Positions 1 through 64,000 of a DNA stretch of 64,000 nt are shown one piece after another. The stretch lies in the NCBI RefSeq assembly GCF_024372725.1, contig NZ_VOUA01000020.1:1-64000 (forward strand). Direction: 5' to 3'. Position numbers and translations under genes: made by a program. Under the pieces are notes generated by a model. The model saw only the letters and a program-made list of their open reading frames with translations. It was not told the origin of the DNA and made no database searches. Position 1 is the first letter of the stretch; each line of letters starts with the position of its first letter. Origin of the DNA: Methanosarcina sp. KYL-1 (GTDB taxonomy: Archaea > Halobacteriota > Methanosarcinia > Methanosarcinales > Methanosarcinaceae).

Positions 1-110
1 CATAGCGGCAGGGCAACTCCTGTTACCCATCCCGAACACAGCAGATAAGCCTGCCCGCGTTCCTTACTGTACTGAAGTGCGCGAGCCTTCGGGAACTCTG
101 GATCGCTGCC
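1..110 (+). rRNA. 5S ribosomal RNA, 3' part (5' end lies before the window)
   Basis: The first 110 bases read as the body and 3' arm of an archaeal 5S rRNA: the conserved segment with CCCATCCCGAACAC (about 28-41), followed by helices and a 3' end at GATCGCTGCC. The 5' strand of the terminal helix is missing because the window starts inside the gene. It is probably the last gene of a ribosomal RNA operon. Its last 33 bases plus 30 bases of flank recur downstream at 236-298. Confidence 0.85.
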
Positions 111-747
111 ATAATCCCTTTCATTTCCTTAATTCTGTTTTTCTCTTTGATTTTTCCTTTTTCTGATCCTTATTTCCCTTTTAGTCCGCTTGAGTGAAGC
201 GAACCGGACGGCGCACTGCAGAGCCGCAACTCTGCTGCGCGAGCCTTCGGGAACTCTGGATCGCTGCCATAATCCCTTTCATTTCCTTAATTCTGTTTTC
301 TCTTTCCTCAATTCTGCTTTTCTTTTTCTGCTCCTTTCGTTTTCTTTTTTCCTCCGGTTGGTTAAGCGAAGCTTTTTGAAAATAAACAGGGTCCGGTGTC
401 TAACCGCAATTTGTCAGTTCATCCCGGTTCCGGTCCCTTCCCGCAAGGGGCGCGCCAACCCGCCCGCTGCGGCGGGCGGCTTTGACCTTAAAACTAAAAG
501 AGTATTGTCCGGACCAGGCCGGCCTATCAATTCAGAAGGATTTTTTGAGATTGAGACTCCCGGAGACTCTTGATTTGTTTCAAGCTTTTCTTGTGGGTGT
601 TTAAGTTCTGGAGAGTAGTTCAACTTTAAATTTTTTGACATATCTCTTTTAATAAAAATCAAGCATATTTCTATATGAAGACATATTTGATTTTTTTAAT
701 AAACTTCTTTAAATAAAACTCAGACACATCTCTATGTGAGGATTCTT
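110..747. other. Gene-free stretch downstream of 5S rRNA
   Basis: No convincing gene is seen. The stretch contains the partial 5S duplicate, T-rich segments at 120-180 and 290-360, a perfect 8-bp GC hairpin at 460-479 (CCGCCCGC, loop TGCG, GCGGGCGG) followed by CTTT that may be a terminator, and an AT-rich promoter-like zone at 640-720 ahead of the first Yip1 gene. Confidence 0.5.
236..298 (+). repeat. Duplicated 3' end of the 5S rRNA gene plus its flank
   Basis: Bases 236-298 match 78-140 without a mismatch over 63 positions (offset 158). The copy holds the last 33 bases of 5S rRNA (TGCGCGAGCC to CGCTGCC) and the same AT-rich flank. The insert between the copies (about 141-235) holds a T-rich stretch and a GC-rich hairpin-forming piece near 183-209. 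A whole second 5S gene is not present. Confidence 0.85.
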
Positions 748-1299
748 ATGGATTATATCGAGATATGGAAAGGGGTCATTCAGAGCCCCTCGGAATTTTA
801 TCGGAAAATGCCAAAAGCCGGGGGATACGCAGACCCGATTACCTTTGCCGCCATCAGCTTTGCCGTTTACGGGCTTTTAACCGTGCTCTTCAACCGCGGG
901 ATGTATGGAGGTGGAATGTACGGGGGCAGGGAGTTCAGTTTTTTCATGGTGCCTGCGGCTGTTATCATTACTCCTATCTTTGGGGTAATTTCCCTCTTCA
1001 TCGAAGCTGCAATTCTTCATGTAATTTTCAAGGTGCTTGGTGGAAGCGGAACCTATGAGGGCACGGTCCGGTTCATAGCTTACGCAACTGCCATACTGCT
1101 CCTGTCCTGGATTCCTTTCATCGGATGGATCTTCGGGCTATACGGGATATACCTGTATATTGTGGGGGGCAGTTTTGTACATAACGTAAGCATGGGAAGG
1201 GCTGCAATAGCCGTACTTCTACCCACTGTGCTCCTCTTACTGCTGGTCGTGGTCCTGGCAGTTCTGGCAGGATTGCTCTATTCCAGCGTTGTTATCTGA
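748..1299 (+). CDS. Yip1-type multi-pass membrane protein (copy 1)
   Basis: A 183-residue hydrophobic protein with about five membrane segments (roughly residues 30-47, 62-90, 105-120, 124-142 and 158-180) and the layout of Yip1-domain proteins: a short soluble N-terminus with a PSEFYRKMP motif, then a membrane bundle containing GGSGTYEGT. ATG 748 is chosen because a GTGAGG ribosome-binding site sits just upstream; a GTG at 736 would lie on that site. It is a tandem paralog of the gene at 1702. Archaeal Yip1-type proteins have no settled function. The loop GMYGGGMYGG is glycine-rich and also occurs in the paralog. Confidence 0.75.
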   Translation: MDYIEIWKGVIQSPSEFYRKMPKAGGYADPITFAAISFAVYGLLTVLFNRGMYGGGMYGGREFSFFMVPAAVIITPIFGVISLFIEAAILHVIFKVLGGSGTYEGTVRFIAYATAILLLSWIPFIGWIFGLYGIYLYIVGGSFVHNVSMGRAAIAVLLPTVLLLLLVVVLAVLAGLLYSSVVI

Positions 1300-1701
1300 A
1301 AATAGGTTTTAAGGCTCGTCTCCTTTCAGGAGACATCCACATATTTCACCAGAGTGGGTGACGGGACGAAAGTTAACTCCAGCTCTTTCGATAATTACTT
1401 GGATTTTTCCGGATGCAGGTTTTATTTTGTCGCCGGGAAAATTGCCCGAAAGTCCGTCTCCACTCCTTAATTGTCTCGCATCCCCGTCCACTGAAGCGGG
1501 CGGCTATGTCCATTATGATAAATATATGAAAAGTTTTGAAACAAATCTCATCCTGTTTAATTTGAATAAATTTTTTCGGACCCCGGTTTTAAAGGTCTTG
1601 ATTTAAGGCGCTTCTCGATGGATCTAATCTCTAACTTCTCATCTTCTTTTTATAAATTTATTTAAATAATTATCCGTCTTATTTATAATTGGGGTTGTCC
1701 T
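1300..1701. other. Spacer between the Yip1 paralogs
   Basis: There is no supported gene here. The 3' half (1620-1690) is AT-rich, with TATA-like runs around 1650-1685 that fit a separate promoter for the second Yip1 gene. Confidence 0.4.
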
Positions 1702-2241
1702 ATGGATTACATCGATACATGGAAAAGTGTCATGCAGAGTCCTTCGGAATTTTATCGGAAAATGCCGAAGACCGGAGGATACGCTGACCCTATTATCTTT
1801 GCAGCAATAAACTTTGTAGTATTCGGACTTATGACAGCACTGTTCAACCGTGGAATGTACGGTGGGATGTACGGTGGAAGGGAATTCAGCTTATTCATTG
1901 TTTTCGGGGCTGTGATTTTGGCCCCTATCTCTGGTGTCATATCCCTCTTTATTGAAGCTTTGATCCTTTATGTCATTTTCAAGGTGCTTGGGGGAAGCGG
2001 GACATATGAAGGTACTTTCCGTTTCATAGCTTACGCAACTGCCGTACTGCTCCTTTCCTGGATCCCTTTTATTGGCTGGATCGTCGGGTTTTACGGGATA
2101 TACCTGTATATTGTAGGAGGTATGTACGCTCATGATGTCGGTATGGGAAGATCTATAATAGCAGTTCTCCTGCCGACTGTCCTGGTCATCCTGCTGTTCA
2201 TTCTGATGGGATTATTCGCTTTTTCCCAGTTGTTTGTTTGA
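1702..2241 (+). CDS. Yip1-type multi-pass membrane protein (copy 2)
   Basis: A 179-residue paralog of the product encoded at 748-1299, alignable over its whole length: MDYIDTWKSVMQSPSEFYRK against MDYIEIWKGVIQSPSEFYRK at the N-terminus, and shared GGSGTYEGT and SWIPFIGWI motifs. It has about five membrane segments. Start ATG 1702 follows GGGGTT. The two genes arose by tandem duplication and have diverged mainly in the last helix. The role is unknown; Yip1-family membership is inferred from layout. Confidence 0.75.
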   Translation: MDYIDTWKSVMQSPSEFYRKMPKTGGYADPIIFAAINFVVFGLMTALFNRGMYGGMYGGREFSLFIVFGAVILAPISGVISLFIEALILYVIFKVLGGSGTYEGTFRFIAYATAVLLLSWIPFIGWIVGFYGIYLYIVGGMYAHDVGMGRSIIAVLLPTVLVILLFILMGLFAFSQLFV

Positions 2242-2331
2242 GGAAGGACAATCTCCTTTTCAGGGGATTCTTCTTTTCAATTTGTAGCTGTTAACATCGT
2301 TAATTCCCTCTAAAAGCAGTATCAAGCTAAA

Positions 2332-2342
2332 AACTTATATAC
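2332..2342 (+). promoter_or_regulatory. TATA-like promoter of the first tRNA-Cys
   Basis: AACTTATATAC lies 36-46 bases before the tRNA 5' end. A similar element (2490-2503, ATTTATATATAATA) precedes the second tRNA-Cys at nearly the same distance, so each tRNA seems to have its own promoter. Confidence 0.5.
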
Positions 2343-2377
2343 GATTGAGTACTTTAGCAATCTGCACAGTTCTCACT

Positions 2378-2449
2378 GCCAAGGTGGCGGAACGGCTACG
2401 CAATCGCCTGCAGAGCGATTTCACTCCGGTTCGAATCCGGACCTTGGCT
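2378..2449 (+). tRNA. tRNA-Cys (anticodon GCA), copy 1
   Basis: The cloverleaf folds with acceptor stem GCCAAGG/CCTTGGC, anticodon stem ATCGC/GCGAT around loop CTGCAGA (anticodon GCA), T-loop TTCGAAT and discriminator U. No CCA is encoded. The next tRNA is nearly identical. Confidence 0.93.
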
Positions 2450-2528
2450 TCTATTCTATTCGGATTGGTTTAAAAATTTACAATCTGAAGATTTATATAT
2501 AATAAATACATTAATCGACTTGCTTCAT

Positions 2529-2600
2529 GCCAAGATGGCGGAACGGCTACGCAATCGCCTGCAGAGCGATTTCACTCCGGTTCGAATCCGGATCTTGGCT
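2529..2600 (+). tRNA. tRNA-Cys (anticodon GCA), copy 2
   Basis: It is the same tRNA as at 2378-2449 except that the seventh acceptor pair is A-U (GCCAAGA/TCTTGGC) instead of G-C, a compensated double change showing that both copies are under structural selection. Methanosarcina species are known to carry several tRNA-Cys genes and two routes to Cys-tRNA. A T-rich tail follows at 2600-2610. Confidence 0.93.
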
Positions 2601-2660
2601 TTTTCCTTTTTCAATAATTTTTTAGTCGATGTTTTTCGTATTGAAGTGATTTTTTTTCTT

Positions 2661-2814
2661 GTTTCTATCTTTCCTTCTTTTGTTCTCTATCTTTTCTTCT
2701 TTTGGTTTCTATCTTTTCTTCTTTTGGTTTCTATCTTTCCTTCTTTTGGTTTCTATCTTTCCTTCTTTTGGTTTCTATCTTTCCTTCTTTTGGTTTCTAT
2801 CTTTCCTTCTTTTG
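2661..2814 (+). repeat. 22-bp tandem repeat, seven copies, pyrimidine-rich
   Basis: There are seven head-to-tail 22-bp units of the type GTTTCTATCTTTCCTTCTTT+TG (2661-2682, 2683-2704 and so on to 2793-2814). The later units are nearly identical and the first three carry a few substitutions. The array fills the gap between tRNA-Cys copy 2 and endonuclease III and is almost purely pyrimidine on the plus strand. Apparent ORFs through it are translations of the repeat. Confidence 0.9.
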
Positions 2815-2864
2815 AATTCTTCGCATCCTTCATTTTTATATAAATTGGCTGTTAATTTCTGGGC

Positions 2865-3479
2865 ATGGACATCGATGAACTCATGCGGAGGCTTTTCGAA
2901 CTCTATCCCGAAGGCTATACCGACGGCTCAAGAGACCCCTTTTTCGTACTGATCTCTACAGTTATGTCCCACAGGACCCGGGATGATGTTACCTATCCGG
3001 CGGCAAGGAAGCTTTTTGAGAAGTTTTCCACTCCTGAGGAAATGTTAGAGGCTGATGTAGAGGAAATTGAGGCTCTTATAAAGGATGTGGGTTTTTACAG
3101 GGTCAAAGCCGGAAGAATCAAGGAAATTTCCCGGATTTTGCTTGAGGAATACGGAGGCAGGGTTCCTGATGATATGGAAGTTCTTCTTAAGCTCCCTGGG
3201 GTCGGCCGGAAGACCGCCAACTGCGTGCTTGCGCATGCTTTTCTTAAGGATGCTCTCGCCGTGGACACGCATGTCCACAGGATCTCGAACCGGCTTGGCC
3301 TGGTAGAGACAAAGAGCCCGGAAGAGACCGAGAACGAACTGAAAAAGCTTTTTCCCAGGCACTACTGGAAACATATAAATCTCTTGCTTGTAAAGTTAGG
3401 GCAAAACATTTGCAGGCCCCTTTCTCCAAGGTGTGAGGTCTGCATCCTGAACGATATGTGCCCGAAAATTATCCTGTAA
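2865..3479 (+). CDS. nth: Endonuclease III (DNA glycosylase/AP lyase)
   Basis: This 204-residue base-excision repair enzyme removes oxidised pyrimidines and cleaves the abasic site. Visible hallmarks are the helix-hairpin-helix LPGVGRKTAN (residues 110-119) with catalytic Lys116, the catalytic Asp134 in VDTHVHR, and a C-terminal [4Fe-4S] cluster made of Cys183, Cys190, Cys193 and Cys199 (C-x6-C-x2-C-x5-C). Length is normal for the family. Start ATG 2865 lies about 50 bp beyond the 22-bp repeat array; the gene stands alone. Confidence 0.93.
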   Translation: MDIDELMRRLFELYPEGYTDGSRDPFFVLISTVMSHRTRDDVTYPAARKLFEKFSTPEEMLEADVEEIEALIKDVGFYRVKAGRIKEISRILLEEYGGRVPDDMEVLLKLPGVGRKTANCVLAHAFLKDALAVDTHVHRISNRLGLVETKSPEETENELKKLFPRHYWKHINLLLVKLGQNICRPLSPRCEVCILNDMCPKIIL

Positions 3480-3589
3480 TTTGAATTTCTATAGGAATAT
3501 TCTGTAATCGGGAGCTTCCGGGTATTTAGGAATCGAAATCCAGAGGACCTTTAAAGGTTGGAGGAAAATTTGTTCGGGACGATACGAGA

Positions 3590-3603
3590 TTATTTATATA
3601 AGG
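3590..3603 (+). promoter_or_regulatory. TATA-box promoter of fae-hps
   Basis: TTATTTATATAAGG is a strong archaeal TATA element about 120 bp before the fae-hps ATG, implying a 5' leader of roughly 95 nt. Confidence 0.5.
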
Positions 3604-3723
3604 CTGGCATTCAAGCAGGCAAAAGGCTTATGCCTATTCCTTATTTCGACTGCAAATTCGCTATCGAACGGGATATTATCTAGAAATTCCAATATTATGG
3701 TTATCGCATTTACGAGGTCAAAT

Positions 3724-4902
3724 ATGTTTCAGATAGGAGAAGCATTAATGGGGCAGGGCTCAGAACTTGCCCACGTTGATTTGATGATAGGAGACAAGGG
3801 AGGTCCGGTCGGGCAGGCTTTCGCAAACGGCCTGACCCAGCTTTCAGCAGGACATACCCCACTCCTGTCCGTTATCAGGCCCAACCTGCCGCCCAAACCT
3901 TCCACCCTGATCATCCCGAAGGTTACGGTAAAGAACATGGACCAGGCAGCAAAGATTTTCGGACCTGCCCAGTCAGCTGTTGCGAAGGCAGTTGCAGACT
4001 CCGTAGAAGAGGGCGTAATCCCTAAGGAGCAGGCTGAAGAACTTGTCATTGTGGCAAGCGTTTTCATCCACCCCGAAGCCCAGGACTACAACAAGATCTA
4101 CAGGTACAACTACGGGGCCACAAAACTCGCAATCAAGCGCGCCCTGGAAGGCTTCCCGGACATCGACACAGTGCTTGAGGAAAGCAACAAGTCCACCCAC
4201 GCAATCATGGGCTTCAAGGTCACCAGGCTCTGGGACCCACCCTACCTGCAGGTTGCCTTTGACAACCCGAACCTGGAGTTCGTGCTTTCAGCCATCTCCC
4301 AGATCCCGAACAGCGACCACGTCATCATCGAAGCCGGAACACCCCTTATAAAGCGCTACGGCGTAGACGTTATTTCGAAGATCAGGCAGGTTAGACCCGA
4401 TGCCTTCATCGTTGCTGACTTAAAGACCCTGGACACAGGGAACCTCGAAGCCAGGATGGTTGCAGACGCTGCAGGCGATGCCATTGTAGTCTCGGCCCTT
4501 GCCCCGATCAGCACCATCGACAAGCTGATTGAAGAGGCCCACAAGACCGGTATCTATGCAGTCATGGACACCCTCAACCAGCACGACCCTATCTCGGTCT
4601 TAAAACAGCTCAAGGTCATGCCCGATGTAATTGAACTCCACCGCGGAATCGACATCGAAAACACTGAACATGCCTGGGGCAACATTGCCGAAATCAAGAA
4701 GATCGCTCCAAAGGCCCTGATTGCAGTTGCAGGCGGAGTCCGCCTCGACAAGGTGCCTGTGGCCCTCAGCCAGGGAGCCGATATCCTTGTGGTCGGAAGA
4801 GCTATTGCAGGTGCAAAGGACATAAGGGAAGTTGCCGAGCAGTTCATTAACAGCTTGAACAAGCCGGAAATCGACCAGTTCAGAGTCATGACCGACTTCT
4901 GA
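3724..4902 (+). CDS. fae-hps: Bifunctional formaldehyde-activating enzyme / 3-hexulose-6-phosphate synthase
   Basis: A 392-residue fusion. Residues 1 to about 160 form the Fae domain, which condenses formaldehyde with tetrahydromethanopterin; the conserved His17 lies in [10 protein letters not shown]. Residues from about 165 onward form a hexulose-phosphate synthase TIM barrel ([27 protein letters not shown]) that in archaea works backwards to release ribulose 5-phosphate and formaldehyde. The fusion is typical of methanogens that make pentoses this way. ATG 3724 is chosen because it follows GAGGTC and gives the usual [12 protein letters not shown] start; an upstream ATG at 3697 would add nine residues. 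tpiA follows. Confidence 0.92.
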
Positions 4903-4991
4903 GCGGGCCTCAATAACTTCCCGTAGCAGCCGGAAAAAGAGCTGCCGGAAAAATGAAGTATGTAAGCGTTCCGGCAGAAACTTACCCGAAG

Positions 4992-5020
4992 AAAGCGTGG
5001 TTTTCCACGCTTTTTCTTTT
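4992..5020 (+). terminator. Hairpin plus T-run after fae-hps
   Basis: AAAGCGTGG, loop TTTT, CCACGCTTT (4992-5013) followed by TTCTTTT forms a perfect 9-bp stem. It separates fae-hps from tpiA. Confidence 0.75.
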
Positions 5021-5056
5021 TCCATTTTCTTTTCATTTCTCAGGAGGGGATTTTTC

Positions 5057-5725
5057 TTGGGTTCACCTTTCATCTTACTAAATTACAAGACTTACATTCA
5101 GGGCACAGGCCTCGGAGCAGTTGAAATTGCAAAGGCTTGCAGAGCTGTGTCCGAAGAGTCAGGCATCGAAATTGCAGTGGCCCCCCAGCTTCCGGATATC
5201 TACAGGGTAGCCTCGGAAGTTAAGGTACCGGTCTTTTCCCAGCACATGGACGGGATCGGCGCAGGGAGCTTTACCGGGCACATCTTCGGAAAATGCATAA
5301 AAGAAGCAGGGGGAGCCGGGACCCTTATCAACCACTCGGAAAAGCGCCTGACCCTTGCGGATATCGAAGCTTCCCTGAGAGCGGCAAAAGAGTTCGGGCT
5401 CAGGACCGTGATCTGCACGAATAACGTTCCGACCACAGCCGCAGCAGCAATCCTTGGTCCCGATTACGTGGCAATCGAGCCCCCCGAGCTTATCGGAAGT
5501 GGAATCCCGGTCTCTAAAGCCGACCCGGAAGTGGTGAGCGGCTCTGTTGAGGCAGTTGCAAAAATCAACCCCGGAGTAAAGGTACTCTGCGGCGCCGGAA
5601 TCTCAAAAGGTGAAGACCTCAAGGCAGCCCTTGACCTGGGTTCTGAAGGCGTGCTTCTTGCATCCGGAATCGTGAAAGCTAAAGACCCGAAGGCAGCGCT
5701 GGAAGAACTTATCAGCCTGGTCTGA
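5057..5725 (+). CDS. tpiA: Triosephosphate isomerase, archaeal short type
   Basis: This 222-residue enzyme interconverts dihydroxyacetone phosphate and glyceraldehyde 3-phosphate. Visible are the substrate Lys11 in LLNYKTY, the catalytic His in INHSEKR, the catalytic Glu in AIEPPELIGSG, and the phosphate-binding GAGI and GVLLASG segments near the end. The length matches the short archaeal form. Start TTG 5057 is chosen because GGAGGGG (5043-5049) sits at the right distance and homologs begin at this point; upstream in-frame codons run through the fae-hps terminator. A hairpin terminator follows. Confidence 0.92.
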   Translation: MGSPFILLNYKTYIQGTGLGAVEIAKACRAVSEESGIEIAVAPQLPDIYRVASEVKVPVFSQHMDGIGAGSFTGHIFGKCIKEAGGAGTLINHSEKRLTLADIEASLRAAKEFGLRTVICTNNVPTTAAAAILGPDYVAIEPPELIGSGIPVSKADPEVVSGSVEAVAKINPGVKVLCGAGISKGEDLKAALDLGSEGVLLASGIVKAKDPKAALEELISLV

Positions 5726-5770
5726 AGGGAAGCTCTGAAGATTCAATCAATGGGATAATAAAAAAGAAAT

Positions 5771-5816
5771 AAAAAAGAACTGCTTCTTTTCAGCAGCAGT
5801 TTTTCTTATTTTTAAT
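5771..5816 (+). terminator. Terminator after tpiA
   Basis: An A-rich left arm with GAACTGCT (5778-5785) pairs with AGCAGTTTTTCTT (5795-5807), and T-rich sequence follows. It lies between the convergent tpiA and tyrA and could serve both. Confidence 0.6.
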
Positions 5817-5974
5817 TTTTTCAATTCATGGTTGGGATTATTTTAATGCTTGATTAGGGGCTCAATAGTCCTTTCATTCCCCTATTTCAATAATCAGCAG
5901 GTCAGCTTCAGTTTTAAGTTTCCGGTCTCCTGCAACTTTTTCGTTATAGATTTTGCCATGTGCTGAAGTGGTTT

Positions 5975-7402
5975 TCATTCCTTTCGAGGCAGGTTTTTCT
6001 CCCTTACCCTGCAGCCTAGCCCGCAGAGAAGGGCTGTGACTTCTTCTTCGACTGCATCCGCATCGCAGTCCCCAAAAATCGTTATCCTGTAAGTCACTCC
6101 GAGCTTTTCCATTCCCTTTTTTTCTTTTTCGGTTTCCAATTCCCTGGCCCCTGCGGCGTAGACATCACTGATTTTGCAAACCGCCAGGTGTTTATTTGTG
6201 CAGATTGCCCCGAGGATGATTTCAGGGTCCGCCCCTTCCGGGATAAGGACTGCAATGTCCCTTATTGAACGTTTCAGGTTTTCCTTTCTCCATTCCCGAA
6301 GTTCGGCCTCGGAAAGTAGGCGGAGGTTTTCAAGCTTGAGCTTTATGAATTTGTTTTTTATATCAGGGGCGGTGCCTTTTGCTACCAGTTTGGAGAGGAC
6401 AACCTCGTCCGGGCCGGCCTTTTCAAGCACACCTACGTGGGTTTTTCCGGAATAGAAATGGGAAAAGCCGCAGACTTTCCCGACAGAGTTCAGGATTGTC
6501 TCGTATTCCGCTATCCTTGAGTTGATAAGTTTGTCCGACCTGCGAAGCGCATGGGCGGTGTCCCCGTATTTCCGGGCAGCAGCTTTCATCTTCCTGACAA
6601 AGCTTTCCTCATCATGGGCCCGCACAAGGCCTGAAAGCTCCTGGCATTCCTTTATGAACGCCTCGTGCACCTCAAGGACGCCAGGGTTTTCCATCTGGAT
6701 CAGGGCGTAAAGGTAAGGGTTCTGCCCGAGGATCCTGCCCACGAAGTCCAGCATGATGTCGTAGACAGGGCTTACGAATTTCCTGGATTTCTTCACGTCA
6801 AAGTCGAGCCTGTCGATGGTCGTCCCTATGCTTATGTAGGCAAAATGAGTGAGCCCCTGCACGACCGAAACAAGCCGGTCGTGTTCGGCTGCGGTGGTGA
6901 TTTCCACATGGGCTCCTCCTTCTTTAAAGAGCTCCCTGATTACCGGGAACCATTTTTCCGAGCGCCCTTCAACCGGCACCAGGATCACGGTCTGGCCCCG
7001 GAGGGTGGGAATTGTGGGCCCGAACATGGGGTGCGTACCCAGGACTTCGACTTTGGCAGGGGCAAACTTCTTCATGGCTTCCACCGGCTTTACCTTGATG
7101 GAAGTGAAGTCCATAAGGAGGCTTCCCGCTTTCATCTTCGGGGCAGTTTCGGCAATCGTTTCCTCCGTTGCGTTGATGGGCACGGAGACGATCACTATGT
7201 CACTTTCGGAGATAGCCGCGTCAAGGTCAGAAGCAAAAGGGACTTCCAGTTTCCTGGCAATTTCCACCTTGCCCCCTTTTCCCCAGACTGTGACTTCGTA
7301 CCCCCTTTCTTTAAAAAAGCGGGTGAACCACTGCCCCATCTCCCCGGTCCCGCCCAGGATCAGGACTTTTGTTTTTTCGGGGTTCTTTTTTTCAGGGTTC
7401 AA
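5975..7402 (-). CDS. tyrA: Prephenate dehydrogenase with C-terminal extension
   Basis: A 475-residue protein for tyrosine synthesis (prephenate to 4-hydroxyphenylpyruvate). The N-terminal Rossmann domain has ILGGTGEMGQWF (about residues 15-26). GTHPMFGP (about 122-129) and the HDRLVSVVQGLTHF segment mark the helical catalytic domain. The last 190 or so residues are an extra region; the final part (VTYRITIFGDCDADAVEEEV) could be an ACT-like regulatory fold, which is inference. The start is TTG at 7402, overlapping the aroE stop by four bases (TTGA), a sign of translational coupling. It is the last gene of the minus-strand aromatic cluster. Confidence 0.85.
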   Translation of the reverse strand: MNPEKKNPEKTKVLILGGTGEMGQWFTRFFKERGYEVTVWGKGGKVEIARKLEVPFASDLDAAISESDIVIVSVPINATEETIAETAPKMKAGSLLMDFTSIKVKPVEAMKKFAPAKVEVLGTHPMFGPTIPTLRGQTVILVPVEGRSEKWFPVIRELFKEGGAHVEITTAAEHDRLVSVVQGLTHFAYISIGTTIDRLDFDVKKSRKFVSPVYDIMLDFVGRILGQNPYLYALIQMENPGVLEVHEAFIKECQELSGLVRAHDEESFVRKMKAAARKYGDTAHALRRSDKLINSRIAEYETILNSVGKVCGFSHFYSGKTHVGVLEKAGPDEVVLSKLVAKGTAPDIKNKFIKLKLENLRLLSEAELREWRKENLKRSIRDIAVLIPEGADPEIILGAICTNKHLAVCKISDVYAAGARELETEKEKKGMEKLGVTYRITIFGDCDADAVEEEVTALLCGLGCRVREKNLPRKE

Positions 7403-8241
7403 GCCTGAAGAGCCTCCAGTACGGTCTTTTTCATGATTTCCACTGGAGGTTCAATGCCTGTCCAGAGGCGGAAAGCTTCTGCGCCCTGGTAGACAAGCAT
7501 CAAAACTCCGCTTACGGTTTTTGCCCCTGCTGCTTTTGCCTCCTTTAAGAGCCTGGTCTCCAGGGGGTTGTAGACGATGTCAAAGACCGTAAGGTCAGGG
7601 TGGAGGTCATCGGCTACCGCGACGCTTGAATCTGTTTTTGGGTGCATCCCCAGGGTCGTGGTGTTAATAAGGACGTCTGCTTCCCGGAGGAGGGTTTTCA
7701 GTCCTGCAAGCCCGGTCCCCTTAACTTTTCCAGAAAGTCTGGCAGCCGAGATCTCTTCTGCAAGTTCGACTGCCCGTTCTTCAGTCCGGTTTGCAATTAT
7801 TATTTCTGCCCCGTCGGCTGCAAGCTGGAACGCGATCGCCCTTGCCGCTCCTCCTGCCCCTGCAACCACCACTCTTGACCCCTCTATTTCCACTGCAGAC
7901 TCCAGAAGTGCCTGCCTTGCCCCGAGCCCGTCGGTGTTGTAGCCCAGGACCTCTCCGGCTTTCCCGAATACGATCGTGTTTACGGCCCCTATGCTTTCTG
8001 CCAGGGGGTCAGGTCTTACGCAGTCCATTTTCAGAGCAGTCTCTTTCAGGGGCACGGTCAGGTTAAGCCCCCCAAAGCCCATGGCTTCGGCTCCAAGGAT
8101 TGCTTTTTCCAGTTTTTCCGGCCCGACCCTGAAGGCATGGTAGGCGCAGTCCATCCCCAGGGCGGAAAAAGCTGCGTTGTGCATGGCAGGGGAAAGGGAA
8201 TGTTCTATTGGGTCTCCGAATACCCCGAATACTCTCTTCAT
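7399..8241 (-). CDS. aroE: Shikimate dehydrogenase
   Basis: A 280-residue NADP-dependent reductase converting 3-dehydroshikimate to shikimate. Visible motifs are SLSPAMHN near residue 14 (substrate site), the NLTVPLKE segment with the catalytic Lys, NTDGLGA, the nucleotide loop GAGGAARAIA and NRT. It overlaps aroD upstream by ATGA (8238-8241) and tyrA downstream by four bases, so the three genes form a tightly coupled operon. Confidence 0.95.
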   Translation of the reverse strand: MKRVFGVFGDPIEHSLSPAMHNAAFSALGMDCAYHAFRVGPEKLEKAILGAEAMGFGGLNLTVPLKETALKMDCVRPDPLAESIGAVNTIVFGKAGEVLGYNTDGLGARQALLESAVEIEGSRVVVAGAGGAARAIAFQLAADGAEIIIANRTEERAVELAEEISAARLSGKVKGTGLAGLKTLLREADVLINTTTLGMHPKTDSSVAVADDLHPDLTVFDIVYNPLETRLLKEAKAAGAKTVSGVLMLVYQGAEAFRLWTGIEPPVEIMKKTVLEALQA

Positions 8242-8966
8242 TCGAGCAGCTCCATTATCTTTTTTACTTCATCCACAGGCAGCTGCCCCGGGGCTGCGGC
8301 TGCAGCACTTTCGACCGAGGCATAGGTCAGGACCGAACCGTAAAAAGGAGCAATTACCCTTGTATGCCTCCCGAGTTTGCCCATAGCAATAGTGCATACG
8401 GGCTTTCCGGCTCCCCGGGCTTCCAGGGTAAGCCTGAGCAGGTCTAAAACGTCCTGCATAGCCTGCGGCATGACGGCAATTTTGGCAATGTCTGCCCCCG
8501 CCAGGAACGCCTTTTCAATAATTGACTCCATTTCCTGAAAAGAGGGGGTTTTTGAAAAGTTGTGGGACGAAATTATTACTGTTTTCCCGCCGGTTTTTGC
8601 TGCTTTTATCACTTTATCTCTTTCTTCTTTTCCGGCCGATAGTTCAATATCCACAGCATCTGCCCCTCCTTCAGGGGAAAGCAGGCTTATGAGAAGTCCG
8701 GTCCTTTCCTCTTCTCCTCCCTCCCATTTCCCTCCTTCTGCAGGGGAGCGGTTTGTGATGAGGACCGGAAGCCCTGTTTCGGCCTTTATCTTCCGGACAA
8801 GCTCGGCAGCCAGCCCGAGGTCCCTGATCCCCAGCAGGTCCAGCCGGATTTCCAGGATGTCAGCTCCCAGTTCGGCTGCTTTTTTTGAAGTTTCCAGGGG
8901 CTTTTCAGGGATCACTGCGACAATTGCAGCTTTTTTTTCAAGGTCAAGGGGGCCTATGCACTTCAT
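8238..8966 (-). CDS. aroD: 3-Dehydroquinate dehydratase, type I
   Basis: A 242-residue TIM-barrel enzyme using a Schiff base. The conserved Glu/Arg/Asp cluster ILEIRLDLL, the catalytic His in ISSHNFSKTP and the Schiff-base Lys in ADIAKIAVMP are all present. The start ATG is at 8966 and the stop overlaps the aroE start. A 230-bp spacer with 17-bp tandem repeats separates it from aroB' upstream. Confidence 0.94.
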   Translation of the reverse strand: MKCIGPLDLEKKAAIVAVIPEKPLETSKKAAELGADILEIRLDLLGIRDLGLAAELVRKIKAETGLPVLITNRSPAEGGKWEGGEEERTGLLISLLSPEGGADAVDIELSAGKEERDKVIKAAKTGGKTVIISSHNFSKTPSFQEMESIIEKAFLAGADIAKIAVMPQAMQDVLDLLRLTLEARGAGKPVCTIAMGKLGRHTRVIAPFYGSVLTYASVESAAAAAPGQLPVDEVKKIMELLE

Positions 8967-9128
8967 TGCTTGCTCCGGGTCTTAAAAATCACATTTCCGG
9001 TTTTAAGAATAGAGGGCCTGAAGGTGATCCTTTTCCGGAGGAATCTTTTTCCGCAGGCCGATTTATTTCTATGATTTTTTTATGACTTTTTGTGATTTTT
9101 TGATGGGGTTTTTATTTTTCAATGATCG

Positions 9129-9215
9129 TTACTTCTCTATGACCGTTACTTCTCTATGACCGTTACTTCTCTATGATCGTTACTTCTCTATGATCGTTAC
9201 TTTTCAATGATTGTT
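9129..9215 (-). repeat. 17-bp tandem repeats spanning the aroB' stop codon
   Basis: Read on the minus strand, the end of aroB' (GAAAAGTAA) is followed by further units AGAAGTAACG+RTCATAG with a strict 17-base period. TAA occurs at 9197-9199 (the real stop), 9180-9182, 9163-9165, 9146-9148 and 9129-9131. Because 17 is not a multiple of three, the copies place TAA in all three frames. Confidence 0.9.
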
Positions 9216-10339
9216 TCCTCAATCTTCTTCCCGAAATGCCTTGCCCCTTCTTCCAGGCGGACCAGGACTTCATCCCCTTTCTTGAGCTTTGCAACCGAGA
9301 TCGGGTTTCCGTCTTTTCCTACCAGCTTTATGGTTTCGGCATTTTGCAGGATTGCGGTTAAGGTCCTGTCCCCGGCTTTTGCTTCGATGAACATGAGGGG
9401 GCGGCTTTCGATTTTGACCCTGCCCACGATTCCTTCCCGCTGTTCCCCTCTGGAGTTTACGATGGTCACAGGGTCTCCTGCCCTGAGTTCCGAAAGGTAG
9501 CGGGTCTTCTCCCCGATTTTTATGTAAGAATGAACCGCACCCGCATTTACCCTGAACGGGCGGGCTGCCACATAGGGGCTGTCGTCGGACTCTGAGTTTA
9601 CCAGGAACATCCCGCTTGCCTGCGAGCCTATTAACATCCCTTCGCCCTTATGCATCAGGTTGCAGGTATCTACGCAGACCCGGTCTCCCATCCCGAGGGG
9701 TTCGACCCGGGTTACGACGGCAGGCTCAAGCTCGGTGCTTTCGCTTTCAAGTTCCCGTGCAGCTTTGATTGTGTCCTTTATTTCCTGCGGGTCTCCGCTG
9801 TCCAGGAGGACTCCGTCTGCCCCGCTCTCAAGGGTCTGGAAGGCAAGTTTTGCTTCTTCTGCGCTCTTTACCCCGAAAATGATCTTCACGTTCTGGCGCT
9901 GGAGTTCGGCAATCAGGTTTTCCAGGGGGATTACTTTCCAGTCCGTGCCCGTGACCAGGAGGTAGTCACAGACTTTCCCGAGTTCGGCTGCAAAGTGCTC
10001 GTAGTGTTTGTCTTTTATAACCACGTATCCGCCCACGCTGAGCCCCTTATCCATGAGCAGAGTTGCTGCGTTTATGTCAAAGGAACCCGGAATTTCCATA
10101 GGCAGGGGCTTTGTCCCGTCGCCTTCGCTTCTCTTTCCCACGATCACGATGTCAGCGCCGGCCTTATTGTCACGGGCAAAAGCTGCAACCGTGATGTTCC
10201 CGAGTTCCCGGACCTTTTCTACGTCTCCTGCGTTTACGAGCACGCAGTCGGCTCCGGACTCAAGGCCGGTCGTGATCCGGTCCTTTTGCTCTTCCCATCC
10301 GCCTTCATCGGCTTTTATCCATACGCTTTTCTTCTGCAA
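9197..10339 (-). CDS. aroB': 3-Dehydroquinate synthase type II (archaeal aroB')
   Basis: About 380 residues. It makes 3-dehydroquinate by NAD-dependent oxidative deamination of the amino sugar made by the aroA' product, the archaeal route that bypasses DAHP. Recognised from KSVWIKADEGGWEE at the N-terminus, GADCVLVNAGD, and VCVDTCNLMHKGEGMLIGSQ around residues 225-245. Start TTG 10339 is preferred because GGAG at about 10352 is then properly spaced; a TTG at 10348 is the alternative. The stop lies within a 17-bp tandem repeat. aroA' lies about 140 bp upstream. Confidence 0.9.
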   Translation of the reverse strand: MQKKSVWIKADEGGWEEQKDRITTGLESGADCVLVNAGDVEKVRELGNITVAAFARDNKAGADIVIVGKRSEGDGTKPLPMEIPGSFDINAATLLMDKGLSVGGYVVIKDKHYEHFAAELGKVCDYLLVTGTDWKVIPLENLIAELQRQNVKIIFGVKSAEEAKLAFQTLESGADGVLLDSGDPQEIKDTIKAARELESESTELEPAVVTRVEPLGMGDRVCVDTCNLMHKGEGMLIGSQASGMFLVNSESDDSPYVAARPFRVNAGAVHSYIKIGEKTRYLSELRAGDPVTIVNSRGEQREGIVGRVKIESRPLMFIEAKAGDRTLTAILQNAETIKLVGKDGNPISVAKLKKGDEVLVRLEEGARHFGKKIEETIIEK

Positions 10340-10479
10340 AGGCTTCAACTCCGGTTATCCCTAGTTTTTTCCAATTATTTTTGTTTTTACTGCTTTTCCG
10401 GTTATCTGCTTTTTTCCGCTTTCAATTCTCTGGCGTCTTAGATTCCCTTTCTGCCTCAGCTTCCCATTTAAGCAGCTTT

Positions 10480-11277
10480 TTATTTAAGCTGTTCCAGGGC
10501 CTCTTCAACCGATTTCCTGTGGTGGACTATAGTGCAGATTGCCCGCGTCAGCCTTACCGGGTCTTTATGCTGGAAGACGTTTCTCCCTATGGCAACTCCC
10601 CTGGCTCCGGCTTCCATTGCCCCGTCGATCATTTCAAGGAATTCCAGGTCAGTTGAAGTTTTCGGTCCGCCCGCAACTACAACAGGTACAGGGCAGCCCC
10701 TGATAACGGCTCTGAAACTGTCAACGTCTCCGGTGTATACGGTCTTTACCACGTCTGCACCGAGTTCGGCTCCAATCCTTGCGGCGTGGGCTACATTTAC
10801 CGGGTCATGGGGGTTCGTGATTTTTTTGCCTCTGGGGTACATCATTGCAAGGAGGGGCATTCCCCACTCCGTGCAGTCCCTTGAGATTGCACCGAGTTGT
10901 TCGAGCTGGTCGGTTTCAGTCTCAGACCCAACGTTGATGTGCATGGATACGGCGTCTGCCCCCATCTTAATGACTTCTTCTACGGTACAGACCTGTACCT
11001 TGGCATTGGGGTCCGGGCTCAAGGCCGAAGACGCGCTGATGTGGACTACGAGCCCGATGTCGTGCCCGTATCCCCTGTGCCCGTACTTGACCATGCCCTT
11101 CTGCATGAGGACGGCATTTGCTCCCCCTTCCGCAACCCTGTTTACGGTGTCTGTGACATTGATCAGCCCTTCAATAGGCCCGTCGGAGATCCCGTGGTCC
11201 ATAGGAATAATGACCATGTTCCTGCTCTCTCGGTTCATCAGCCTTTCTATGCGTATTTTTTTCCCAATTTCTGACAT
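10480..11277 (-). CDS. aroA': 2-Amino-3,7-dideoxy-D-threo-hept-6-ulosonate synthase (archaeal aroA')
   Basis: A 265-residue class I aldolase that condenses aspartate semialdehyde with a 6-deoxy-5-ketofructose phosphate, the first step of the archaeal route to 3-dehydroquinate. [14 protein letters not shown] (about residues 21-34) and the Schiff-base Lys in [12 protein letters not shown] (about 184) are visible, as is the phosphate site [13 protein letters not shown] 11277 follows a GAGGAAG ribosome site. It is the first gene of the minus-strand aromatic cluster. Confidence 0.92.
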
Positions 11278-11729
11278 CGTGCTTCCTCTTCAAGTGTAAG
11301 ATTATTCTTCTAAACGGCGGCTTCGTCTGGATATCTTCCGTGCTACTATGTCACATACTAACACAGTACTTGTATTTAAAGCTATTCCAGGTTACACCCG
11401 TTATTTCTGATTCAGCCATATGTCAATGAACATTTTTGAACTTTTCTGTATATTTTTGTACTTCAAAGCTGCATGCAGAAAGGTCGAAAACCTGGTAAGG
11501 GCAGAGGAAAGGGTTCGATTAGAAGCCTTGAAAAAGGATTCAAGAATGGGACAGGAGTAGAAACCCTGGAAACAGGCGTTGAAAGGATGCCGGAAGGGTG
11601 CCGGAAGGATACTGGAGACTGACAGGATATAATAGATACGAGATTTAAAATAGGATAACATGGGCTAATAGAGTAAACTCAGAGCGTCAGAACCAGGTTA
11701 CATTAATTTAAACAGGAACGGAAGAACTC
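11278..11729. other. Divergent intergenic region between aroA' and guaAa
   Basis: About 450 bp with no convincing gene. A 49-codon plus-strand frame at 11471-11620 (basic, Gly/Lys/Arg-rich, no clear ribosome site) was considered and left uncalled. AT-rich stretches near 11340-11390 and 11630-11720 fit the two divergent promoters. Confidence 0.4.
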
Positions 11730-12299
11730 ATGAGAGAATTGAAACTCCTTGTTGTAAACAACTACGGACAGTTCTGCCACCTCATCCACCGGGCTGTCCG
11801 GGACCTTGACATGGAAACAAAAATCGTCCCCAATACGACTCCTATCGAAGACATCTTGGCCGAGGAACCGGACGGGCTGATTTTAAGCGGAGGGCCGGAA
11901 ATGGAAAGGGCAGGCCTCTGTTTCGATTATGTCCGGGAAATTGATATCCCGATCCTGGGAATCTGCCTCGGGCACCAGGCAATTGCCCTTGCCTACGGGG
12001 GACATGTCCATCCAGGAAAAAAAGGCGGGTATGCAGAGATTGAAATTGAGGTTATCGAAGAAGACGACATCCTCCGGGGCCTGGGCCCTAAAACCACGGT
12101 ATGGGCCTCCCATGCCGATGAAGTCGCTATCCTCCCGGAGGGCTTCATCCACCTTGCCAGGTCCGAGATCTGCGAGATTGAAGCCATGCGGCACCCCACA
12201 AAACCAATCTACGGAGTCCAGTGGCACCCCGAAGTCTCGCACACCGAGAAGGGCGAAGAACTGCTGATGAACTTCTTTGAGGTTTGCGAGCAGTATTGA
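11730..12299 (+). CDS. guaAA: GMP synthase, glutamine amidotransferase subunit A
   Basis: A 189-residue class I glutamine amidotransferase that supplies ammonia for XMP to GMP. The nucleophile Cys lies in [11 protein letters not shown] (about residue 76), and the His and Glu of the triad in QWHPEVSHT near residues 165-173. In archaea the ATP-pyrophosphatase subunit is a separate gene, not seen in this window. 17-bp direct repeats follow the stop (12333-12366). Confidence 0.93.
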
Positions 12300-12332
12300 A
12301 ATGTGAAAAAATACCAACTGCAAAAAACGATT

Positions 12333-12366
12333 AACTGTGAAAATCTACTCACTGTGAAAATCTACT
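12333..12366 (+). repeat. 17-bp direct repeat after guaAa
   Basis: AACTGTGAAAATCTACT (12333-12349) is followed directly by CACTGTGAAAATCTACT (12350-12366). The period is the same as in the arrays behind aroB' and rbcL, but here the repeat lies 34 bases past the stop. Confidence 0.8.
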
Positions 12367-12409
12367 TGTAAATCACTGCTTCCAAAAAAACAATTCTAAG
12401 TAAGTTGTT

Positions 12410-12444
12410 ATTAAAAAAACAGATATCGGGATGTTTACATCCCG
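12410..12444 (-). terminator. Terminator hairpin overlapping the SRP54 stop codon
   Basis: CGGGATGT (12427-12434), TT, ACATCCCG (12437-12444) forms a perfect 8-bp inverted repeat. On the minus strand it is followed by ATATCTG and a T-run. The SRP54 stop codon (12435-12437) sits at the loop, so the last sense codons make the 5' arm. Confidence 0.75.
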
Positions 12445-13757
12445 AGCTTTTTCTTCATCATTTTCTGGATATTGAATTTTCCGCCCCTGAACCCTTTCAG
12501 GGCAGTCTGCATGGTCTTGTGGTACTTCAGGAGTTCCCGGACCTCCTCAGGGCTGCAGCCTGAGCCTCTTGAAATCCTTTTGATCCTTGAAGCCCCTATG
12601 AGCCGGGGGTCTGTCATTTCATCCTCGGTCATGGAGTCCATGATGACCTTGTAGTTTTTCATCTTGTCACTGGTGGCCTGGAACATTTCGTCTGATAACT
12701 TCATGCCTCCCATACCCGCGGGAAGCATGGACATGATCTGTTTTAAGGGCCCCATCTTGTTCATGGCTTCGAGCTGCTTGTACATGTCCTTCAGGGTGAA
12801 GCGTCCCTGCATCAGGGCGTCCACATCCACGTCTTCTTCGCTCAGGCTTTCCTCGGCCTTTTCCATAAGGCTCTTGAGGTCGCCCATTCCGAGCAGCCTT
12901 GAAATGAACCTGTCAGCTTCGAATTTTTCGAAGTCTTCCGGGGTTTCTCCTACCCCGATGAAAGCAATAGGTGCTCTCGTCTCGGCAACGGCCGAAAGGG
13001 CTCCACCACCTTTTGCGGTCCCGTCAAGCTTTGTGATGATAACTCCCGTGATTCCTACCGAGTCATTGAAAGCGTGGGCCTGCTGGCTTGCTTGCTGCCC
13101 TATGCCTGCGTCCAGGACCATAAACTTGTGGTCGGGCTTTGCAACGGCATGGATCTGCTCCATTTCCTCTATCAGCTCGGCTTCAAGGGCGTGCCGGCCG
13201 GCAGTGTCCACGATTCTCACGTCGTATTTTTCCAGGGCTTTGAGCCCGTGCCTGACAATTTCCACGGCATCCGGGTTTCCCTCTTCCCCGTAAAAAGCCA
13301 CGTTAAGCTTTTCACAGAGAATTTTCAACTGCTGGTAGGCTCCCGGACGGAAGGTGTCTGCGGCAATGACTCCTGCCTTGAGCCCTTTTCTCTGGAAGTA
13401 GCGGGCCAGTTTTGCAGTGCTTGTGGTCTTCCCGCTTCCCTGAAGCCCCACCATCATTATAATCTGGGGCTTGAGCTGGATGTCCGCTCCCTTCCCGATA
13501 ATCTCCATAAGTTCCTGGTAAACGATGCGGATAACGTGTTCCCTCGGGTTCATACCCCCCGGAGGGTCTTCTTTCATTGCACGCTCCTTGATCTTCTGGG
13601 ACATCCCCATGACAAGTTTTACGTTGACGTCGGCCTGGAGAAGGGCCCGCTGGATGTCCTTTACCACTTCGTTGACCGTGCGCTCATCAATGCGTCCCGC
13701 ACCGATTAGCTTCTTGAGCGCCCCCTGTAAGGAGTCTCCGAGTTTGTCCATTACCAT
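12435..13757 (-). CDS. srp54: Signal recognition particle 54 kDa GTPase
   Basis: A 440-residue SRP GTPase for co-translational targeting to the membrane; it works with 7S RNA, SRP19 and the receptor FtsY. The N domain covers about residues 1-95. The G domain has P-loop GLQGSGKTT (about 105), [20 protein letters not shown] and [14 protein letters not shown]. The M domain (about 300-440) is Met-rich and contains the RNA-binding RISRGSG. ATG 13757 gives the [10 protein letters not shown] start; ATG 13751 is an alternative. The gene is followed by a hairpin containing its own stop codon. Confidence 0.95.
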
Positions 13758-14063
13758 GTGAAAATCGTCCTGCCCGGTTTTTGAGGATGGATAAAAAGGT
13801 ACCTTGAATTCTTCATTATTTGGATTTCAGTATTTTGGATTTCAGTATTTTGGATTTTTTTCTGATCCTGTGTAAGAAAGTAATCTTTCCTTAATAAACT
13901 TTTGAGTTCCCGTGTCTGAATCCGATACAGGGTAAAGTGGGGGTCAGAATTAAAATGTATCCGATAAGGGATAAATGGAGCCAGAATAAAGATACGAAAA
14001 AGTGTAATATAAAGGGTACAAAAATGAAACAAATTATAAAGAGAACCAAAAAAGAATTGAGGA

Positions 14064-14138
14064 TAGCGGGGGATGGATTCGAACCATCGGTCTACGGGTT
14101 ATGAGCCCGTCGGGATCTCCTGGCTACCCCACCCCGCT
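14064..14138 (-). tRNA. Initiator tRNA-Met (anticodon CAT)
   Basis: On the minus strand, acceptor stem AGCGGGG/CCCCGCT gives the A1-U72 pair typical of archaeal initiators, and the anticodon arm GGGCTCATAACCC has three G-C pairs flanking CAT. The T-loop is TTCGAAT. No CCA is encoded. A TATA-like element on the minus strand lies at 14197-14211. Confidence 0.92.
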
Positions 14139-14196
14139 ACAGGGTTTTACTTGTTGGGTCACATTGCCCAGGACAACTACCTGAACATACGGGGGA

Positions 14197-14211
14197 TCAT
14201 TTATATAGTTT
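14197..14211 (-). promoter_or_regulatory. TATA-like promoter of initiator tRNA-Met
   Basis: On the minus strand the sequence reads AACTATATAAATGA, about 60 bases before the tRNA 5' end. Confidence 0.4.
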
Positions 14212-14400
14212 TCGCTCGGGTTGACAATTTCGTCCCTGTCTGTTTCTATCTTTTGAGTGCATTGTGCATTAATTTTTGGGAGATTGGCAGTTTCGACCTG
14301 AATCCGGCGGAGTTTCTCAGCATTTCTCAGCATTTCTCTCTTTTTCTATCTTCAGAGTCCTTCAGGAAACATATTTGAAATCCAAAGCCCCAGTTATATT

Positions 14401-14613
14401 ATGACCAGATGTCTATTCTGCGGCGCCTATTGCGAGGTTAAGTGCGGGGTTTACTGTGAGGGCTATCCGAAAAGCCCGGAGGAAAAAGAAGGTAAAGCAG
14501 GTGAAGAAAGTGCAGATATTCTTGGCTGCACCCAGATCGGGACCTCTTACATCTGTGACAGCTGCCTTAAGGACCTGAAAGAGGCTCTGGGGCTTACGAT
14601 GAAGGGTTCGTGA
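14401..14613 (+). CDS. Small cysteine-rich protein
   Basis: A 70-residue protein. The N-terminal CLFCGAYCEVKCGVYC and a later CDSCLKDL pair suggest a small zinc- or metal-binding fold. There is no membrane segment and no recognised family. ATG 14401 is the natural start and lies very close to an AT-rich promoter-like sequence (TATATT at 14394), so the transcript may have almost no leader. Function unknown. Confidence 0.6.
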   Translation: MTRCLFCGAYCEVKCGVYCEGYPKSPEEKEGKAGEESADILGCTQIGTSYICDSCLKDLKEALGLTMKGS

Positions 14614-14781
14614 AAGCAGGCTGCAATCTAAAAAAGCTAATAAGAACTGCGCTCTTAAAAACTAATACGAAAATTCATGCCCCACCCTTGATCCTACCCG
14701 TTTCTCCTGCTGAAAGGAAAAGGGGGACAGGTAAAGGCATGAAAAATGAAGAGGGCCGTTTCAGACCGCTTCAATATTTTT

Positions 14782-15642
14782 TCAGACCACTTCGATATTA
14801 AGTGTGAAATTATCCTCTTTTCCGGTCTCTTCTTCCCAGGGCCGTTTGTATATTCCCTTTACCTGCTGGCTGCCTGTAGCTTCGGCTTTGATTTCCCACA
14901 GGTGGACTCCGCCTGCGCCCACGAGAGGCTGTTCGACTCCTTCGGGAGGCTCGTCCTGAATGTATTCATCTTTGAGAAGGGTTAACCCCGGGCTCAGCTC
15001 AAGCTCCCAGGAATAGCCTGTGGTCGGGTTTTCCGAAAGCTTCAGGTAAAAGATGGTTCCGTTTTCAAGGGTTGCCGTTGTCCCGTTGTCGGCCTCGGTG
15101 AATGAGGTGTTTCCATCGGTTTCCGGGGAGGAATCTTCTATTATATTATCTGTTGCAAGTTCGAATGTACCTGTAACTCCGTTCACGTCCACGGTATAGG
15201 TCCCTGCCTTAAGGCCGTAAACGTCAAGGGGAATGGTTATTGCAAACGGGCGGAGTGCCTGGGTACAGATTGCATCTTTCGGGCGCTTCGTGCTGATGCT
15301 TACGTTAAATGTGTTTCCTTCCCTTTCGGTCTCTATTTTATCGATCTCCGTGCAGCCGTCGGGAAGGTAACCCTCTACTACTACCTTTACCTGTACCGGG
15401 AAAGATTCCAGGATCATGATCTGGATATTTTCCACATTTGCGGTCCCGTACGTGTATTCTTCCGGCATTTCGTTCCCATCCCCCCCTCCGTTGCTGTCAG
15501 TTGTGGGCCCCCCGGGTTCCGTGTCCGTATCGTTTTGCCCCTCTTCAACACAGCCGGAAAGAAGGACTGCGGCTATCAGGATCAGAGCTGCCGTGATTTT
15601 CATGCCTTTTGAAAGTTTCCTTTTCACAGGATCGGTTTTCAT
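14782..15642 (-). CDS. Exported lipoprotein with chagasin-like (I42) C-terminal domain
   Basis: A 286-residue protein. Residues 14-31 form a signal peptide ending in the lipobox LLSGC, so the mature protein should be lipid-anchored at Cys31. A Thr/Gly/Asp-rich linker (about 34-60) and a middle beta-rich domain follow. The last 90 or so residues carry the three chagasin inhibitor loops NPTTGYSW, GAGGVHLWE and KRPWEEE, known to block papain-like cysteine proteases. A start at Met14 (15603) is possible and would give a cleaner signal peptide. Protease inhibition is inferred from the motifs; the middle domain is unknown. Confidence 0.8.
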   Translation of the reverse strand: MKTDPVKRKLSKGMKITAALILIAAVLLSGCVEEGQNDTDTEPGGPTTDSNGGGDGNEMPEEYTYGTANVENIQIMILESFPVQVKVVVEGYLPDGCTEIDKIETEREGNTFNVSISTKRPKDAICTQALRPFAITIPLDVYGLKAGTYTVDVNGVTGTFELATDNIIEDSSPETDGNTSFTEADNGTTATLENGTIFYLKLSENPTTGYSWELELSPGLTLLKDEYIQDEPPEGVEQPLVGAGGVHLWEIKAEATGSQQVKGIYKRPWEEETGKEDNFTLNIEVV

Positions 15643-15798
15643 TCATTTTCCCTCTTGCTTCTCCTTATACTGTATAATTGGTGCTGTATGAATGAAAAGA
15701 TGTGCCTGTTCGGATTTATCATTTGCTTAAACTGCGGTTGCGTTTGAAGCTTTCTGATCGCAGAAATAAAAAGGAGAAGAGGTATTTTTGAGCAGAAT

Positions 15799-16584
15799 TC
15801 AGGTCCTGCGGATCTCCCTGGACTGTTTCATGTAATGCAGGATCAGGTCTTCGGTCCATTGCAGGGCTGCAGGTTGAAGGCTTATGATGCCTTCCTGGTC
15901 AAAAGTGCCTTTTGCCGTGAGGAAACTTGCTAACATGAAACGTTCGGTTTTCGTAAGCAGGCCGATTTTTATTTCGTCGGAACAGACAAACAGCTTTTTC
16001 TTTTCCTGGGCCAGGTAAATGTCAAGTTCTCCTTTAAAATCGGTTTCAAGTCTTGAAAAGACCCCTTCTGTTACGATCAGGGTCATTTCGGTTTCTTTTT
16101 CTTCATTTCTCAGGAACTTTCCCGGAAAGATGGGGTGGAAAATTGAGGAAAAGGCGAGTATATCTTTTGATTTCCTGACGTTTTCCATAAAAACGGCAGG
16201 GGGTTCAAAGATATTGTCGGGGTCAGGTTTCACAAGGGAATAAGGTTTCAATTCATTAAACCTTCCCAGAAAAGCCCGGGGTATACCCCTCAGATCGCGT
16301 TCCTGCCAGAAATCTTCGTGCTCTTCAATCACTTCCAGGGTATCAAGCAGTGGTTCCATTCTTTCTACCAGGATTTTTGCTATTGGAGCAAGCATGTATT
16401 CCCTGTCTTCCTGAAGCACCAGGCGATCGTCCTTTAGTTTTTTGATCTGAGGAAGCATCCCGGTTGGGTTGACTTGAAGAGCATCTACGATTTCTTCTAT
16501 GGTTTTGCTTCCGTCTTTGAGCAGAAGTAGCAGGTCCTTTCTTTTCTGGGACATGAAGAGCAGGTCAATCAGGGTTTTTTCCAT
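15799..16584 (-). CDS. Msr-type winged-helix transcriptional regulator
   Basis: 261 residues. The N-terminal part has a winged helix-turn-helix (KRKDLLLLLKDGSKTIEEIV through MLPQIKKLKDDRLV). The remainder matches the layout of the DUF1724/Msr family, whose Methanosarcina members control methyltransferase and other catabolic genes. ATG 16584 (MEKTLIDLL) is preferred to GTG 16593. Long direct repeats lie in the divergent region upstream. Which genes it controls cannot be read from the sequence. Confidence 0.75.
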   Translation of the reverse strand: MEKTLIDLLFMSQKRKDLLLLLKDGSKTIEEIVDALQVNPTGMLPQIKKLKDDRLVLQEDREYMLAPIAKILVERMEPLLDTLEVIEEHEDFWQERDLRGIPRAFLGRFNELKPYSLVKPDPDNIFEPPAVFMENVRKSKDILAFSSIFHPIFPGKFLRNEEKETEMTLIVTEGVFSRLETDFKGELDIYLAQEKKKLFVCSDEIKIGLLTKTERFMLASFLTAKGTFDQEGIISLQPAALQWTEDLILHYMKQSREIRRT

Positions 16585-17009
16585 GTTTCTCACTTTTCCC
16601 GGCTTCTATTTCTGCTGGGAGGCTCCTATTTTCTGTTTTCCCTTTTTTCGGGATAGTTTCTTTAAAGGACTCCGATTCTTTTCGGAAAAGATGGTTTAAA
16701 TGGTTTTTGAAATGGATCTTTGGGAAAGATGGTTTAAATGGTTTTTGAAATTGTTTTTGAAAACCCTTAATATGACACTTAATATGACACCTGATTAATA
16801 TTATGAGAATTCAACGTATCTTTAAAATATTTTTTCTTATTCACTCCACAATAAGAAACCTTAAGTCTATTGTCTGGATTATATCAGTTCGAAAAAGGTG
16901 TTAAGACAGTTAAAGCTTTAAGAAGCAGGGTGTTAAGACATTTAAAACTTCAAGAAGCATCATCGAACGTCTTACCCTCTGCCGGGCTCCGGATCAGGGA
17001 GGGCTTTGC
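16585..17009. promoter_or_regulatory. Divergent regulatory region with two pairs of long direct repeats
   Basis: The region lies between the Msr-type regulator and the phosphoribosyltransferase. A 27-bp unit beginning AAAGATGGTTTAAATGG occurs at 16687-16713 and 16725-16751 (period 38). A second unit of about 30 bp starting GGTGTTAAGACA occurs at 16897-16927 and 16929-16959 (period 32). TTAATATGACAC is also doubled near 16767-16790. These could be regulator sites or slippage products. Confidence 0.5.
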
Positions 17010-17702
17010 ATAAAGTCTTTCAAATGTGTACTTACTAATTGGGATTATATATACGACCTGTGCCGAAAAGTGTCAAAAGATATCAAGCGCTCGGGGTATG
17101 AACCCGACGTGATCATTGCACTTGCAAGGGGCGGCTGGTTTGCTGGGCGTGTGCTCTGTGATTTCCTTGGCCTCGACGACCTTACCAGCCTGAAAATCGA
17201 GCACTATGTGGGAGCTGCAGCTATCGATACGGGAACTCCCCATGTCAGGTATCCACTTGCCGATTCTGCAGTGAAAGGTAAAAAAGTGCTTATTGTCGAC
17301 GACATCGTAAACAGTGGGGAGAGCATGCTCAGCGCAGTTGCTCATGTAGCGGAGCGCAAGCCCCGGGAAATCAGGACTGCTTCGCTTCAGTATGTCGGCA
17401 GTTCGAAGCTTGACCCCGATTATGTAGGGGAGCGGCTTGAAGACTGGGCCTGGATTGTCTATCCCTGGAATTTCATGGAGGACATGGTAAGCATCCTCAG
17501 CAAATGCATGAGAAAAGACCCGAATAAACGCTGGGACCTCACAGCGTTCAAGCACAGCCTTTACACAAACCATTCCCTTGACCCGGTTGTCTTTGAAATC
17601 ACCCAGCCTGGCAGGCTTCCGGAAGTCCTGGAGGAGATGGAACGGATAGGTCGGGTCAGTTCGGAAGCAGTTGACGGGAAGAAGTACTGGAAACTTTTAT
17701 GA
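17010..17702 (+). CDS. Phosphoribosyltransferase with apparent ATA start codon
   Basis: About 230 residues. The PRPP-binding loop VLIVDDIVNSGES and the ALARGGWFAGR segment place it among xanthine/hypoxanthine-guanine phosphoribosyltransferases of archaeal type; the exact base is unknown. No ATG, GTG or TTG lies upstream of GTG 17070 in this frame, but coding continues upstream as (I)KSFKCVLTNWDYIYDLCRK, which looks like the normal N-terminus of the family. It begins at ATA 17010, 6 bases past a strong AGGGAGGG site (16996-17003). I therefore place the start at ATA 17010; the conservative alternative is GTG 17070 with 210 residues. Confidence 0.75.
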   Translation: MKSFKCVLTNWDYIYDLCRKVSKDIKRSGYEPDVIIALARGGWFAGRVLCDFLGLDDLTSLKIEHYVGAAAIDTGTPHVRYPLADSAVKGKKVLIVDDIVNSGESMLSAVAHVAERKPREIRTASLQYVGSSKLDPDYVGERLEDWAWIVYPWNFMEDMVSILSKCMRKDPNKRWDLTAFKHSLYTNHSLDPVVFEITQPGRLPEVLEEMERIGRVSSEAVDGKKYWKLL

Positions 17703-17802
17703 AAAGGATAAAAGCAAACGGTAAATACAAGTATACATATTTATTTAAGGCACCCATTTAAGTCCATAAGTTACACCCATATCATTCAAAGTCGGTGAAC
17801 TC

Positions 17803-18246
17803 ATGCCCCACAGATGTACCAGATGCGGAACTATTTTCGAAGACGGCGATGCTGCCATCCTCAGCGGCTGCCCGGACTGCGGCTGGAATAAATTTCTTTA
17901 TGTGAAAAGGGAAGCCGAAGGTTCGGAAGACCGGGGAAAACCCGCTCTGGAAGAGCAGAAAATGGGCCTGGAATCTTCCCTGGATGAAGTTGTCAGGAAC
18001 ATTGATGAAGCCCTTGCTTTTGAAGAAGAAAATAAGGGCCGGGAACCTGAAGCCGAAAAGAAAGAGGATAAAGAAAGGGTAGAGTCTGTCAGGATCCTGG
18101 GGCCAGGTTCATACGAACTTAACCTCGAGTCCCTGTTTGAAAGAAAGGAACTCGTGATGGCAATCAAAGAAGAAGGTTCATACGCCCTTCACCTGCCTTC
18201 CGTCTTCAACCAGCAGAAAGAGAAATCAAAAGCCAAAAAGAAGTGA
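17803..18246 (+). CDS. Zinc-ribbon protein of archaeal COG3364 type
   Basis: 147 residues. The N-terminal zinc ribbon has CTRCGTIF and SGCPDCGWNKF (about residues 5-32). A charged Glu/Lys-rich linker (about 40-95) and a short C-terminal segment with repeated SYELNLESLF and SYALHLPSVF motifs (about 105-138) follow. The role of the family is not established; a nucleic-acid-associated role is only a guess. Start ATG 17803. A hairpin follows the stop. Confidence 0.7.
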   Translation: MPHRCTRCGTIFEDGDAAILSGCPDCGWNKFLYVKREAEGSEDRGKPALEEQKMGLESSLDEVVRNIDEALAFEEENKGREPEAEKKEDKERVESVRILGPGSYELNLESLFERKELVMAIKEEGSYALHLPSVFNQQKEKSKAKKK

Positions 18247-18265
18247 TTTTTCCACAAATTTCAGG

Positions 18266-18287
18266 AACTTCCCCCTGGAAGTCTTTT
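18266..18287 (+). terminator. Hairpin after the zinc-ribbon gene
   Basis: ACTTCC (18267-18272), loop CCCT, GGAAGT (18277-18282), followed by CTTTTA and T-rich sequence. Confidence 0.5.
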
Positions 18288-18510
18288 ACTTCACTATAGT
18301 CTGTACCTTTTTCTTTTTTATTTGTTTTTGGTCCCTTTCCTGTTTTCTGTATCTGTTTTTGGCACACTCTATTTCTTTTTTTATATTGTCCACCTGTCTA
18401 TTTCTATTGAAAGGCATCCTTTTAAAATCACAAAGTTATTCTAGGAAGAAAATAAATTCTTTATACGTTGGAAAGTTTGTTGTTTGCCGTTTCTGGGTTG
18501 GGGAATTCGG

Positions 18511-19275
18511 ATGAAAGTTGATAGTGCATCTATAGTTCTAGTATTCATAATAGGCCTGGTTGCCTTTTTGGGTTTTGCCCTTTTAATTAACGACAATAAC
18601 AGTGCCAGTAATGATGTCAATATTAGTGATAATGTCAATATTAGTGATAATGTCAATATTAGTGATAATGTCAATATATCCGGAAAGGCCGGGATGCAGC
18701 TCAATTTAAGCGCTCTGGATGAATATTCGGTTAAGAGCTTTTCAGGTGCATCCCAGGAAGGCATCATTCGGCCGGTGAAACTTGAGGACAGCTCACTTAA
18801 GCTGCAGGATTACTGGGACGATTCTGAGACTGTTCTCATCGATACTGAAAAGTTTGTAAAAGCAGCTGATAATGGAAGTGTAAACCTCGGGTTATTAGGG
18901 AAAAATTTTGATGTGGAAATTAAGGACATCTCCGGTTTGGCAGGTGGAAAATTCTTCCGCTATTCCGGGCACATCAAAGGAATGCCGGAAAGTAATGCCG
19001 ATTTTTATGTGTATAATCAACTGTTTTCCGGTTCAATAGGGTCAGAAAATCTGATCTATAATATTGCGGTGACCTCTGAAGAATTTGAGGGAAAAACCGT
19101 TCATGTCGTATTTTTGATGGATTGGGAAAAAGGTAGAGAAAAAAATGGTGAAGCTCAGGAAAATTTGACAGATCAGTTTTCGCCTTTTCTGAACAGTACA
19201 TTCTCGACAAAGGCGGAAGAAGGAGCAGGGGAAATACCTGATGAAAAGAGTCCTGAGCCGGGCTTACCTCTATGA
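18511..19275 (+). CDS. Membrane-anchored/exported protein with NVNISD repeats, probably truncated
   Basis: 254 residues from ATG 18511 (MKVDSASIVLVF); an upstream in-frame start at 18484 lacks a ribosome site. One N-terminal membrane segment (about residues 6-26) is followed by four tandem NVNIS(D) units from an 18-bp DNA repeat (18614-18680), then a soluble domain (YSGHIKGMPESNADFYV, VHVVFLMDWEKG). The frame ends abruptly at 19275 with the low-complexity tail EIPDEKSPEPGLPL, while a different frame takes over at 19241. The full protein may have been longer. Function unknown. Confidence 0.55.
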   Translation: MKVDSASIVLVFIIGLVAFLGFALLINDNNSASNDVNISDNVNISDNVNISDNVNISGKAGMQLNLSALDEYSVKSFSGASQEGIIRPVKLEDSSLKLQDYWDDSETVLIDTEKFVKAADNGSVNLGLLGKNFDVEIKDISGLAGGKFFRYSGHIKGMPESNADFYVYNQLFSGSIGSENLIYNIAVTSEEFEGKTVHVVFLMDWEKGREKNGEAQENLTDQFSPFLNSTFSTKAEEGAGEIPDEKSPEPGLPL

Positions 19276-19426
19276 CATTGCTCTGGACGTGAGGCTCACT
19301 TTCGAGCAAGAGATAAGGGCAGACTATGCTGACGAGCCTGGTTCATCCGAAATATTCCATATCAATCTCATAGACAATCCGGAATCTCCGATTGAGATGG
19401 TGATTGAGTATGCCTTAGGAGTCTGA
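19241..19426 (+). pseudogene. Out-of-frame continuation of the preceding gene
   Basis: A 61-codon frame, shifted by +1 relative to the upstream gene and overlapping its last 35 bases. It encodes AYLYDIALDVRLTFEQEIRA and then a segment ending EMVIEYALGV, which looks like real protein without a start of its own. The best explanation is a frameshift in a longer ancestral gene spanning 18511-19426; a small overlapping gene is the alternative. Confidence 0.4.
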
Positions 19427-19431
19427 CCTGC

Positions 19432-20562
19432 GTGCAGGGAAATACAAAAATTGCAGTTGCAATCATCATCAGCCTCGCAGTAGCCTATTATGCTCTTCAT
19501 TCCGGAGATCCGATTCTCCGGGTCTCAAATGATGCTGGTTCCTGGAATGAAAGTGCCGTTCATCCGGAGGACTCGATGCTGCGGGCTATAAACGATACTG
19601 GTTCCGGGAATAAGATTGCTGTTTATCCGGGGGACTTAATACAGCAGGCGATAAACGCCTCCACTTCCGGAGATACAATTGTTGTTTACCCCGGAACTTA
19701 TGCGGAAAATATGTTAGTGGATAAACCATTGACCATAATATCGCAATCCGGAAATCCGGCTGATACGGTCATCCAGGCCGCAGATCCGGAAGCTCATGTA
19801 TTCCATATAACTTCAGACAATGCTATAATCGGCGGATTTAATATAACAGGTGCAAGTGGCAGGGGAAATGCCGGGATATACATCTATGGGTCCAATGGGA
19901 ATATTACCAACAACAGGCTTGTGTACAATGATTATGGAATTTTTCTTAAGGACTCCAATAACTGGGTTTTGAATAATAATTCGGTATCGAAAGGCAAGTA
20001 CGGCATTTACCTGAGCGACTCCAGAGAAAATACTCTTGCCGGGAATAAAGCAAACAATAACTCCTGGTACGGGGTGTATCTCAGAGATTCCGCAAATAAT
20101 CAACTGAATTTCAACACTGCAAATTTAAATGATAAGTGTGGTATATGTCTAAAGAATTCTAGTGGTAACAGGGTGGCGGGTAACAGCATCTCCAATGCCG
20201 GGATTAAGGTTGATAGGAGTGGAATTTACCTCGAAGATTCCTGCAGTAATATTCTAACCGGTAATAATATATCGAAAAGCTGGGAAGGCATCTCCCTCAG
20301 CAATTCTTCTGCTAACGAATTGAGCAAAAACGTGGTTTCAACTAATTATTTCAGCATCGGCCTTGATGGGTCGGATAAAAACAAAATTCTGGATAATATT
20401 GTGGATTCTAACATATACAAAAATGGAATCACACTGGCAAATTCTCAAAATAACATCCTGGAAGATAACCTTGCATATTCGGGGCTTGGTGTCAGAGTCT
20501 GGTCTGATCCTGACAGTAAGAACAATACGGTAGACGATGGATTTTGGGCAATGATTTTGTAG
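19432..20562 (+). CDS. Exported NosD-like right-handed beta-helix protein
   Basis: 376 residues, start GTG 19432. An N-terminal hydrophobic segment (about residues 6-24) suggests export or anchoring. Residues about 25-90 hold three imperfect 25-residue repeats (ILRVSNDAGSWN, MLRAINDTGSGN, IQQAINASTSGD, each followed by a VHPED/VYPGD/VYPGT-like end). From about 90 onward come parallel beta-helix (PbH1) repeats of the type NGIYLxxSxxNxLxxN, usual in Methanosarcina surface proteins that bind or modify polysaccharide. No catalytic site is evident. The start lies five bases past the previous fragment. Confidence 0.75.
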   Translation: MQGNTKIAVAIIISLAVAYYALHSGDPILRVSNDAGSWNESAVHPEDSMLRAINDTGSGNKIAVYPGDLIQQAINASTSGDTIVVYPGTYAENMLVDKPLTIISQSGNPADTVIQAADPEAHVFHITSDNAIIGGFNITGASGRGNAGIYIYGSNGNITNNRLVYNDYGIFLKDSNNWVLNNNSVSKGKYGIYLSDSRENTLAGNKANNNSWYGVYLRDSANNQLNFNTANLNDKCGICLKNSSGNRVAGNSISNAGIKVDRSGIYLEDSCSNILTGNNISKSWEGISLSNSSANELSKNVVSTNYFSIGLDGSDKNKILDNIVDSNIYKNGITLANSQNNILEDNLAYSGLGVRVWSDPDSKNNTVDDGFWAMIL

Positions 20563-21251
20563 AAATCCTGAAATTAAGTATGTATTTGAGTGGCTGTCGT
20601 CTTGAATATGGAGTTAGGCCGTCCAGCTCTTTATGCCTTTAGCTATAAATTTTCATGAGACCTCCGGTCGTTAGAGCACAACTGGTGAGATACGGGGTTC
20701 TTTGAGCTGTTTTTCCCTCTCAGAGTCCAGCTGACTGAAGCAAAAACCGGGTTTTTGGAGGGGGACTTAAAGCCGAATAAGGAGTGGCTCAATCTACAGA
20801 GAACATTTCTGCAGGGCCTAAATAATCTTTTTTGTATGGTTTAGGAGCTTTACGGATAGGGTGCGGTGCTTGGATACTTTTATATATTATTAATGATAAC
20901 TACAGGTTACTAACTATTCATCCCTATGTCACGATCAGTACTCTGGCCAAAGCTCCCGGGCAGGGCTTTTTTTCAAATCCCTTTCAGGGAGATTCACGCA
21001 ATCTCCTATCTGGAGATCAACGTACACAGGAAGGCAACGGAAACAAAATTCTGCAGGAACGCAGCTAAAAATCGTTGTTAGAGCTTGTGATGGCTGTGAT
21101 AATCTGTGATAATTATACATTATAACGCACATTATAAACCTCATAAAATACATTATAATCATTTATCCGAAAAAGAGCAGAGCAAGGTAAAATCCAGCAC
21201 CTTTTGCTGCAATGCCTCAAAAGATTTCAATAATCATCAGAGGGGAAAAAC
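20563..21251. promoter_or_regulatory. Intergenic region upstream of the heat-shock cassette
   Basis: 690 bp without a supported gene. ACATTATAA occurs three times at 21117-21125, 21129-21137 and 21150-21158 (spacings 12 and 21), about 95-135 bp before the regulator start. These could be TATA elements or operator sites. Further upstream only scattered short inverted repeats (near 20980-21020) are visible. Confidence 0.45.
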
Positions 21252-24310
<3,059 letters not shown>

Positions 24311-24471
24311 ACCGTTAATGGCCTTGCCGACCGTGTCTTATCGATCGTGTCTGACTGTTAATGGTCTGACTATTTTAATCTCTGACATTTGATATTCTGA
24401 CTTTTAAATAATATGGCGGATTTAACTATCAATTTACTTTAGAACGGTTGATTTAATAATGGAGTGATTGT

Positions 24472-24999
24472 ATGGTAAAAAAAGATAGGAGAAAAAGTTT
24501 TTTTGATGAGATCTTCGGAGTCGATCCTCTGCAGGACATGGAAGAAATGTTTGAGCGCATCAGCAGGGTTATGGGTATGAACGTGGATCATTTCGAGAAT
24601 CGCCCCTTTGTCTATGGTTTTTCCATGACCCAGCGTCCCGGGGAGGCACCTGAAATCCGGGAATTCGGGCATGTCCCGATGTTTGAAGAGACCGGAGATG
24701 GAGAAGAAAGAAACTACCTTGATATGAGGAAACCTCTTATCGATGTGCTGGAAACCGAAGAAACCGTGCATGTAATTGCAGAAATGCCCGGAATCGGGAA
24801 AGAAAATATTCGACTGAACGCAACTGATTTAATACTTGAAATCGAAACTGTAAATGGGAATCCAAAATATTCCGAACGTGTGGAACTGCCCGTAAAGGTG
24901 GACCCCCAGAGCGCAAAAGCCACATACAATAACGGTGTTCTGGAAGTTACTTTTAAGCGGCTGGAATCCGGTTTCCGGACTTCAATCGATATCGAGTGA
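24472..24999 (+). CDS. Small heat-shock protein, Hsp20/alpha-crystallin family (copy 1)
   Basis: 175 residues. The N-terminal arm (about 1-85) includes DPLQDMEEMFERIS and FSMTQRPGEAPEIREFG. The alpha-crystallin domain follows (about 88-165: DVLETEETVHVIAEMPGIGKENIRL, then VELPVKVDPQSAKATYNNGVLEVTF). It is an ATP-independent holdase. The usual C-terminal I-x-I motif appears only as SIDIE at the end. The gene follows cdc48 by about 245 bp, with AT-rich promoter-like sequence in between, so it may have its own promoter. Confidence 0.9.
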   Translation: MVKKDRRKSFFDEIFGVDPLQDMEEMFERISRVMGMNVDHFENRPFVYGFSMTQRPGEAPEIREFGHVPMFEETGDGEERNYLDMRKPLIDVLETEETVHVIAEMPGIGKENIRLNATDLILEIETVNGNPKYSERVELPVKVDPQSAKATYNNGVLEVTFKRLESGFRTSIDIE

Positions 25000-25051
25000 G
25001 TTTGATGTTGAGTGAAATTTTTCGGAAGCGTTGGAAAAATAAGAGGTAATA

Positions 25052-25549
25052 ATGGTGGGCGCAAGAAAAAGAAAAGACTTCTTTGAAGACTTTGGATCTG
25101 AACTTTTTGACAATCTCGAAGAAATGATCGAAGCCCTCCTGGAAGAAATGGGAGAATCCGCTCCCTTTGTCTACGGGTTCTCTATCATTCACCGCCCGGG
25201 GGAAGATCCCGAGATCCGGGAATTCGGGAACACCCAGGAATATTCCCCAAAAGAGGAGGATTTCTTCTCCCCTGAAACAAAAGAGCCTATAATCGACGTC
25301 TTTGAAGACGGAGAGACGGTTCACGTACTCGCAGAGTTCCCTGAAGCGGAAAAAGAAGACATTCACCTGCAGGCTACAGCCCAGATTCTTGAAATTAAGG
25401 TATCTGGCCCTTCCGATTACTCGGAAGAAGTGGAACTTCCGGTTAGAGTGGATCCTAAGAGTGCAAAGGCCAGCTACAAAAACGGAGTGCTTGAAGTGAC
25501 CTTCAGGCGGAATCTGGAAGAGGGTTCAGTTATAGTAAATATAGACTGA
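25052..25549 (+). CDS. Small heat-shock protein, Hsp20/alpha-crystallin family (copy 2)
   Basis: 165 residues, a paralog of the preceding gene with the same arm motif (YGFSIIHRPGEDPEIREFGN) and crystallin domain (about 82-155: DVFEDGETVHVLAEFPEAEKEDIHL, KSASYKNGVLEVTF-like end). ATG 25052 lies 52 bp after copy 1, so the two are probably co-transcribed. The stop codon sits in the first unit of a 17-bp tandem array. Confidence 0.9.
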   Translation: MVGARKRKDFFEDFGSELFDNLEEMIEALLEEMGESAPFVYGFSIIHRPGEDPEIREFGNTQEYSPKEEDFFSPETKEPIIDVFEDGETVHVLAEFPEAEKEDIHLQATAQILEIKVSGPSDYSEEVELPVRVDPKSAKASYKNGVLEVTFRRNLEEGSVIVNID

Positions 25550-25623
25550 CAGTAGATGTAGGCTGACAGTAGGTATAGACTGATAGATGTAGATTGATAA
25601 TAGATGTAGACTGACAGCTGGTA
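25542..25623 (+). repeat. 17-bp tandem repeat spanning the second hsp20 stop codon
   Basis: Five units of TAGACTGACAGTAGATG type run from 25542 to about 25623 (four of 17 bp, one of 14 bp). The first unit contains the stop TGA (25547-25549). Confidence 0.8.
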
Positions 25624-26702
25624 AAGATTATTAATTACGGGATGAAACTCTGGAATAAAACTATAGGGCGAATCATAAAATAAAACTATAAAATGAATCT
25701 ATAGGATAAAACTATAAAATAGTAAAACATCCCGGAAAATATAACCCTGCAAAACTCTGCTAAAAACTCTGTACAAAATATGAACCCAATCAAATAACCC
25801 TGCAAATGTAAATTAATATTTTTTTATTTTCCTTTAATTGAGGTAAATCTAAATTTTCTTTTGTTTTTCCTTATTCATTCTTCTTTATGAGATGATTTGG
25901 CAGGTTTCAGTAAATTTTGCGAAATCCTTTAAAATTTTAATAAATATCTTATTTTATTTTCCTTCCTGAAATTTAAGAATATCTTTCGGGTTTTTGGATA
26001 AGTTTTGATTTTATGCCCTGTTTTTGGGAACATCTTTTAGATATACTCTTTTCCTTTTTGTTAATTTTTTTCGCCCAAATCTTCTTTTTTTCGTCAATCG
26101 ATCTATCAAAATTATGCTTTTTCTGAAAACCTTTTCTTTTTAAATTATAATAAATTTATTTTTTCGATTTATTTTTTAATAAGTTTCCACTCTTTTTAAT
26201 ATAATATCTTATGTATTTTTATTAAGACAACTAATTAAATATCCTTACGATTAGTCCTCATTATCCTATTTTCAGTTTGGAGCTTGCTTCCTTCTTTTAT
26301 TTACCTCTTTTAATAAATTTTATTGAATATAGGGCAACTTATTTATTTATTTAATTAATTATTCCGATGAAATCTTATTAACAATATAATTAAATTAATA
26401 TTTATATATAAACTGACACGGAAATGTATGTCCTTTTCTGAGGAGGTAAGGCTGTATAAGGGACTCTCAGAGCAGAATTTCTTGCGCTGATTTGAGTGGA
26501 AATTAGTTTGCTTGATACTGATGATGTGTCAAACAAAAACCGAAACATTTTTACTATATGACAAAAGAGTATACGCTGAGGAAAATATAAGATTACATCC
26601 TATCTTTATTTTCTATGTGGATTGAATTCTGGATTAAACTTTTGGACCTGCCTATAACTTATTAACAATAAAACTAAATCACAGAGGTTGGGTTGATGAT
26701 TC
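25624..26702. other. 1.1-kb AT-rich region and mrp promoter/leader
   Basis: No gene is supported. Bases 25655-25730 contain degenerate repeats around AAAACTATAAAAT. Bases 25800-26430 are extremely AT-rich with many TTTAATAA-like runs. A candidate mrp promoter is ATTTATATATAAAC at 26399-26412, which would give a leader of about 265 nt. Within that leader GAGGAGGTAAGG (26440-26451) is a perfect ribosome-binding site not followed by a usable start codon. Confidence 0.5.
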
Positions 26703-29123
26703 ATGGATCCATTTAATGCGATATTAATAGCTGTCTTTTTACCATTTATACTTGCATGGACATTACCCGTATTATATAGTGTATTTAAACAGAGGATTGG
26801 CTGGATTTCAGCAGGTATTGCATTTACCTGTTTTGTGTTGAATGCCCAGGTGATCCCGTACGCTATGGCTGGTACCCCTGTAAAGGGTTCGTGGAACTGG
26901 TTGCCAGCAGCTGGTCTATCCTTAGATTTTTACGGAGACGGGCTGGCCGTTCTCCTGGCGTTAATCGTTTCGGGCGTTGGTGTTATCATCATGTCCTATT
27001 CAAACGGTTACATGTCCACAAAGGAAGACCTGCCGAGGTACTACCAGTGGCTCTTACTCTTCATGGGTGCCATGTTGGGCATTGCCTATACGGATAATAC
27101 TATCCAGATGTTTATTTTCTGGGAACTGACTAGTATAACATCTTTCATGCTTATCGGATACTGGAGAGAAAGACCAGAATCCGTATACGGCGCAACCAAA
27201 GCTTTCCTGATAACTGCCGGTGGCGGACTTTTAATGTTCGCTGGCTTCCTGATGCTCAGGGTTATTACAGGTACTTACGGGATCTCGGAAGTAGCTCAGA
27301 ATCCTGAGCTCCTGGGAATTCTCCACGGACACGAGTTCTACGTTGCAACCCTTATCCTGATCTTCTTAGGAGCTGCTTCCAAATCTGCTCAGGGCCCATT
27401 CTATATATGGCTGCCCAACGCCATGGAAGCTCCGACTCCCGTAAGCGCCTTCCTGCACTCTGCCACAATGGTCAAGGCAGGTGTCTACCTGGTTGCAAGG
27501 ATGCACCCCATCCTTTCGGGTACCCCCGAATGGCTTATCCTGGTTTCCGGAACAGGGATGATCACCATGGTTATGGCTGGTTTCCTGGCTTTCCGGCAGA
27601 CGGATATCAAAGCCATCCTGGCTTACTCGACAATCAGCCAGCTGGCCTACCTGATGACCATGTATGGGTACAGTACGGCCGAACACCCGGGACTGGGTTT
27701 TGCTGCAGCAACCTTCCACCTGCTGAACCACTCCACCTTCAAGGCTACCCTCTTCCTTGTGGCGGGTATTGTGGCTCACGAGGCGACCACTCGAGACATA
27801 AGAAAACTGGGTGGTTTGCGTAAGGAGATGCCAAAAACGTTTATAGTGGCAGTGATTGCAGCGGCTTCGATGGCAGGTGTCCCCCCACTAAACGGTTTCC
27901 TGAGCAAGGAAATGTTTTATGAGACATCTCTTGAAATCGGAGAGCTGGTTTCGGAAACCTACGGAGGCCCGTGGGCCTTTGTCTTCCCCGCTGTTGCAGT
28001 GGCCGGTGGTGTGTTCACCCTTATGTATTCCATTAAGCTGATAGACGGGATTTTCCTCGGAGAGAGGACCCATGACCACGATGTCCCCCACCATATTCAC
28101 GACGCTCCCTGGGTCATGCTGGCTCCCGCAGTCTTCCTTGTAGGCCTGATCATCTTCTTCGGGATCTACCCCACGTTCCCGGTTGAAACCCTGATCCAGC
28201 CTGCTTACAGCGGTCAGGTCCCGGGTGCCGAACACCTGCACGTAAAGCTGTGGCACGGAATTACCACGCCGCTGTTGATGACGATAGCAACCTTTGCCCT
28301 CGGTCTTGTGCTCTACAAGTTCTACGATGCAATCGCTGCCTGGCAGAACAGCTTCAACGCCAAGCTCCCCTGGATTAGCGTGAACTACTGGTATGATGCA
28401 ATCGTAAACAACGCAAAAGGCATAGCCCACAAGTTCGCAGCGTTTACCCAGCCAGGGCCCATTGGAGTATATATCAAGATGACACTGCTCTTTATGGCTT
28501 TCCTGATATTCTGGCCGGTCTATAAGTTCGGTATAGGCATGGGAGTAGGGGTTGGCAGCATCCTGCCTGCAGGGATTAACTTTGATGCACAGCCTTATGA
28601 AATTGTACTGTACTCTCTGATGATCGTGGCAGCGCTTGGTGCTGCGCTTCTCCCGAGATACCTGCCTGCAGTCATATCCCTCTCCGAGCTTGGTTTCCTG
28701 GTATCCCTCCTTTACATATACCTCAAAGCTCCTGACCTTGCAATGACCCAGGTTTGTGTAGAAACATTGTCTACAATTATCTTCATCCTGGTACTCATGA
28801 AGATCCCCCAGAAGTTCAAGGAGCCTATGCCGGCAGGTAAGGTTATGGTGAACTTGCTACTCTCAGGCGTTGTCACATTTGGAGTTCTTGCCGTAATGTT
28901 AAACGCAAACATGGGGGTTCTGTCACCTTTCGAGACCTTCAATTACTACTTCATAGAGAAGGCTCTGGCAATGACCGGCGGACTTAACGTAGTTAACGTG
29001 ATAGTCGTGGACTTCAGAGGGTATGATACCATCGGAGAAATTTCGGTCCTTTCCCTGGCAGCCCTTGGGGTGTACAGCCTTATCCTGAGCAGAGCAAAAA
29101 AGGTGAAGGGAGGTAAGGAATAA
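26703..29123 (+). CDS. mrpA: Mrp antiporter subunit A
   Basis: 806 residues, mostly membrane helices. Residues 1 to about 500 are NuoL/ND5-like, with proton-channel segments (FWELTSITSFMLIGYWRERP, KSAQGPFYIWLPNAMEAPTP, LLNHSTFKATLFL). The C-terminal part (about 600-800) has the YLKAPDLAMTQVCVETLSTI segment of the MrpA/B-like DUF4040 domain. Mrp complexes exchange Na+ for H+ and in acetate-grown Methanosarcina help balance the two ion gradients. First gene of a seven-gene operon; its TAA overlaps the mrpB ATG by one base. Confidence 0.93.
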   Translation: MDPFNAILIAVFLPFILAWTLPVLYSVFKQRIGWISAGIAFTCFVLNAQVIPYAMAGTPVKGSWNWLPAAGLSLDFYGDGLAVLLALIVSGVGVIIMSYSNGYMSTKEDLPRYYQWLLLFMGAMLGIAYTDNTIQMFIFWELTSITSFMLIGYWRERPESVYGATKAFLITAGGGLLMFAGFLMLRVITGTYGISEVAQNPELLGILHGHEFYVATLILIFLGAASKSAQGPFYIWLPNAMEAPTPVSAFLHSATMVKAGVYLVARMHPILSGTPEWLILVSGTGMITMVMAGFLAFRQTDIKAILAYSTISQLAYLMTMYGYSTAEHPGLGFAAATFHLLNHSTFKATLFLVAGIVAHEATTRDIRKLGGLRKEMPKTFIVAVIAAASMAGVPPLNGFLSKEMFYETSLEIGELVSETYGGPWAFVFPAVAVAGGVFTLMYSIKLIDGIFLGERTHDHDVPHHIHDAPWVMLAPAVFLVGLIIFFGIYPTFPVETLIQPAYSGQVPGAEHLHVKLWHGITTPLLMTIATFALGLVLYKFYDAIAAWQNSFNAKLPWISVNYWYDAIVNNAKGIAHKFAAFTQPGPIGVYIKMTLLFMAFLIFWPVYKFGIGMGVGVGSILPAGINFDAQPYEIVLYSLMIVAALGAALLPRYLPAVISLSELGFLVSLLYIYLKAPDLAMTQVCVETLSTIIFILVLMKIPQKFKEPMPAGKVMVNLLLSGVVTFGVLAVMLNANMGVLSPFETFNYYFIEKALAMTGGLNVVNVIVVDFRGYDTIGEISVLSLAALGVYSLILSRAKKVKGGKE

Positions 29124-29578
29124 TGGCCGGCACCACGGTAATTACCAAAACAATCGCAAAGATCTGTTTGATGATTGATATGCTGTATTCAATCGATCTG
29201 CTGCTTATAGGAGGTAACAGGCCAGGTGGAGGTTTCATCGGCGGTGTGCTGTGTGCGGCTGGGATTGGACTTATCTACGTCGCATACGGGTTTGATGATA
29301 TCAAGAAAATCTGGAACCCGGACTGGCACATGTGGTTTGGATACGGACTCCTGTTCGCAAGCATAACTGCCTGGTCTCCCTTACTTGCAGGCCACAAGTA
29401 CTTCAGAAGCGCCTTTGATTTCATTCCCGTAGAAATAGGAGGTATACACCTGTTTGAGCTTGAAATGGTCTCATCGATGTTCTTTGACCTTGGTGTGTAC
29501 TTTGTAGTGGTTGGAGGTCTGCTGTTTATTGCAACTAAATTAGGAACCGACAAAGGCCCGGAGGGAGAACATGAATAA
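29123..29578 (+). CDS. mrpB: Mrp antiporter subunit B
   Basis: 151 residues, about four membrane helices, with the family segment LLIGGNRPGGGFIGGVLCAAG (split here at residue 20 of the motif) and FELEMVSSMFFDLGVYFVVV. It is an integral subunit of the Mrp Na+/H+ antiporter. It starts at ATG 29123 on the mrpA stop and overlaps mrpC by eight bases. Confidence 0.92.
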   Translation: MAGTTVITKTIAKICLMIDMLYSIDLLLIGGNRPGGGFIGGVLCAAGIGLIYVAYGFDDIKKIWNPDWHMWFGYGLLFASITAWSPLLAGHKYFRSAFDFIPVEIGGIHLFELEMVSSMFFDLGVYFVVVGGLLFIATKLGTDKGPEGEHE

Positions 29579-29996
29579 TTTTTTCCTTGAGCTTACAATC
29601 GCTCTGCTCTTCGGGATAGGAACTTTCCTGATTCTTCGCAGGGATATGATGAAAGTTATCATCGGTTTCGGTATCATTTCCCATGCCATTAACCTGTATA
29701 TCGTCGGAGGTGGAGTTTTCAGCGACGGTACCCTTGTACCGATTCTGGAGCATGAGCAGGCTGTAGAAGGTCTTGGCCAGGGCCTTATCTATAACGATAA
29801 CCTGGCAGCTGGAATTCTCGGGCCGATAACAACCAATCCGTATACAGAATTCGTGGACCCTCTTGTGCAGGCCCTCGTGCTCACAGCCATTGTGATCGGG
29901 CTTGCAACCACCGCATTCGTATTGACTCTTTGCTACCGCGTCAACGAAGAATACGGTACTATTGATGTTCAGGAACTCAGGAGGCTTCGGGAATGA
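29571..29996 (+). CDS. mrpC: Mrp antiporter subunit C
   Basis: 141 residues, NuoK-like: three membrane helices with FGIGTFLILRRDMMKVIIG and DPLVQALVLTAIVIGLATTA, the conserved end of the family. The loop between helices 2 and 3 (about residues 48-88) is longer than in NuoK. It overlaps mrpB and mrpD (ATGA), as expected for a coupled operon. Confidence 0.92.
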   Translation: MNNFFLELTIALLFGIGTFLILRRDMMKVIIGFGIISHAINLYIVGGGVFSDGTLVPILEHEQAVEGLGQGLIYNDNLAAGILGPITTNPYTEFVDPLVQALVLTAIVIGLATTAFVLTLCYRVNEEYGTIDVQELRRLRE

Positions 29997-31561
29997 GCTT
30001 TTTAATGGACAATCTGCCGATCCTCCTTATTGCTATCCCTCTGTTAATGGCTCCGGTCACAATCCTGACCAAAGGCAGTCCAGGGCTGCAAAAGGTAATC
30101 GACATTATAGTTGGCTTTGGCTTATTGTGCTTAAGCGTGCTCCTGATCATAACCGTCTGGAACAGCGGAATTATTGCATATGATGTAGGAGAGTTCGGAA
30201 AGTACGGAATCGTACTTGTAGCCGATGTGCTGAGTTCCGGGATGGTTTTCCTGAACTGCTTTATTGGCTTTTTGGGCTTGATTTACTCCTATGATTACAT
30301 AGAAGATAAATCCCTTAACCAGACCTACCACTCCCTTTACAACCTGATGCTTGCAGGCATCAACGGGATATTCCTGACAGGGGATATCTTCAACATGTTC
30401 GTCTTCTTCGAAATAATGCTGCTTTCCTCGGCAGCTCTGATAGTTGCAAACGAAACCTCAAAGGTTACGAAGATTTCGGACAAGATGGAAGCTACAATGA
30501 AGTACCTGGTCCTGAACATTCTCGGGGGTAATGTGATGCTGATTGCAGTCACATCACTATACGCATCAGTCGGTTCCCTGAACATAGCAGACATTACCCT
30601 TAAGATCAGGATTCTTGCCGAGGCAGGGACTGTCCCATGGCACCTGTATGCAGTGGGCCTGCTCTTTATCATTGTATTTTGTGGTAAGGCAGCAATGTTC
30701 CCTCTGCACTATTGGCTTCCGGATGTGCACCCCACAGCTCCATCCCCGATCAGTGCAATGCTCAGTGGTGTGATCATAAAGATCGGAGCTTATGGTATAC
30801 TCAGGGTCCTCTTTATGATGTTTGCTCCTTTCCAGGCAGTGTACGGGCCAATCATTCTCTTCATGGCTCTGGTCACCCTGGCCCTTGGAGCAACCTCGGC
30901 AGTAGGGCAGACGGATGTAAAGCGCATGCTGGCTTATTCCAGTGTATCCCAGATAGGATATGTCTTCTTAGGCTTTGGAATGGCAGCAATGGCAAACGTA
31001 GCCGGGGAGACTGAGGCTGCAACTCTATTACTTGGCGCGTCCGTGGTCTACCTGATAAACCATGCACTTGCCAAGAGCATGTTGTTCCTTACCTCGGGTG
31101 GAATCATCCACACTGCCGATACAAGGGATATGCGCCAGATGGGAGGCATGATCAATAAAGCTCCTATGATGTGTGCTGCTTTCCTTGTGGGAGCCATGTC
31201 CATTGGCGGAGTGCCCCCTATGGGAGGATTCATCTCCAAGTTCCTGCTCTTTGATGCAGGTCTTAGAGCGCAGTTCTACCTGCCCATCGCAATAGCTCTG
31301 ATCTTTGCAGTCTTTACCCTCTTCTACATGTTCAGAGGCTGGATGCTTATATTCTGGGGAGAAAGAGATGCGCAGTACGGAGAATATTCTCACCACAAAC
31401 TGTCCCCCCTGATTGTAGCTCCAATCCTGCTCCTAGCAGCGATTGTGCTGATCGTTGGACTGTATCCTGAGCCTGTCGTGGAGTTTTCACAGACCATTGC
31501 GAGCCAGATAATTGATCCGCAGCCTTATATTGATGCAGTAATAGTGAGGGTGATCAGATGA
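29993..31561 (+). CDS. mrpD: Mrp antiporter subunit D
   Basis: 522 residues, NuoM/N-like with about 14 membrane helices. Signature segments are FNMFVFFEIMLLSSAALIVA, KAAMFPLHYWLPDVHPTAPS (conserved Lys/His proton path) and the ALAKSMLFLTSGGII segment. It probably forms a proton-translocating module with MrpA. It overlaps mrpC and mrpE by four bases each. Confidence 0.93.
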   Translation: MSFLMDNLPILLIAIPLLMAPVTILTKGSPGLQKVIDIIVGFGLLCLSVLLIITVWNSGIIAYDVGEFGKYGIVLVADVLSSGMVFLNCFIGFLGLIYSYDYIEDKSLNQTYHSLYNLMLAGINGIFLTGDIFNMFVFFEIMLLSSAALIVANETSKVTKISDKMEATMKYLVLNILGGNVMLIAVTSLYASVGSLNIADITLKIRILAEAGTVPWHLYAVGLLFIIVFCGKAAMFPLHYWLPDVHPTAPSPISAMLSGVIIKIGAYGILRVLFMMFAPFQAVYGPIILFMALVTLALGATSAVGQTDVKRMLAYSSVSQIGYVFLGFGMAAMANVAGETEAATLLLGASVVYLINHALAKSMLFLTSGGIIHTADTRDMRQMGGMINKAPMMCAAFLVGAMSIGGVPPMGGFISKFLLFDAGLRAQFYLPIAIALIFAVFTLFYMFRGWMLIFWGERDAQYGEYSHHKLSPLIVAPILLLAAIVLIVGLYPEPVVEFSQTIASQIIDPQPYIDAVIVRVIR

Positions 31562-32055
31562 AGCGTCGTACAATTACTTATATGGCACTTCCGGTTGTTT
31601 GGTGTCTTGTTAGCGGGGAAATAACCCTTGGTAGTGTGCTTCTTGGTCTCCTCTTTGGATTCATAGTAGTAGCTCCCTTCAGCGAGCTGTACAGGCTGGA
31701 TGAGGTGATACACCCCACTGGAGACTGGATTTCAAAGATTCCAAAGAAACTCATGTATTTTTACGTCCTGATCAAGGAGATCATAAAGGCCAACATAGCA
31801 GTCGCAAAAATTGTCATCAAACCCACGATAGACATCAAACCCGGAATTATCGCGGTTCCTATCCGGACTAAAACCAATATCGGAATTACGGGTATTGCCA
31901 ACACCATTACCCTTACCCCCGGGACCCTTACCGTGGACATTTCGGATGACAAGTCGATCCTCTATGTGCATTCTATCGATGCAACCAATCCCCAGGCCAT
32001 CCGTGACTCCATAAGAGACGACCTTGAACATTATGTGCTGGAGGCATTCGAATGA
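31558..32055 (+). CDS. mrpE: Mrp antiporter subunit E
   Basis: 165 residues. Two or three N-terminal membrane helices (about residues 8-45 and 60-80) precede a soluble domain with TLTPGTLTVDISDDKSILYV, the hallmark of MrpE. Four-base overlaps occur on both sides. Confidence 0.9.
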   Translation: MKRRTITYMALPVVWCLVSGEITLGSVLLGLLFGFIVVAPFSELYRLDEVIHPTGDWISKIPKKLMYFYVLIKEIIKANIAVAKIVIKPTIDIKPGIIAVPIRTKTNIGITGIANTITLTPGTLTVDISDDKSILYVHSIDATNPQAIRDSIRDDLEHYVLEAFE

Positions 32056-32324
32056 TTACACTGGAACAGGCAGATTTCCTGGCACTGATCGTGATGGTGA
32101 TCGCTCTGATGCCGAGTACGTACAGAGTTCTGTACGGCCCGACCCTTCCGGACAGGATTGCTGCATCAGATGCCGTGGGTAATGTCCTGGCAATGATATT
32201 TGCCCTCTACGCTTTCCAGGGGAACTCGATCTTCCTTATGGACGTTGCTATGCTGCTTTCAATCATCTCCTTCGTGGGGACGGTAATAGTAGCAAAGTAT
32301 CTTGATACAGGGGAGGTGCTGTAA
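32052..32324 (+). CDS. mrpF: Mrp antiporter subunit F
   Basis: 90 residues, three membrane helices, with YGPTLPDRIAASDAVGN and FLMDVAMLLSIISFVGTVI, both typical of MrpF. It overlaps mrpE (ATGA), and its stop shares a base with the mrpG start. Confidence 0.92.
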   Translation: MITLEQADFLALIVMVIALMPSTYRVLYGPTLPDRIAASDAVGNVLAMIFALYAFQGNSIFLMDVAMLLSIISFVGTVIVAKYLDTGEVL

Positions 32325-32695
32325 TGGACATAATCGCGGGTATACTGGATGCGCTCAGTATTTTCTTCCTCGTGGTAGGGCTCATATTCCTCTGTCTTGG
32401 AATGCTCGGCCTGCTGCGTCTGCCTGATGTATACAACAGGTTGCATGCAACGACCAAAGTTGCAACACTGGGCGCTCTTGGGGTTCTGTTGAGCATCATC
32501 ATCCAGGCGGGTTATACTCCCATGGGAGTAAAGGCGTTTACCGTAGCGATCTTTATCCTGCTTACGGCTCCCATCTCAGGTCACATGATCGGCAAGGCAG
32601 CTTACCACTCCGGAGTTAAACTCTGCGAAGGCACCTGCCTGGACGAATACGGACCGGAACACGGGCCGCAAGAGGTGCCAAAGAGAAAAAAGTAA
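32324..32695 (+). CDS. mrpG: Mrp antiporter subunit G
   Basis: 123 residues, three membrane helices, with LGMLGLLRLPDVYNRLHATT, the MrpG signature, and LTAPISGHMIGKAAYHSGV. A charged C-terminal tail (about 105-123) follows. Last gene of the operon; a hairpin terminator follows at 32708. Confidence 0.92.
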   Translation: MDIIAGILDALSIFFLVVGLIFLCLGMLGLLRLPDVYNRLHATTKVATLGALGVLLSIIIQAGYTPMGVKAFTVAIFILLTAPISGHMIGKAAYHSGVKLCEGTCLDEYGPEHGPQEVPKRKK

Positions 32696-32707
32696 AGATA
32701 AAATGGG

Positions 32708-32739
32708 TGTGTTTTCCAAACACATTCATTCTTTTTTTT
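32708..32739 (+). terminator. Terminator of the mrp operon
   Basis: TGTGTTT (32708-32714), loop TCC, AAACACA (32718-32724), then TTCATTC and a run of eight Ts. Confidence 0.7.
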
Positions 32740-34052
32740 GTTTTTAACGCTTTTCTAGTTCTTTGATTTCTTTTTGGTTCGTTTTTCTGTTTTCCCCTGT
32801 GAATGCTTAATTTTTCATGAATTCATGTTTTCAAATTCGTATACTCAAAGCCGAAATTGGTGGGCTCTTTTTTAAGAATCGGTTTTTGCACTTTCCCTGA
32901 ATTTTCCCCTGCAAAAATTGCTGGCTTCAAATATTTGGGGGTACGGATGTATTCCTTGCAGGAATAAATCCTCTGTCCTGTAAAAATCATCTTTTTTAAA
33001 ATAAGGGCCTTAATGCTTTTTCTACGAGGATAAAATATTGTTCGCTTTTTCAAAAACAATATCGTTTATGCTATATATTCTCCTGCCCTATTTTATTATG
33101 CCAGAAAACCCGGAATTATTCAGGCTTCCTCTTCCGGAACATGCAGGGCCTGCACGTTCACATGTCCGGGAGTAACTCTTAAATCGGGTAAGACCGGATC
33201 TGAACAAGATTGGAAAGTGATCTTAAAACGGCCAGAACCGGGTCTGGATGAGACCGGAAAAGGGTCTTAAAAACGGACCAGAACCGGGTCTGAAAAGGAT
33301 CAAAAGCTGATCGAAAAACGGATCAGAGCCGGAAAGAAAAATAGACCCCCAACGGTAGCCACCACAACATGCTGGTAATGCTTCAGAAGTTATGGCGCTG
33401 CTTCAGGAGTTTCCGGGTAAAACCCTGGCCCTCTCCATAATGAGATGCCGCTCAAGAAAAATATTGCATCTGTATAGTTCTCTCCCAAGAAAAACGCTCC
33501 GGCCCATCAGGGGCTTTACTCCAGTATTAAATGCTGCCTCCCTTAATAGGGAGTAGCTTCCGGTAAAAAAGGGTGGTTGCAAAAACTATCCTTTTTACAT
33601 CATCCCACGGGTTATTTGCAGTTTTCCTCTATTTCGTGCGTATCTTATTCCGGATAAATGTACCACATTACAAGACCTGCAATTACAAGACCACAATTAC
33701 ATAGACCCACAAACAAAAAACCCAGGCAATTTCTATAAAGTGAAGGAAACAGCAATAACCTGTGGATATTTGCCTCCGGCGAGAAAGAGCTGGTTGCGGA
33801 TACTATAATATAAGAAGAGGAATTCTCTTGCTCTAAGAAAATTAATTGCCCTGCCGGTTATTTTCGGGCCTTTCCGGATTTTTCCTTTTTTCCATTTTGT
33901 TTCTCTATTTCTGTTCTCCTTATTTCAATTACCTGTTTTTTGCCCCTTCTATTATTTCATACCCCTCAATATTTCACCCCCCTGCAAAATCCCCTCCCCT
34001 CCAAAAAGTATAATCGGCTATGTTATATTTCTTCGAAAATAAATTGGGAATT
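32740..34052. other. 1.3-kb intergenic region with degenerate repeats and small hairpins
   Basis: No gene is supported. Bases 33185-33330 hold degenerate direct repeats built on ACCGGGTCTG/GGTCTTAAAA with periods of about 50-60. Bases 33400-33600 form consecutive small inverted repeats: CCGGGTAAAACCCTGG (about 33408), CTCCCTTAATAGGGAG (about 33539) and TAAAAAAGGGTGG...ATCCTTTTTA (about 33566-33597). The last resembles a terminator, so a small RNA ending there is possible but unproven. AT-rich promoter-like sequence precedes the next gene. Confidence 0.4.
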
Positions 34053-36011
34053 ATGAAACTCGGTTTGGGAATCGATACTGGTGGCACATATACTGATGCC
34101 GTGATCATGGATCTCTCAGACGGCGGCATCCTTGATTCTTACAAAACACTAACCACACATTCAAATCTGGTCGAAGGAATAGAAAATGTAATTGCAGGGC
34201 TGAAACCGGAGTACCTGAAGGAAATAAAGCTCGTTTCCGTCTCCACGACGCTTTCCACAAACTCCACACTGGAAGGAAAAGGGCATCCTTCTGGGCTTGT
34301 CCTCGCCGGCTATACCGTAAACGGGGATGTCCCTGCAAGGGATATGGTTTCCGTAGACGGAGGGCATGATTCAAAAGGAAATGAGGTTGGATACCTTGAC
34401 CTGGCAGCTGTGGAGGAATTCGTGAACAGCACCAGAGGCAGGCTCTTTTCCTATGCGGTATCATCTTATTTTGCTATCCGGAACCCCGAACACGAGCTTG
34501 CCGTAAAAGAAACTATTGAACGCCTGACCGACAAGCCCGTGGTCTGCGGACATGAGCTTTCTCTGAGCCTCGGGGCTTACGAAAGGGCGGTCACGGCAGT
34601 CCTGAACGCCCGTCTGATCCCGATAACTTCCCAGTTTATCCGGGCAGTCCTCTCGGTAATGGGGACGAGAAACATCATTGCTCCCCTGATGGTCATGAAA
34701 TGTGACGGCTCTCTTGCCAGGATCGAAGAAGCCCTGGAAAAGCCTGTGGAATCTATTTTTTCAGGCCCTTCCGCAAGCCTTGTAGGGGCTGCCCATATAA
34801 GTGGCTTGAAGACCTGCGTGGCTGTCGACGTTGGGGGCACGAGCACGGATATTGCCCTTATAGATGACGGAATCCCCGAAATCAGTGAAAACGGGGCTGT
34901 TGTGGGCAGCTGGAAGACAATGGTCAGAGCCGTCAGGATAAGGACCTCCGCCATGGGAGGGGACAGTCATGTCTGGGTGCAGAGAAAACTCTGCATAGGC
35001 CCTAACAGGGTCATCCCACTCTGCCTTGCGGCAACGGATTACCCCCTCCTTACGGATAAGCTCAGGAAAACCGAAAAGCCTTCGGACAGGATAATGGATG
35101 ACATTTTCCAGCCCACAAGCTTTTTTGTAAGGAGCGGAAAGCCGGAATCCGAAGAGGATGTCCAGGCCCTTAATTACGCTATAGAGTTCGAACTTGAAAA
35201 TTATGAGAGGCAGATCTTCGACGCCATAGGGTACGAGCCTGTTTCCGTATCCGAAATCGCAGAAACGGTAGGAAAGCATCCACTGCAATTCGTAAAAGCC
35301 CTGCGTTCCCTGGTCCAGAAGCGTTGCGTTTACCATATCGGTTTCACTCCTACAGACGCCCTCCACGTGCTCGGGGAATATGAAGCCTGGAACAGTGAAG
35401 CTTCGCAGCTTGGGGCAGGGCTGCTAGGCAGCTATCTGGGTCTGGACCCTGCAGGCTTTTCCAGAGAAATAAAGCGGACCTTTGCGAAAAATATTGCCCT
35501 TGACCTGATGGCGTTTTTTGCAAAAGATTTCAAACGGGAAGACCTTGAAAAACTGCTTTCCAGTTCCAGGTTTACAAAGTTCAAGATTAATATCCCTGTG
35601 GTTATGATCGGGGCTCCGGTCAAAGCTTACCTGCCCGAACTTGAGGAATTCATAGATGCAGACTTCAGGGTCCCCAGGTTCCACGAGGTGGGCAACGCCG
35701 TAGGGGCGCTTGTAGGCAACATCATCAAAAGAAGTGAGATCCTGATCCGGCCTGCAGGTGCCGGAACCGAGCAGTACCATGTGTTTTCGGAAAAAGAAAG
35801 GGTGGTTGCGGACAACTACGGGGAAGCCGTAGATTATGGGCTCGACCTGATGGAAAAATTGATTTTCAGTCACATGGACGGGTACGGGCTCCAGAAGGAG
35901 CAGGTCCGTTTTGACCTTAAACGGAAAGATATCAATCCCGGCTTCGGGGCCCTGAAAGAAACCCGCCTCACAGGCCTTGGGGTGGGAAGCCCCCTGAAAC
36001 TGGAAGAGTAA
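34053..36011 (+). CDS. Hydantoinase/oxoprolinase (HyuA)-family protein
   Basis: 652 residues from ATG 34053 (MKLGLGIDTGGTYTDAVIMD); the frame also extends to ATG 34020 but homologs start at the actin-like GIDTGGTYTD. A second ATPase-fold motif, VDVGGTSTDIALI, lies near residue 262. These are ASKHA-type ATP-binding motifs of the 5-oxoprolinase/N-methylhydantoinase A family. No partner HyuB gene is adjacent, so it may not be a hydantoinase; in methanogens the substrate is unknown. Stands alone. Confidence 0.8.
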   Translation: MKLGLGIDTGGTYTDAVIMDLSDGGILDSYKTLTTHSNLVEGIENVIAGLKPEYLKEIKLVSVSTTLSTNSTLEGKGHPSGLVLAGYTVNGDVPARDMVSVDGGHDSKGNEVGYLDLAAVEEFVNSTRGRLFSYAVSSYFAIRNPEHELAVKETIERLTDKPVVCGHELSLSLGAYERAVTAVLNARLIPITSQFIRAVLSVMGTRNIIAPLMVMKCDGSLARIEEALEKPVESIFSGPSASLVGAAHISGLKTCVAVDVGGTSTDIALIDDGIPEISENGAVVGSWKTMVRAVRIRTSAMGGDSHVWVQRKLCIGPNRVIPLCLAATDYPLLTDKLRKTEKPSDRIMDDIFQPTSFFVRSGKPESEEDVQALNYAIEFELENYERQIFDAIGYEPVSVSEIAETVGKHPLQFVKALRSLVQKRCVYHIGFTPTDALHVLGEYEAWNSEASQLGAGLLGSYLGLDPAGFSREIKRTFAKNIALDLMAFFAKDFKREDLEKLLSSSRFTKFKINIPVVMIGAPVKAYLPELEEFIDADFRVPRFHEVGNAVGALVGNIIKRSEILIRPAGAGTEQYHVFSEKERVVADNYGEAVDYGLDLMEKLIFSHMDGYGLQKEQVRFDLKRKDINPGFGALKETRLTGLGVGSPLKLEE

Positions 36012-36326
36012 TGAACCCTGAAAGTTAACGACCCTGCAAATTAGCTATTTCAGGCTTTAGAGAGTCCCGGATCCTCTAAATTTCCCGGGCCTCTTTCTCC
36101 TTTTTTCTTCAGGACTGACTGAATCCTGTTTCTTTTTTCGGCTTTTTTTCCCCGGGAACTTCGGCTTCAGGATAAACAAATTTATGTTTAAGTTCAGTTA
36201 CCTCCTTCAATCAGAAGCGACATTACTGTTAAATTACAAGTGAATATTATTTGATCTCCAGGGAATATTATTAAATCGCCAGTTAATTTAATAGTTAATT
36301 TACTAATACTATCAGGAGAAAACAAA
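36012..36326. promoter_or_regulatory. RuBisCO upstream region
   Basis: 315 bp. An AT-rich segment at 36180-36310 contains a 21-bp imperfect direct repeat (GAATATTATTTGATCTCCAG at about 36242 and GAATATTATTAAATCGCCAG at about 36263). AGGAG (36312-36316) is the ribosome site for RuBisCO. Confidence 0.4.
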
Positions 36327-37613
36327 ATGCGCAGGGACTACGTAGACCAGGGATACAGCCCGAAAGATACAGACATGGTCTGTGAATTCCACATCGAACC
36401 GGCTGCAGGAGTGAGTTTTGAGGAAGCTTCCACTCATATGGCAGGAGAAAGCTCTATTGACTCCTGGACTGAAATTGCAACCCTCAGCCCCGAACTTGCA
36501 GCGAAACTGAAACCCCATGTTTTTTACCTGGATGAAGAGGCAAAGACCGTCCGGGTGGCTTATTCGGAAGAGCTCTTCGAACTCGGGTCCGTCCCCCAGG
36601 TCCTGAGTGCGGTTGCAGGCAATATCTTCAGCATGAAAATCGTGGATAACCTGCGGCTGCAGGACATCACCTTCCCGAAAGCCATGCTGAAAGAGTTTAA
36701 GGGCCCGAACTTCGGGCTGCCCGGGGTCAGGGAAATCGTGGATGTGCAGGACCGCCCCCTTATAGGGACCATCGTCAAGCCAAAGGTCGGCCTGACCTCC
36801 GAAAAGCACGCGGAAGTCGCCTACAATGCTTTTGCCGGGGGCTGCGACCTTGTCAAGGATGATGAGAACCTGACGGACCAGAAGTTCAACGGGTTTGAAA
36901 AGCGGGCAGAACTCACCCTGAAACTCGCAAAAAAGGCTGAAACCGAGACCGGGGAGCGAAAGATGTACCTCTGCAACATAACAGCTCCCACCTGCAGGGA
37001 AATGGTCCGGCGCCTGAATGTCCTTAAAGACCTCGGGGCCAGCTATGCCATGATCGATATCGTACCTGCGGGCTGGACTGCCCTTCAGACCCTCAGGGAA
37101 GAGGCTGAAGATGCAGGCCTGGCGCTCCATGCCCACCGCTGCATGCACTCGGCTTTTACCCGAAACCCCCGCCACGGCGTAAGCATGCTGCTCGTGGCCA
37201 AGCTCTGCAGGCTTATCGGGCTTGACCAGCTCCACATCGGGACCGTTGTCGGAAAGATGCATGGGGAAAAGAGCGAGGTCCTGGCTCTCAGGGACCAGTG
37301 CGTACTTGGCAGCGTACCCGCAGATCCCAGCCAGAACGTCCTGGCCCAGGACTGGGGAGGGCTCAAACCGATGTTCCCGGTAGCTTCAGGCGGGCTTGCT
37401 CCTACAATGGTGCCTGACCTGTACTCCATCTTCGGAAAAGACGTAATCATGCAGTTCGGAGGCGGGATCCATGCCCATCCCATGGGTACGGCAGCCGGGG
37501 CCACAGCCTGCAGGCAGGCGCTCGAAGCAAGCTTGGAAGGGGTCAGCCTGGAAGAGTACGCAAAAGGCCGAAAAGAACTTGAGGCTGCCCTTGAAAAGTG
37601 GCTCAAAAAGTAA
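36327..37613 (+). CDS. rbcL: Ribulose-bisphosphate carboxylase, archaeal form III
   Basis: 428 residues. It fixes CO2 onto ribulose 1,5-bisphosphate to give two 3-phosphoglycerates; in archaea form III works in AMP/nucleoside salvage, not in a full Calvin cycle. Catalytic segments are intact: GTIVKPKVGL (Lys pair), GGCDLVKDDENLTDQ with the carbamylated Lys and metal-binding Asp/Glu, HAHRCMHSAF, and GGGIHAHPMGT. Start ATG 36327 follows AGGAG. The stop codon begins a 17-bp tandem repeat. AMP phosphorylase and the ribose-bisphosphate isomerase are not in this window. Confidence 0.94.
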   Translation: MRRDYVDQGYSPKDTDMVCEFHIEPAAGVSFEEASTHMAGESSIDSWTEIATLSPELAAKLKPHVFYLDEEAKTVRVAYSEELFELGSVPQVLSAVAGNIFSMKIVDNLRLQDITFPKAMLKEFKGPNFGLPGVREIVDVQDRPLIGTIVKPKVGLTSEKHAEVAYNAFAGGCDLVKDDENLTDQKFNGFEKRAELTLKLAKKAETETGERKMYLCNITAPTCREMVRRLNVLKDLGASYAMIDIVPAGWTALQTLREEAEDAGLALHAHRCMHSAFTRNPRHGVSMLLVAKLCRLIGLDQLHIGTVVGKMHGEKSEVLALRDQCVLGSVPADPSQNVLAQDWGGLKPMFPVASGGLAPTMVPDLYSIFGKDVIMQFGGGIHAHPMGTAAGATACRQALEASLEGVSLEEYAKGRKELEAALEKWLKK

Positions 37614-37671
37614 ATTGGATCTAACGGTAAATTGGATCTAACGGTAAATTGGATCTAACGGTAAATTGATC
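37611..37671 (+). repeat. 17-bp tandem repeat beginning at the rbcL stop codon
   Basis: TAAATTGGATCTAACGG repeats exactly at 37611-37627, 37628-37644 and 37645-37661, with a partial fourth copy to about 37671. The first TAA is the RuBisCO stop; the 17-base period puts further TAA codons in every frame. Confidence 0.92.
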
Positions 37672-37753
37672 CATAAAATTAACCGGTTCAAAAAATAAGC
37701 TCTTGAAAGCAGGAATAGATAGGAACAAAAAACCAGAAAGGGGTTTTTCTTCA

Positions 37754-38845
37754 GTGCAGGCGGAAAACGGAAAAGAAATAAAAACCCGGGTCTTCAGGGT
37801 CTCGGAAGAGAATTTCGATGCCGTCCTTGAGGAGGCGGCGGAGATTATCAGGAGAGGTGGGACTGTTGCCTTTCCCACGGAAACTGTCTATGGGATTGGG
37901 GCTGACGGGCTCGACCCCGAAGCTGTCCGGAAGATCTTCGAGGCAAAAGCGCGTCCTCCGGGAAACCCCCTGAGCCTGCTGGTCCATTCCAGGGAAGACC
38001 TGGGAAAGATTGCCAGAAACATCCCGGAAAAGGCTTTCAAGCTTATGGAGGCTTTTTGGCCGGGGCCCCTGACTATCGTTCTTGAAAAAAGTGACGTGGT
38101 TCCTGCGATTACTTCGGGTAGCCTTCCTTCCATTGGGGTTCGCATGCCCGACCACAGGGTCCCCCTGGAACTCATAAGAAGGGCCGGGGCTCCTCTGGCA
38201 GCTCCCAGTGCAAACCTTTCGGGAAGGCCCAGTCCCAGTTCGGCGGACCACGTCCTGGCTGACCTTGAAGGCAGGGTTGATGCTGTGATAGACGGCGGGG
38301 GCGTGGCTATCGGGCTTGAGTCCACTGTTGTCGACATGACTGTCGAGCCTCCGTTGGTCCTCAGGCCCGGAGCTATCGGGATCGAAGAGCTGGAAATAGT
38401 CATAGGGCCGGTCCGGGCAGGCTACCAGGGGGCTGAGGCCGGGGCCAGAGAAAATACCCTTGAAAAACGTGCAGGGCAGAAGTATGCGCATTACACTCCC
38501 TGCACCTCTGTCGTGCTTGTGGAAGGGGAAGGTGACTCCGTTGCGGAAAAACTCGGAGAGCTGCTGGAAAGTTACATGAGCGACGGGCAGAAGGTCGGGC
38601 TCCTGCTCAGTGAGGAAAGTGCAGCCTTCCTTGTTTCTGAAGGGCTTTCGGGAGAAGAGCGGTTTTTGCTCGGGTCACGGGAAGACCCTATAGAGGCTGC
38701 CCGAAAGCTCTTTGAAGGGCTCAGGGCTCTTGATCTAAAAGGGCTTGATGTTATCCTGGCAGACGGTTCTTTCAGTGCCGGGGGACTTGGAACTGCACTC
38801 CTTAACAGGCTTCGGGAAGCTTCTTCGCTGCGGTTTGCGGTTTGA
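37754..38845 (+). CDS. sua5: Sua5/YrdC-type threonylcarbamoyl-AMP synthase
   Basis: About 363 residues. The YrdC domain (GGTVAFPTETVYGIGADG, KARPPGNPLSLLV, SIGVRMPDH, LAAPSANLSGRPSPS) makes threonylcarbamoyl-AMP for the t6A37 tRNA modification. A C-terminal Sua5 domain follows after a linker with GQKYAHYTPC (about residue 240). GTG 37754 is chosen because AAAGGGG lies upstream; TTG 37703 would add 17 residues but has no visible ribosome site. The KEOPS partners are not in the window. Confidence 0.85.
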   Translation: MQAENGKEIKTRVFRVSEENFDAVLEEAAEIIRRGGTVAFPTETVYGIGADGLDPEAVRKIFEAKARPPGNPLSLLVHSREDLGKIARNIPEKAFKLMEAFWPGPLTIVLEKSDVVPAITSGSLPSIGVRMPDHRVPLELIRRAGAPLAAPSANLSGRPSPSSADHVLADLEGRVDAVIDGGGVAIGLESTVVDMTVEPPLVLRPGAIGIEELEIVIGPVRAGYQGAEAGARENTLEKRAGQKYAHYTPCTSVVLVEGEGDSVAEKLGELLESYMSDGQKVGLLLSEESAAFLVSEGLSGEERFLLGSREDPIEAARKLFEGLRALDLKGLDVILADGSFSAGGLGTALLNRLREASSLRFAV

Positions 38846-38882
38846 GGCCGGGCCCGGTAAAAACATTTCTGGAGGGATATCC

Positions 38883-39128
38883 TTGAAAGTGGAAAAAAAG
38901 GAAAACATGGAAAAAACGCGGGCTTACAAGAAAGTCATGGAACAAAATAAGAAGATAAACAGGGTCAACCTTGTGGTGCTGGCTGCAGGCTTGATTTTAA
39001 CGTTTCTTAACATAAAGGTTTTTGGCATTGATGTCGGGTACTATCTTCTCTGGACCGGGGTCTTTGTCTTCTTCGTGACTGCAATTTCAGGTATCTCTGC
39101 CTCCTGGTCTGCGCGCAGGCCGAGATAA
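38883..39128 (+). CDS. Small two-helix membrane protein
   Basis: 81 residues from TTG 38883, six bases after GGAGGG (38871-38876). The N-terminus is very basic (LKVEKKENMEKTRAYKK) and two membrane helices follow (NLVVLAAGLILTFLNI and YLLWTGVFVFFVTAISG). The frame continues further upstream but overlaps sua5, so the ribosome site decides the start. Function unknown; it lies between sua5 and the PolD gene. Confidence 0.65.
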   Translation: MKVEKKENMEKTRAYKKVMEQNKKINRVNLVVLAAGLILTFLNIKVFGIDVGYYLLWTGVFVFFVTAISGISASWSARRPR

Positions 39129-39189
39129 ATATGAAAGATTTATAAAATGAACGATTCCCCCGGTTTTTTCGGGAAAGAGGTTTTCTGAC

Positions 39190-42100
39190 ATGGGTGAAAC
39201 AATAGCAAGTGAGGAAATGCATGAATACTTCGATGGGCTTGAAGCCATGCTCAAAGAAGCCATTGAGGTTGCAAACAGGGCCCGGGCCCGGGGCGGAGAC
39301 CCCAAACCCACTGTCGAAATTCCTCTAGCAAAGGACCTTGCAGATAGGGTTGAGAACCTTATCGGAGTCCAGGGAGTCGCTTCAAAGCTCCGGGAACTTG
39401 AGACGAAGATGTCCAGGGAAGAGGCTGCTCTTGAGATCGGGCGCCAGGTGGCCGAAGGGGAAGTTGGGGACTTCCCTACAAAAAAGGATGCAGTGGAAGC
39501 TGCAATCCGGGTCTCTATGGCTACCCTGACCGAAGGGGTGGTTGCGGCTCCTATCGAAGGCATTGACAAGGTAGACCTCGGAAAAAACGATGACGGTTCT
39601 CAGTACATCCGGATATTTTACTCGGGGCCCATCAGGAGTGCCGGAGGGACAGCCCAGGCCCTTTCCGTGCTTGTGGGGGATTACGTGCGGCGCGGGATCG
39701 GGATTGACCGTTACAAGCCCAGGCCCGAGGAAGTCGAACGTTATGTGGAAGAGATCCTGCTCTACAAGAGGGTTGCAAGCCTGCAGTACACCCCTTCGGA
39801 AGATGAGATCCGCCTGATAGTCCGGAACTGCCCGGTCTGCATTGACGGGGACCCTACCGAAGAAGCCGAGGTTGAGGGGCACAGGGACCTGGAACGGATA
39901 GGGACCAACCGCGTCCGGGGCGGGATGTGCCTTGTGCTTGCCGAAGGGCTTGCCCTTAAGGCTCCCAAGGTCAAGAAGCATGTGAACAAGCTGAAAATGG
40001 ACGGCTGGGACTGGCTGGAGACACTTATAGGGGGCGCAAAGAGTGGGGGAAGTGCAGAAGATGAGCAGAAAAACAAGATCAAGCCCAAGGACAAGTACAT
40101 AAGGGACCTGATTGCCGGAAGGCCTGTCTTTTCCCATCCTTCGAGGCCCGGGGGGTTCAGGCTGCGTTACGGGCGGTCCCGAAACACTTCCTTTGCGGCT
40201 GCCGGAATGAATCCCTCAGGTATGGTGCTGCTTGACGACTTTGTCACCAACGGGACCCAGCTCAAGGTTGAAAGGCCGGGAAAAGCTGCGGCCATGTCGG
40301 CTGTGGATTCCGTTGAGGGGCCAACCGTGCGCCTCTTCTCCGGAGACCTTGTCCGCATAGATAATATAGACCAGGCCTATGCTCTCCGGCCCCAGGTGGA
40401 GGTAATCGTGGATATCGGGGAGATCCTGATAAATTACGGGGATTTCCTGGAAAACAACCACCCTCTTATGCCTTCTCCTTACGTTTTTGAATGGTGGCAC
40501 TATGACTTTGAAGCAGCCTGCCCTGAAAAAATCCCCGAAGAAGAACTGAAAAACCCCTCTGCAGCCCTGGCCATCAGGCTTTCCGGGGAGTTCAGGGTCC
40601 CGCTTCATCCGAAGTTTACCTACCTCTGGCATGACATAAACCGGGCGGAATTCAAAATCCTCAGGATTTTTGTAATTGAAACGGGGATTTATTCCCCCGA
40701 AACCGGCATATTGAAGCTGCCCCTGGAGGCTGCCCGGGCAGGAGGCGTCAAGCTCGTGCTCGAAAAACTCCTGGTGCTGCACCGGGTAAAGGACGGGGAA
40801 ATCCTGATTGAAGAAGCCCTCCCGTTCATTTTCTGCCTGGGGCTTGGCCAGGCCCTGGAAGAAAAGGTTTGCATGCCCGAAACCGACGATATGGTGGAAG
40901 CTGTAAACCTCCTGAGCGGTTTTAAGGTCTACCCCAGGGCCCCCTCAAGGATCGGGGCGAGGATGGGCAGGCCCGAAAAGTCAAACCTGCGCAAGATGTC
41001 TCCCGCGGCCCAGGTGCTTTTCCCTATAAGCAATGCCGGGGGAATTACCCGGAACTTGGTGTCCGCGTCTGACTATTCGGCTTCCATGAACGCGAAGGTG
41101 GGGGAGATTGAAGTGGAGATGGGGCTCAGGCAGTGCCCTGCATGCGGGAAAGAGAGTTATTTCTGGCGCTGCGACTGCGGAGAGTATACACAGCCCAAAC
41201 TTTCCTGTCCCCGCTGCAAGATTGATGTCCGGGGTGCAGAGGTTTGCCCTAAATGCGGGAGAAAGCCGACCTCTGTTGCAAACGTGAAACTGGATTTCCG
41301 TTCCGTTTACAAGAAGGCTTTTGAGAATGTGGGGGAACGGGAAAAAATGGGCATTATCAAGGGGGTAAAGCGGCTCATGAACGGGCAGATGACCCCCGAG
41401 CCCCTGGAAAAGGGGATTTTGCGGGCAAAACATGACGTTTACACCTTCAAGGACGGGACCATCCGCTACGATATGTCGGACATTCCCTTAACCCACATCC
41501 GGGCCGATGAACTCGGGATTACGGCAGCTAAACTCCGGGAACTCGGGTACAGGGAAGACGTCTGCGGAAAGCCTCTGGAAAGGGACGACCAGGTTGTCTG
41601 CCTGAAGGTCCAGGACCTTGTGATTTCCTATGACGGGGCCGAGTACATGCTGCGGACAGCCCGGTATGTGGACGACCTCCTTGTGAAGTATTACAAGGTC
41701 GAGCCCTACTACAATGCGGAAACAATTTATGACCTGGTCGGGGAACTGCTTATGGGGCTTGCTCCTCATACCTCCGCAGGGGTGCTCGGGCGCCTCGTGG
41801 GGTTCACGAAAGCATCCGTTGGCTATGCCCATCCTTTCTTCCATGCCTCAAAGCGCCGGAACTGTGACGGGGACGAGGACTGCATCATGCTTCTTATGGA
41901 CGGGATCCTGAACTTCTCCAGGTCCTACCTTCCGGAAAAGAGGGGAGGAAAGATGGATGCCCCCCTTGTGCTCACCACGCGGATCGACCCTAAAGAGGTG
42001 GACAAGGAAGCCCACAATATCGACGTGCCTGCCCGCTATCCCCTGGAATTTTACAGGGCAACTCTGGATATAAAGAACCCAACCGAGCTCGAGGGCATAA

Positions 42101-42630
42101 TGGACCTTGTGAGCGGCCGCTTGGGGACCCCGGAACAGTACGAACATTTCATGTTCACTCACGATACCACAGACATCGCTGCGGGTCCCCTTAACTCTTC
42201 GTACAAGACCCTCGGGAGCATGATCGAAAAGATGGAAGCCCAGCTTTCCCTGGCTAACAGGATCCGGGCCGTGGACGCTCCGGACGTAGCAGAAAGGGTG
42301 CTCAAGTCCCACTTCCTCCCTGACCTCATCGGAAACCTCCGCTCTTTTTCCAGGCAGAGGATGCGCTGCATCAAATGCGGGGAGAAGTTCAGGCGCCCAC
42401 CCCTTACAGGGGCCTGCCCGAAGTGCGGGGGCAATGTGGTCCTGACCGTGCACGAAGGAGCGGTCCGCAAATACCTGGAGGTCTCGAAAGAAATCGCGGA
42501 AAGGTACGGTGTTTCCAGTTATACGCGGCAAAGGATCGAGCTCCTGGACCTTGATATCCGTTCTCTTTTTGAGAACCATAAGGTCAAACAGCTCGGACTT
42601 TCTGATTTCATGTCAGGGTCTGCGCGCTGA
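39190..42630 (+). CDS. polC: DNA polymerase D large subunit (DP2)
   Basis: 1146 residues, the catalytic subunit of the euryarchaeal replicative polymerase PolD. The active-site acidic cluster [15 protein letters not shown] lies near residue 897. Zinc-binding modules are [18 protein letters not shown] with [20 protein letters not shown] (about 640-700) and CIKCGEKF...CPKCGGN (about 1058-1080). No intein interrupts it, unlike some relatives. The small subunit DP1 (exonuclease) is not in this window. A 26-bp duplication spans its stop codon. Confidence 0.95.
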
Positions 42631-42665
42631 TGAAAAGAACCGGGTCTGCGCGCTGATGAAAAGAA
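42616..42665 (+). repeat. 26-bp tandem duplication spanning the polC stop codon
   Basis: The segment GGGTCTGCGCGCTGATGAAA plus AGAACC starts at 42616 and repeats from 42642 (period 26). The first copy contains the real stop TGA (42628-42630). Confidence 0.88.
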
Positions 42666-43023
42666 TTTTGAATGCTAAATTGTTTAAGAAATTTGTCATG
42701 ATGCCCTTGAAAGGGACAGGGCAATCTAAAATCCGGAATAAAAAAGAAATATTTATAAATAAGCCTTTTTAACTCTCTTCCTGATATTTTCCTTTCTTCC
42801 ACTAAAAAGGGCTTTTCAAACCCGCCTTTCTTCCCATTCCCCCTGGGTTTTTTCTATACAGAAGGAAAAGTCTTCTACTCATTTATGTAATATTTATATA
42901 TTTATGTCATTATTTATATACTATCTGTTTGATTATCTATACTTTTTTCCTTCTTCTTTTTGTTAAAATGCAGGTAATTCCTGAAAAAAGAGGGTATGGA
43001 GGGTCCCTGGCTGTAAAGGGGGT
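42631..43023. other. Intergenic region between convergent polC and mmp10
   Basis: Apart from the stop-codon duplication, only AT-rich sequence and TATA-like runs (ATTTATATATTTATG near 42892-42906) are seen. No gene is supported. Confidence 0.4.
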
Positions 43024-44259
43024 TTATTTTGCCGGCAAACCCAGGGAATTGATCTGCCCTATAAGTTCGGTGAAGTTTTCGATTTCCAGTTTAAGGACTT
43101 CTTCCCGGGTCATGCCTATGGACATCTCCCCGTCAACGGAAAGGCTTTCCGGTCCCCTCCGGACCAGTCTGTCCACTCCATCCCTGATCAGGGCTTCTTT
43201 TACTTCCCGGTCGTGGACAAAGGCTCTTCCCGGGATGAAGACGGTTTCCTTCACTTCCGAGAGGTCCAGGGTTTCGAAATCTTCAATGGTGACGAGGCAT
43301 CCTACATCTTTTTTCAGGGGAACCACGTTCACAGTGCCTCCCAATGCCTCAAAGATTTCTCTGAGCCTGGGGGCTGCTACCTGGCCTGTAATAACCGTGG
43401 CTTCTTTTGTTACAGGGGGAAGCATTGCAAGGGCCTCGGGAACGTTTCTGATTGCGAAAGGCGAACCTATAAGGGGGTCTTCCAGAGGGGTCCCGGTGAT
43501 ACGTATGGAGGGGTGTTTTGCTGCCGAACTGCGGACTATTTCGATGAATTCGGGTACGGTATGGGGGGTTATGCCGGGTATGAGTGGGGAGTTGTTCAGG
43601 ATCAGTCCGTTTTCCCGGAAATTTGCAAAGCGCATGAGGATTGCACCTTTTGCTCCCATGGCTTCCAGGTCACAGAGAGTCTTTTCAAGCACAGGACCGT
43701 CATTTACGCCGGGAATAAGCACGATTGCCCCGTAGACCTCACAGTGGGCACAGAAGTCCCTGAGGACCTGAAGGGAAGCTTCCGGTTCGGGATCCTTCAT
43801 GTACTCGCCTCTCAAAGCAGGGTCAGTTGCAAAGACGGTAAAACTTACTTCCTTTACCCCGTGTTCGATATAGAATAGGGCATCATCAGGCCTGCTGAAG
43901 CCTTTGCCGCTGGTATAACCAAGATGGATGGGAGTCTCAAACTGTGATAAAAAGGTTACCAGATTTTTCAGTTCAGGGTAGCAGCTAACGTCTCCTCCCC
44001 CGCTGATTGTGAATTTTTCGACCTCTTCACTTACAAAATAAAGTTTTCTTGAGGTCTCTTCGAGTACCATCTGAAAGGGCTTGAAGCCCGAATAAGATTC
44101 CCTTACACTTCGGGTGCAATAATCGCATCCTTTTTTGAAGGGTAGACAGTACTTGCAACCCAGGGGATCAACTTCCTTAACTTTTTTAAAATAACAGTAT
44201 TTACAGTAGCCCCTGCAGTCTATTCCAGGATTCCCGCCTACGTCGACAACTACTTCCAT
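43024..44259 (-). CDS. mmp10: Methanogenesis marker 10, radical SAM McrA arginine methyltransferase
   Basis: 411 residues. A radical SAM CxxxCxxC motif, CRGYCKYC, lies near residue 16, followed by further Cys pairs ([15 protein letters not shown]). Mmp10 is known to install 5-C-methylation on an McrA arginine (Arg285 in Methanosarcina numbering, which is present in the McrA here). ATG 44259 ([12 protein letters not shown]) is preferred to TTG 44277. It is divergent from mcrB across 430 bp, so the modifying enzyme and its substrate share a regulatory region. Confidence 0.9.
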
Positions 44260-44277
44260 ATTAAACTTTCGTATCAA

Positions 44278-44688
44278 GGGTATACTACTAAATCTTTTTG
44301 GTATGATGCTCCCAAAATGCCGGAATACTTACTAAAAAAAGTAAGGGTATATCGGGGTTTACTTAAGCAAAATTTTAACTACTTTTTACTCCATATTTCT
44401 TTGCTTCATAATAACTGTTAAAATACCTGTATTCCATTGATGCCGTTTTTTTATATAAATCAGGAAAAATAGATTTCATATTTATAAATACTTTTTTAAA
44501 AAAAAGCGAAATTCCTTACGCGTAGAACACAAAAGATTTAAGTACATTCTAAGCGAATGAGATTTCATTGGGAAAGTGGACACTTAAAAACAACGCGGTA
44601 CTTGATCTATAAATAAGAGTGTTTTGTGCACTCGCGTAGTGTGACCAGTCCCAAAAATGACTTTTAACAAATAAGGAGGAAATTAAAC
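44278..44688 (+). promoter_or_regulatory. mcr operon promoter and leader (divergent with mmp10)
   Basis: Three TATA-like elements point toward mcrB: TTATATAAAT (44451-44460), TTTATAAATA (44481-44490) and CTATAAATAAG (44608-44618). The last would leave a leader of about 45-50 nt containing two small overlapping hairpins (GAGTG/CACTC near 44617-44633 and CACT/AGTG near 44630-44642). The ribosome site AAGGAGGA (44673-44680) is nearly perfect, fitting very high expression. Confidence 0.55.
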
Positions 44689-45993
44689 GTGTCTGACATA
44701 GTAGACATCTACGACGACAGAGGAAAACTCCTGGAGAGCAACGTCGACATCATGTCCCTTGCTCCAACCAGAAACGCAGCAATTAAAAAAATCATCATGG
44801 ACACCAAGCGGTCCGTTGCAGTCAACCTTGCAGGTGTTCAGGGTGCACTTGCCAGCGGTAAGATGGGCGGAAAGGGCCGTCAGATCTTAGGCCGCGGACT
44901 TAACTACGACATCGTAGGTAATGTTGACGCTATTGCAGCAAAGGTGAAGGAACTCGTCCAGGTTGACGAAGGCGACGACACCAATGTAAAGGTCCTCAAG
45001 GGCGGAAAGAGCCTGCTTGTCCAGGTCCCGACCTCCAGGATGATCGCCGGCGCCGACTACATGTCCGCAACCACCGTTGGTGCAGCAGCAGTCACCCAGA
45101 CTGTCCTGGACATGTTCGGAACCGACATGTACGATGCACCCATCGTGAAGGGCGCTGTCTGGGGAAGCTACCCGCAGACAATGGACCTCATGGGCGGAAA
45201 CGTTGCAGGTATCCTCAGCATCCCCCAGAACAATGAAGGTCTTGGCTTCTCCCTCAGGAACATCATGGCAAACCACGTTGCAGCTATCACCAACCGTTCC
45301 GCAATGAACGCTGCAGCTCTCTCCTCTATCTATGAGCAGGCCGGTATCTTCGAGATGGGCGGCGCAGTCGGTATGTTCGAGAGGCACCAGCTCCTCGGTC
45401 TTGCCTGCCAGGGTCTCAACGCCAACAACGTCGTTTACGACCTCGTCAAGGAGAACGGCAAGAACGGTACCATTGGAACCGTTATCCAGTCCATCGTCGG
45501 CAGGGCAATTGAAGACGGTGTAATTTCCGTTGACAAGACCGCTCCCTCCGGATACAACTTCTACAAGGCAAACGACGTCCCCATGTGGAACGCCTACGCC
45601 GCAGCCGGTACCCTCGCAGCCACCCTCGTGAACTGTGGTGCAGGCCGTGCAGCCCAGAACGTCTCCTCAACCCTCCTCTACTTCAACGACATCCTCGAGA
45701 AGGAAACAGGTCTCCCAGGATGCGACTACGGTAAGGCACAGGGTGTAGCAGTCGGTTTCTCCTTCTTCAGCCACTCCATCTACGGCGGCGGCGGACCGGG
45801 TGTCTTCAACGGTAACCACGTCGTTACCAGGCACTCCAGAGGATTCGCTATCCCCTGCGTATGCGCAGCAGTATCCCTCGATGCAGGTACCCAGATGTTC
45901 ACAATCGAATCAACATCCGGCCTCATCGGAGACGTGTTCGGATCGATCGGAGAATTCCGCGAGCCGATTAAGGCAGTTGCAGGAGCGCTCTAA
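44689..45993 (+). CDS. mcrB: Methyl-coenzyme M reductase beta subunit
   Basis: 434 residues, start GTG 44689 after AAGGAGGA. It is the beta subunit of the alpha2beta2gamma2 enzyme that releases methane from methyl-CoM and CoB with the nickel cofactor F430. Recognised from [20 protein letters not shown] at the N-terminus and [20 protein letters not shown] near residue 365. Codon use is strongly biased to C-ending codons, typical of a very highly expressed gene. First gene of mcrBDCGA. Confidence 0.97.
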
Positions 45994-46019
45994 ACGAATT
46001 GAATCAAAAAGGTCTAACG

Positions 46020-46523
46020 ATGTCAGACTCTGCTTCAAACACAGAAAATCCTCTTCAAATCGAAATCTTTCCGAGAAGGATCCTGTCCCCTGAAACGGCT
46101 CAGAAGTTAATGGTTGAGCTTTACAAGGTGGACGGGGTAATCCGTGCCCTCATTCAGGGGCCGCGGTTGCCCGAAAGGGTATCTGCCGGCCCCGGGACCG
46201 GGGAAAAGGTAGAGCACCCCCTAAGGAAGCCTATCCAGATTGGAGATCAGGTTATTGATCTGAAAATCAGCGTAGGCAGGATCAGGCTGGAGCTTGCAAA
46301 TGCCGAAGTCAAGGAAAAGGTCCGGGAAATCTGTGAAAAAGTGCTTCCTGTTCCTTTTGAGTTCAGGGAAGGACATTTCTTTAAGAAGAAGGCTACAGTT
46401 ACTGACTATGCCAAACTTGGCCCTGATGCAGACCCCCGCTTACTTGGTATGGTAGATCCGAAAGCCAAGAAGGAAAGCCTCGTCTTTATTGAGATGCAGG
46501 ATAAGCAAGAGAAAGATGAGTGA
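46020..46523 (+). CDS. mcrD: Methyl-coenzyme M reductase operon protein D
   Basis: 167 residues from ATG 46020; AAAGGTC lies upstream. Not a subunit of the purified enzyme; McrD is thought to assist assembly or cofactor delivery. Recognised from IEIFPRRILSPETAQKLM, LIQGPRLPERV and FFKKKATVTDYAK. Codon bias is weaker than in mcrB, G and A, which fits lower expression. Confidence 0.93.
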   Translation: MSDSASNTENPLQIEIFPRRILSPETAQKLMVELYKVDGVIRALIQGPRLPERVSAGPGTGEKVEHPLRKPIQIGDQVIDLKISVGRIRLELANAEVKEKVREICEKVLPVPFEFREGHFFKKKATVTDYAKLGPDADPRLLGMVDPKAKKESLVFIEMQDKQEKDE

Positions 46524-46529
46524 AAAGGT

Positions 46530-47150
46530 ATGATGATCGATCGGGATACGCAGGTTGTTGACTGCCGATGCGGCATGGGACTTGGCAAAGGAGGAGGGCT
46601 TGCTCAACGCGGGACTCTTTCGGAAGCCGGCCGTGCCGATGTGGTGGCCATTGCCATGAGTCCCGGCCAGAGGCATATCACCAAACCGGTCTGCGAGATC
46701 ACATACGGAATGCGGAAGGAGAACATCCAGGTCAGCGTACTTGTGCTTTATTCCGGGTCAGGAATCCCGGAGTCGGGCCTGAGAACGGGGTCATTTGTAT
46801 TGAGCCCTGTAGAGGTCTCACAAATTGAAATGCATAAACTGGCTGTCATCCATTTAGGAAACATCAAGGACCATGTGGTAAGGAAGGCCAGGGAAATCCT
46901 GAGCCAGGCTGATATCCCGGCAATCGTGGTCAGCCAGATACCGGTAGATTTTGAGGATTTCGCAGAAGCAGGGATAAAGACGAGATTAGTGATGCCAAGG
47001 GATGAAAATATTCGTACCAAGGGAATTGTGATGGATATGGTAAACGGAGTGACACGTGGTGACTCCTGTCCCAGGGATAAACTAAATTTAATCGTGAAAT
47101 ACGTCAAGACTACATTAGACCAATTAGAAGATCACAAAGGAGTTGCATGA
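46530..47150 (+). CDS. mcrC: Methyl-coenzyme M reductase operon protein C
   Basis: 206 residues. McrC is a component of the ATP-dependent complex that reductively activates the enzyme's nickel centre. Recognised from VVDCRCGMGLGKGGGLAQRG and IAMSPGQRHITKPVCEITY. ATG 46530 is followed by a second ATG (MM), and the start could be either. Its stop overlaps the ribosome site of mcrG, and mcrG starts at 47152. Confidence 0.93.
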   Translation: MMIDRDTQVVDCRCGMGLGKGGGLAQRGTLSEAGRADVVAIAMSPGQRHITKPVCEITYGMRKENIQVSVLVLYSGSGIPESGLRTGSFVLSPVEVSQIEMHKLAVIHLGNIKDHVVRKAREILSQADIPAIVVSQIPVDFEDFAEAGIKTRLVMPRDENIRTKGIVMDMVNGVTRGDSCPRDKLNLIVKYVKTTLDQLEDHKGVA

Positions 47151-47151
47151 G

Positions 47152-47898
47152 ATGGCATACGAACCACAGTTTTATCCAGGCGCAACATCAGTTGGCGCTA
47201 ACAGAAGAAAGCACATGTCCGGAAACCTTGAGAAGCTCAGGGAAATTTCAGACGAAGACTTAACCGCAGTTCTCGGACACCGTGCTCCAGGGAGCGACTA
47301 CCCGAGCACCCACCCACCACTCGCAGAGATGGGCGAGCCTGCATGCTCTGTCCGCGAAGCCGTAGCACCAACACCCGGTGCAGCAGCAGGAGACAGGGTC
47401 AGGTACGTCCAGTTCGCAGACTCAATGTACAACGCTCCGGCTACCCCGTACTTCAGATCCTACTTCGCAGCAATCAACTTCAGAGGCGTAGACCCCGGTA
47501 CCCTTTCCGGTCGTCAGATCGTCGAGGCCCGTGAGAGGGACATGGAACAGTGCGCAAAGGTTCAGATGGAAACCGAAATGAGCTGCCCCGCACTCTCCGG
47601 TATGCGCGGTGCAACCGTGCACGGTCACTCTGTCCGTCTTCAGGAAGACGGTGTCATGTTCGACATGCTCGACAGGAGAAGACTCGAAAACGGCACCATC
47701 ATCATGGACAAGGACCAGGTCGCAATTCCCCTCGACAGGAAAGTAGACCTCGGCAAGCCCATGTCCGAAGAAGAGGCCGCAAAGAGGACCACCATCTACC
47801 GTGTAGACAACGTGGCCTTCAGAGACGATGCCGAAACCCTTGAATGGGTACACAGAGTTTTCGACCAGAGAACTTCATACGGATTCCAGCCGAAATGA
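47152..47898 (+). CDS. mcrG: Methyl-coenzyme M reductase gamma subunit
   Basis: 248 residues from ATG 47152 (MAYEPQFYPGATSVG); a TTG at 47143 is in frame but sits in the mcrC end. AGGAG (47137-47142) is the ribosome site. The family segments SDEDLTAVLGHRAPGSDYPS, YVQFADSMYNAPATPYFRS and LDRRRLENGTIIMDKDQVA are all present. Codon bias is strong. Confidence 0.97.
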   Translation: MAYEPQFYPGATSVGANRRKHMSGNLEKLREISDEDLTAVLGHRAPGSDYPSTHPPLAEMGEPACSVREAVAPTPGAAAGDRVRYVQFADSMYNAPATPYFRSYFAAINFRGVDPGTLSGRQIVEARERDMEQCAKVQMETEMSCPALSGMRGATVHGHSVRLQEDGVMFDMLDRRRLENGTIIMDKDQVAIPLDRKVDLGKPMSEEEAAKRTTIYRVDNVAFRDDAETLEWVHRVFDQRTSYGFQPK

Positions 47899-47908
47899 GG
47901 TGATTTAG

Positions 47909-49621
47909 ATGGCAGCAGACATTTTCAACAAATTCAAAAAATCCATGGAAGTCAAGTTCGCAACCGAGTATGGTTCAAACCAGCAGGTCGGTATCGACAT
48001 TTCCGGGAAGACAGAAAAGTTCCTGAGGCTTGGCCCTGAGCAGAGCCCGAGAAAAGTAGAAATGATTCAGGCCGGTAAGGAAATCGCCGAGAAGAGGGGT
48101 ATTGCTTTCTACAACCCCATGATGCACATGGGTGCCCCGCTCGGTCAGCGTGCAATTACTCCTTACGTCATTTCCGGTACTGACATCGTTGCAGACCCCG
48201 ATGACCTCCACTACGTCAACAACGCTGCAATGCAGCAGATGTGGGATGACATCAGGAGAACCTGTATCGTCGGCCTTGACATGGCTCACGAGACTCTTGA
48301 GAAGAGGCTTGGTAAGGAAGTTACTCCTGAAACCATCAACCACTACCTCGAGACCCTCAACCACGCCATGCCCGGTGCAGCAGTGGTTCAGGAAATGATG
48401 GTCGAAACCCACCCCTCCCTTGTCGACGACTGTTACGTCAAGGTGTTCACCGGTGACGACGACCTCGCAGACGAAATTGACTCCCAGTTCGTCATCAACA
48501 TCAACAAGATGTTCTCTGAAGAGCAGGCCGCACAGATTAAGGCCTCCATGGGCAAGACAACCTGGCAGGCAATCCACATCCCGACAATCGTCTCCAGGAC
48601 GACTGACGGTGCCCAGACCTCCAGGTGGGCAGCCATGCAGATCGGTATGTCCTTCATCTCCGCATACGCAATGTGCGCCGGTGAAGCAGCCGTAGCTGAC
48701 CTGTCCTTCGCTGCAAAGCACGCAGCCCTCGTCTCCATGGGTGAAATGCTCCCCGCAAGGCGTGCACGTGGACCCAACGAGCCCGGTGGACTTTCCTTCG
48801 GTCACCTCTCAGACATCGTCCAGACCAGCCGTGTAAGCCAGGACCCCGCAAAGGTTGCCCTTGAAGTAGTCGGTGCAGGCTGCATGCTCTACGACCAGAT
48901 CTGGCTCGGGTCCTACATGTCCGGTGGTGTCGGGTTCACCCAGTATGCAACCGCTGCATACACCGATGACATCCTCGACAACAACGTGTACTACGACGTT
49001 GACTACATCAACGACAAGTACAACGGTGCTGCAAACCTCGGCACAGACAACAAGGTAAAGGCCACCCTCGATGTCGTAAAGGACATCGCAACCGAGTCCA
49101 CACTCTACGGTATCGAGACCTACGAGAAGTTCCCGACTGCCCTTGAAGACCACTTCGGTGGATCCCAGAGAGCAACCGTGCTCGCAGCAGCAGCCGGTGT
49201 CGCAACCTCACTCGCAACCGCAAACGCAAACGCCGGTCTCTCCGGCTGGTACCTCTCCATGTACCTCCACAAGGAAGCATGGGGCCGTCTCGGCTTCTTC
49301 GGATACGACCTGCAGGATCAGTGTGGTGCCACAAACGTTCTGTCCTACCAGGGCGACGAAGGTCTCCCAGACGAACTCCGTGGTCCCAACTACCCCAACT
49401 ACGCCATGAACGTCGGTCACCAGGGTGGATACGCAGGTATCGCTCAGGCAGCCCACGCAGGCCGCGGCGACGCATTCACCGTCAACCCGCTCATCAAGGT
49501 CTGCTTCGCCGACGACCTCATGCCCTTCGACTTCACCGCCCCCAGGAAAGAATTCGGCCGCGGTGCAATCAGGGAATTCGTGCCTGCTGGTGAGAGATCT
49601 CTCATCATCCCGGCAAAATAA
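47909..49621 (+). CDS. mcrA: Methyl-coenzyme M reductase alpha subunit
   Basis: 570 residues; carries the F430 active site. By Methanosarcina numbering the modified residues are all present: His271 (AAKHAAL), Arg285 ([12 protein letters not shown]), Gln420 (GGSQRAT), Gly465 and Cys472 ([11 protein letters not shown]). [13 protein letters not shown] carries the conserved active-site region. ATG 47909 follows GAGGTG. Codon bias is the strongest in the window. A UUCG-type terminator follows. The 3' end is duplicated, in broken form, at 51291-51640. Confidence 0.98.
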
Positions 49622-49650
49622 ACTCAATAAATTAAACACTTTAAAACAGA

Positions 49651-49676
49651 GTAGGCCTTCGGGCCTGCTTTTTTCC
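49651..49676 (+). terminator. Terminator of the mcr operon
   Basis: GTAGGCC (49651-49657), loop TTCG, GGCCTGC (49662-49668), then TTTTTT. A very stable hairpin; a copy lies at 51615. Confidence 0.85.
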
Positions 49677-50245
49677 CTTTTTTTATACTGGCTTTTCTTT
49701 ACTGTTTTTCCGGAAGTCGCTATCTTTTAAGAGCCTCTCCCAAAAAATATTGTATGTACACTATAAATTTAGGATTATGCCTTCTTTGAAGTTGAATTAG
49801 GCATAAATGAACACCAATGCAGGCAGTATTTTTAGAACCGCATCTTTAATCCAGTATTCGTATTCAGGATGTGATTAATACGCCCCTGATTCCGATAGAT
49901 TTTACATTTCGACCCCCTTCTCAAAAATCAGGTGATTTTTTGCGAAAACTGTATGGACTTATTGAATCTGTAACGGACGCAAGCTCAACAAAATAAATAA
50001 TTTTGGTGGAGTCCTGCAATTCTCCAAAAACTCCTGGCCAAAATAGTAAAAAATACAACAAAGTTGATTTGTTTTTCAGCGAAATATCATGGAAGATTGA
50101 ATAATTAATTACGAAGATCGGAAAAACGAGCACTTACCTGTATGAATAAAAAAATTAAGTTGCTTTTTTTGGGGGGTCGAAATGCAAATTGGATAAGAGG
50201 CATCAAAAAATATACCTCCCCATTCTAAGCTTATATATTTCTTCT
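49677..50245. other. AT-rich spacer between mcrA terminator and mcmA
   Basis: 570 bp of AT-rich sequence with no supported gene and no clear inverted-repeat ends. It is much more AT-rich than mcrA and matches the composition of the minus-strand gene that follows, so the two probably arrived together. Confidence 0.4.
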
Positions 50246-51226
50246 TCAAATCACAACAACTATTTTGCCTAATTTGCCTGCAGCTTCCATAAATTCTGTC
50301 GTATCTACACCGGGAAATGCATCTACAATACAAATATCAAATTTTTCATCCAAACAATTTGCCAATTCTCTTATATCCATACTATAAACTTCAAATTTGT
50401 CTCCGGATGCTATTAATTCTTCTTCGTTGCCTGAAAGTTTGACCGGAAATCCATTAGCTTCCAAATTAATCAAAGTAGTTTCTATTGCAGGCTTCCATAT
50501 GTCATTAAAAACAACTTTTCGCGCGCCGGCTTTAAGGCATGCGATTCCCAAAGTCCCGGGGCCGCATGTACAATCAAGAACAGAAGGCTTATCATGATCT
50601 TTCAAAGCTTCTTTAAGTATCTCTATTTTGGGTGATTCTACCGTTGGAAACTCTATATGAATTTCATGCTGATATTTGTATATTCCTAAAGCCCCGTAAG
50701 GAGTCTGTATAATATCACATCTCAAATCGCATCCGGCAAGAAGTTCATATATATGAGGATTAGAGCTAGAATCTTTTATTCCTACAGTTTTTCTTATATC
50801 CCCTTTTAAAACCCCTCTTACTTCATCAACTTCCTTCACAATTGTTTCAGCACATCTTTTATCCACTTCATTTGACAATATTACTAAAGAATCCTTAGGT
50901 AAATATGGAACAGAATTAGTTGGATAGCCAGGAGTCACAAGAGGAACACATGCATTCCTTAAATTAGCTTTTTTATCTTTTATTCCTTCATCGATCATTA
51001 CTTTTAGCACGTGAGCCATTACAATATCAAGTTGCCTCTTACCGCATTTACAACTTCCAAAATGGTTATCTATTTCAGCTAAGTTAATCTGTTCTGCCAG
51101 AGGAGAGAATTTCCTTATATTTTCTGTTTTGCAATCGTTGCATGGTTCGTAGAATAATTCAATGTCTTTTAGTGCTTCCGAAATAGGCCTTATGCACGTA
51201 TCTCCACACCTACATCTTATCTCCAT
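50246..51226 (-). CDS. mcmA: SAM-dependent methyltransferase, putative McrA cysteine methyltransferase (mcmA-like)
   Basis: 326 residues. The C-terminal half is a class I methyltransferase (VLDCTCGPGTLGIACLKAGA near residue 220, FDICIVDAFPG near 300). The N-terminal part has two metal-site-like Cys groups (CRCGDTC...CNDC, then CKCG, residues 5-60). Position just downstream of mcrBDCGA matches mcmA of M. acetivorans, which makes S-methylcysteine at Cys472 of McrA; that substrate is present here. The gene is AT-rich and uses codons unlike mcr, so it was probably acquired. It lies between mcrA and a broken mcrA copy. Confidence 0.7.
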   Translation of the reverse strand: MEIRCRCGDTCIRPISEALKDIELFYEPCNDCKTENIRKFSPLAEQINLAEIDNHFGSCKCGKRQLDIVMAHVLKVMIDEGIKDKKANLRNACVPLVTPGYPTNSVPYLPKDSLVILSNEVDKRCAETIVKEVDEVRGVLKGDIRKTVGIKDSSSNPHIYELLAGCDLRCDIIQTPYGALGIYKYQHEIHIEFPTVESPKIEILKEALKDHDKPSVLDCTCGPGTLGIACLKAGARKVVFNDIWKPAIETTLINLEANGFPVKLSGNEEELIASGDKFEVYSMDIRELANCLDEKFDICIVDAFPGVDTTEFMEAAGKLGKIVVVI

Positions 51227-51290
51227 ATGCTTAAATATGGATATTCTGTATAAAAATTATGCCATTTCTTATTATTCTTGAATTTTGGGT

Positions 51291-51640
51291 TCGGTGGTGT
51301 CGGATTCACACAGTATGCAACCACTGAATACACCGATGACATCCTCGACAACAACGTGTACTACGACGTTGACTACATCAACGACAAGTACAACGGTGCT
51401 GCAAACCCCGGCACAGACAACAAGGTAAAGGCTACCCTCGAAGTCGTAAAGGACATCGCAACCTCACTCGCAACCGCCAATGCCAACGCCGGTCTCTCCG
51501 GCTGGTACCTCTCCATGTACCTGCATAAGGAAGCATGGGGCCGTCTCTGCTGGTGAGAGATCTCTCATCATCCCGGCAAAATAACTACGATAGTTTAAGT
51601 ACATTAAAACAGAGTAGGCCTTCGGGCCTTCTTTCGTGCT
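51291..51640 (+). pseudogene. Broken second copy of the mcrA 3' end with its terminator
   Basis: Bases 51291-51463 align without gaps to mcrA 48921-49093 (offset 2370; 8 differences in 173). The copy then skips 114 bp between two 8-bp TCGCAACC repeats (48 codons' neighbourhood of Gln420 is lost), continues to 51547, and skips about 292 bp that include Gly465 and Cys472. It rejoins at TGCTGGTGAGAGATC, runs through the mcrA stop region and ends in a copy of the terminator (51615-51628). The second deletion shifts the frame, so the frame 51278-51556 reads 92 residues ending LCW. Not a functional subunit. Confidence 0.9.
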
Positions 51641-51861
51641 TTTGTGTTTTTTTTCTGGGTTAGCTTAACTTTGAAAGAATCGTATATTCTAAATATAACT
51701 TCTTACATAAGTAATACTCAAAGTAAAAAATTTTATATACAAAAGAGTGTGACTTTACTCAAAAAATCAGAAATTATAATGGCTGGAGAGCTAACTAGAT
51801 TCACTTTCCACCTTCTGGAAACGGATTTTATTGAAACATTTGCGGGGAGGGGTATTTGTAA
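51641..51861. other. Promoter region of the pilin cluster
   Basis: AT-rich, with TATA-like AATTTTATATACAAAA near 51727-51742 and GGGGAGGGG (about 51844-51852) as the ribosome site of the first pilin-like gene. No gene is supported. Confidence 0.4.
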
Positions 51862-52836
51862 ATGGGGGGTTCACAAAGTTTTTTAAAGAATTGTCATGCG
51901 GTTTCAGATGTCATGGCTCAGGTTCTCATGACATGTATTTTGCTTGCTGCGCTCACGACAGTGGCTTTATTTGTTTTCTCCCGGAGTGCTCCTGCGTATA
52001 TTCCCCATGTTGACGTTCAGCAGAGGGTTGACGGGGCTTCGGACATTCTCTACCTGAAGCACAGCGGAGGAGAAGCAGTCGATACCAGGAATATGCTGCT
52101 TATTGTCAGTGTCGACGGGCAGAAAAAAGTATTATCGGATACTGAAATTTCCGGATATCTCGGGAAAAGTTACTGGGAGGCCGGGGATGTTCTTTCAATT
52201 GACATGTACGATAAGTGGGGGCTTCGCCTGGACAGCGATGACTGTGTTGAAGTCTTCCTGGTTGACGTGGGGTCAAAAAAACTAATCCAGAGGGGAAGTA
52301 TGCCCATGGAAGGTCTGTGCAAGCCTTTGCTGGAGCTGAACAGATGGTACTTTTTTACCACTGTTGAAGGTGATGACAGAGATGAGGTGAACCTCGGGCA
52401 TCTTCAGGACTGCGGCATAGCTATTGACTTTTATCCTTCGGTCCCCGGGGACAGCTCTGAAGACATTCTTCTAGGAAAGGATAATACGGATTACTTTGCT
52501 AAAAACGCCTTCAGCCATGATATGCAATATGACTCCCTTGACCTGACATTTGGCTTTGATGATGAAGCTTTGAAGGGGTTCAGGTCTCTTCCGCACAATG
52601 CAACAATCTTAATGATTTACGGCCTGCAGAGTGAACCTGCTGATGCGACATTGACAATTGCGGGTGAGAGCATCCCGGTCTTTAATGGCGGTAACAGTGG
52701 GAGTAAAAACTGGTTTATTTACAATAAAACTGTCTCGGTCAATATAAGCAGTGTTTCAGAATTGGAGTTCAGCATCCATCTTATTCAGGAAAATAAGGAT
52801 ATAGACATCGATTATCTGGCTGTATACCTGAGTTGA
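51862..52836 (+). CDS. Type IV pilin-like surface protein 1
   Basis: 324 residues, start ATG 51862. The N-terminus carries a class III (pilin) signal: a short basic part, SDVMAQVLM, then one hydrophobic helix to about residue 40. Next is a module shared with the two following genes (about 48-148: DILYLKHSGGEAVDTRNMLL, YWEAGDVLSIDMYDKWGLRL, VFLVDVGSKKLIQRG). A separate C-terminal beta-rich domain follows (about 165-324, with VEFSIHLIQ-like strands). It probably assembles into or decorates pili or the cell surface after cleavage by a prepilin peptidase. No assembly genes are nearby. Confidence 0.7.
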   Translation: MGGSQSFLKNCHAVSDVMAQVLMTCILLAALTTVALFVFSRSAPAYIPHVDVQQRVDGASDILYLKHSGGEAVDTRNMLLIVSVDGQKKVLSDTEISGYLGKSYWEAGDVLSIDMYDKWGLRLDSDDCVEVFLVDVGSKKLIQRGSMPMEGLCKPLLELNRWYFFTTVEGDDRDEVNLGHLQDCGIAIDFYPSVPGDSSEDILLGKDNTDYFAKNAFSHDMQYDSLDLTFGFDDEALKGFRSLPHNATILMIYGLQSEPADATLTIAGESIPVFNGGNSGSKNWFIYNKTVSVNISSVSELEFSIHLIQENKDIDIDYLAVYLS

Positions 52837-52935
52837 AGAAAAAGGTTGTCGAGAGAATAAGAATCAAGGGAGAATATTGAGCCTGCTCTGTTCTCCAGAG
52901 TTGAAGGGAGAAAATATGCCTGGGGGGGTATTATA

Positions 52936-53883
52936 TTGCGGAGTTTATGGAAGTTTATTTGGAAGTTTATTAAAAATTCGGAGGCTGTTTCCGGGGTTAT
53001 GGGAGAGGTTCTCCTTACGGGCGTAGTGGTCATAGCGTTCAGTATGGTTGCAACGCTGGTATTTTCACTCGATGCGCCTGTCGACTGTCCCCATGTAGCA
53101 GTTGAGAAATGGGGGCGTGCCCCAACCGATACTTTGTACATAAGGCACTGCGGAGGGGACATCCTTGATACTGAAGACCTGAAAATCATGGTTTCAATTG
53201 ATGAGTCCAGTTACGTATATTCCGGGGCCGATGTTTCCGGGAACCTTAACAAGAGCGTCTGGGACCTGGGGGATGTCATTGCAATCAACACGAAAAATGA
53301 ATGGGGGGTCCCCTTGAGTAAAGGAGATTCCGTGTTCGTTTATCTTGTGGATATGGATTCAAAGCAGGTGGTCAGGAAAGTGAAAGTTCCTGTGAATGGA
53401 GGTGGTTCCGGTGGATGGGTTTCTCCATCGGAAATGCTTGATTCCGCTGGCTCGTCAAACCTTACGGCAGTACTGAAAGAAGGTGATGGGAACGTTACCC
53501 ATTATCTGGTGCCCAAAAAGGGTACTTCCGGTGTAAACGGTACTGGTGAAGTGTTTTTTTTTGACATAGATATGGCAGACTATGACTTCAGGCTTGATGA
53601 ACCGGTTTCTAATGTTACGCTTAAGCTTGTTTATGAAACCCATGACGATTCTTTTTTCTATATCCAGTTACGTGTATTTGATGCGTATCCTCCTCCCGGG
53701 GAATGGTATAACGAGTCTTTTATGCCTGAATCCTCCTCATCCCGGACTTATGTAACTAATTTGTCCGATTGTATTAATACGACTGAAGACCTGGAAGGGC
53801 TCAAGATCAAGATTGTAGCCGTCGGAAATGCTGCAAGTAATAAAGAAGTAAATGTCGATTATATCGCCGTAAGCTTTGAGTGA
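52936..53883 (+). CDS. Type IV pilin-like surface protein 2
   Basis: 315 residues from TTG 52936, just after a G-rich ribosome site. Signal segment NSEAVSGVMGEVLLTG, then a hydrophobic helix to about residue 45. The shared module follows (DTLYIRHCGGDILDTEDLKI, VWDLGDVIAINTKNEWGVPL, VYLVDMDSKQVVRK). A different C-terminal domain (about 165-315) contains SNVTLKLVYETHDDSFFYI and an end that resembles that of protein 1 (VNVDYIAVSFE against IDIDYLAVYLS). Confidence 0.7.
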   Translation: MRSLWKFIWKFIKNSEAVSGVMGEVLLTGVVVIAFSMVATLVFSLDAPVDCPHVAVEKWGRAPTDTLYIRHCGGDILDTEDLKIMVSIDESSYVYSGADVSGNLNKSVWDLGDVIAINTKNEWGVPLSKGDSVFVYLVDMDSKQVVRKVKVPVNGGGSGGWVSPSEMLDSAGSSNLTAVLKEGDGNVTHYLVPKKGTSGVNGTGEVFFFDIDMADYDFRLDEPVSNVTLKLVYETHDDSFFYIQLRVFDAYPPPGEWYNESFMPESSSSRTYVTNLSDCINTTEDLEGLKIKIVAVGNAASNKEVNVDYIAVSFE

Positions 53884-54044
53884 ATATCTGGGTTCGGGGG
53901 TGAAGGAAAAAGCTGTTTACGGAAGATTTTTTACAGGGGGTGTGATGCTCCCAGTATGAAAGATCGGGGAGGAAGCCGGATTCAAAGGCTTCTTTTTTGC
54001 CTCCGGGCTGAGGGTATAAAATTGATAAAGTGGGGGGATGTTTG

Positions 54045-54512
54045 TTGTATAAATGTTTGTATAAAATATGCAAATTCATTAAAAATTGCGACGGGGTTTC
54101 GGAGGTCGTGGGGGAGGTCCTCCTGACGGGAATAGTGGTTCTTTTTGTCAGTATGATAAGCGTATTTGTATTTTCTATTGATAGGCCTGCTGACGCTCCT
54201 CATGCGGATTTACAGGTATGGCTGGACGAGACCTCCGATACCATATATCTGAAGCACAGGGGAGGAGAACCCCTTGCTGTAGATGAGTTGAAAGTCGTGG
54301 TCCTCGTTGACGGTACTGAAATGGTGCTTTCTCCGGAAAATGTTTCTGCAAAACTGGGAGGTAATGAAAGCTGGATGATGGGGGATGTAATTGAAATTGG
54401 AGTAATGGCTGATTGGGGGATCTCTATCGAAAGCGGAGACCCGGTGGATTTATTATTGGTCCACATGCCTTCAAAACAGGTGATCCAGCAGATGGCTGTT
54501 ACCGTTTCCTGA
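54045..54512 (+). CDS. Type IV pilin-like surface protein 3, short form
   Basis: 155 residues. TTG 54045 is used with GGGGGGA upstream; GTG 54030 or TTG 54042 are alternatives. Signal NCDGVSEVVGEVLLTG and one helix, then only the shared module (DTIYLKHRGGEPLAVDELKV, WMMGDVIEIGVMADWGISIE, LLLVHMPSKQVIQQ). The C-terminal domain seen in proteins 1 and 2 is missing, and the stop codon lies in a 24/25-bp tandem repeat, so the gene may have been shortened. Confidence 0.65.
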   Translation: MYKCLYKICKFIKNCDGVSEVVGEVLLTGIVVLFVSMISVFVFSIDRPADAPHADLQVWLDETSDTIYLKHRGGEPLAVDELKVVVLVDGTEMVLSPENVSAKLGGNESWMMGDVIEIGVMADWGISIESGDPVDLLLVHMPSKQVIQQMAVTVS

Positions 54513-54565
54513 ACTATGGCTGCTACTATCTCCTGCCCAAATGGCTGTTACCGCTTCCTTAATTG
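54491..54565 (+). repeat. 24/25-bp tandem repeat spanning the stop of pilin gene 3
   Basis: ATGGCTGTTACCGTTTCCTG (from 54492) recurs from 54516 (ATGGCTGCTACTATCTCCTG) and 54541 (ATGGCTGTTACCGCTTCCTT). The first copy contains the stop TGA (54510-54512). Confidence 0.85.
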
Positions 54566-54857
54566 CCGGAAACCGTTGTAGCTTGATGCCTTTACAATAC
54601 ACAACCCAAAAAGTTATAATGTACTATTAATAATGATATCTCTACAAAATGAAAAAAAATCACAATGTACTGGCAATAACTGATGCTTCAACCAGGAAAG
54701 TACCTCTCCGGGCAGTATTTTCCGGGTTCACTCTATCAGATTTCAGGGCCAGGGTTGAGATAAATTGAACGCGGTTATTTTGTTCCCGATTACCTTGCCT
54801 ATCGATCTCCGGCATATAATCTTTGATGAGTAGCGTTAAAGCAGGAAAAGGAATGTT
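54513..54857. other. Spacer upstream of the fourth surface protein
   Basis: 345 bp. After the tandem repeat only AT-rich sequence is seen, with TATA-like GCATATAATC near 54811-54820 that could drive the next gene. Confidence 0.4.
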
Positions 54858-55772
54858 ATGAACCTGAAAGTCATTAAACCGGCCTCTGCATTTCTCAGGT
54901 CAGATTCTGGAGTCTCAACAGCTGTTGCTGCTGCCCTTTTACTCGGGATCCTGGTTATATTCATTACAAATATTCAGGTCTACCACGTCCCCCAGTGGAA
55001 AGAAGATGCAGAGTATGTCCATATGTCCGAGGTCTTTGAGGACATGTCCAGGTTAAAGTGTAATTTTGACCTCATCTCTACGGGCCTGGAAATCAATCCG
55101 AGTAGCAGAATTATCCTGAATTCTCCCCTCCGGATGGGCGGGGGAGACCTTCCCATAGTCAACCGCATGAAATCCGGGGGTACTCTTGCCTTAAATGGTG
55201 GGGGATGCAGGCTGTTTGCAAATATTACCTACAATGATTCTCACAGTGAGGACATTAATTTCGGAAACCCTCTTGACTGCGGGACGATCTCCTATCAGGC
55301 TGTCAATTCCCGTTATATAAATCAGGCATACTGCTATGAAAACGGGGCTCTGATTGTTGTTCAGGACGGCCAGTCTTTTATGAAACTTTCTCCTGCGATC
55401 ATCCTCCAGAAAGAGCCCAACAACTTTGTGAACCTCTCTATAAACGCTGTCTGCCTGGAAGGGGACAACTGGGTCCTCTCAAGCAACGCCCTCGAGGATA
55501 TACGGCTGATTTCCAGGTCGCGGACGACTCTTTGTGATAGCGACCTCCTTACAGGGAGTTTTTATCTCACTTCAGTGTCCCTTACGATTTTTACTGAATA
55601 CCCTGAGGCCTGGGGAACATACTTCAACAGTACAACCAAAAATGAGAACATTGATCCAGCAGATTACAACATCACCTTAAACAGCTCTGCGGTTGTCTTT
55701 TCCCTTACTCCGGCAGATGAGGATCTGATTGTGAAAATTTACAAAAGCTCAATAGAGGTCGAAGCATTGTAA
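54858..55772 (+). CDS. Pilin-like exported protein 4
   Basis: 304 residues from ATG 54858. SDSGVSTAVAAALLLGILVI (residues 15-34) is a pilin-type signal/helix. The rest is an extracellular domain with an early helix (YVHMSEVFEDMSRLKCNFDL) and beta-rich sequence (RIILNSPLRMGGGDLPIVN, FVNLSINAVCLEGDNWVL). It does not share the module of the three proteins upstream but resembles larger archaeal pilus-tip or adhesin-like proteins in layout. Function unknown. Confidence 0.65.
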   Translation: MNLKVIKPASAFLRSDSGVSTAVAAALLLGILVIFITNIQVYHVPQWKEDAEYVHMSEVFEDMSRLKCNFDLISTGLEINPSSRIILNSPLRMGGGDLPIVNRMKSGGTLALNGGGCRLFANITYNDSHSEDINFGNPLDCGTISYQAVNSRYINQAYCYENGALIVVQDGQSFMKLSPAIILQKEPNNFVNLSINAVCLEGDNWVLSSNALEDIRLISRSRTTLCDSDLLTGSFYLTSVSLTIFTEYPEAWGTYFNSTTKNENIDPADYNITLNSSAVVFSLTPADEDLIVKIYKSSIEVEAL

Positions 55773-55828
55773 AATGAATAACCCTGCTTGATGAATAACT
55801 CTTTTTATAATTTTTAATAAAAAAGGCT

Positions 55829-55855
55829 GCTGCATTTAGAAAAATGCAGCTTTTT
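55829..55855. terminator. Bidirectional terminator between pilin cluster and aroA
   Basis: GCTGCATTT (55829-55837), loop, AAATGCAGC (55842-55850), flanked by A-run on the left and T-run on the right, so it can end transcripts from both sides. Confidence 0.8.
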
Positions 55856-55887
55856 ACTTTTCATTCTTCGTTTTTCATTCTCTCTTT

Positions 55888-57180
55888 TCATTCTTCCTGT
55901 ACTTTCTCGATTTTCGCACCGAGCTCGCACATGTCCTTGAAGAAGTCAGGGTAAGAAACCGAAATGGATTCCGTGGTGTCGATTGTTGTGTTTCCTACCA
56001 CCATACCTGCTATGCTCAGGGCCATGACGATTCTGTGGTCGTGCCAGCCGTGGAGGGCTGCGCCTTTGAGTGAGCCTCCGGTGATGGTCAGGCTGTCTTT
56101 TTCTTCTCTTATCTGGACTCCCAGCTTTGGAAGTTCGGTGGCAAGGGCATGGAGCCTGTCGGTTTCCTTGTAGCGGACATGCTCTGCGTTTTCAATCCGG
56201 CTGGTCCCTTCGGCAAAGGAGGCCAGGACTGCAACGGTCGGGACGAGGTCCGGGGTTGCTCCGGCATCGAAGGTGATAGCTTTCAGGGTTTTTCCTCCCC
56301 TGAGCGTAACGGTGCCGGCATCTTTCTTCCAAGTGATGTCTGCGCCCATACGCTCCAGGGTCTCGATTATCACAAGGTCCCCCTGTTTTGAGGGGAAGAG
56401 GTTTTTGACGGTGACTTCGGACCCTTCGGTCAGGGCTGTAGCTGCGAGCAGGTAGGACGCCGAGGAGAAGTCACCGGGAACGGTGTATTCCTTGAGGTTG
56501 TACTTCTGTTTCCCGGGGATGATGAATTTGGTGTTGTTGTGGTTGTCCATGTGGATTTCGGCCCCTGCCAGCCCGAGCATCTCAACGGTCACATCCACGT
56601 AGGGCTTTGATTTCATCTCCCCGACGATGGCGAGGGTGGTGCTGCATTCTGCGAGAGGGCAGGCGATCAGGAGGGCCGAGATGAACTGGGAACTTATAGA
56701 GCCGTCAATTTTTGCGATGGCTCCTTCAAGCCCGCCTTTGATCACAATGGGAGCCCTTTCGTTTCCCCGGGTGGAGCAGGCTTTGACCCCCAGCTTGTTA
56801 AGGACTTCCAGGAGGGGCCCGTTAGGCCGACTCCGGAGGGAGGCGTCTCCCGTAATCACAGTGATCCCGTCCGTGAGGGCTGCAATTGCGGTCATCAGGC
56901 GGAGGGTTGTACCTGAGTTTGCGGCATCGATTACGTCATCCGGGACTCCGGGCTTTCCGTTCACGCCCCTGATGCGGAGGGTGTCCCCGTCCCTTTCGAT
57001 ATCTGCCCCGAACATCTCACAGGCCCGGATTGTGGCCAGGGTGTCGGCGGAGATCAGGGGGCGGTGGATAACCGATTCTTTTGAGAGGGCCCCAAGGGCG
57101 ACGGCCCTGTGGGTATAGCTTTTGGACGGAGGGGCAAAGACCTCTCCTTTGATTGAGGATTTGTCAATAGAAACGCGCAT
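55888..57180 (-). CDS. aroA: EPSP synthase
   Basis: 430 residues. Transfers enolpyruvyl from PEP to shikimate 3-phosphate. The family motifs are KSYTHRAVALGAL (about 19-31), ANSGTTLRLM (about 86), SLRSRPNGPLLEVL, SSQFISALLIACPLA and the AEHVRYKETDRLHAL segment. It completes the pathway of the 6-11 kb cluster but is separate from it. Shikimate kinase and chorismate synthase are not in the window. ATG 57180. Confidence 0.95.
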   Translation of the reverse strand: MRVSIDKSSIKGEVFAPPSKSYTHRAVALGALSKESVIHRPLISADTLATIRACEMFGADIERDGDTLRIRGVNGKPGVPDDVIDAANSGTTLRLMTAIAALTDGITVITGDASLRSRPNGPLLEVLNKLGVKACSTRGNERAPIVIKGGLEGAIAKIDGSISSQFISALLIACPLAECSTTLAIVGEMKSKPYVDVTVEMLGLAGAEIHMDNHNNTKFIIPGKQKYNLKEYTVPGDFSSASYLLAATALTEGSEVTVKNLFPSKQGDLVIIETLERMGADITWKKDAGTVTLRGGKTLKAITFDAGATPDLVPTVAVLASFAEGTSRIENAEHVRYKETDRLHALATELPKLGVQIREEKDSLTITGGSLKGAALHGWHDHRIVMALSIAGMVVGNTTIDTTESISVSYPDFFKDMCELGAKIEKVQEE

Positions 57181-57241
57181 TTTTTACCAGGACTCCTGTT
57201 TTTTTATGTCGGCTCTTTATCTAAAATAAGGGTTTTCAGCT

Positions 57242-57895
57242 TCAGCGCACACCTTTTACGATGTTTTCAACCAGGTCCCAGTCGTGGTCATAGACGTGGG
57301 CCGAGATGCTGACAGTTGTGATCATCCCGGGTTCGACCCCGATCCGGCCTGCTACGTATTCCAGGAGTTTCGAGAGTCCGTAGAGGTTTGCAGGGTATGC
57401 TCCCCCGAAGTCGTGGCTCCTGAAGAGGGTGGTCAGGTGGACTTTTCCGTCCCGGACCTTGAAGTCGTCCAGCATCATGCAGGGGACCTCGTTTACTTTC
57501 GTGTCCACCGGCGGAATCCAGGTAACGGCAATCGCCCTTCTGGATGTCGGGCTTTCCTGCAGTTTTTCGATTACGTATTCGATCTGGTCCACTTCCCCGT
57601 TCCAGTCCCTGAGGCGCTGCCCGTAGGTGTACTCGAAGTCCTGTACGTTTTCGCCCGAGATCAGCTGCTTTGCGTACTCTTCAAGCCTCTCCTCGTTCCA
57701 GGCAGTGTCTGCAGGGATCCGGTCTGTGTAGGGGTCTTCGATTACCACCATTAAGTCCATAAACTCCCTTATCTGGCTTCCCCGCTCGTCCGTAATTACC
57801 TGCCCGTGGTTCCAGATGATGTTAAGCCCGCGGTACCATGCATCAGAGATGTTCTTTGCCCTGATGATCCTGCCAATCTCAAACTTTTCTTCCAT
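57242..57895 (-). CDS. thyA: Thymidylate synthase, archaeal ThyA type
   Basis: 217 residues, shorter than bacterial ThyA (about 264). The nucleophile Cys lies in NEVPCMMLDDF (about residue 146); the RSHDFGGAYPANLYGLSKLL and YDHDWDL segments bind dUMP. Methanogen versions use a pterin-linked one-carbon donor; the exact donor cannot be read here. ATG 57895. It sits 60 bp upstream of aroA on the same strand and may be co-transcribed with it. Confidence 0.88.
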   Translation of the reverse strand: MEEKFEIGRIIRAKNISDAWYRGLNIIWNHGQVITDERGSQIREFMDLMVVIEDPYTDRIPADTAWNEERLEEYAKQLISGENVQDFEYTYGQRLRDWNGEVDQIEYVIEKLQESPTSRRAIAVTWIPPVDTKVNEVPCMMLDDFKVRDGKVHLTTLFRSHDFGGAYPANLYGLSKLLEYVAGRIGVEPGMITTVSISAHVYDHDWDLVENIVKGVR

Positions 57896-58077
57896 TTAAT
57901 ATTCCCCGATCAAATTCAGGATAGGGTGTCGAAGGTGTCGACGGGTAATATAATATCCGCTTATTTATAAAAACATCCTTCATATCCGATGTTTTTAAGT
58001 TTCTTTTCGGATTGTTTTTCAGTTTTTCAGATTTTCTCGCAATATGGCATATATTCGCCAATCGGATATAATATTTG

Positions 58078-58154
58078 TTTATCGTTTGTTTATCGTTTGT
58101 TTATCGTTTGTTTATCGTTTGTTTATCGTTTGTTTATCGTTTGTTTATCGTTTG
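58078..58154 (+). repeat. 11-bp tandem repeat, seven copies
   Basis: Seven perfect TTTATCGTTTG units, 180-260 bp upstream of thyA. Confidence 0.92.
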
Positions 58155-58409
58155 TCCACGTTTTGTTTTTACTTTCTTTTCTATCTATTATTTTCTTTTA
58201 TAAGTGCTTTTTCTCAGGAAAGTTCCGTGTGCCTTGATAACACATAGCACGCTTAGCTTAAAAAAGTACCGGAAGGTGTTCCCCAGGAGGAAGTATGGGG
58301 CCATAATGATAGGTCAACAGGTAAAGTGAAAATAGATATAATGAAGTAAATTATGAAAGTTGAGGGGGGCAAAAGGGAAAAATTGAAAGAAAAAAGCAAA
58401 GGAAAATGG

Positions 58410-58443
58410 AAAAAAAGGAAAAAATTTGAGGCCTGAAAGGCCT
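58410..58443 (-). terminator. Terminator of htpX
   Basis: On the minus strand AAGGCC, TTTC and AGGCCT form a small stem (58430-58443) and AAATTTTTTCC follows. Confidence 0.5.
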
Positions 58444-58454
58444 TTTGTTCAGGC

Positions 58455-59321
58455 TCAGAATGTCATTGCCCTGAGGCGCCTGACCCGCTCGTCGGTTACC
58501 GGGTGGGTCCTGAAGAGGGACTGGAGCGCCCCGCCTCTGAGGGGGTTTACGATAAACATGTGGGCTGTGGTTTCTTTTGCCTGGACGTCCCTGATGCTCG
58601 GCTGGAAGTGGGAGTTTCCGTATTCCAGTTTTTCCAGGGCATTTGCAAGTGCCCAGGGTTTTCTGCACATCCTTGCACCTTCGTAATCCGCGGCAAATTC
58701 CCTTGAACGGGAGATTGCGAGCTGGATCAGGGTTGCAGCCAGCGGGGCAAGCACAGCCATTACGATAAACCCTATGATGCCTCCTGCACCGTTGTCGTCG
58801 TCCCTGCCGCCAAAGCCGCCGAAGATTGCAGCCCAGCGGGCCCAGGAAGCCAGCATTGTGATGACACCGGCAATTGTTGCAGCCACCGCACTGATAAGGG
58901 TGTCGCGGTTTTTGACGTGGGCCAGTTCGTGGGCCAGCACCCCTTCGATCTCTTCATTCGAGAGCAGGTTGAGAATCCCGGTCGTAACCGCCACAGCTGC
59001 ATGCTGCGGGTTCCTGCCGGTTGCAAACGCATTAGGCATCCCGGAATCAACGATGTAAACCTTAGGTTTCGGAAGTCCTCCCTTCATTGCAAGGTCGCTC
59101 ACGATCCTGTGCAGGTTCGGAGACTCCGCCGGGGTAACCTCCCTTGCCCTGTACATTTTCAGCACGATCGTATCGCTGTACCAGTAACTCCCAAAGTTCA
59201 TGATAACCGCAAACAAGAATGCGATTATCATCCCGCCCGTCCCACCAAAGTAGTTCCCGATAAGGACCAGGAGCCCTGTAAGGGACGCGAGCAGAATTGT
59301 GGTTTTAAACATATTCTTCAT
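58455..59321 (-). CDS. htpX: HtpX-type membrane zinc metalloprotease
   Basis: 288 residues. Four membrane segments (about 8-25, 28-45, 145-165 and 180-200) and the zinc site [10 protein letters not shown] (His/Glu near residue 135) with the downstream Glu in [12 protein letters not shown]. HtpX degrades misfolded membrane proteins. ATG 59321. A transposon-like hairpin (59332-59365) lies in its leader and contributes the GGGAGG ribosome-site-like sequence. Confidence 0.93.
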
Positions 59322-59331
59322 GACTTCTCAC

Positions 59332-59365
59332 ACGACATCCTCCCGGGCTAACGTCCGGGTTTTCA
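59332..59365 (-). mobile_element. Orphan IS200/IS605-like end hairpin in the htpX leader
   Basis: The block GACATCCTCCCGGGC-TAAC-GTCCGGGTTTTC forms a 7-bp stem (one G-U pair) with loop TAAC. Sequence of this type marks the ends of IS200/IS605/TnpB elements. No transposase or TnpB gene is nearby and no partner end was found, so it is a remnant or a captured motif. It lies 11 bp before the htpX start codon. Confidence 0.45.
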
Positions 59366-59795
59366 GTCTTTTGATTCTTACTCTGTGAATTTATTTATTC
59401 AATTTTGATCGGATAGAATCAAGTGTATATGTTCTTGCTACAGATATATATTTTTTATCCCGATTCCGATTTATTGTCCCAGATGGGTTGTTTTCTTTGA
59501 ATATTTGTCCCTAAATGCCTTTTTAATAGGACATATAGGTTAATTTGCTTTGGAAACGGGAGATTTTATTCTTTATTCGTAGAAATAATATGGTCTCATT
59601 TTCCGGTTCAAACCTTGATTTCAGGCTTACAACTGAAAATTTGCCCTGCAGATTTTTTTTAGTTTATCTGTTGTTTTGAGTTATTTCTACAAATTTGGTT
59701 TGAAATCAAACTATTATATGGGGATTCAAGTATATATTATTTATCAAAAGAGATTTTGTGGGGGTATGGAGTGTTATTTCTAAAAACTCAAAATC
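59366..59795. other. Intergenic region between htpX and mrr
   Basis: 430 bp of AT-rich DNA. It contains TATA-like sequence at 59443-59455 (for htpX on the minus strand) and at 59730-59748. No gene is supported. Confidence 0.4.
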
Positions 59796-60707
59796 TCAAA
59801 TTACTACATCTTCAAAATAATCCATATCCATTTTTTTAACCTCATACGATTTAACCTTCGACACTCCTACATCATACTCAACCATCAGCCGGGAAAGCAT
59901 CTCTCCATCAATCAACACAATATTCCCGGTAAAAGTAGCATAATCAACCGCTTCTTTTGAAAAGCCGGATGTGGTTATGAAAACGCCTTTTTTTGCCTTA
60001 TTTCCGATCAAAGCCCCTGCAAATTTCTGTATTTCGGGTCTTGTGACTGTCCCCTCCCAGCGTTTTGCTTGGATGTAAATGACATCAAGGCCCAGGCGGT
60101 CTTCTTTTATTATACCATCAATTCCACCGTCATGACTTTTCCCGACAGCTTTTCCGGCGTCGGCTCTTGAACCTCCGTAGCCCATTTTTGTCAGGATATC
60201 GATTACAAGGGATTCAAAGAAAGCCGGGGAGCATTTCTTCACCGTTGTAAGTATTTCGGAAACGAGTTCATTGTGAAGTTTCTGATATGCGAGTTCGAGG
60301 GCTTCTTCAGGATCCAATTGATCAATTTTTCCGCTATCAGACTCCACAATTTCTGGTTGTTTTCCCTTGTTGTAAAACTCGTTAAATTCGCCATACCGTT
60401 TCAAAAAGTTAACATCAATTGAAGCGGGATTTTCTTTAAGGGCTTTCAATCCTTTCTGAGTAATGGAAAAATATCCTTTCTTTCCGGAGTCCAGCAGTCC
60501 GGCTTTTTTTAGGTAAGTGCGAGCCCACCCTACTCTGTTCTTAAAGATAGCCTGCTGGCCGCTTGGCAGCAGTTCCTTTTTCTCTTCTTCACTTAACCTG
60601 AATTCTTCGGCGAGCTGTTCTATTGCATCGCGAACTCGGTGCTCTTTGCCGTCTCCTGCATATTTTAGCAGGGGGAGCATAACGGATTGATAATCTGGAA
60701 TTCCCAT
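59796..60707 (-). CDS. mrr: Mrr-type restriction endonuclease
   Basis: 303 residues. An N-terminal winged-helix Mrr_N domain (about 1-85: VMLPLLKYAGDGKEHRVRDA, FKNRVGWARTYLKKAGLL) and a C-terminal Mrr catalytic domain (about 160-290) with the PD-(D/E)xK-type core SHDGGIDGIIKED...DVIYIQAKRW. Such enzymes cut methylated DNA. ATG 60707 is chosen over TTG 60710. No methyltransferase partner lies next to it, which fits a modification-dependent enzyme. AT-richer than its neighbours. Confidence 0.9.
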   Translation of the reverse strand: MGIPDYQSVMLPLLKYAGDGKEHRVRDAIEQLAEEFRLSEEEKKELLPSGQQAIFKNRVGWARTYLKKAGLLDSGKKGYFSITQKGLKALKENPASIDVNFLKRYGEFNEFYNKGKQPEIVESDSGKIDQLDPEEALELAYQKLHNELVSEILTTVKKCSPAFFESLVIDILTKMGYGGSRADAGKAVGKSHDGGIDGIIKEDRLGLDVIYIQAKRWEGTVTRPEIQKFAGALIGNKAKKGVFITTSGFSKEAVDYATFTGNIVLIDGEMLSRLMVEYDVGVSKVKSYEVKKMDMDYFEDVVI

Positions 60708-60788
60708 CAAACCACTCAGAAGATTACATTCGTCATATTTAAAATTTTGAATGTCTTTCTTTTTATGGTTTATTATTTTTTTGTTATG

Positions 60789-61355
60789 TTACCCCACAAC
60801 CTCATACTCCACCCTCACCACCCCACCCTCATACCTCTTCGTCCCCACCAGCCTCAACCCTATCTCCTTCCCAATCCGCTCAAACAGTGGAATCCCGCCT
60901 CCCAGAATAACCGGAACCACGAAAATAATCAAATCCTGCAACAGGCCCTGCTCAAGAAATACCCTGATAATCTGCGACCCACCGACGAGCCAGATATCTT
61001 CCTCAGTATTTTCCTTGAGCTTGCGCACGAACTCCCCGATATCCCCGGAAACGAACTCAACATTTTTTTCGTGCCGGATGGAGGGTCCCCCTTCTCCGGT
61101 TTGCCTTGTGAAAACGTATGTCTTTTTATCCCCGTAGGGCCAGGGGAACCCGAAGCCCAGGACCTGCTCGTAGGTCTTCCTGCCCATGAGAACCGTGCCT
61201 ATCGAGGCGTAGAATTCGGAATAGCCGTAGTCAGTTTCGGAGCCGGAGCTTTCCCCTGCGTCGGGGAGCCAGTCTATGCTTCCGTCTTTTCGGGCGATGA
61301 AACCGTCGAGGCTGCAGGCGACGTAGAGCTTGATTCTGGGAGTGTTTTCTTTCAT
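60789..61355 (-). CDS. Dihydrofolate reductase-like / RibD C-terminal domain protein
   Basis: About 188 residues from ATG 61355 (MKENTPRIKLYVACSLDGFI). The fold signature is SLDGFIARKDGSIDWLP at the start, GTVLMGRKTYE (about 52) and WLVGGSQIIRVFLEQGL (about 120). Family members reduce pteridine or deaminated riboflavin precursors; the substrate here is unknown. GGGAAAGGG lies upstream. Starts at 61424 would add an AT-rich, low-complexity stretch. Confidence 0.8.
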   Translation of the reverse strand: MKENTPRIKLYVACSLDGFIARKDGSIDWLPDAGESSGSETDYGYSEFYASIGTVLMGRKTYEQVLGFGFPWPYGDKKTYVFTRQTGEGGPSIRHEKNVEFVSGDIGEFVRKLKENTEEDIWLVGGSQIIRVFLEQGLLQDLIIFVVPVILGGGIPLFERIGKEIGLRLVGTKRYEGGVVRVEYEVVG

Positions 61356-61733
61356 TGTCCCTTTCCCCATTTTAGTGATATTATTTACTTTTATGTTGAT
61401 TTCGTTTTTTATTTCCTGTTTCATTTCGGGTGTTGTATGGCTCAGGCCGCTCGTAAACGAGCGGGAAAAGACAGGTTTAGATGCGGTATTCCCGCAGCCT
61501 GGGTGAAGTTCTTTATCTGGTCCTTCGCCTGCCTTTTACCTGATTAAGCTGGGCTTCCGCAAAATACTGGATTTTCTCATAGTGGTCTCCTGTACAGGGC
61601 CGGAATATGGCAAAAATGGTCTTCTATACAAGACCAAATATCCCCTAAATTTGTCTCCCATACAGGACCGTTTTCCAGGAAAACTCTCCAAAATCCAAAC
61701 CTTTATACCTCTTCCTTTCCCAAAAATTCCTAT
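61356..61733. other. Divergent intergenic region with three palindromic repeats
   Basis: Three related units of about 17 bp with inverted symmetry lie at 61584-61600 (GGTCTCCTGTACAGGGCC), 61619-61635 (GGTCTTCTATACAAGACC) and 61652-61669 (GTCTCCCATACAGGACC). A GC hairpin, CCGCTCGTAAACGAGCGG, lies at 61449-61466. Both could be regulatory or remnants of mobile DNA; no gene is seen. Confidence 0.45.
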
Positions 61734-62261
61734 ATGTCCTCTTCAAACCCTCTGCAAGCAATCCCTCTTAAAGTGGAGCACTCCACAAAAGACCGGCTCT
61801 ACTGGAACTTCTTTAACCTCATCCCTTTCCTTATCGGCTCAATTGCAATTGCCAGGGATTCGCTCAGATGGGTGGCAGTTTATATCTGCATAGCCCTTCT
61901 CTTTTTCCTGGTCATAGAATTCCGTTTCGCCTGTACCCATTGCCTTTACTACATCCGGAGCAAGGGCTGCGTAAAGTGCATGATGCTTCATGGAGTGCCC
62001 AAGATCTTCAAGGAGCGGCCGGGGCCCCACAGCCCGTTTGAAAAGGCGGTGACTGCCCTGGGAGCCCTTCCTATGTTTCTCTTTCCGGTTTACTGGCTGT
62101 TCAGGGACCCCCTGCTCCTGGTGGCTTATATCGTTGCCTGGGCGCTTTTCTTTTTGACTGCAAGGCGGTATGAGTGCATACGCTGCATTAATTTCGAGTG
62201 CCCCATGAACAGGGTGCCCGTTGAAGTGAGAACGGAGTTTGAGGGAAAAGAGGGTTTTTAA
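61734..62261 (+). CDS. Cysteine-rich four-helix membrane protein (copy 1)
   Basis: 175 residues. Four membrane segments in two pairs (about 26-44, 47-63, 108-122, 126-142) each followed by a Cys cluster: CTHCLYYIRSKGCVKCMM (about 70-87) and YECIRCINFECPMNRVP (about 146-162). The layout suggests two metal- or disulfide-bearing loops. ATG 61734 has little leader. Tandem paralog of the next gene. Function unknown. Confidence 0.7.
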   Translation: MSSSNPLQAIPLKVEHSTKDRLYWNFFNLIPFLIGSIAIARDSLRWVAVYICIALLFFLVIEFRFACTHCLYYIRSKGCVKCMMLHGVPKIFKERPGPHSPFEKAVTALGALPMFLFPVYWLFRDPLLLVAYIVAWALFFLTARRYECIRCINFECPMNRVPVEVRTEFEGKEGF

Positions 62262-62303
62262 GAAAGAAGGCTTTTAAAGTAGTTTTTTCTGGAGAATACT
62301 TTC

Positions 62304-62840
62304 ATGTCATCCCCCGGTTCACATATCCCCCTAAAAACAGAACACGAATTTAAGGATTTCCTCTACTGGAACTTCATAACCCTGGTCCTGCTGTTCCCGG
62401 CAGCTCTCGCAATCAGCATGCGTTCAACAGGGTGGCTGCTTGTCTACATTTCCCTGGTTTTTTTCCACTTCTATGTCCTTGAACAGCGTTTTTTCTGTAC
62501 TCACTGTCCTTACTACGCCAGGGCCGGAAAATGTGTGAGGTGTATGATGAACTGGGGATGTCCTAAATATTTCAAGCCGAGGCCGTGTCCCCCGAGTACA
62601 TTTGATCTTGCGATTACTATCCTGGGTTTCATCATCGTGATTTTATTTCCGCTTCCCTGGCTCTTGAAAGAACCGTTCCTGCTGGGCGCTTACTTTGTTT
62701 CAATTGCGCTTTTCCTGCTGACAGTATGGCGATATGAATGTGGGCGCTGTATTTATTTTGGGTGCCCTTTTAACAGGGTCCCCGCTGAGCTGAGAGCGGA
62801 GTTTGAGGAAAAAGGAGGTACTGGCAGCAAAGCCAGTTAA
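62304..62840 (+). CDS. Cysteine-rich four-helix membrane protein (copy 2)
   Basis: 178 residues, alignable to copy 1 over the whole length (CTHCPYYARAGKCVRCMM, YECGRCIYFGCPFNRVPAEL). The Cys spacing is the same in both, so the pattern is under selection. ATG 62304 follows CTGGAG. The end (GTGSKAS) is close to AT-rich repeats. Function unknown. Confidence 0.7.
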   Translation: MSSPGSHIPLKTEHEFKDFLYWNFITLVLLFPAALAISMRSTGWLLVYISLVFFHFYVLEQRFFCTHCPYYARAGKCVRCMMNWGCPKYFKPRPCPPSTFDLAITILGFIIVILFPLPWLLKEPFLLGAYFVSIALFLLTVWRYECGRCIYFGCPFNRVPAELRAEFEEKGGTGSKAS

Positions 62841-63046
62841 TCGTATTTCTTTGTGGCTTCGTATTTTAATCAGGGAGATTCCTTCTTTCAGAATTCCTTC
62901 TTTCAGAATTCCTTCTTCTAGTAATGATGGATTTTTGGATGGTTATTCGTTGGCGAAAGCTATTTATATAATAAATAGGAAGTATATTTCCGTATCACTA
63001 ACACAAAAAAAAGGAATTGCAAAACTAAAACAAGGAGATCCAGAAG

Positions 63047-63187
63047 ATGAACAAAACAGTGAAAAGAACTTCTCCTAAACCCGTTTTGCATGGGTTTTTG
63101 TTGAGCAACGGCACTTTTGTCACCCCCGCGGAAATGAAAATTATGGAAAGCCTCGGGATTTTCCGGACAACAAAAACCCGATCCTGA
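63047..63187 (+). CDS. Small 46-codon ORF
   Basis: Encodes 46 residues beginning MNKTVKRTSPKPVLHGF and ending ESLGIFRTTKTRS. It has a good ribosome site AAGGAG (63032-63037) nine bases before ATG 63047 and a TATA-like element about 85 bp upstream. No family is recognised. It may be a true small gene; coding bias is too short to judge. Confidence 0.4.
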   Translation: MNKTVKRTSPKPVLHGFLLSNGTFVTPAEMKIMESLGIFRTTKTRS

Positions 63188-63314
63188 GTGATTCCTCCAA
63201 AAAAGGAAATAAAAACGAACAGGAAAAAGGACACAAAAAACGGAAAAAAAAGCTCATCGGGTTCGCAAATAGAACTCGGTTTTTATTAGCCTCCAGAAAA
63301 ACCAGCATATAACC

Positions 63315-63410
63315 AACCTCCAACAAACCAACATATGGATTGACTAACCTCCAACAAACCAACATATGGATTGACTAACCTCCAAAAAGTCAACCCCTAA
63401 CTAACCTCCA
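63315..63410 (+). repeat. 31-bp tandem repeat
   Basis: Units starting AACCTCC at 63315, 63346 and 63377 (period 31) share the core ACATATGGATTGACT; a shorter degenerate unit begins at 63403. Confidence 0.8.
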
Positions 63411-63624
63411 AAAAACCTTCAAATAAGTAAGGATTAAATTCGCCATCAATTCCGGAATCCGAAGCGAAAATGAAAAAGACGCCGTAGAAAATGCGCCACC
63501 AACACCAGAATAACAGAAACATAACAGAAACAAAACAGAAATGGATTGGATGATTTACAAAATAATTATCCAATCCCCCCATTACCAATTTTTGTGTCCA
63601 TTTTTCGTTCAATTTCCTCATTTT

Positions 63625-64000
63625 TTATTTTTTCTCAAAGGTGTAAGTCTTTTTCCCCTTCTCTTTCAGCCTGAAAAACCCGCCCTTTGTAATCCCTTCC
63701 ATGATTTCCTCCTCTCTCATGTGGTGGTCGCTAAAAGAGAGGATGCCTCCGGGTTTCAGGACGTGGCGCAGTTCTTTCAGGATTTTTTCCGGCTCGCTAA
63801 GGGCATGGAAGGTGTCGTAGAAAAGGACTGCGTCCAGGCTTGCCGGGGGAAGCCCTGTGGCACAGTCGGAGAGGATGGTCTCAACGTTTGTCAGGTTTTT
63901 TATGGAGGCCAGGTTCCGGACCATTTCAATTGCATGAGGGTGGATGTCCAGGGCGTAGACTTTTCCTGAGGGACCGACCATTTCGGAAGCCGTGGGGATA
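63625..64000 (-). CDS. Class I SAM-dependent methyltransferase, N-terminus cut by the window end
   Basis: The visible 125 residues hold the post-motif-I part of a Rossmann methyltransferase: MVGPSGKVYALDIHPHAIEM (acidic ribose-binding region), LSDCATGLPPASLDAVLFYD and LRHVLKPGGILSFSDHH. The glycine-rich motif I and the N-terminus lie beyond base 64000; the codons before ATG 63981 (IPTASE) look coding, so the start is further upstream. Substrate unknown. Confidence 0.8.
   Translation of the reverse strand, partial: IPTASEMVGPSGKVYALDIHPHAIEMVRNLASIKNLTNVETILSDCATGLPPASLDAVLFYDTFHALSEPEKILKELRHVLKPGGILSFSDHHMREEEIMEGITKGGFFRLKEKGKKTYTFEKK

Follow-up and report, generated by a model that had tools for sequence, protein, structure and literature searches.

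Conserved near-cognate starts are well documented in a few bacterial genes. The infC gene, which encodes IF3, starts with ATT in E. coli and with ATC in Streptomyces, while Streptomyces sigR has a GTC start in 32/34 cases and a GTT start in 2; the sigR start lies behind a strong, conserved ribosome-binding site (RBS), is misannotated in genomes and is repressed by a fidelity factor (PMC5472188). In a study of start-codon switches covering 36 prokaryote groups, a single AUG-to-AUU switch was counted among 61,358 ancestral AUG starts, and strong Shine-Dalgarno (SD) sites were found to accompany non-AUG starts; AUA does not appear in its main text (PMC5622118). Surveys of this kind, we infer, lean on annotated starts. 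Ribosome profiling of M. mazei described ATG, GTG and TTG starts together with some CTG starts, and AUA is again absent from the main text (PMC11456600). In the literature that we searched, from which most subscription journals are excluded, neither AUA nor AUU starts were described for archaea in general or for Methanosarcina. Genus-wide noncanonical starts are already known from bacteria (infC, sigR).

The gene of interest encodes a predicted purine phosphoribosyltransferase (PRTase) and lies in a 64,000-nt stretch of Methanosarcina sp. KYL-1 DNA (positions 1 to 64,000 of contig NZ_VOUA01000020.1; "the window" hereafter). Its open reading frame extends from 16914 to 17702, the nearest upstream in-frame stop being a TAA at 16911-16913. 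As the initial annotation had pointed out, no ATG, GTG or TTG occurs in this frame between that stop and the GTG at 17070, which is codon 21 if the ATA at 17010 is counted as codon 1. The same annotation placed a strong SD site ahead of the ATA and none ahead of the GTG, and the sequence bears this out: AGGGAGGG at 16996-17003 contains a GGAGG core that ends 7 nt before the ATA, and no comparable site precedes GTG 17070. The features of the locus are listed in Table 1.

Table 1. Features of the PRTase locus and its neighbours, in window coordinates.
Feature	Position	Strand	Remarks
FilR1-like winged-helix regulator (PF08350), divergent neighbour	15799..16593	-	profile match; present in 28 fetched loci
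Promoter-like conserved block (AATAAGAAACCTTAAGTCTAT ... GGATTATATC)	16850..16885	+	conserved in Methanosarcina orthologue leaders
Conserved leader block, consensus TTCCRGATCNKGGAGGNNTTT	16987..17007	+	position conservation
Shine-Dalgarno site GGAGG	16998..17002	+	7 nt before ATA; invariant in orthologues compared without gaps
Predicted AUA start codon	17010..17012	+	in frame with PRTase stop; orthologue comparison
Predicted purine phosphoribosyltransferase CDS (Pribosyltran, PF00156)	17010..17702	+	230 aa plus stop; TGA 17700-17702
GTG codon 21, rejected start	17070..17072	+	GTG at this codon in 1/26 orthologues; without Shine-Dalgarno site
OapC family (PF09845), downstream neighbour	17803..18246	+	profile match; present in 40 fetched loci

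The product matches Pfam family PF00156 with 74.1 bits (curated cut-off 26.3; E=1e-20), while for the NCBIfam equivalog models all scores are under their respective cut-offs. Its nearest solved relative by sequence is the purine PRTase GpT-1 (PDB 4trb; E=8e-38), and the PRPP-binding loop VLIVDDIVNSGES found in the translation pairs with VLIIDDITDTGDS of 4trb in the alignment. The archaeal GpT-1 resembles the Methanosarcina protein in sequence family and in its N-terminal boundary, but it is a distant relative, and the purine specificity of the Methanosarcina enzyme is a prediction. With ATA as residue 1, residues 8-191 of the PRTase align to residues 8-191 of 4trb; since residue 8 falls on residue 8, translation from ATA 17010 would yield the normal N-terminus of the family. 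The reading of the 20 codons upstream of GTG 17070 as the conserved N-terminus (W-D-Y-I-Y-x-L-C-R) was correct. Both the FilR1-like regulator and the OapC neighbour recur in most of the fetched loci. In one genome (G027:C1:318603-320825) some 1.5 kb of additional DNA interrupts the orthologue mid-gene. In another (G013) the gene is in pieces, of which only the first 21 codons were found, spread over two contigs; given these two genomes, the gene may be dispensable in places.

To compare start codons, we used 60 related genomes, together with GTDB contigs, as sources of PRTase orthologues. When aligned with no assumption about the start, the codon at this position is ATA in 25 of 26 distinct Methanosarcina orthologues and ATC in the remaining one, never ATG; among those with ATA is a record named M. 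spelaei (L035). A pattern search for GGAGG followed by ATH matched 28 of the 31 genomes of the genus, a count that includes the interrupted gene of G027 and the fragmented gene of G013. In a search with the codon left unspecified, the position holds ACG in all three matched genomes of a related genus (g22) and ATG in G067. The aligned codon is also ATG in L036 and in Thermococcus-labelled homologues, and in other genera an ATG stands a few codons earlier (ATG-GCN-TTA-CCT-GAT-AAA-TTC). On a PRTase tree built without the start codon, all ATA and ATC sequences form one group, and the sequence closest to it is L036 (ATG). Because ATG is found in L036, G067 and the other genera examined, the Methanosarcina codon likely reflects an ancestral change from an AUG start. 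AUA, AUC and ACG, each one base away from AUG, thus all occur at a single position, and since the g22 codon is ACG in 3/3 genomes, the conserved property is not isoleucine. It should be noted that the third base of the start codon changes once on the tree vs. a median of 4 changes, and 19 of 110 comparable columns show 1 or fewer, so that the statistical case for selection on this base alone is moderate; the argument for AUA rests instead on the coding-frame evidence, the ACG of g22 and the other genes described below. Judged by these alignments and by the two further genes described below, the unusual codon, kept in nearly every species of the genus, is genuine and old, and neither chance nor an error of sequencing accounts for it.

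This start resembles that of infC in being a conserved near-cognate codon other than AUG, GUG or UUG, but infC is bacterial and autoregulated by IF3, whereas the PRTase is a salvage enzyme with no known autoregulation. To our knowledge, archaea lack IF3. With sigR, the PRTase shares a noncanonical start kept across a genus and a strong RBS; sigR, however, is a bacterial stress regulator with a GUC start that has been demonstrated experimentally, while the Methanosarcina case is archaeal, involves AUA, AUC and ACG, and is comparative only.

Our preferred reading, to which we assign a probability of about 0.87, is that the PRTase is translated from the AUA at 17010, which is positioned by GGAGG and whose third base would presumably be mismatched to initiator Met-tRNA. 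The comparison itself shows that the reading frame of the protein opens at this codon and that near-cognate codons have long been retained there. Of the explanations considered in the initial annotation, a true AUA start gained support from a near-cognate codon kept genus-wide behind GGAGG, whereas a base error or a lone, strain-level ATG-to-ATA mutation in the window genome has virtually no probability left and is refuted by the identical ATA of other Methanosarcina genomes that were sequenced independently. A start further downstream, with the ATA lying in an untranslated leader, is improbable. It would draw on a GTG, an accepted archaeal start, which is present at codon 7 in 24 of the 26 species, and on GTG 17070 in the window species. 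The codon-7 triplet is GTA, however, in the window species and in L011, whose first canonical starts are codons 21 and 17, respectively, and thus in neither does the conserved W-D-Y-I-Y stretch have a canonical start ahead of it. Codons 21 and 17 fall inside or after W-D-Y-I-Y-x-L-C-R; a start at codon 21 would lose most of this segment, and with it conserved residues of the part that matches 4trb, where the alignment opens at residue 8. Codon 7 is moreover too far from the SD site (25 nt), and codons 2-6 vary at 5/5 third positions but at only 1/5 first and 1/5 second positions among the Methanosarcina orthologues, a substitution pattern by which these codons are evolving as coding sequence. 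Neither GTG is conserved throughout or preceded by an SD site, and both were rejected as starts. No canonical start is thus able to explain the conserved N-terminus, while species after species retains, downstream of a strong SD site, a codon that is not one of AUG, GUG and UUG.

The substitution pattern ends at the ATA, as no codon periodicity is seen in the 30 nt upstream of it in the orthologue alignment. This bears on two further explanations that would place ribosomes upstream. That an undetected upstream start makes the ATA an ordinary internal isoleucine codon is highly improbable: in some species an ATG, GTG or TTG does occur in frame at a distance of 9-25 codons upstream, and in L025, where 1 nt is deleted between the SD site and the ATA, a TTG immediately precedes the ATA, but none of these codons is common to the species. 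Upstream in-frame stops and chance start codons occur at scattered positions that differ among species, and in L010 (G025) an in-frame TGA directly abuts the ATA, so that its reading frame cannot start upstream. The GGAGG spacing also suits the ATA, and the same position is ACG in g22 and ATG in others. Reinitiation, by which ribosomes would reach the AUA from an upstream ORF that ends in a stop overlapping it (A-UAA or A-UAG), carries little probability, slightly below that of a downstream start. An overlapping TAA or TAG is indeed present in 25/26 orthologues, because codon 2 always starts with A or G; the upstream ORF, however, has no common start codon and no coding pattern, is absent in L025, and in L017 has TCG in place of the stop. 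We rejected a coupled upstream ORF, since conservation of the ORF does not accompany the frequent overlapping stop.

The leader of the gene carries conserved elements of its own. A TATA-like element within the promoter-like block would place the transcript start approximately 60-100 nt before the ATA. The stretch from -23 to -3, which contains GGAGG and a GATC motif, varies unusually little, and CUCC at 16987-16990 can form a weak 4-bp hairpin with GGAG at 16998-17001, which would cover the SD site. In the consensus fold (-3.05 kcal/mol), YUYC at -23 to -20 pairs with the GGAG of the SD site in every aligned sequence; among these sequences there are no compensatory changes, only U/C swaps opposite G, and the folds of single leaders are not clearly or significantly better than those of shuffled sequences. 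The modelled hairpin is no more than a hint that a further regulatory layer may exist, and a search of the PRTase leader against Rfam gave no match up to E=1. The leader in the window also contains two 31-nt direct repeats (16897-16959; 90% identical, spacing 32) that are not seen in the leaders of relatives, and the interval that separates the PRTase gene from the divergent regulator holds two 38-nt direct repeats (16681-16756; 87% identical).

To look for other genes with near-cognate starts, we scanned 1.2 Mb of G026 vs. 1.6 Mb of G016, comprising about 283 ortholog pairs. Besides finding the PRTase again, the scan yielded additional candidates, of which two hold genus-wide. Its filters were tuned by hand, so that the two or three firm cases among the 283 pairs should not be taken as a calibrated rate; looser filters mostly picked up ordinary ATG genes whose upstream sequences were similar by chance. 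The gene for a DUF2111 protein (PF09884; G000:C4:164334-164711 (+), G026:C1:597712-598092) invariably shows ATT downstream of GGTGA in 26 genomes of Methanosarcina and in 4 of g22; in two of the 26, G024 and G019, an in-frame TAA directly precedes the ATT. When the codon was left unspecified, every genome matched (16 of Methanosarcina and 4 of g22) had ATT. A GT2 glycosyltransferase gene (G026:C1:667107-668006 (-)) has ATA as its first codon in 12 genomes and ATT in 8, and never ATG, GTG or TTG in a search without a specified codon. DUF2111 (AUU) and GT2 (AUA or AUU) are thus predicted to be two more genes with conserved near-cognate starts.

Three other genes from the scan are weaker cases and were not counted. 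In an mmp3-like gene (G026:C1:487610 (+), L184), ATTACGAGTAATGAGAT does not vary among 27 genomes even at the DNA level, its ATT (27/27) included, but an in-frame GTG lies within its SD site. A matrixin-like metalloprotease gene (G026:C1:494235 (+)) has ATT or ATA (AUU/AUA) after GGAGG, and a peroxiredoxin-like gene (a minus-strand ORF near 698 kb in G026) has ATC (AUC) in G026 and ATG in G016; both were seen in a single genome pair only.

As for what the AUA start might do, initiator Met-tRNA would read the codon with its one mismatch aided by the strong SD site, and the property being kept would be that the start is weak: enzyme synthesis would be held low by a poor codon combined with a strong SD site. 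Weak initiation behind a strong SD site is the likely role of the AUA, and the "self-limiting expression" proposed in the initial annotation is plausible. Alternatively, weak starts could persist since the protein is needed only in small amounts. A weak start would also render synthesis sensitive to the strictness with which the ribosome and aIF1 check the start codon, and by analogy with the bacterial cases its role is possibly tuned by initiation fidelity. For aIF1, discrimination against non-canonical starts is reported from systems of Sulfolobus and Pyrococcus (PMC6237735), and thus a fidelity control of the AUA genes like that of IF3 on infC and sigR would be possible. A broader and rather doubtful proposal is that Methanosarcina and at least one related genus keep AUA, AUU, AUC and ACG starts behind strong SD sites as a regulatory class that would respond jointly to initiation fidelity (the state of aIF1, aIF1A and aIF2), as an archaeal counterpart of the IF3 control of infC and sigR.

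Gene finders usually permit only ATG, GTG and TTG, and genes with near-cognate starts are consequently mis-started or shortened in databases. An archaeal set of such genes, belonging to a genus that is genetically tractable and for which ribosome profiling data exist, would offer direct access to start-codon fidelity.
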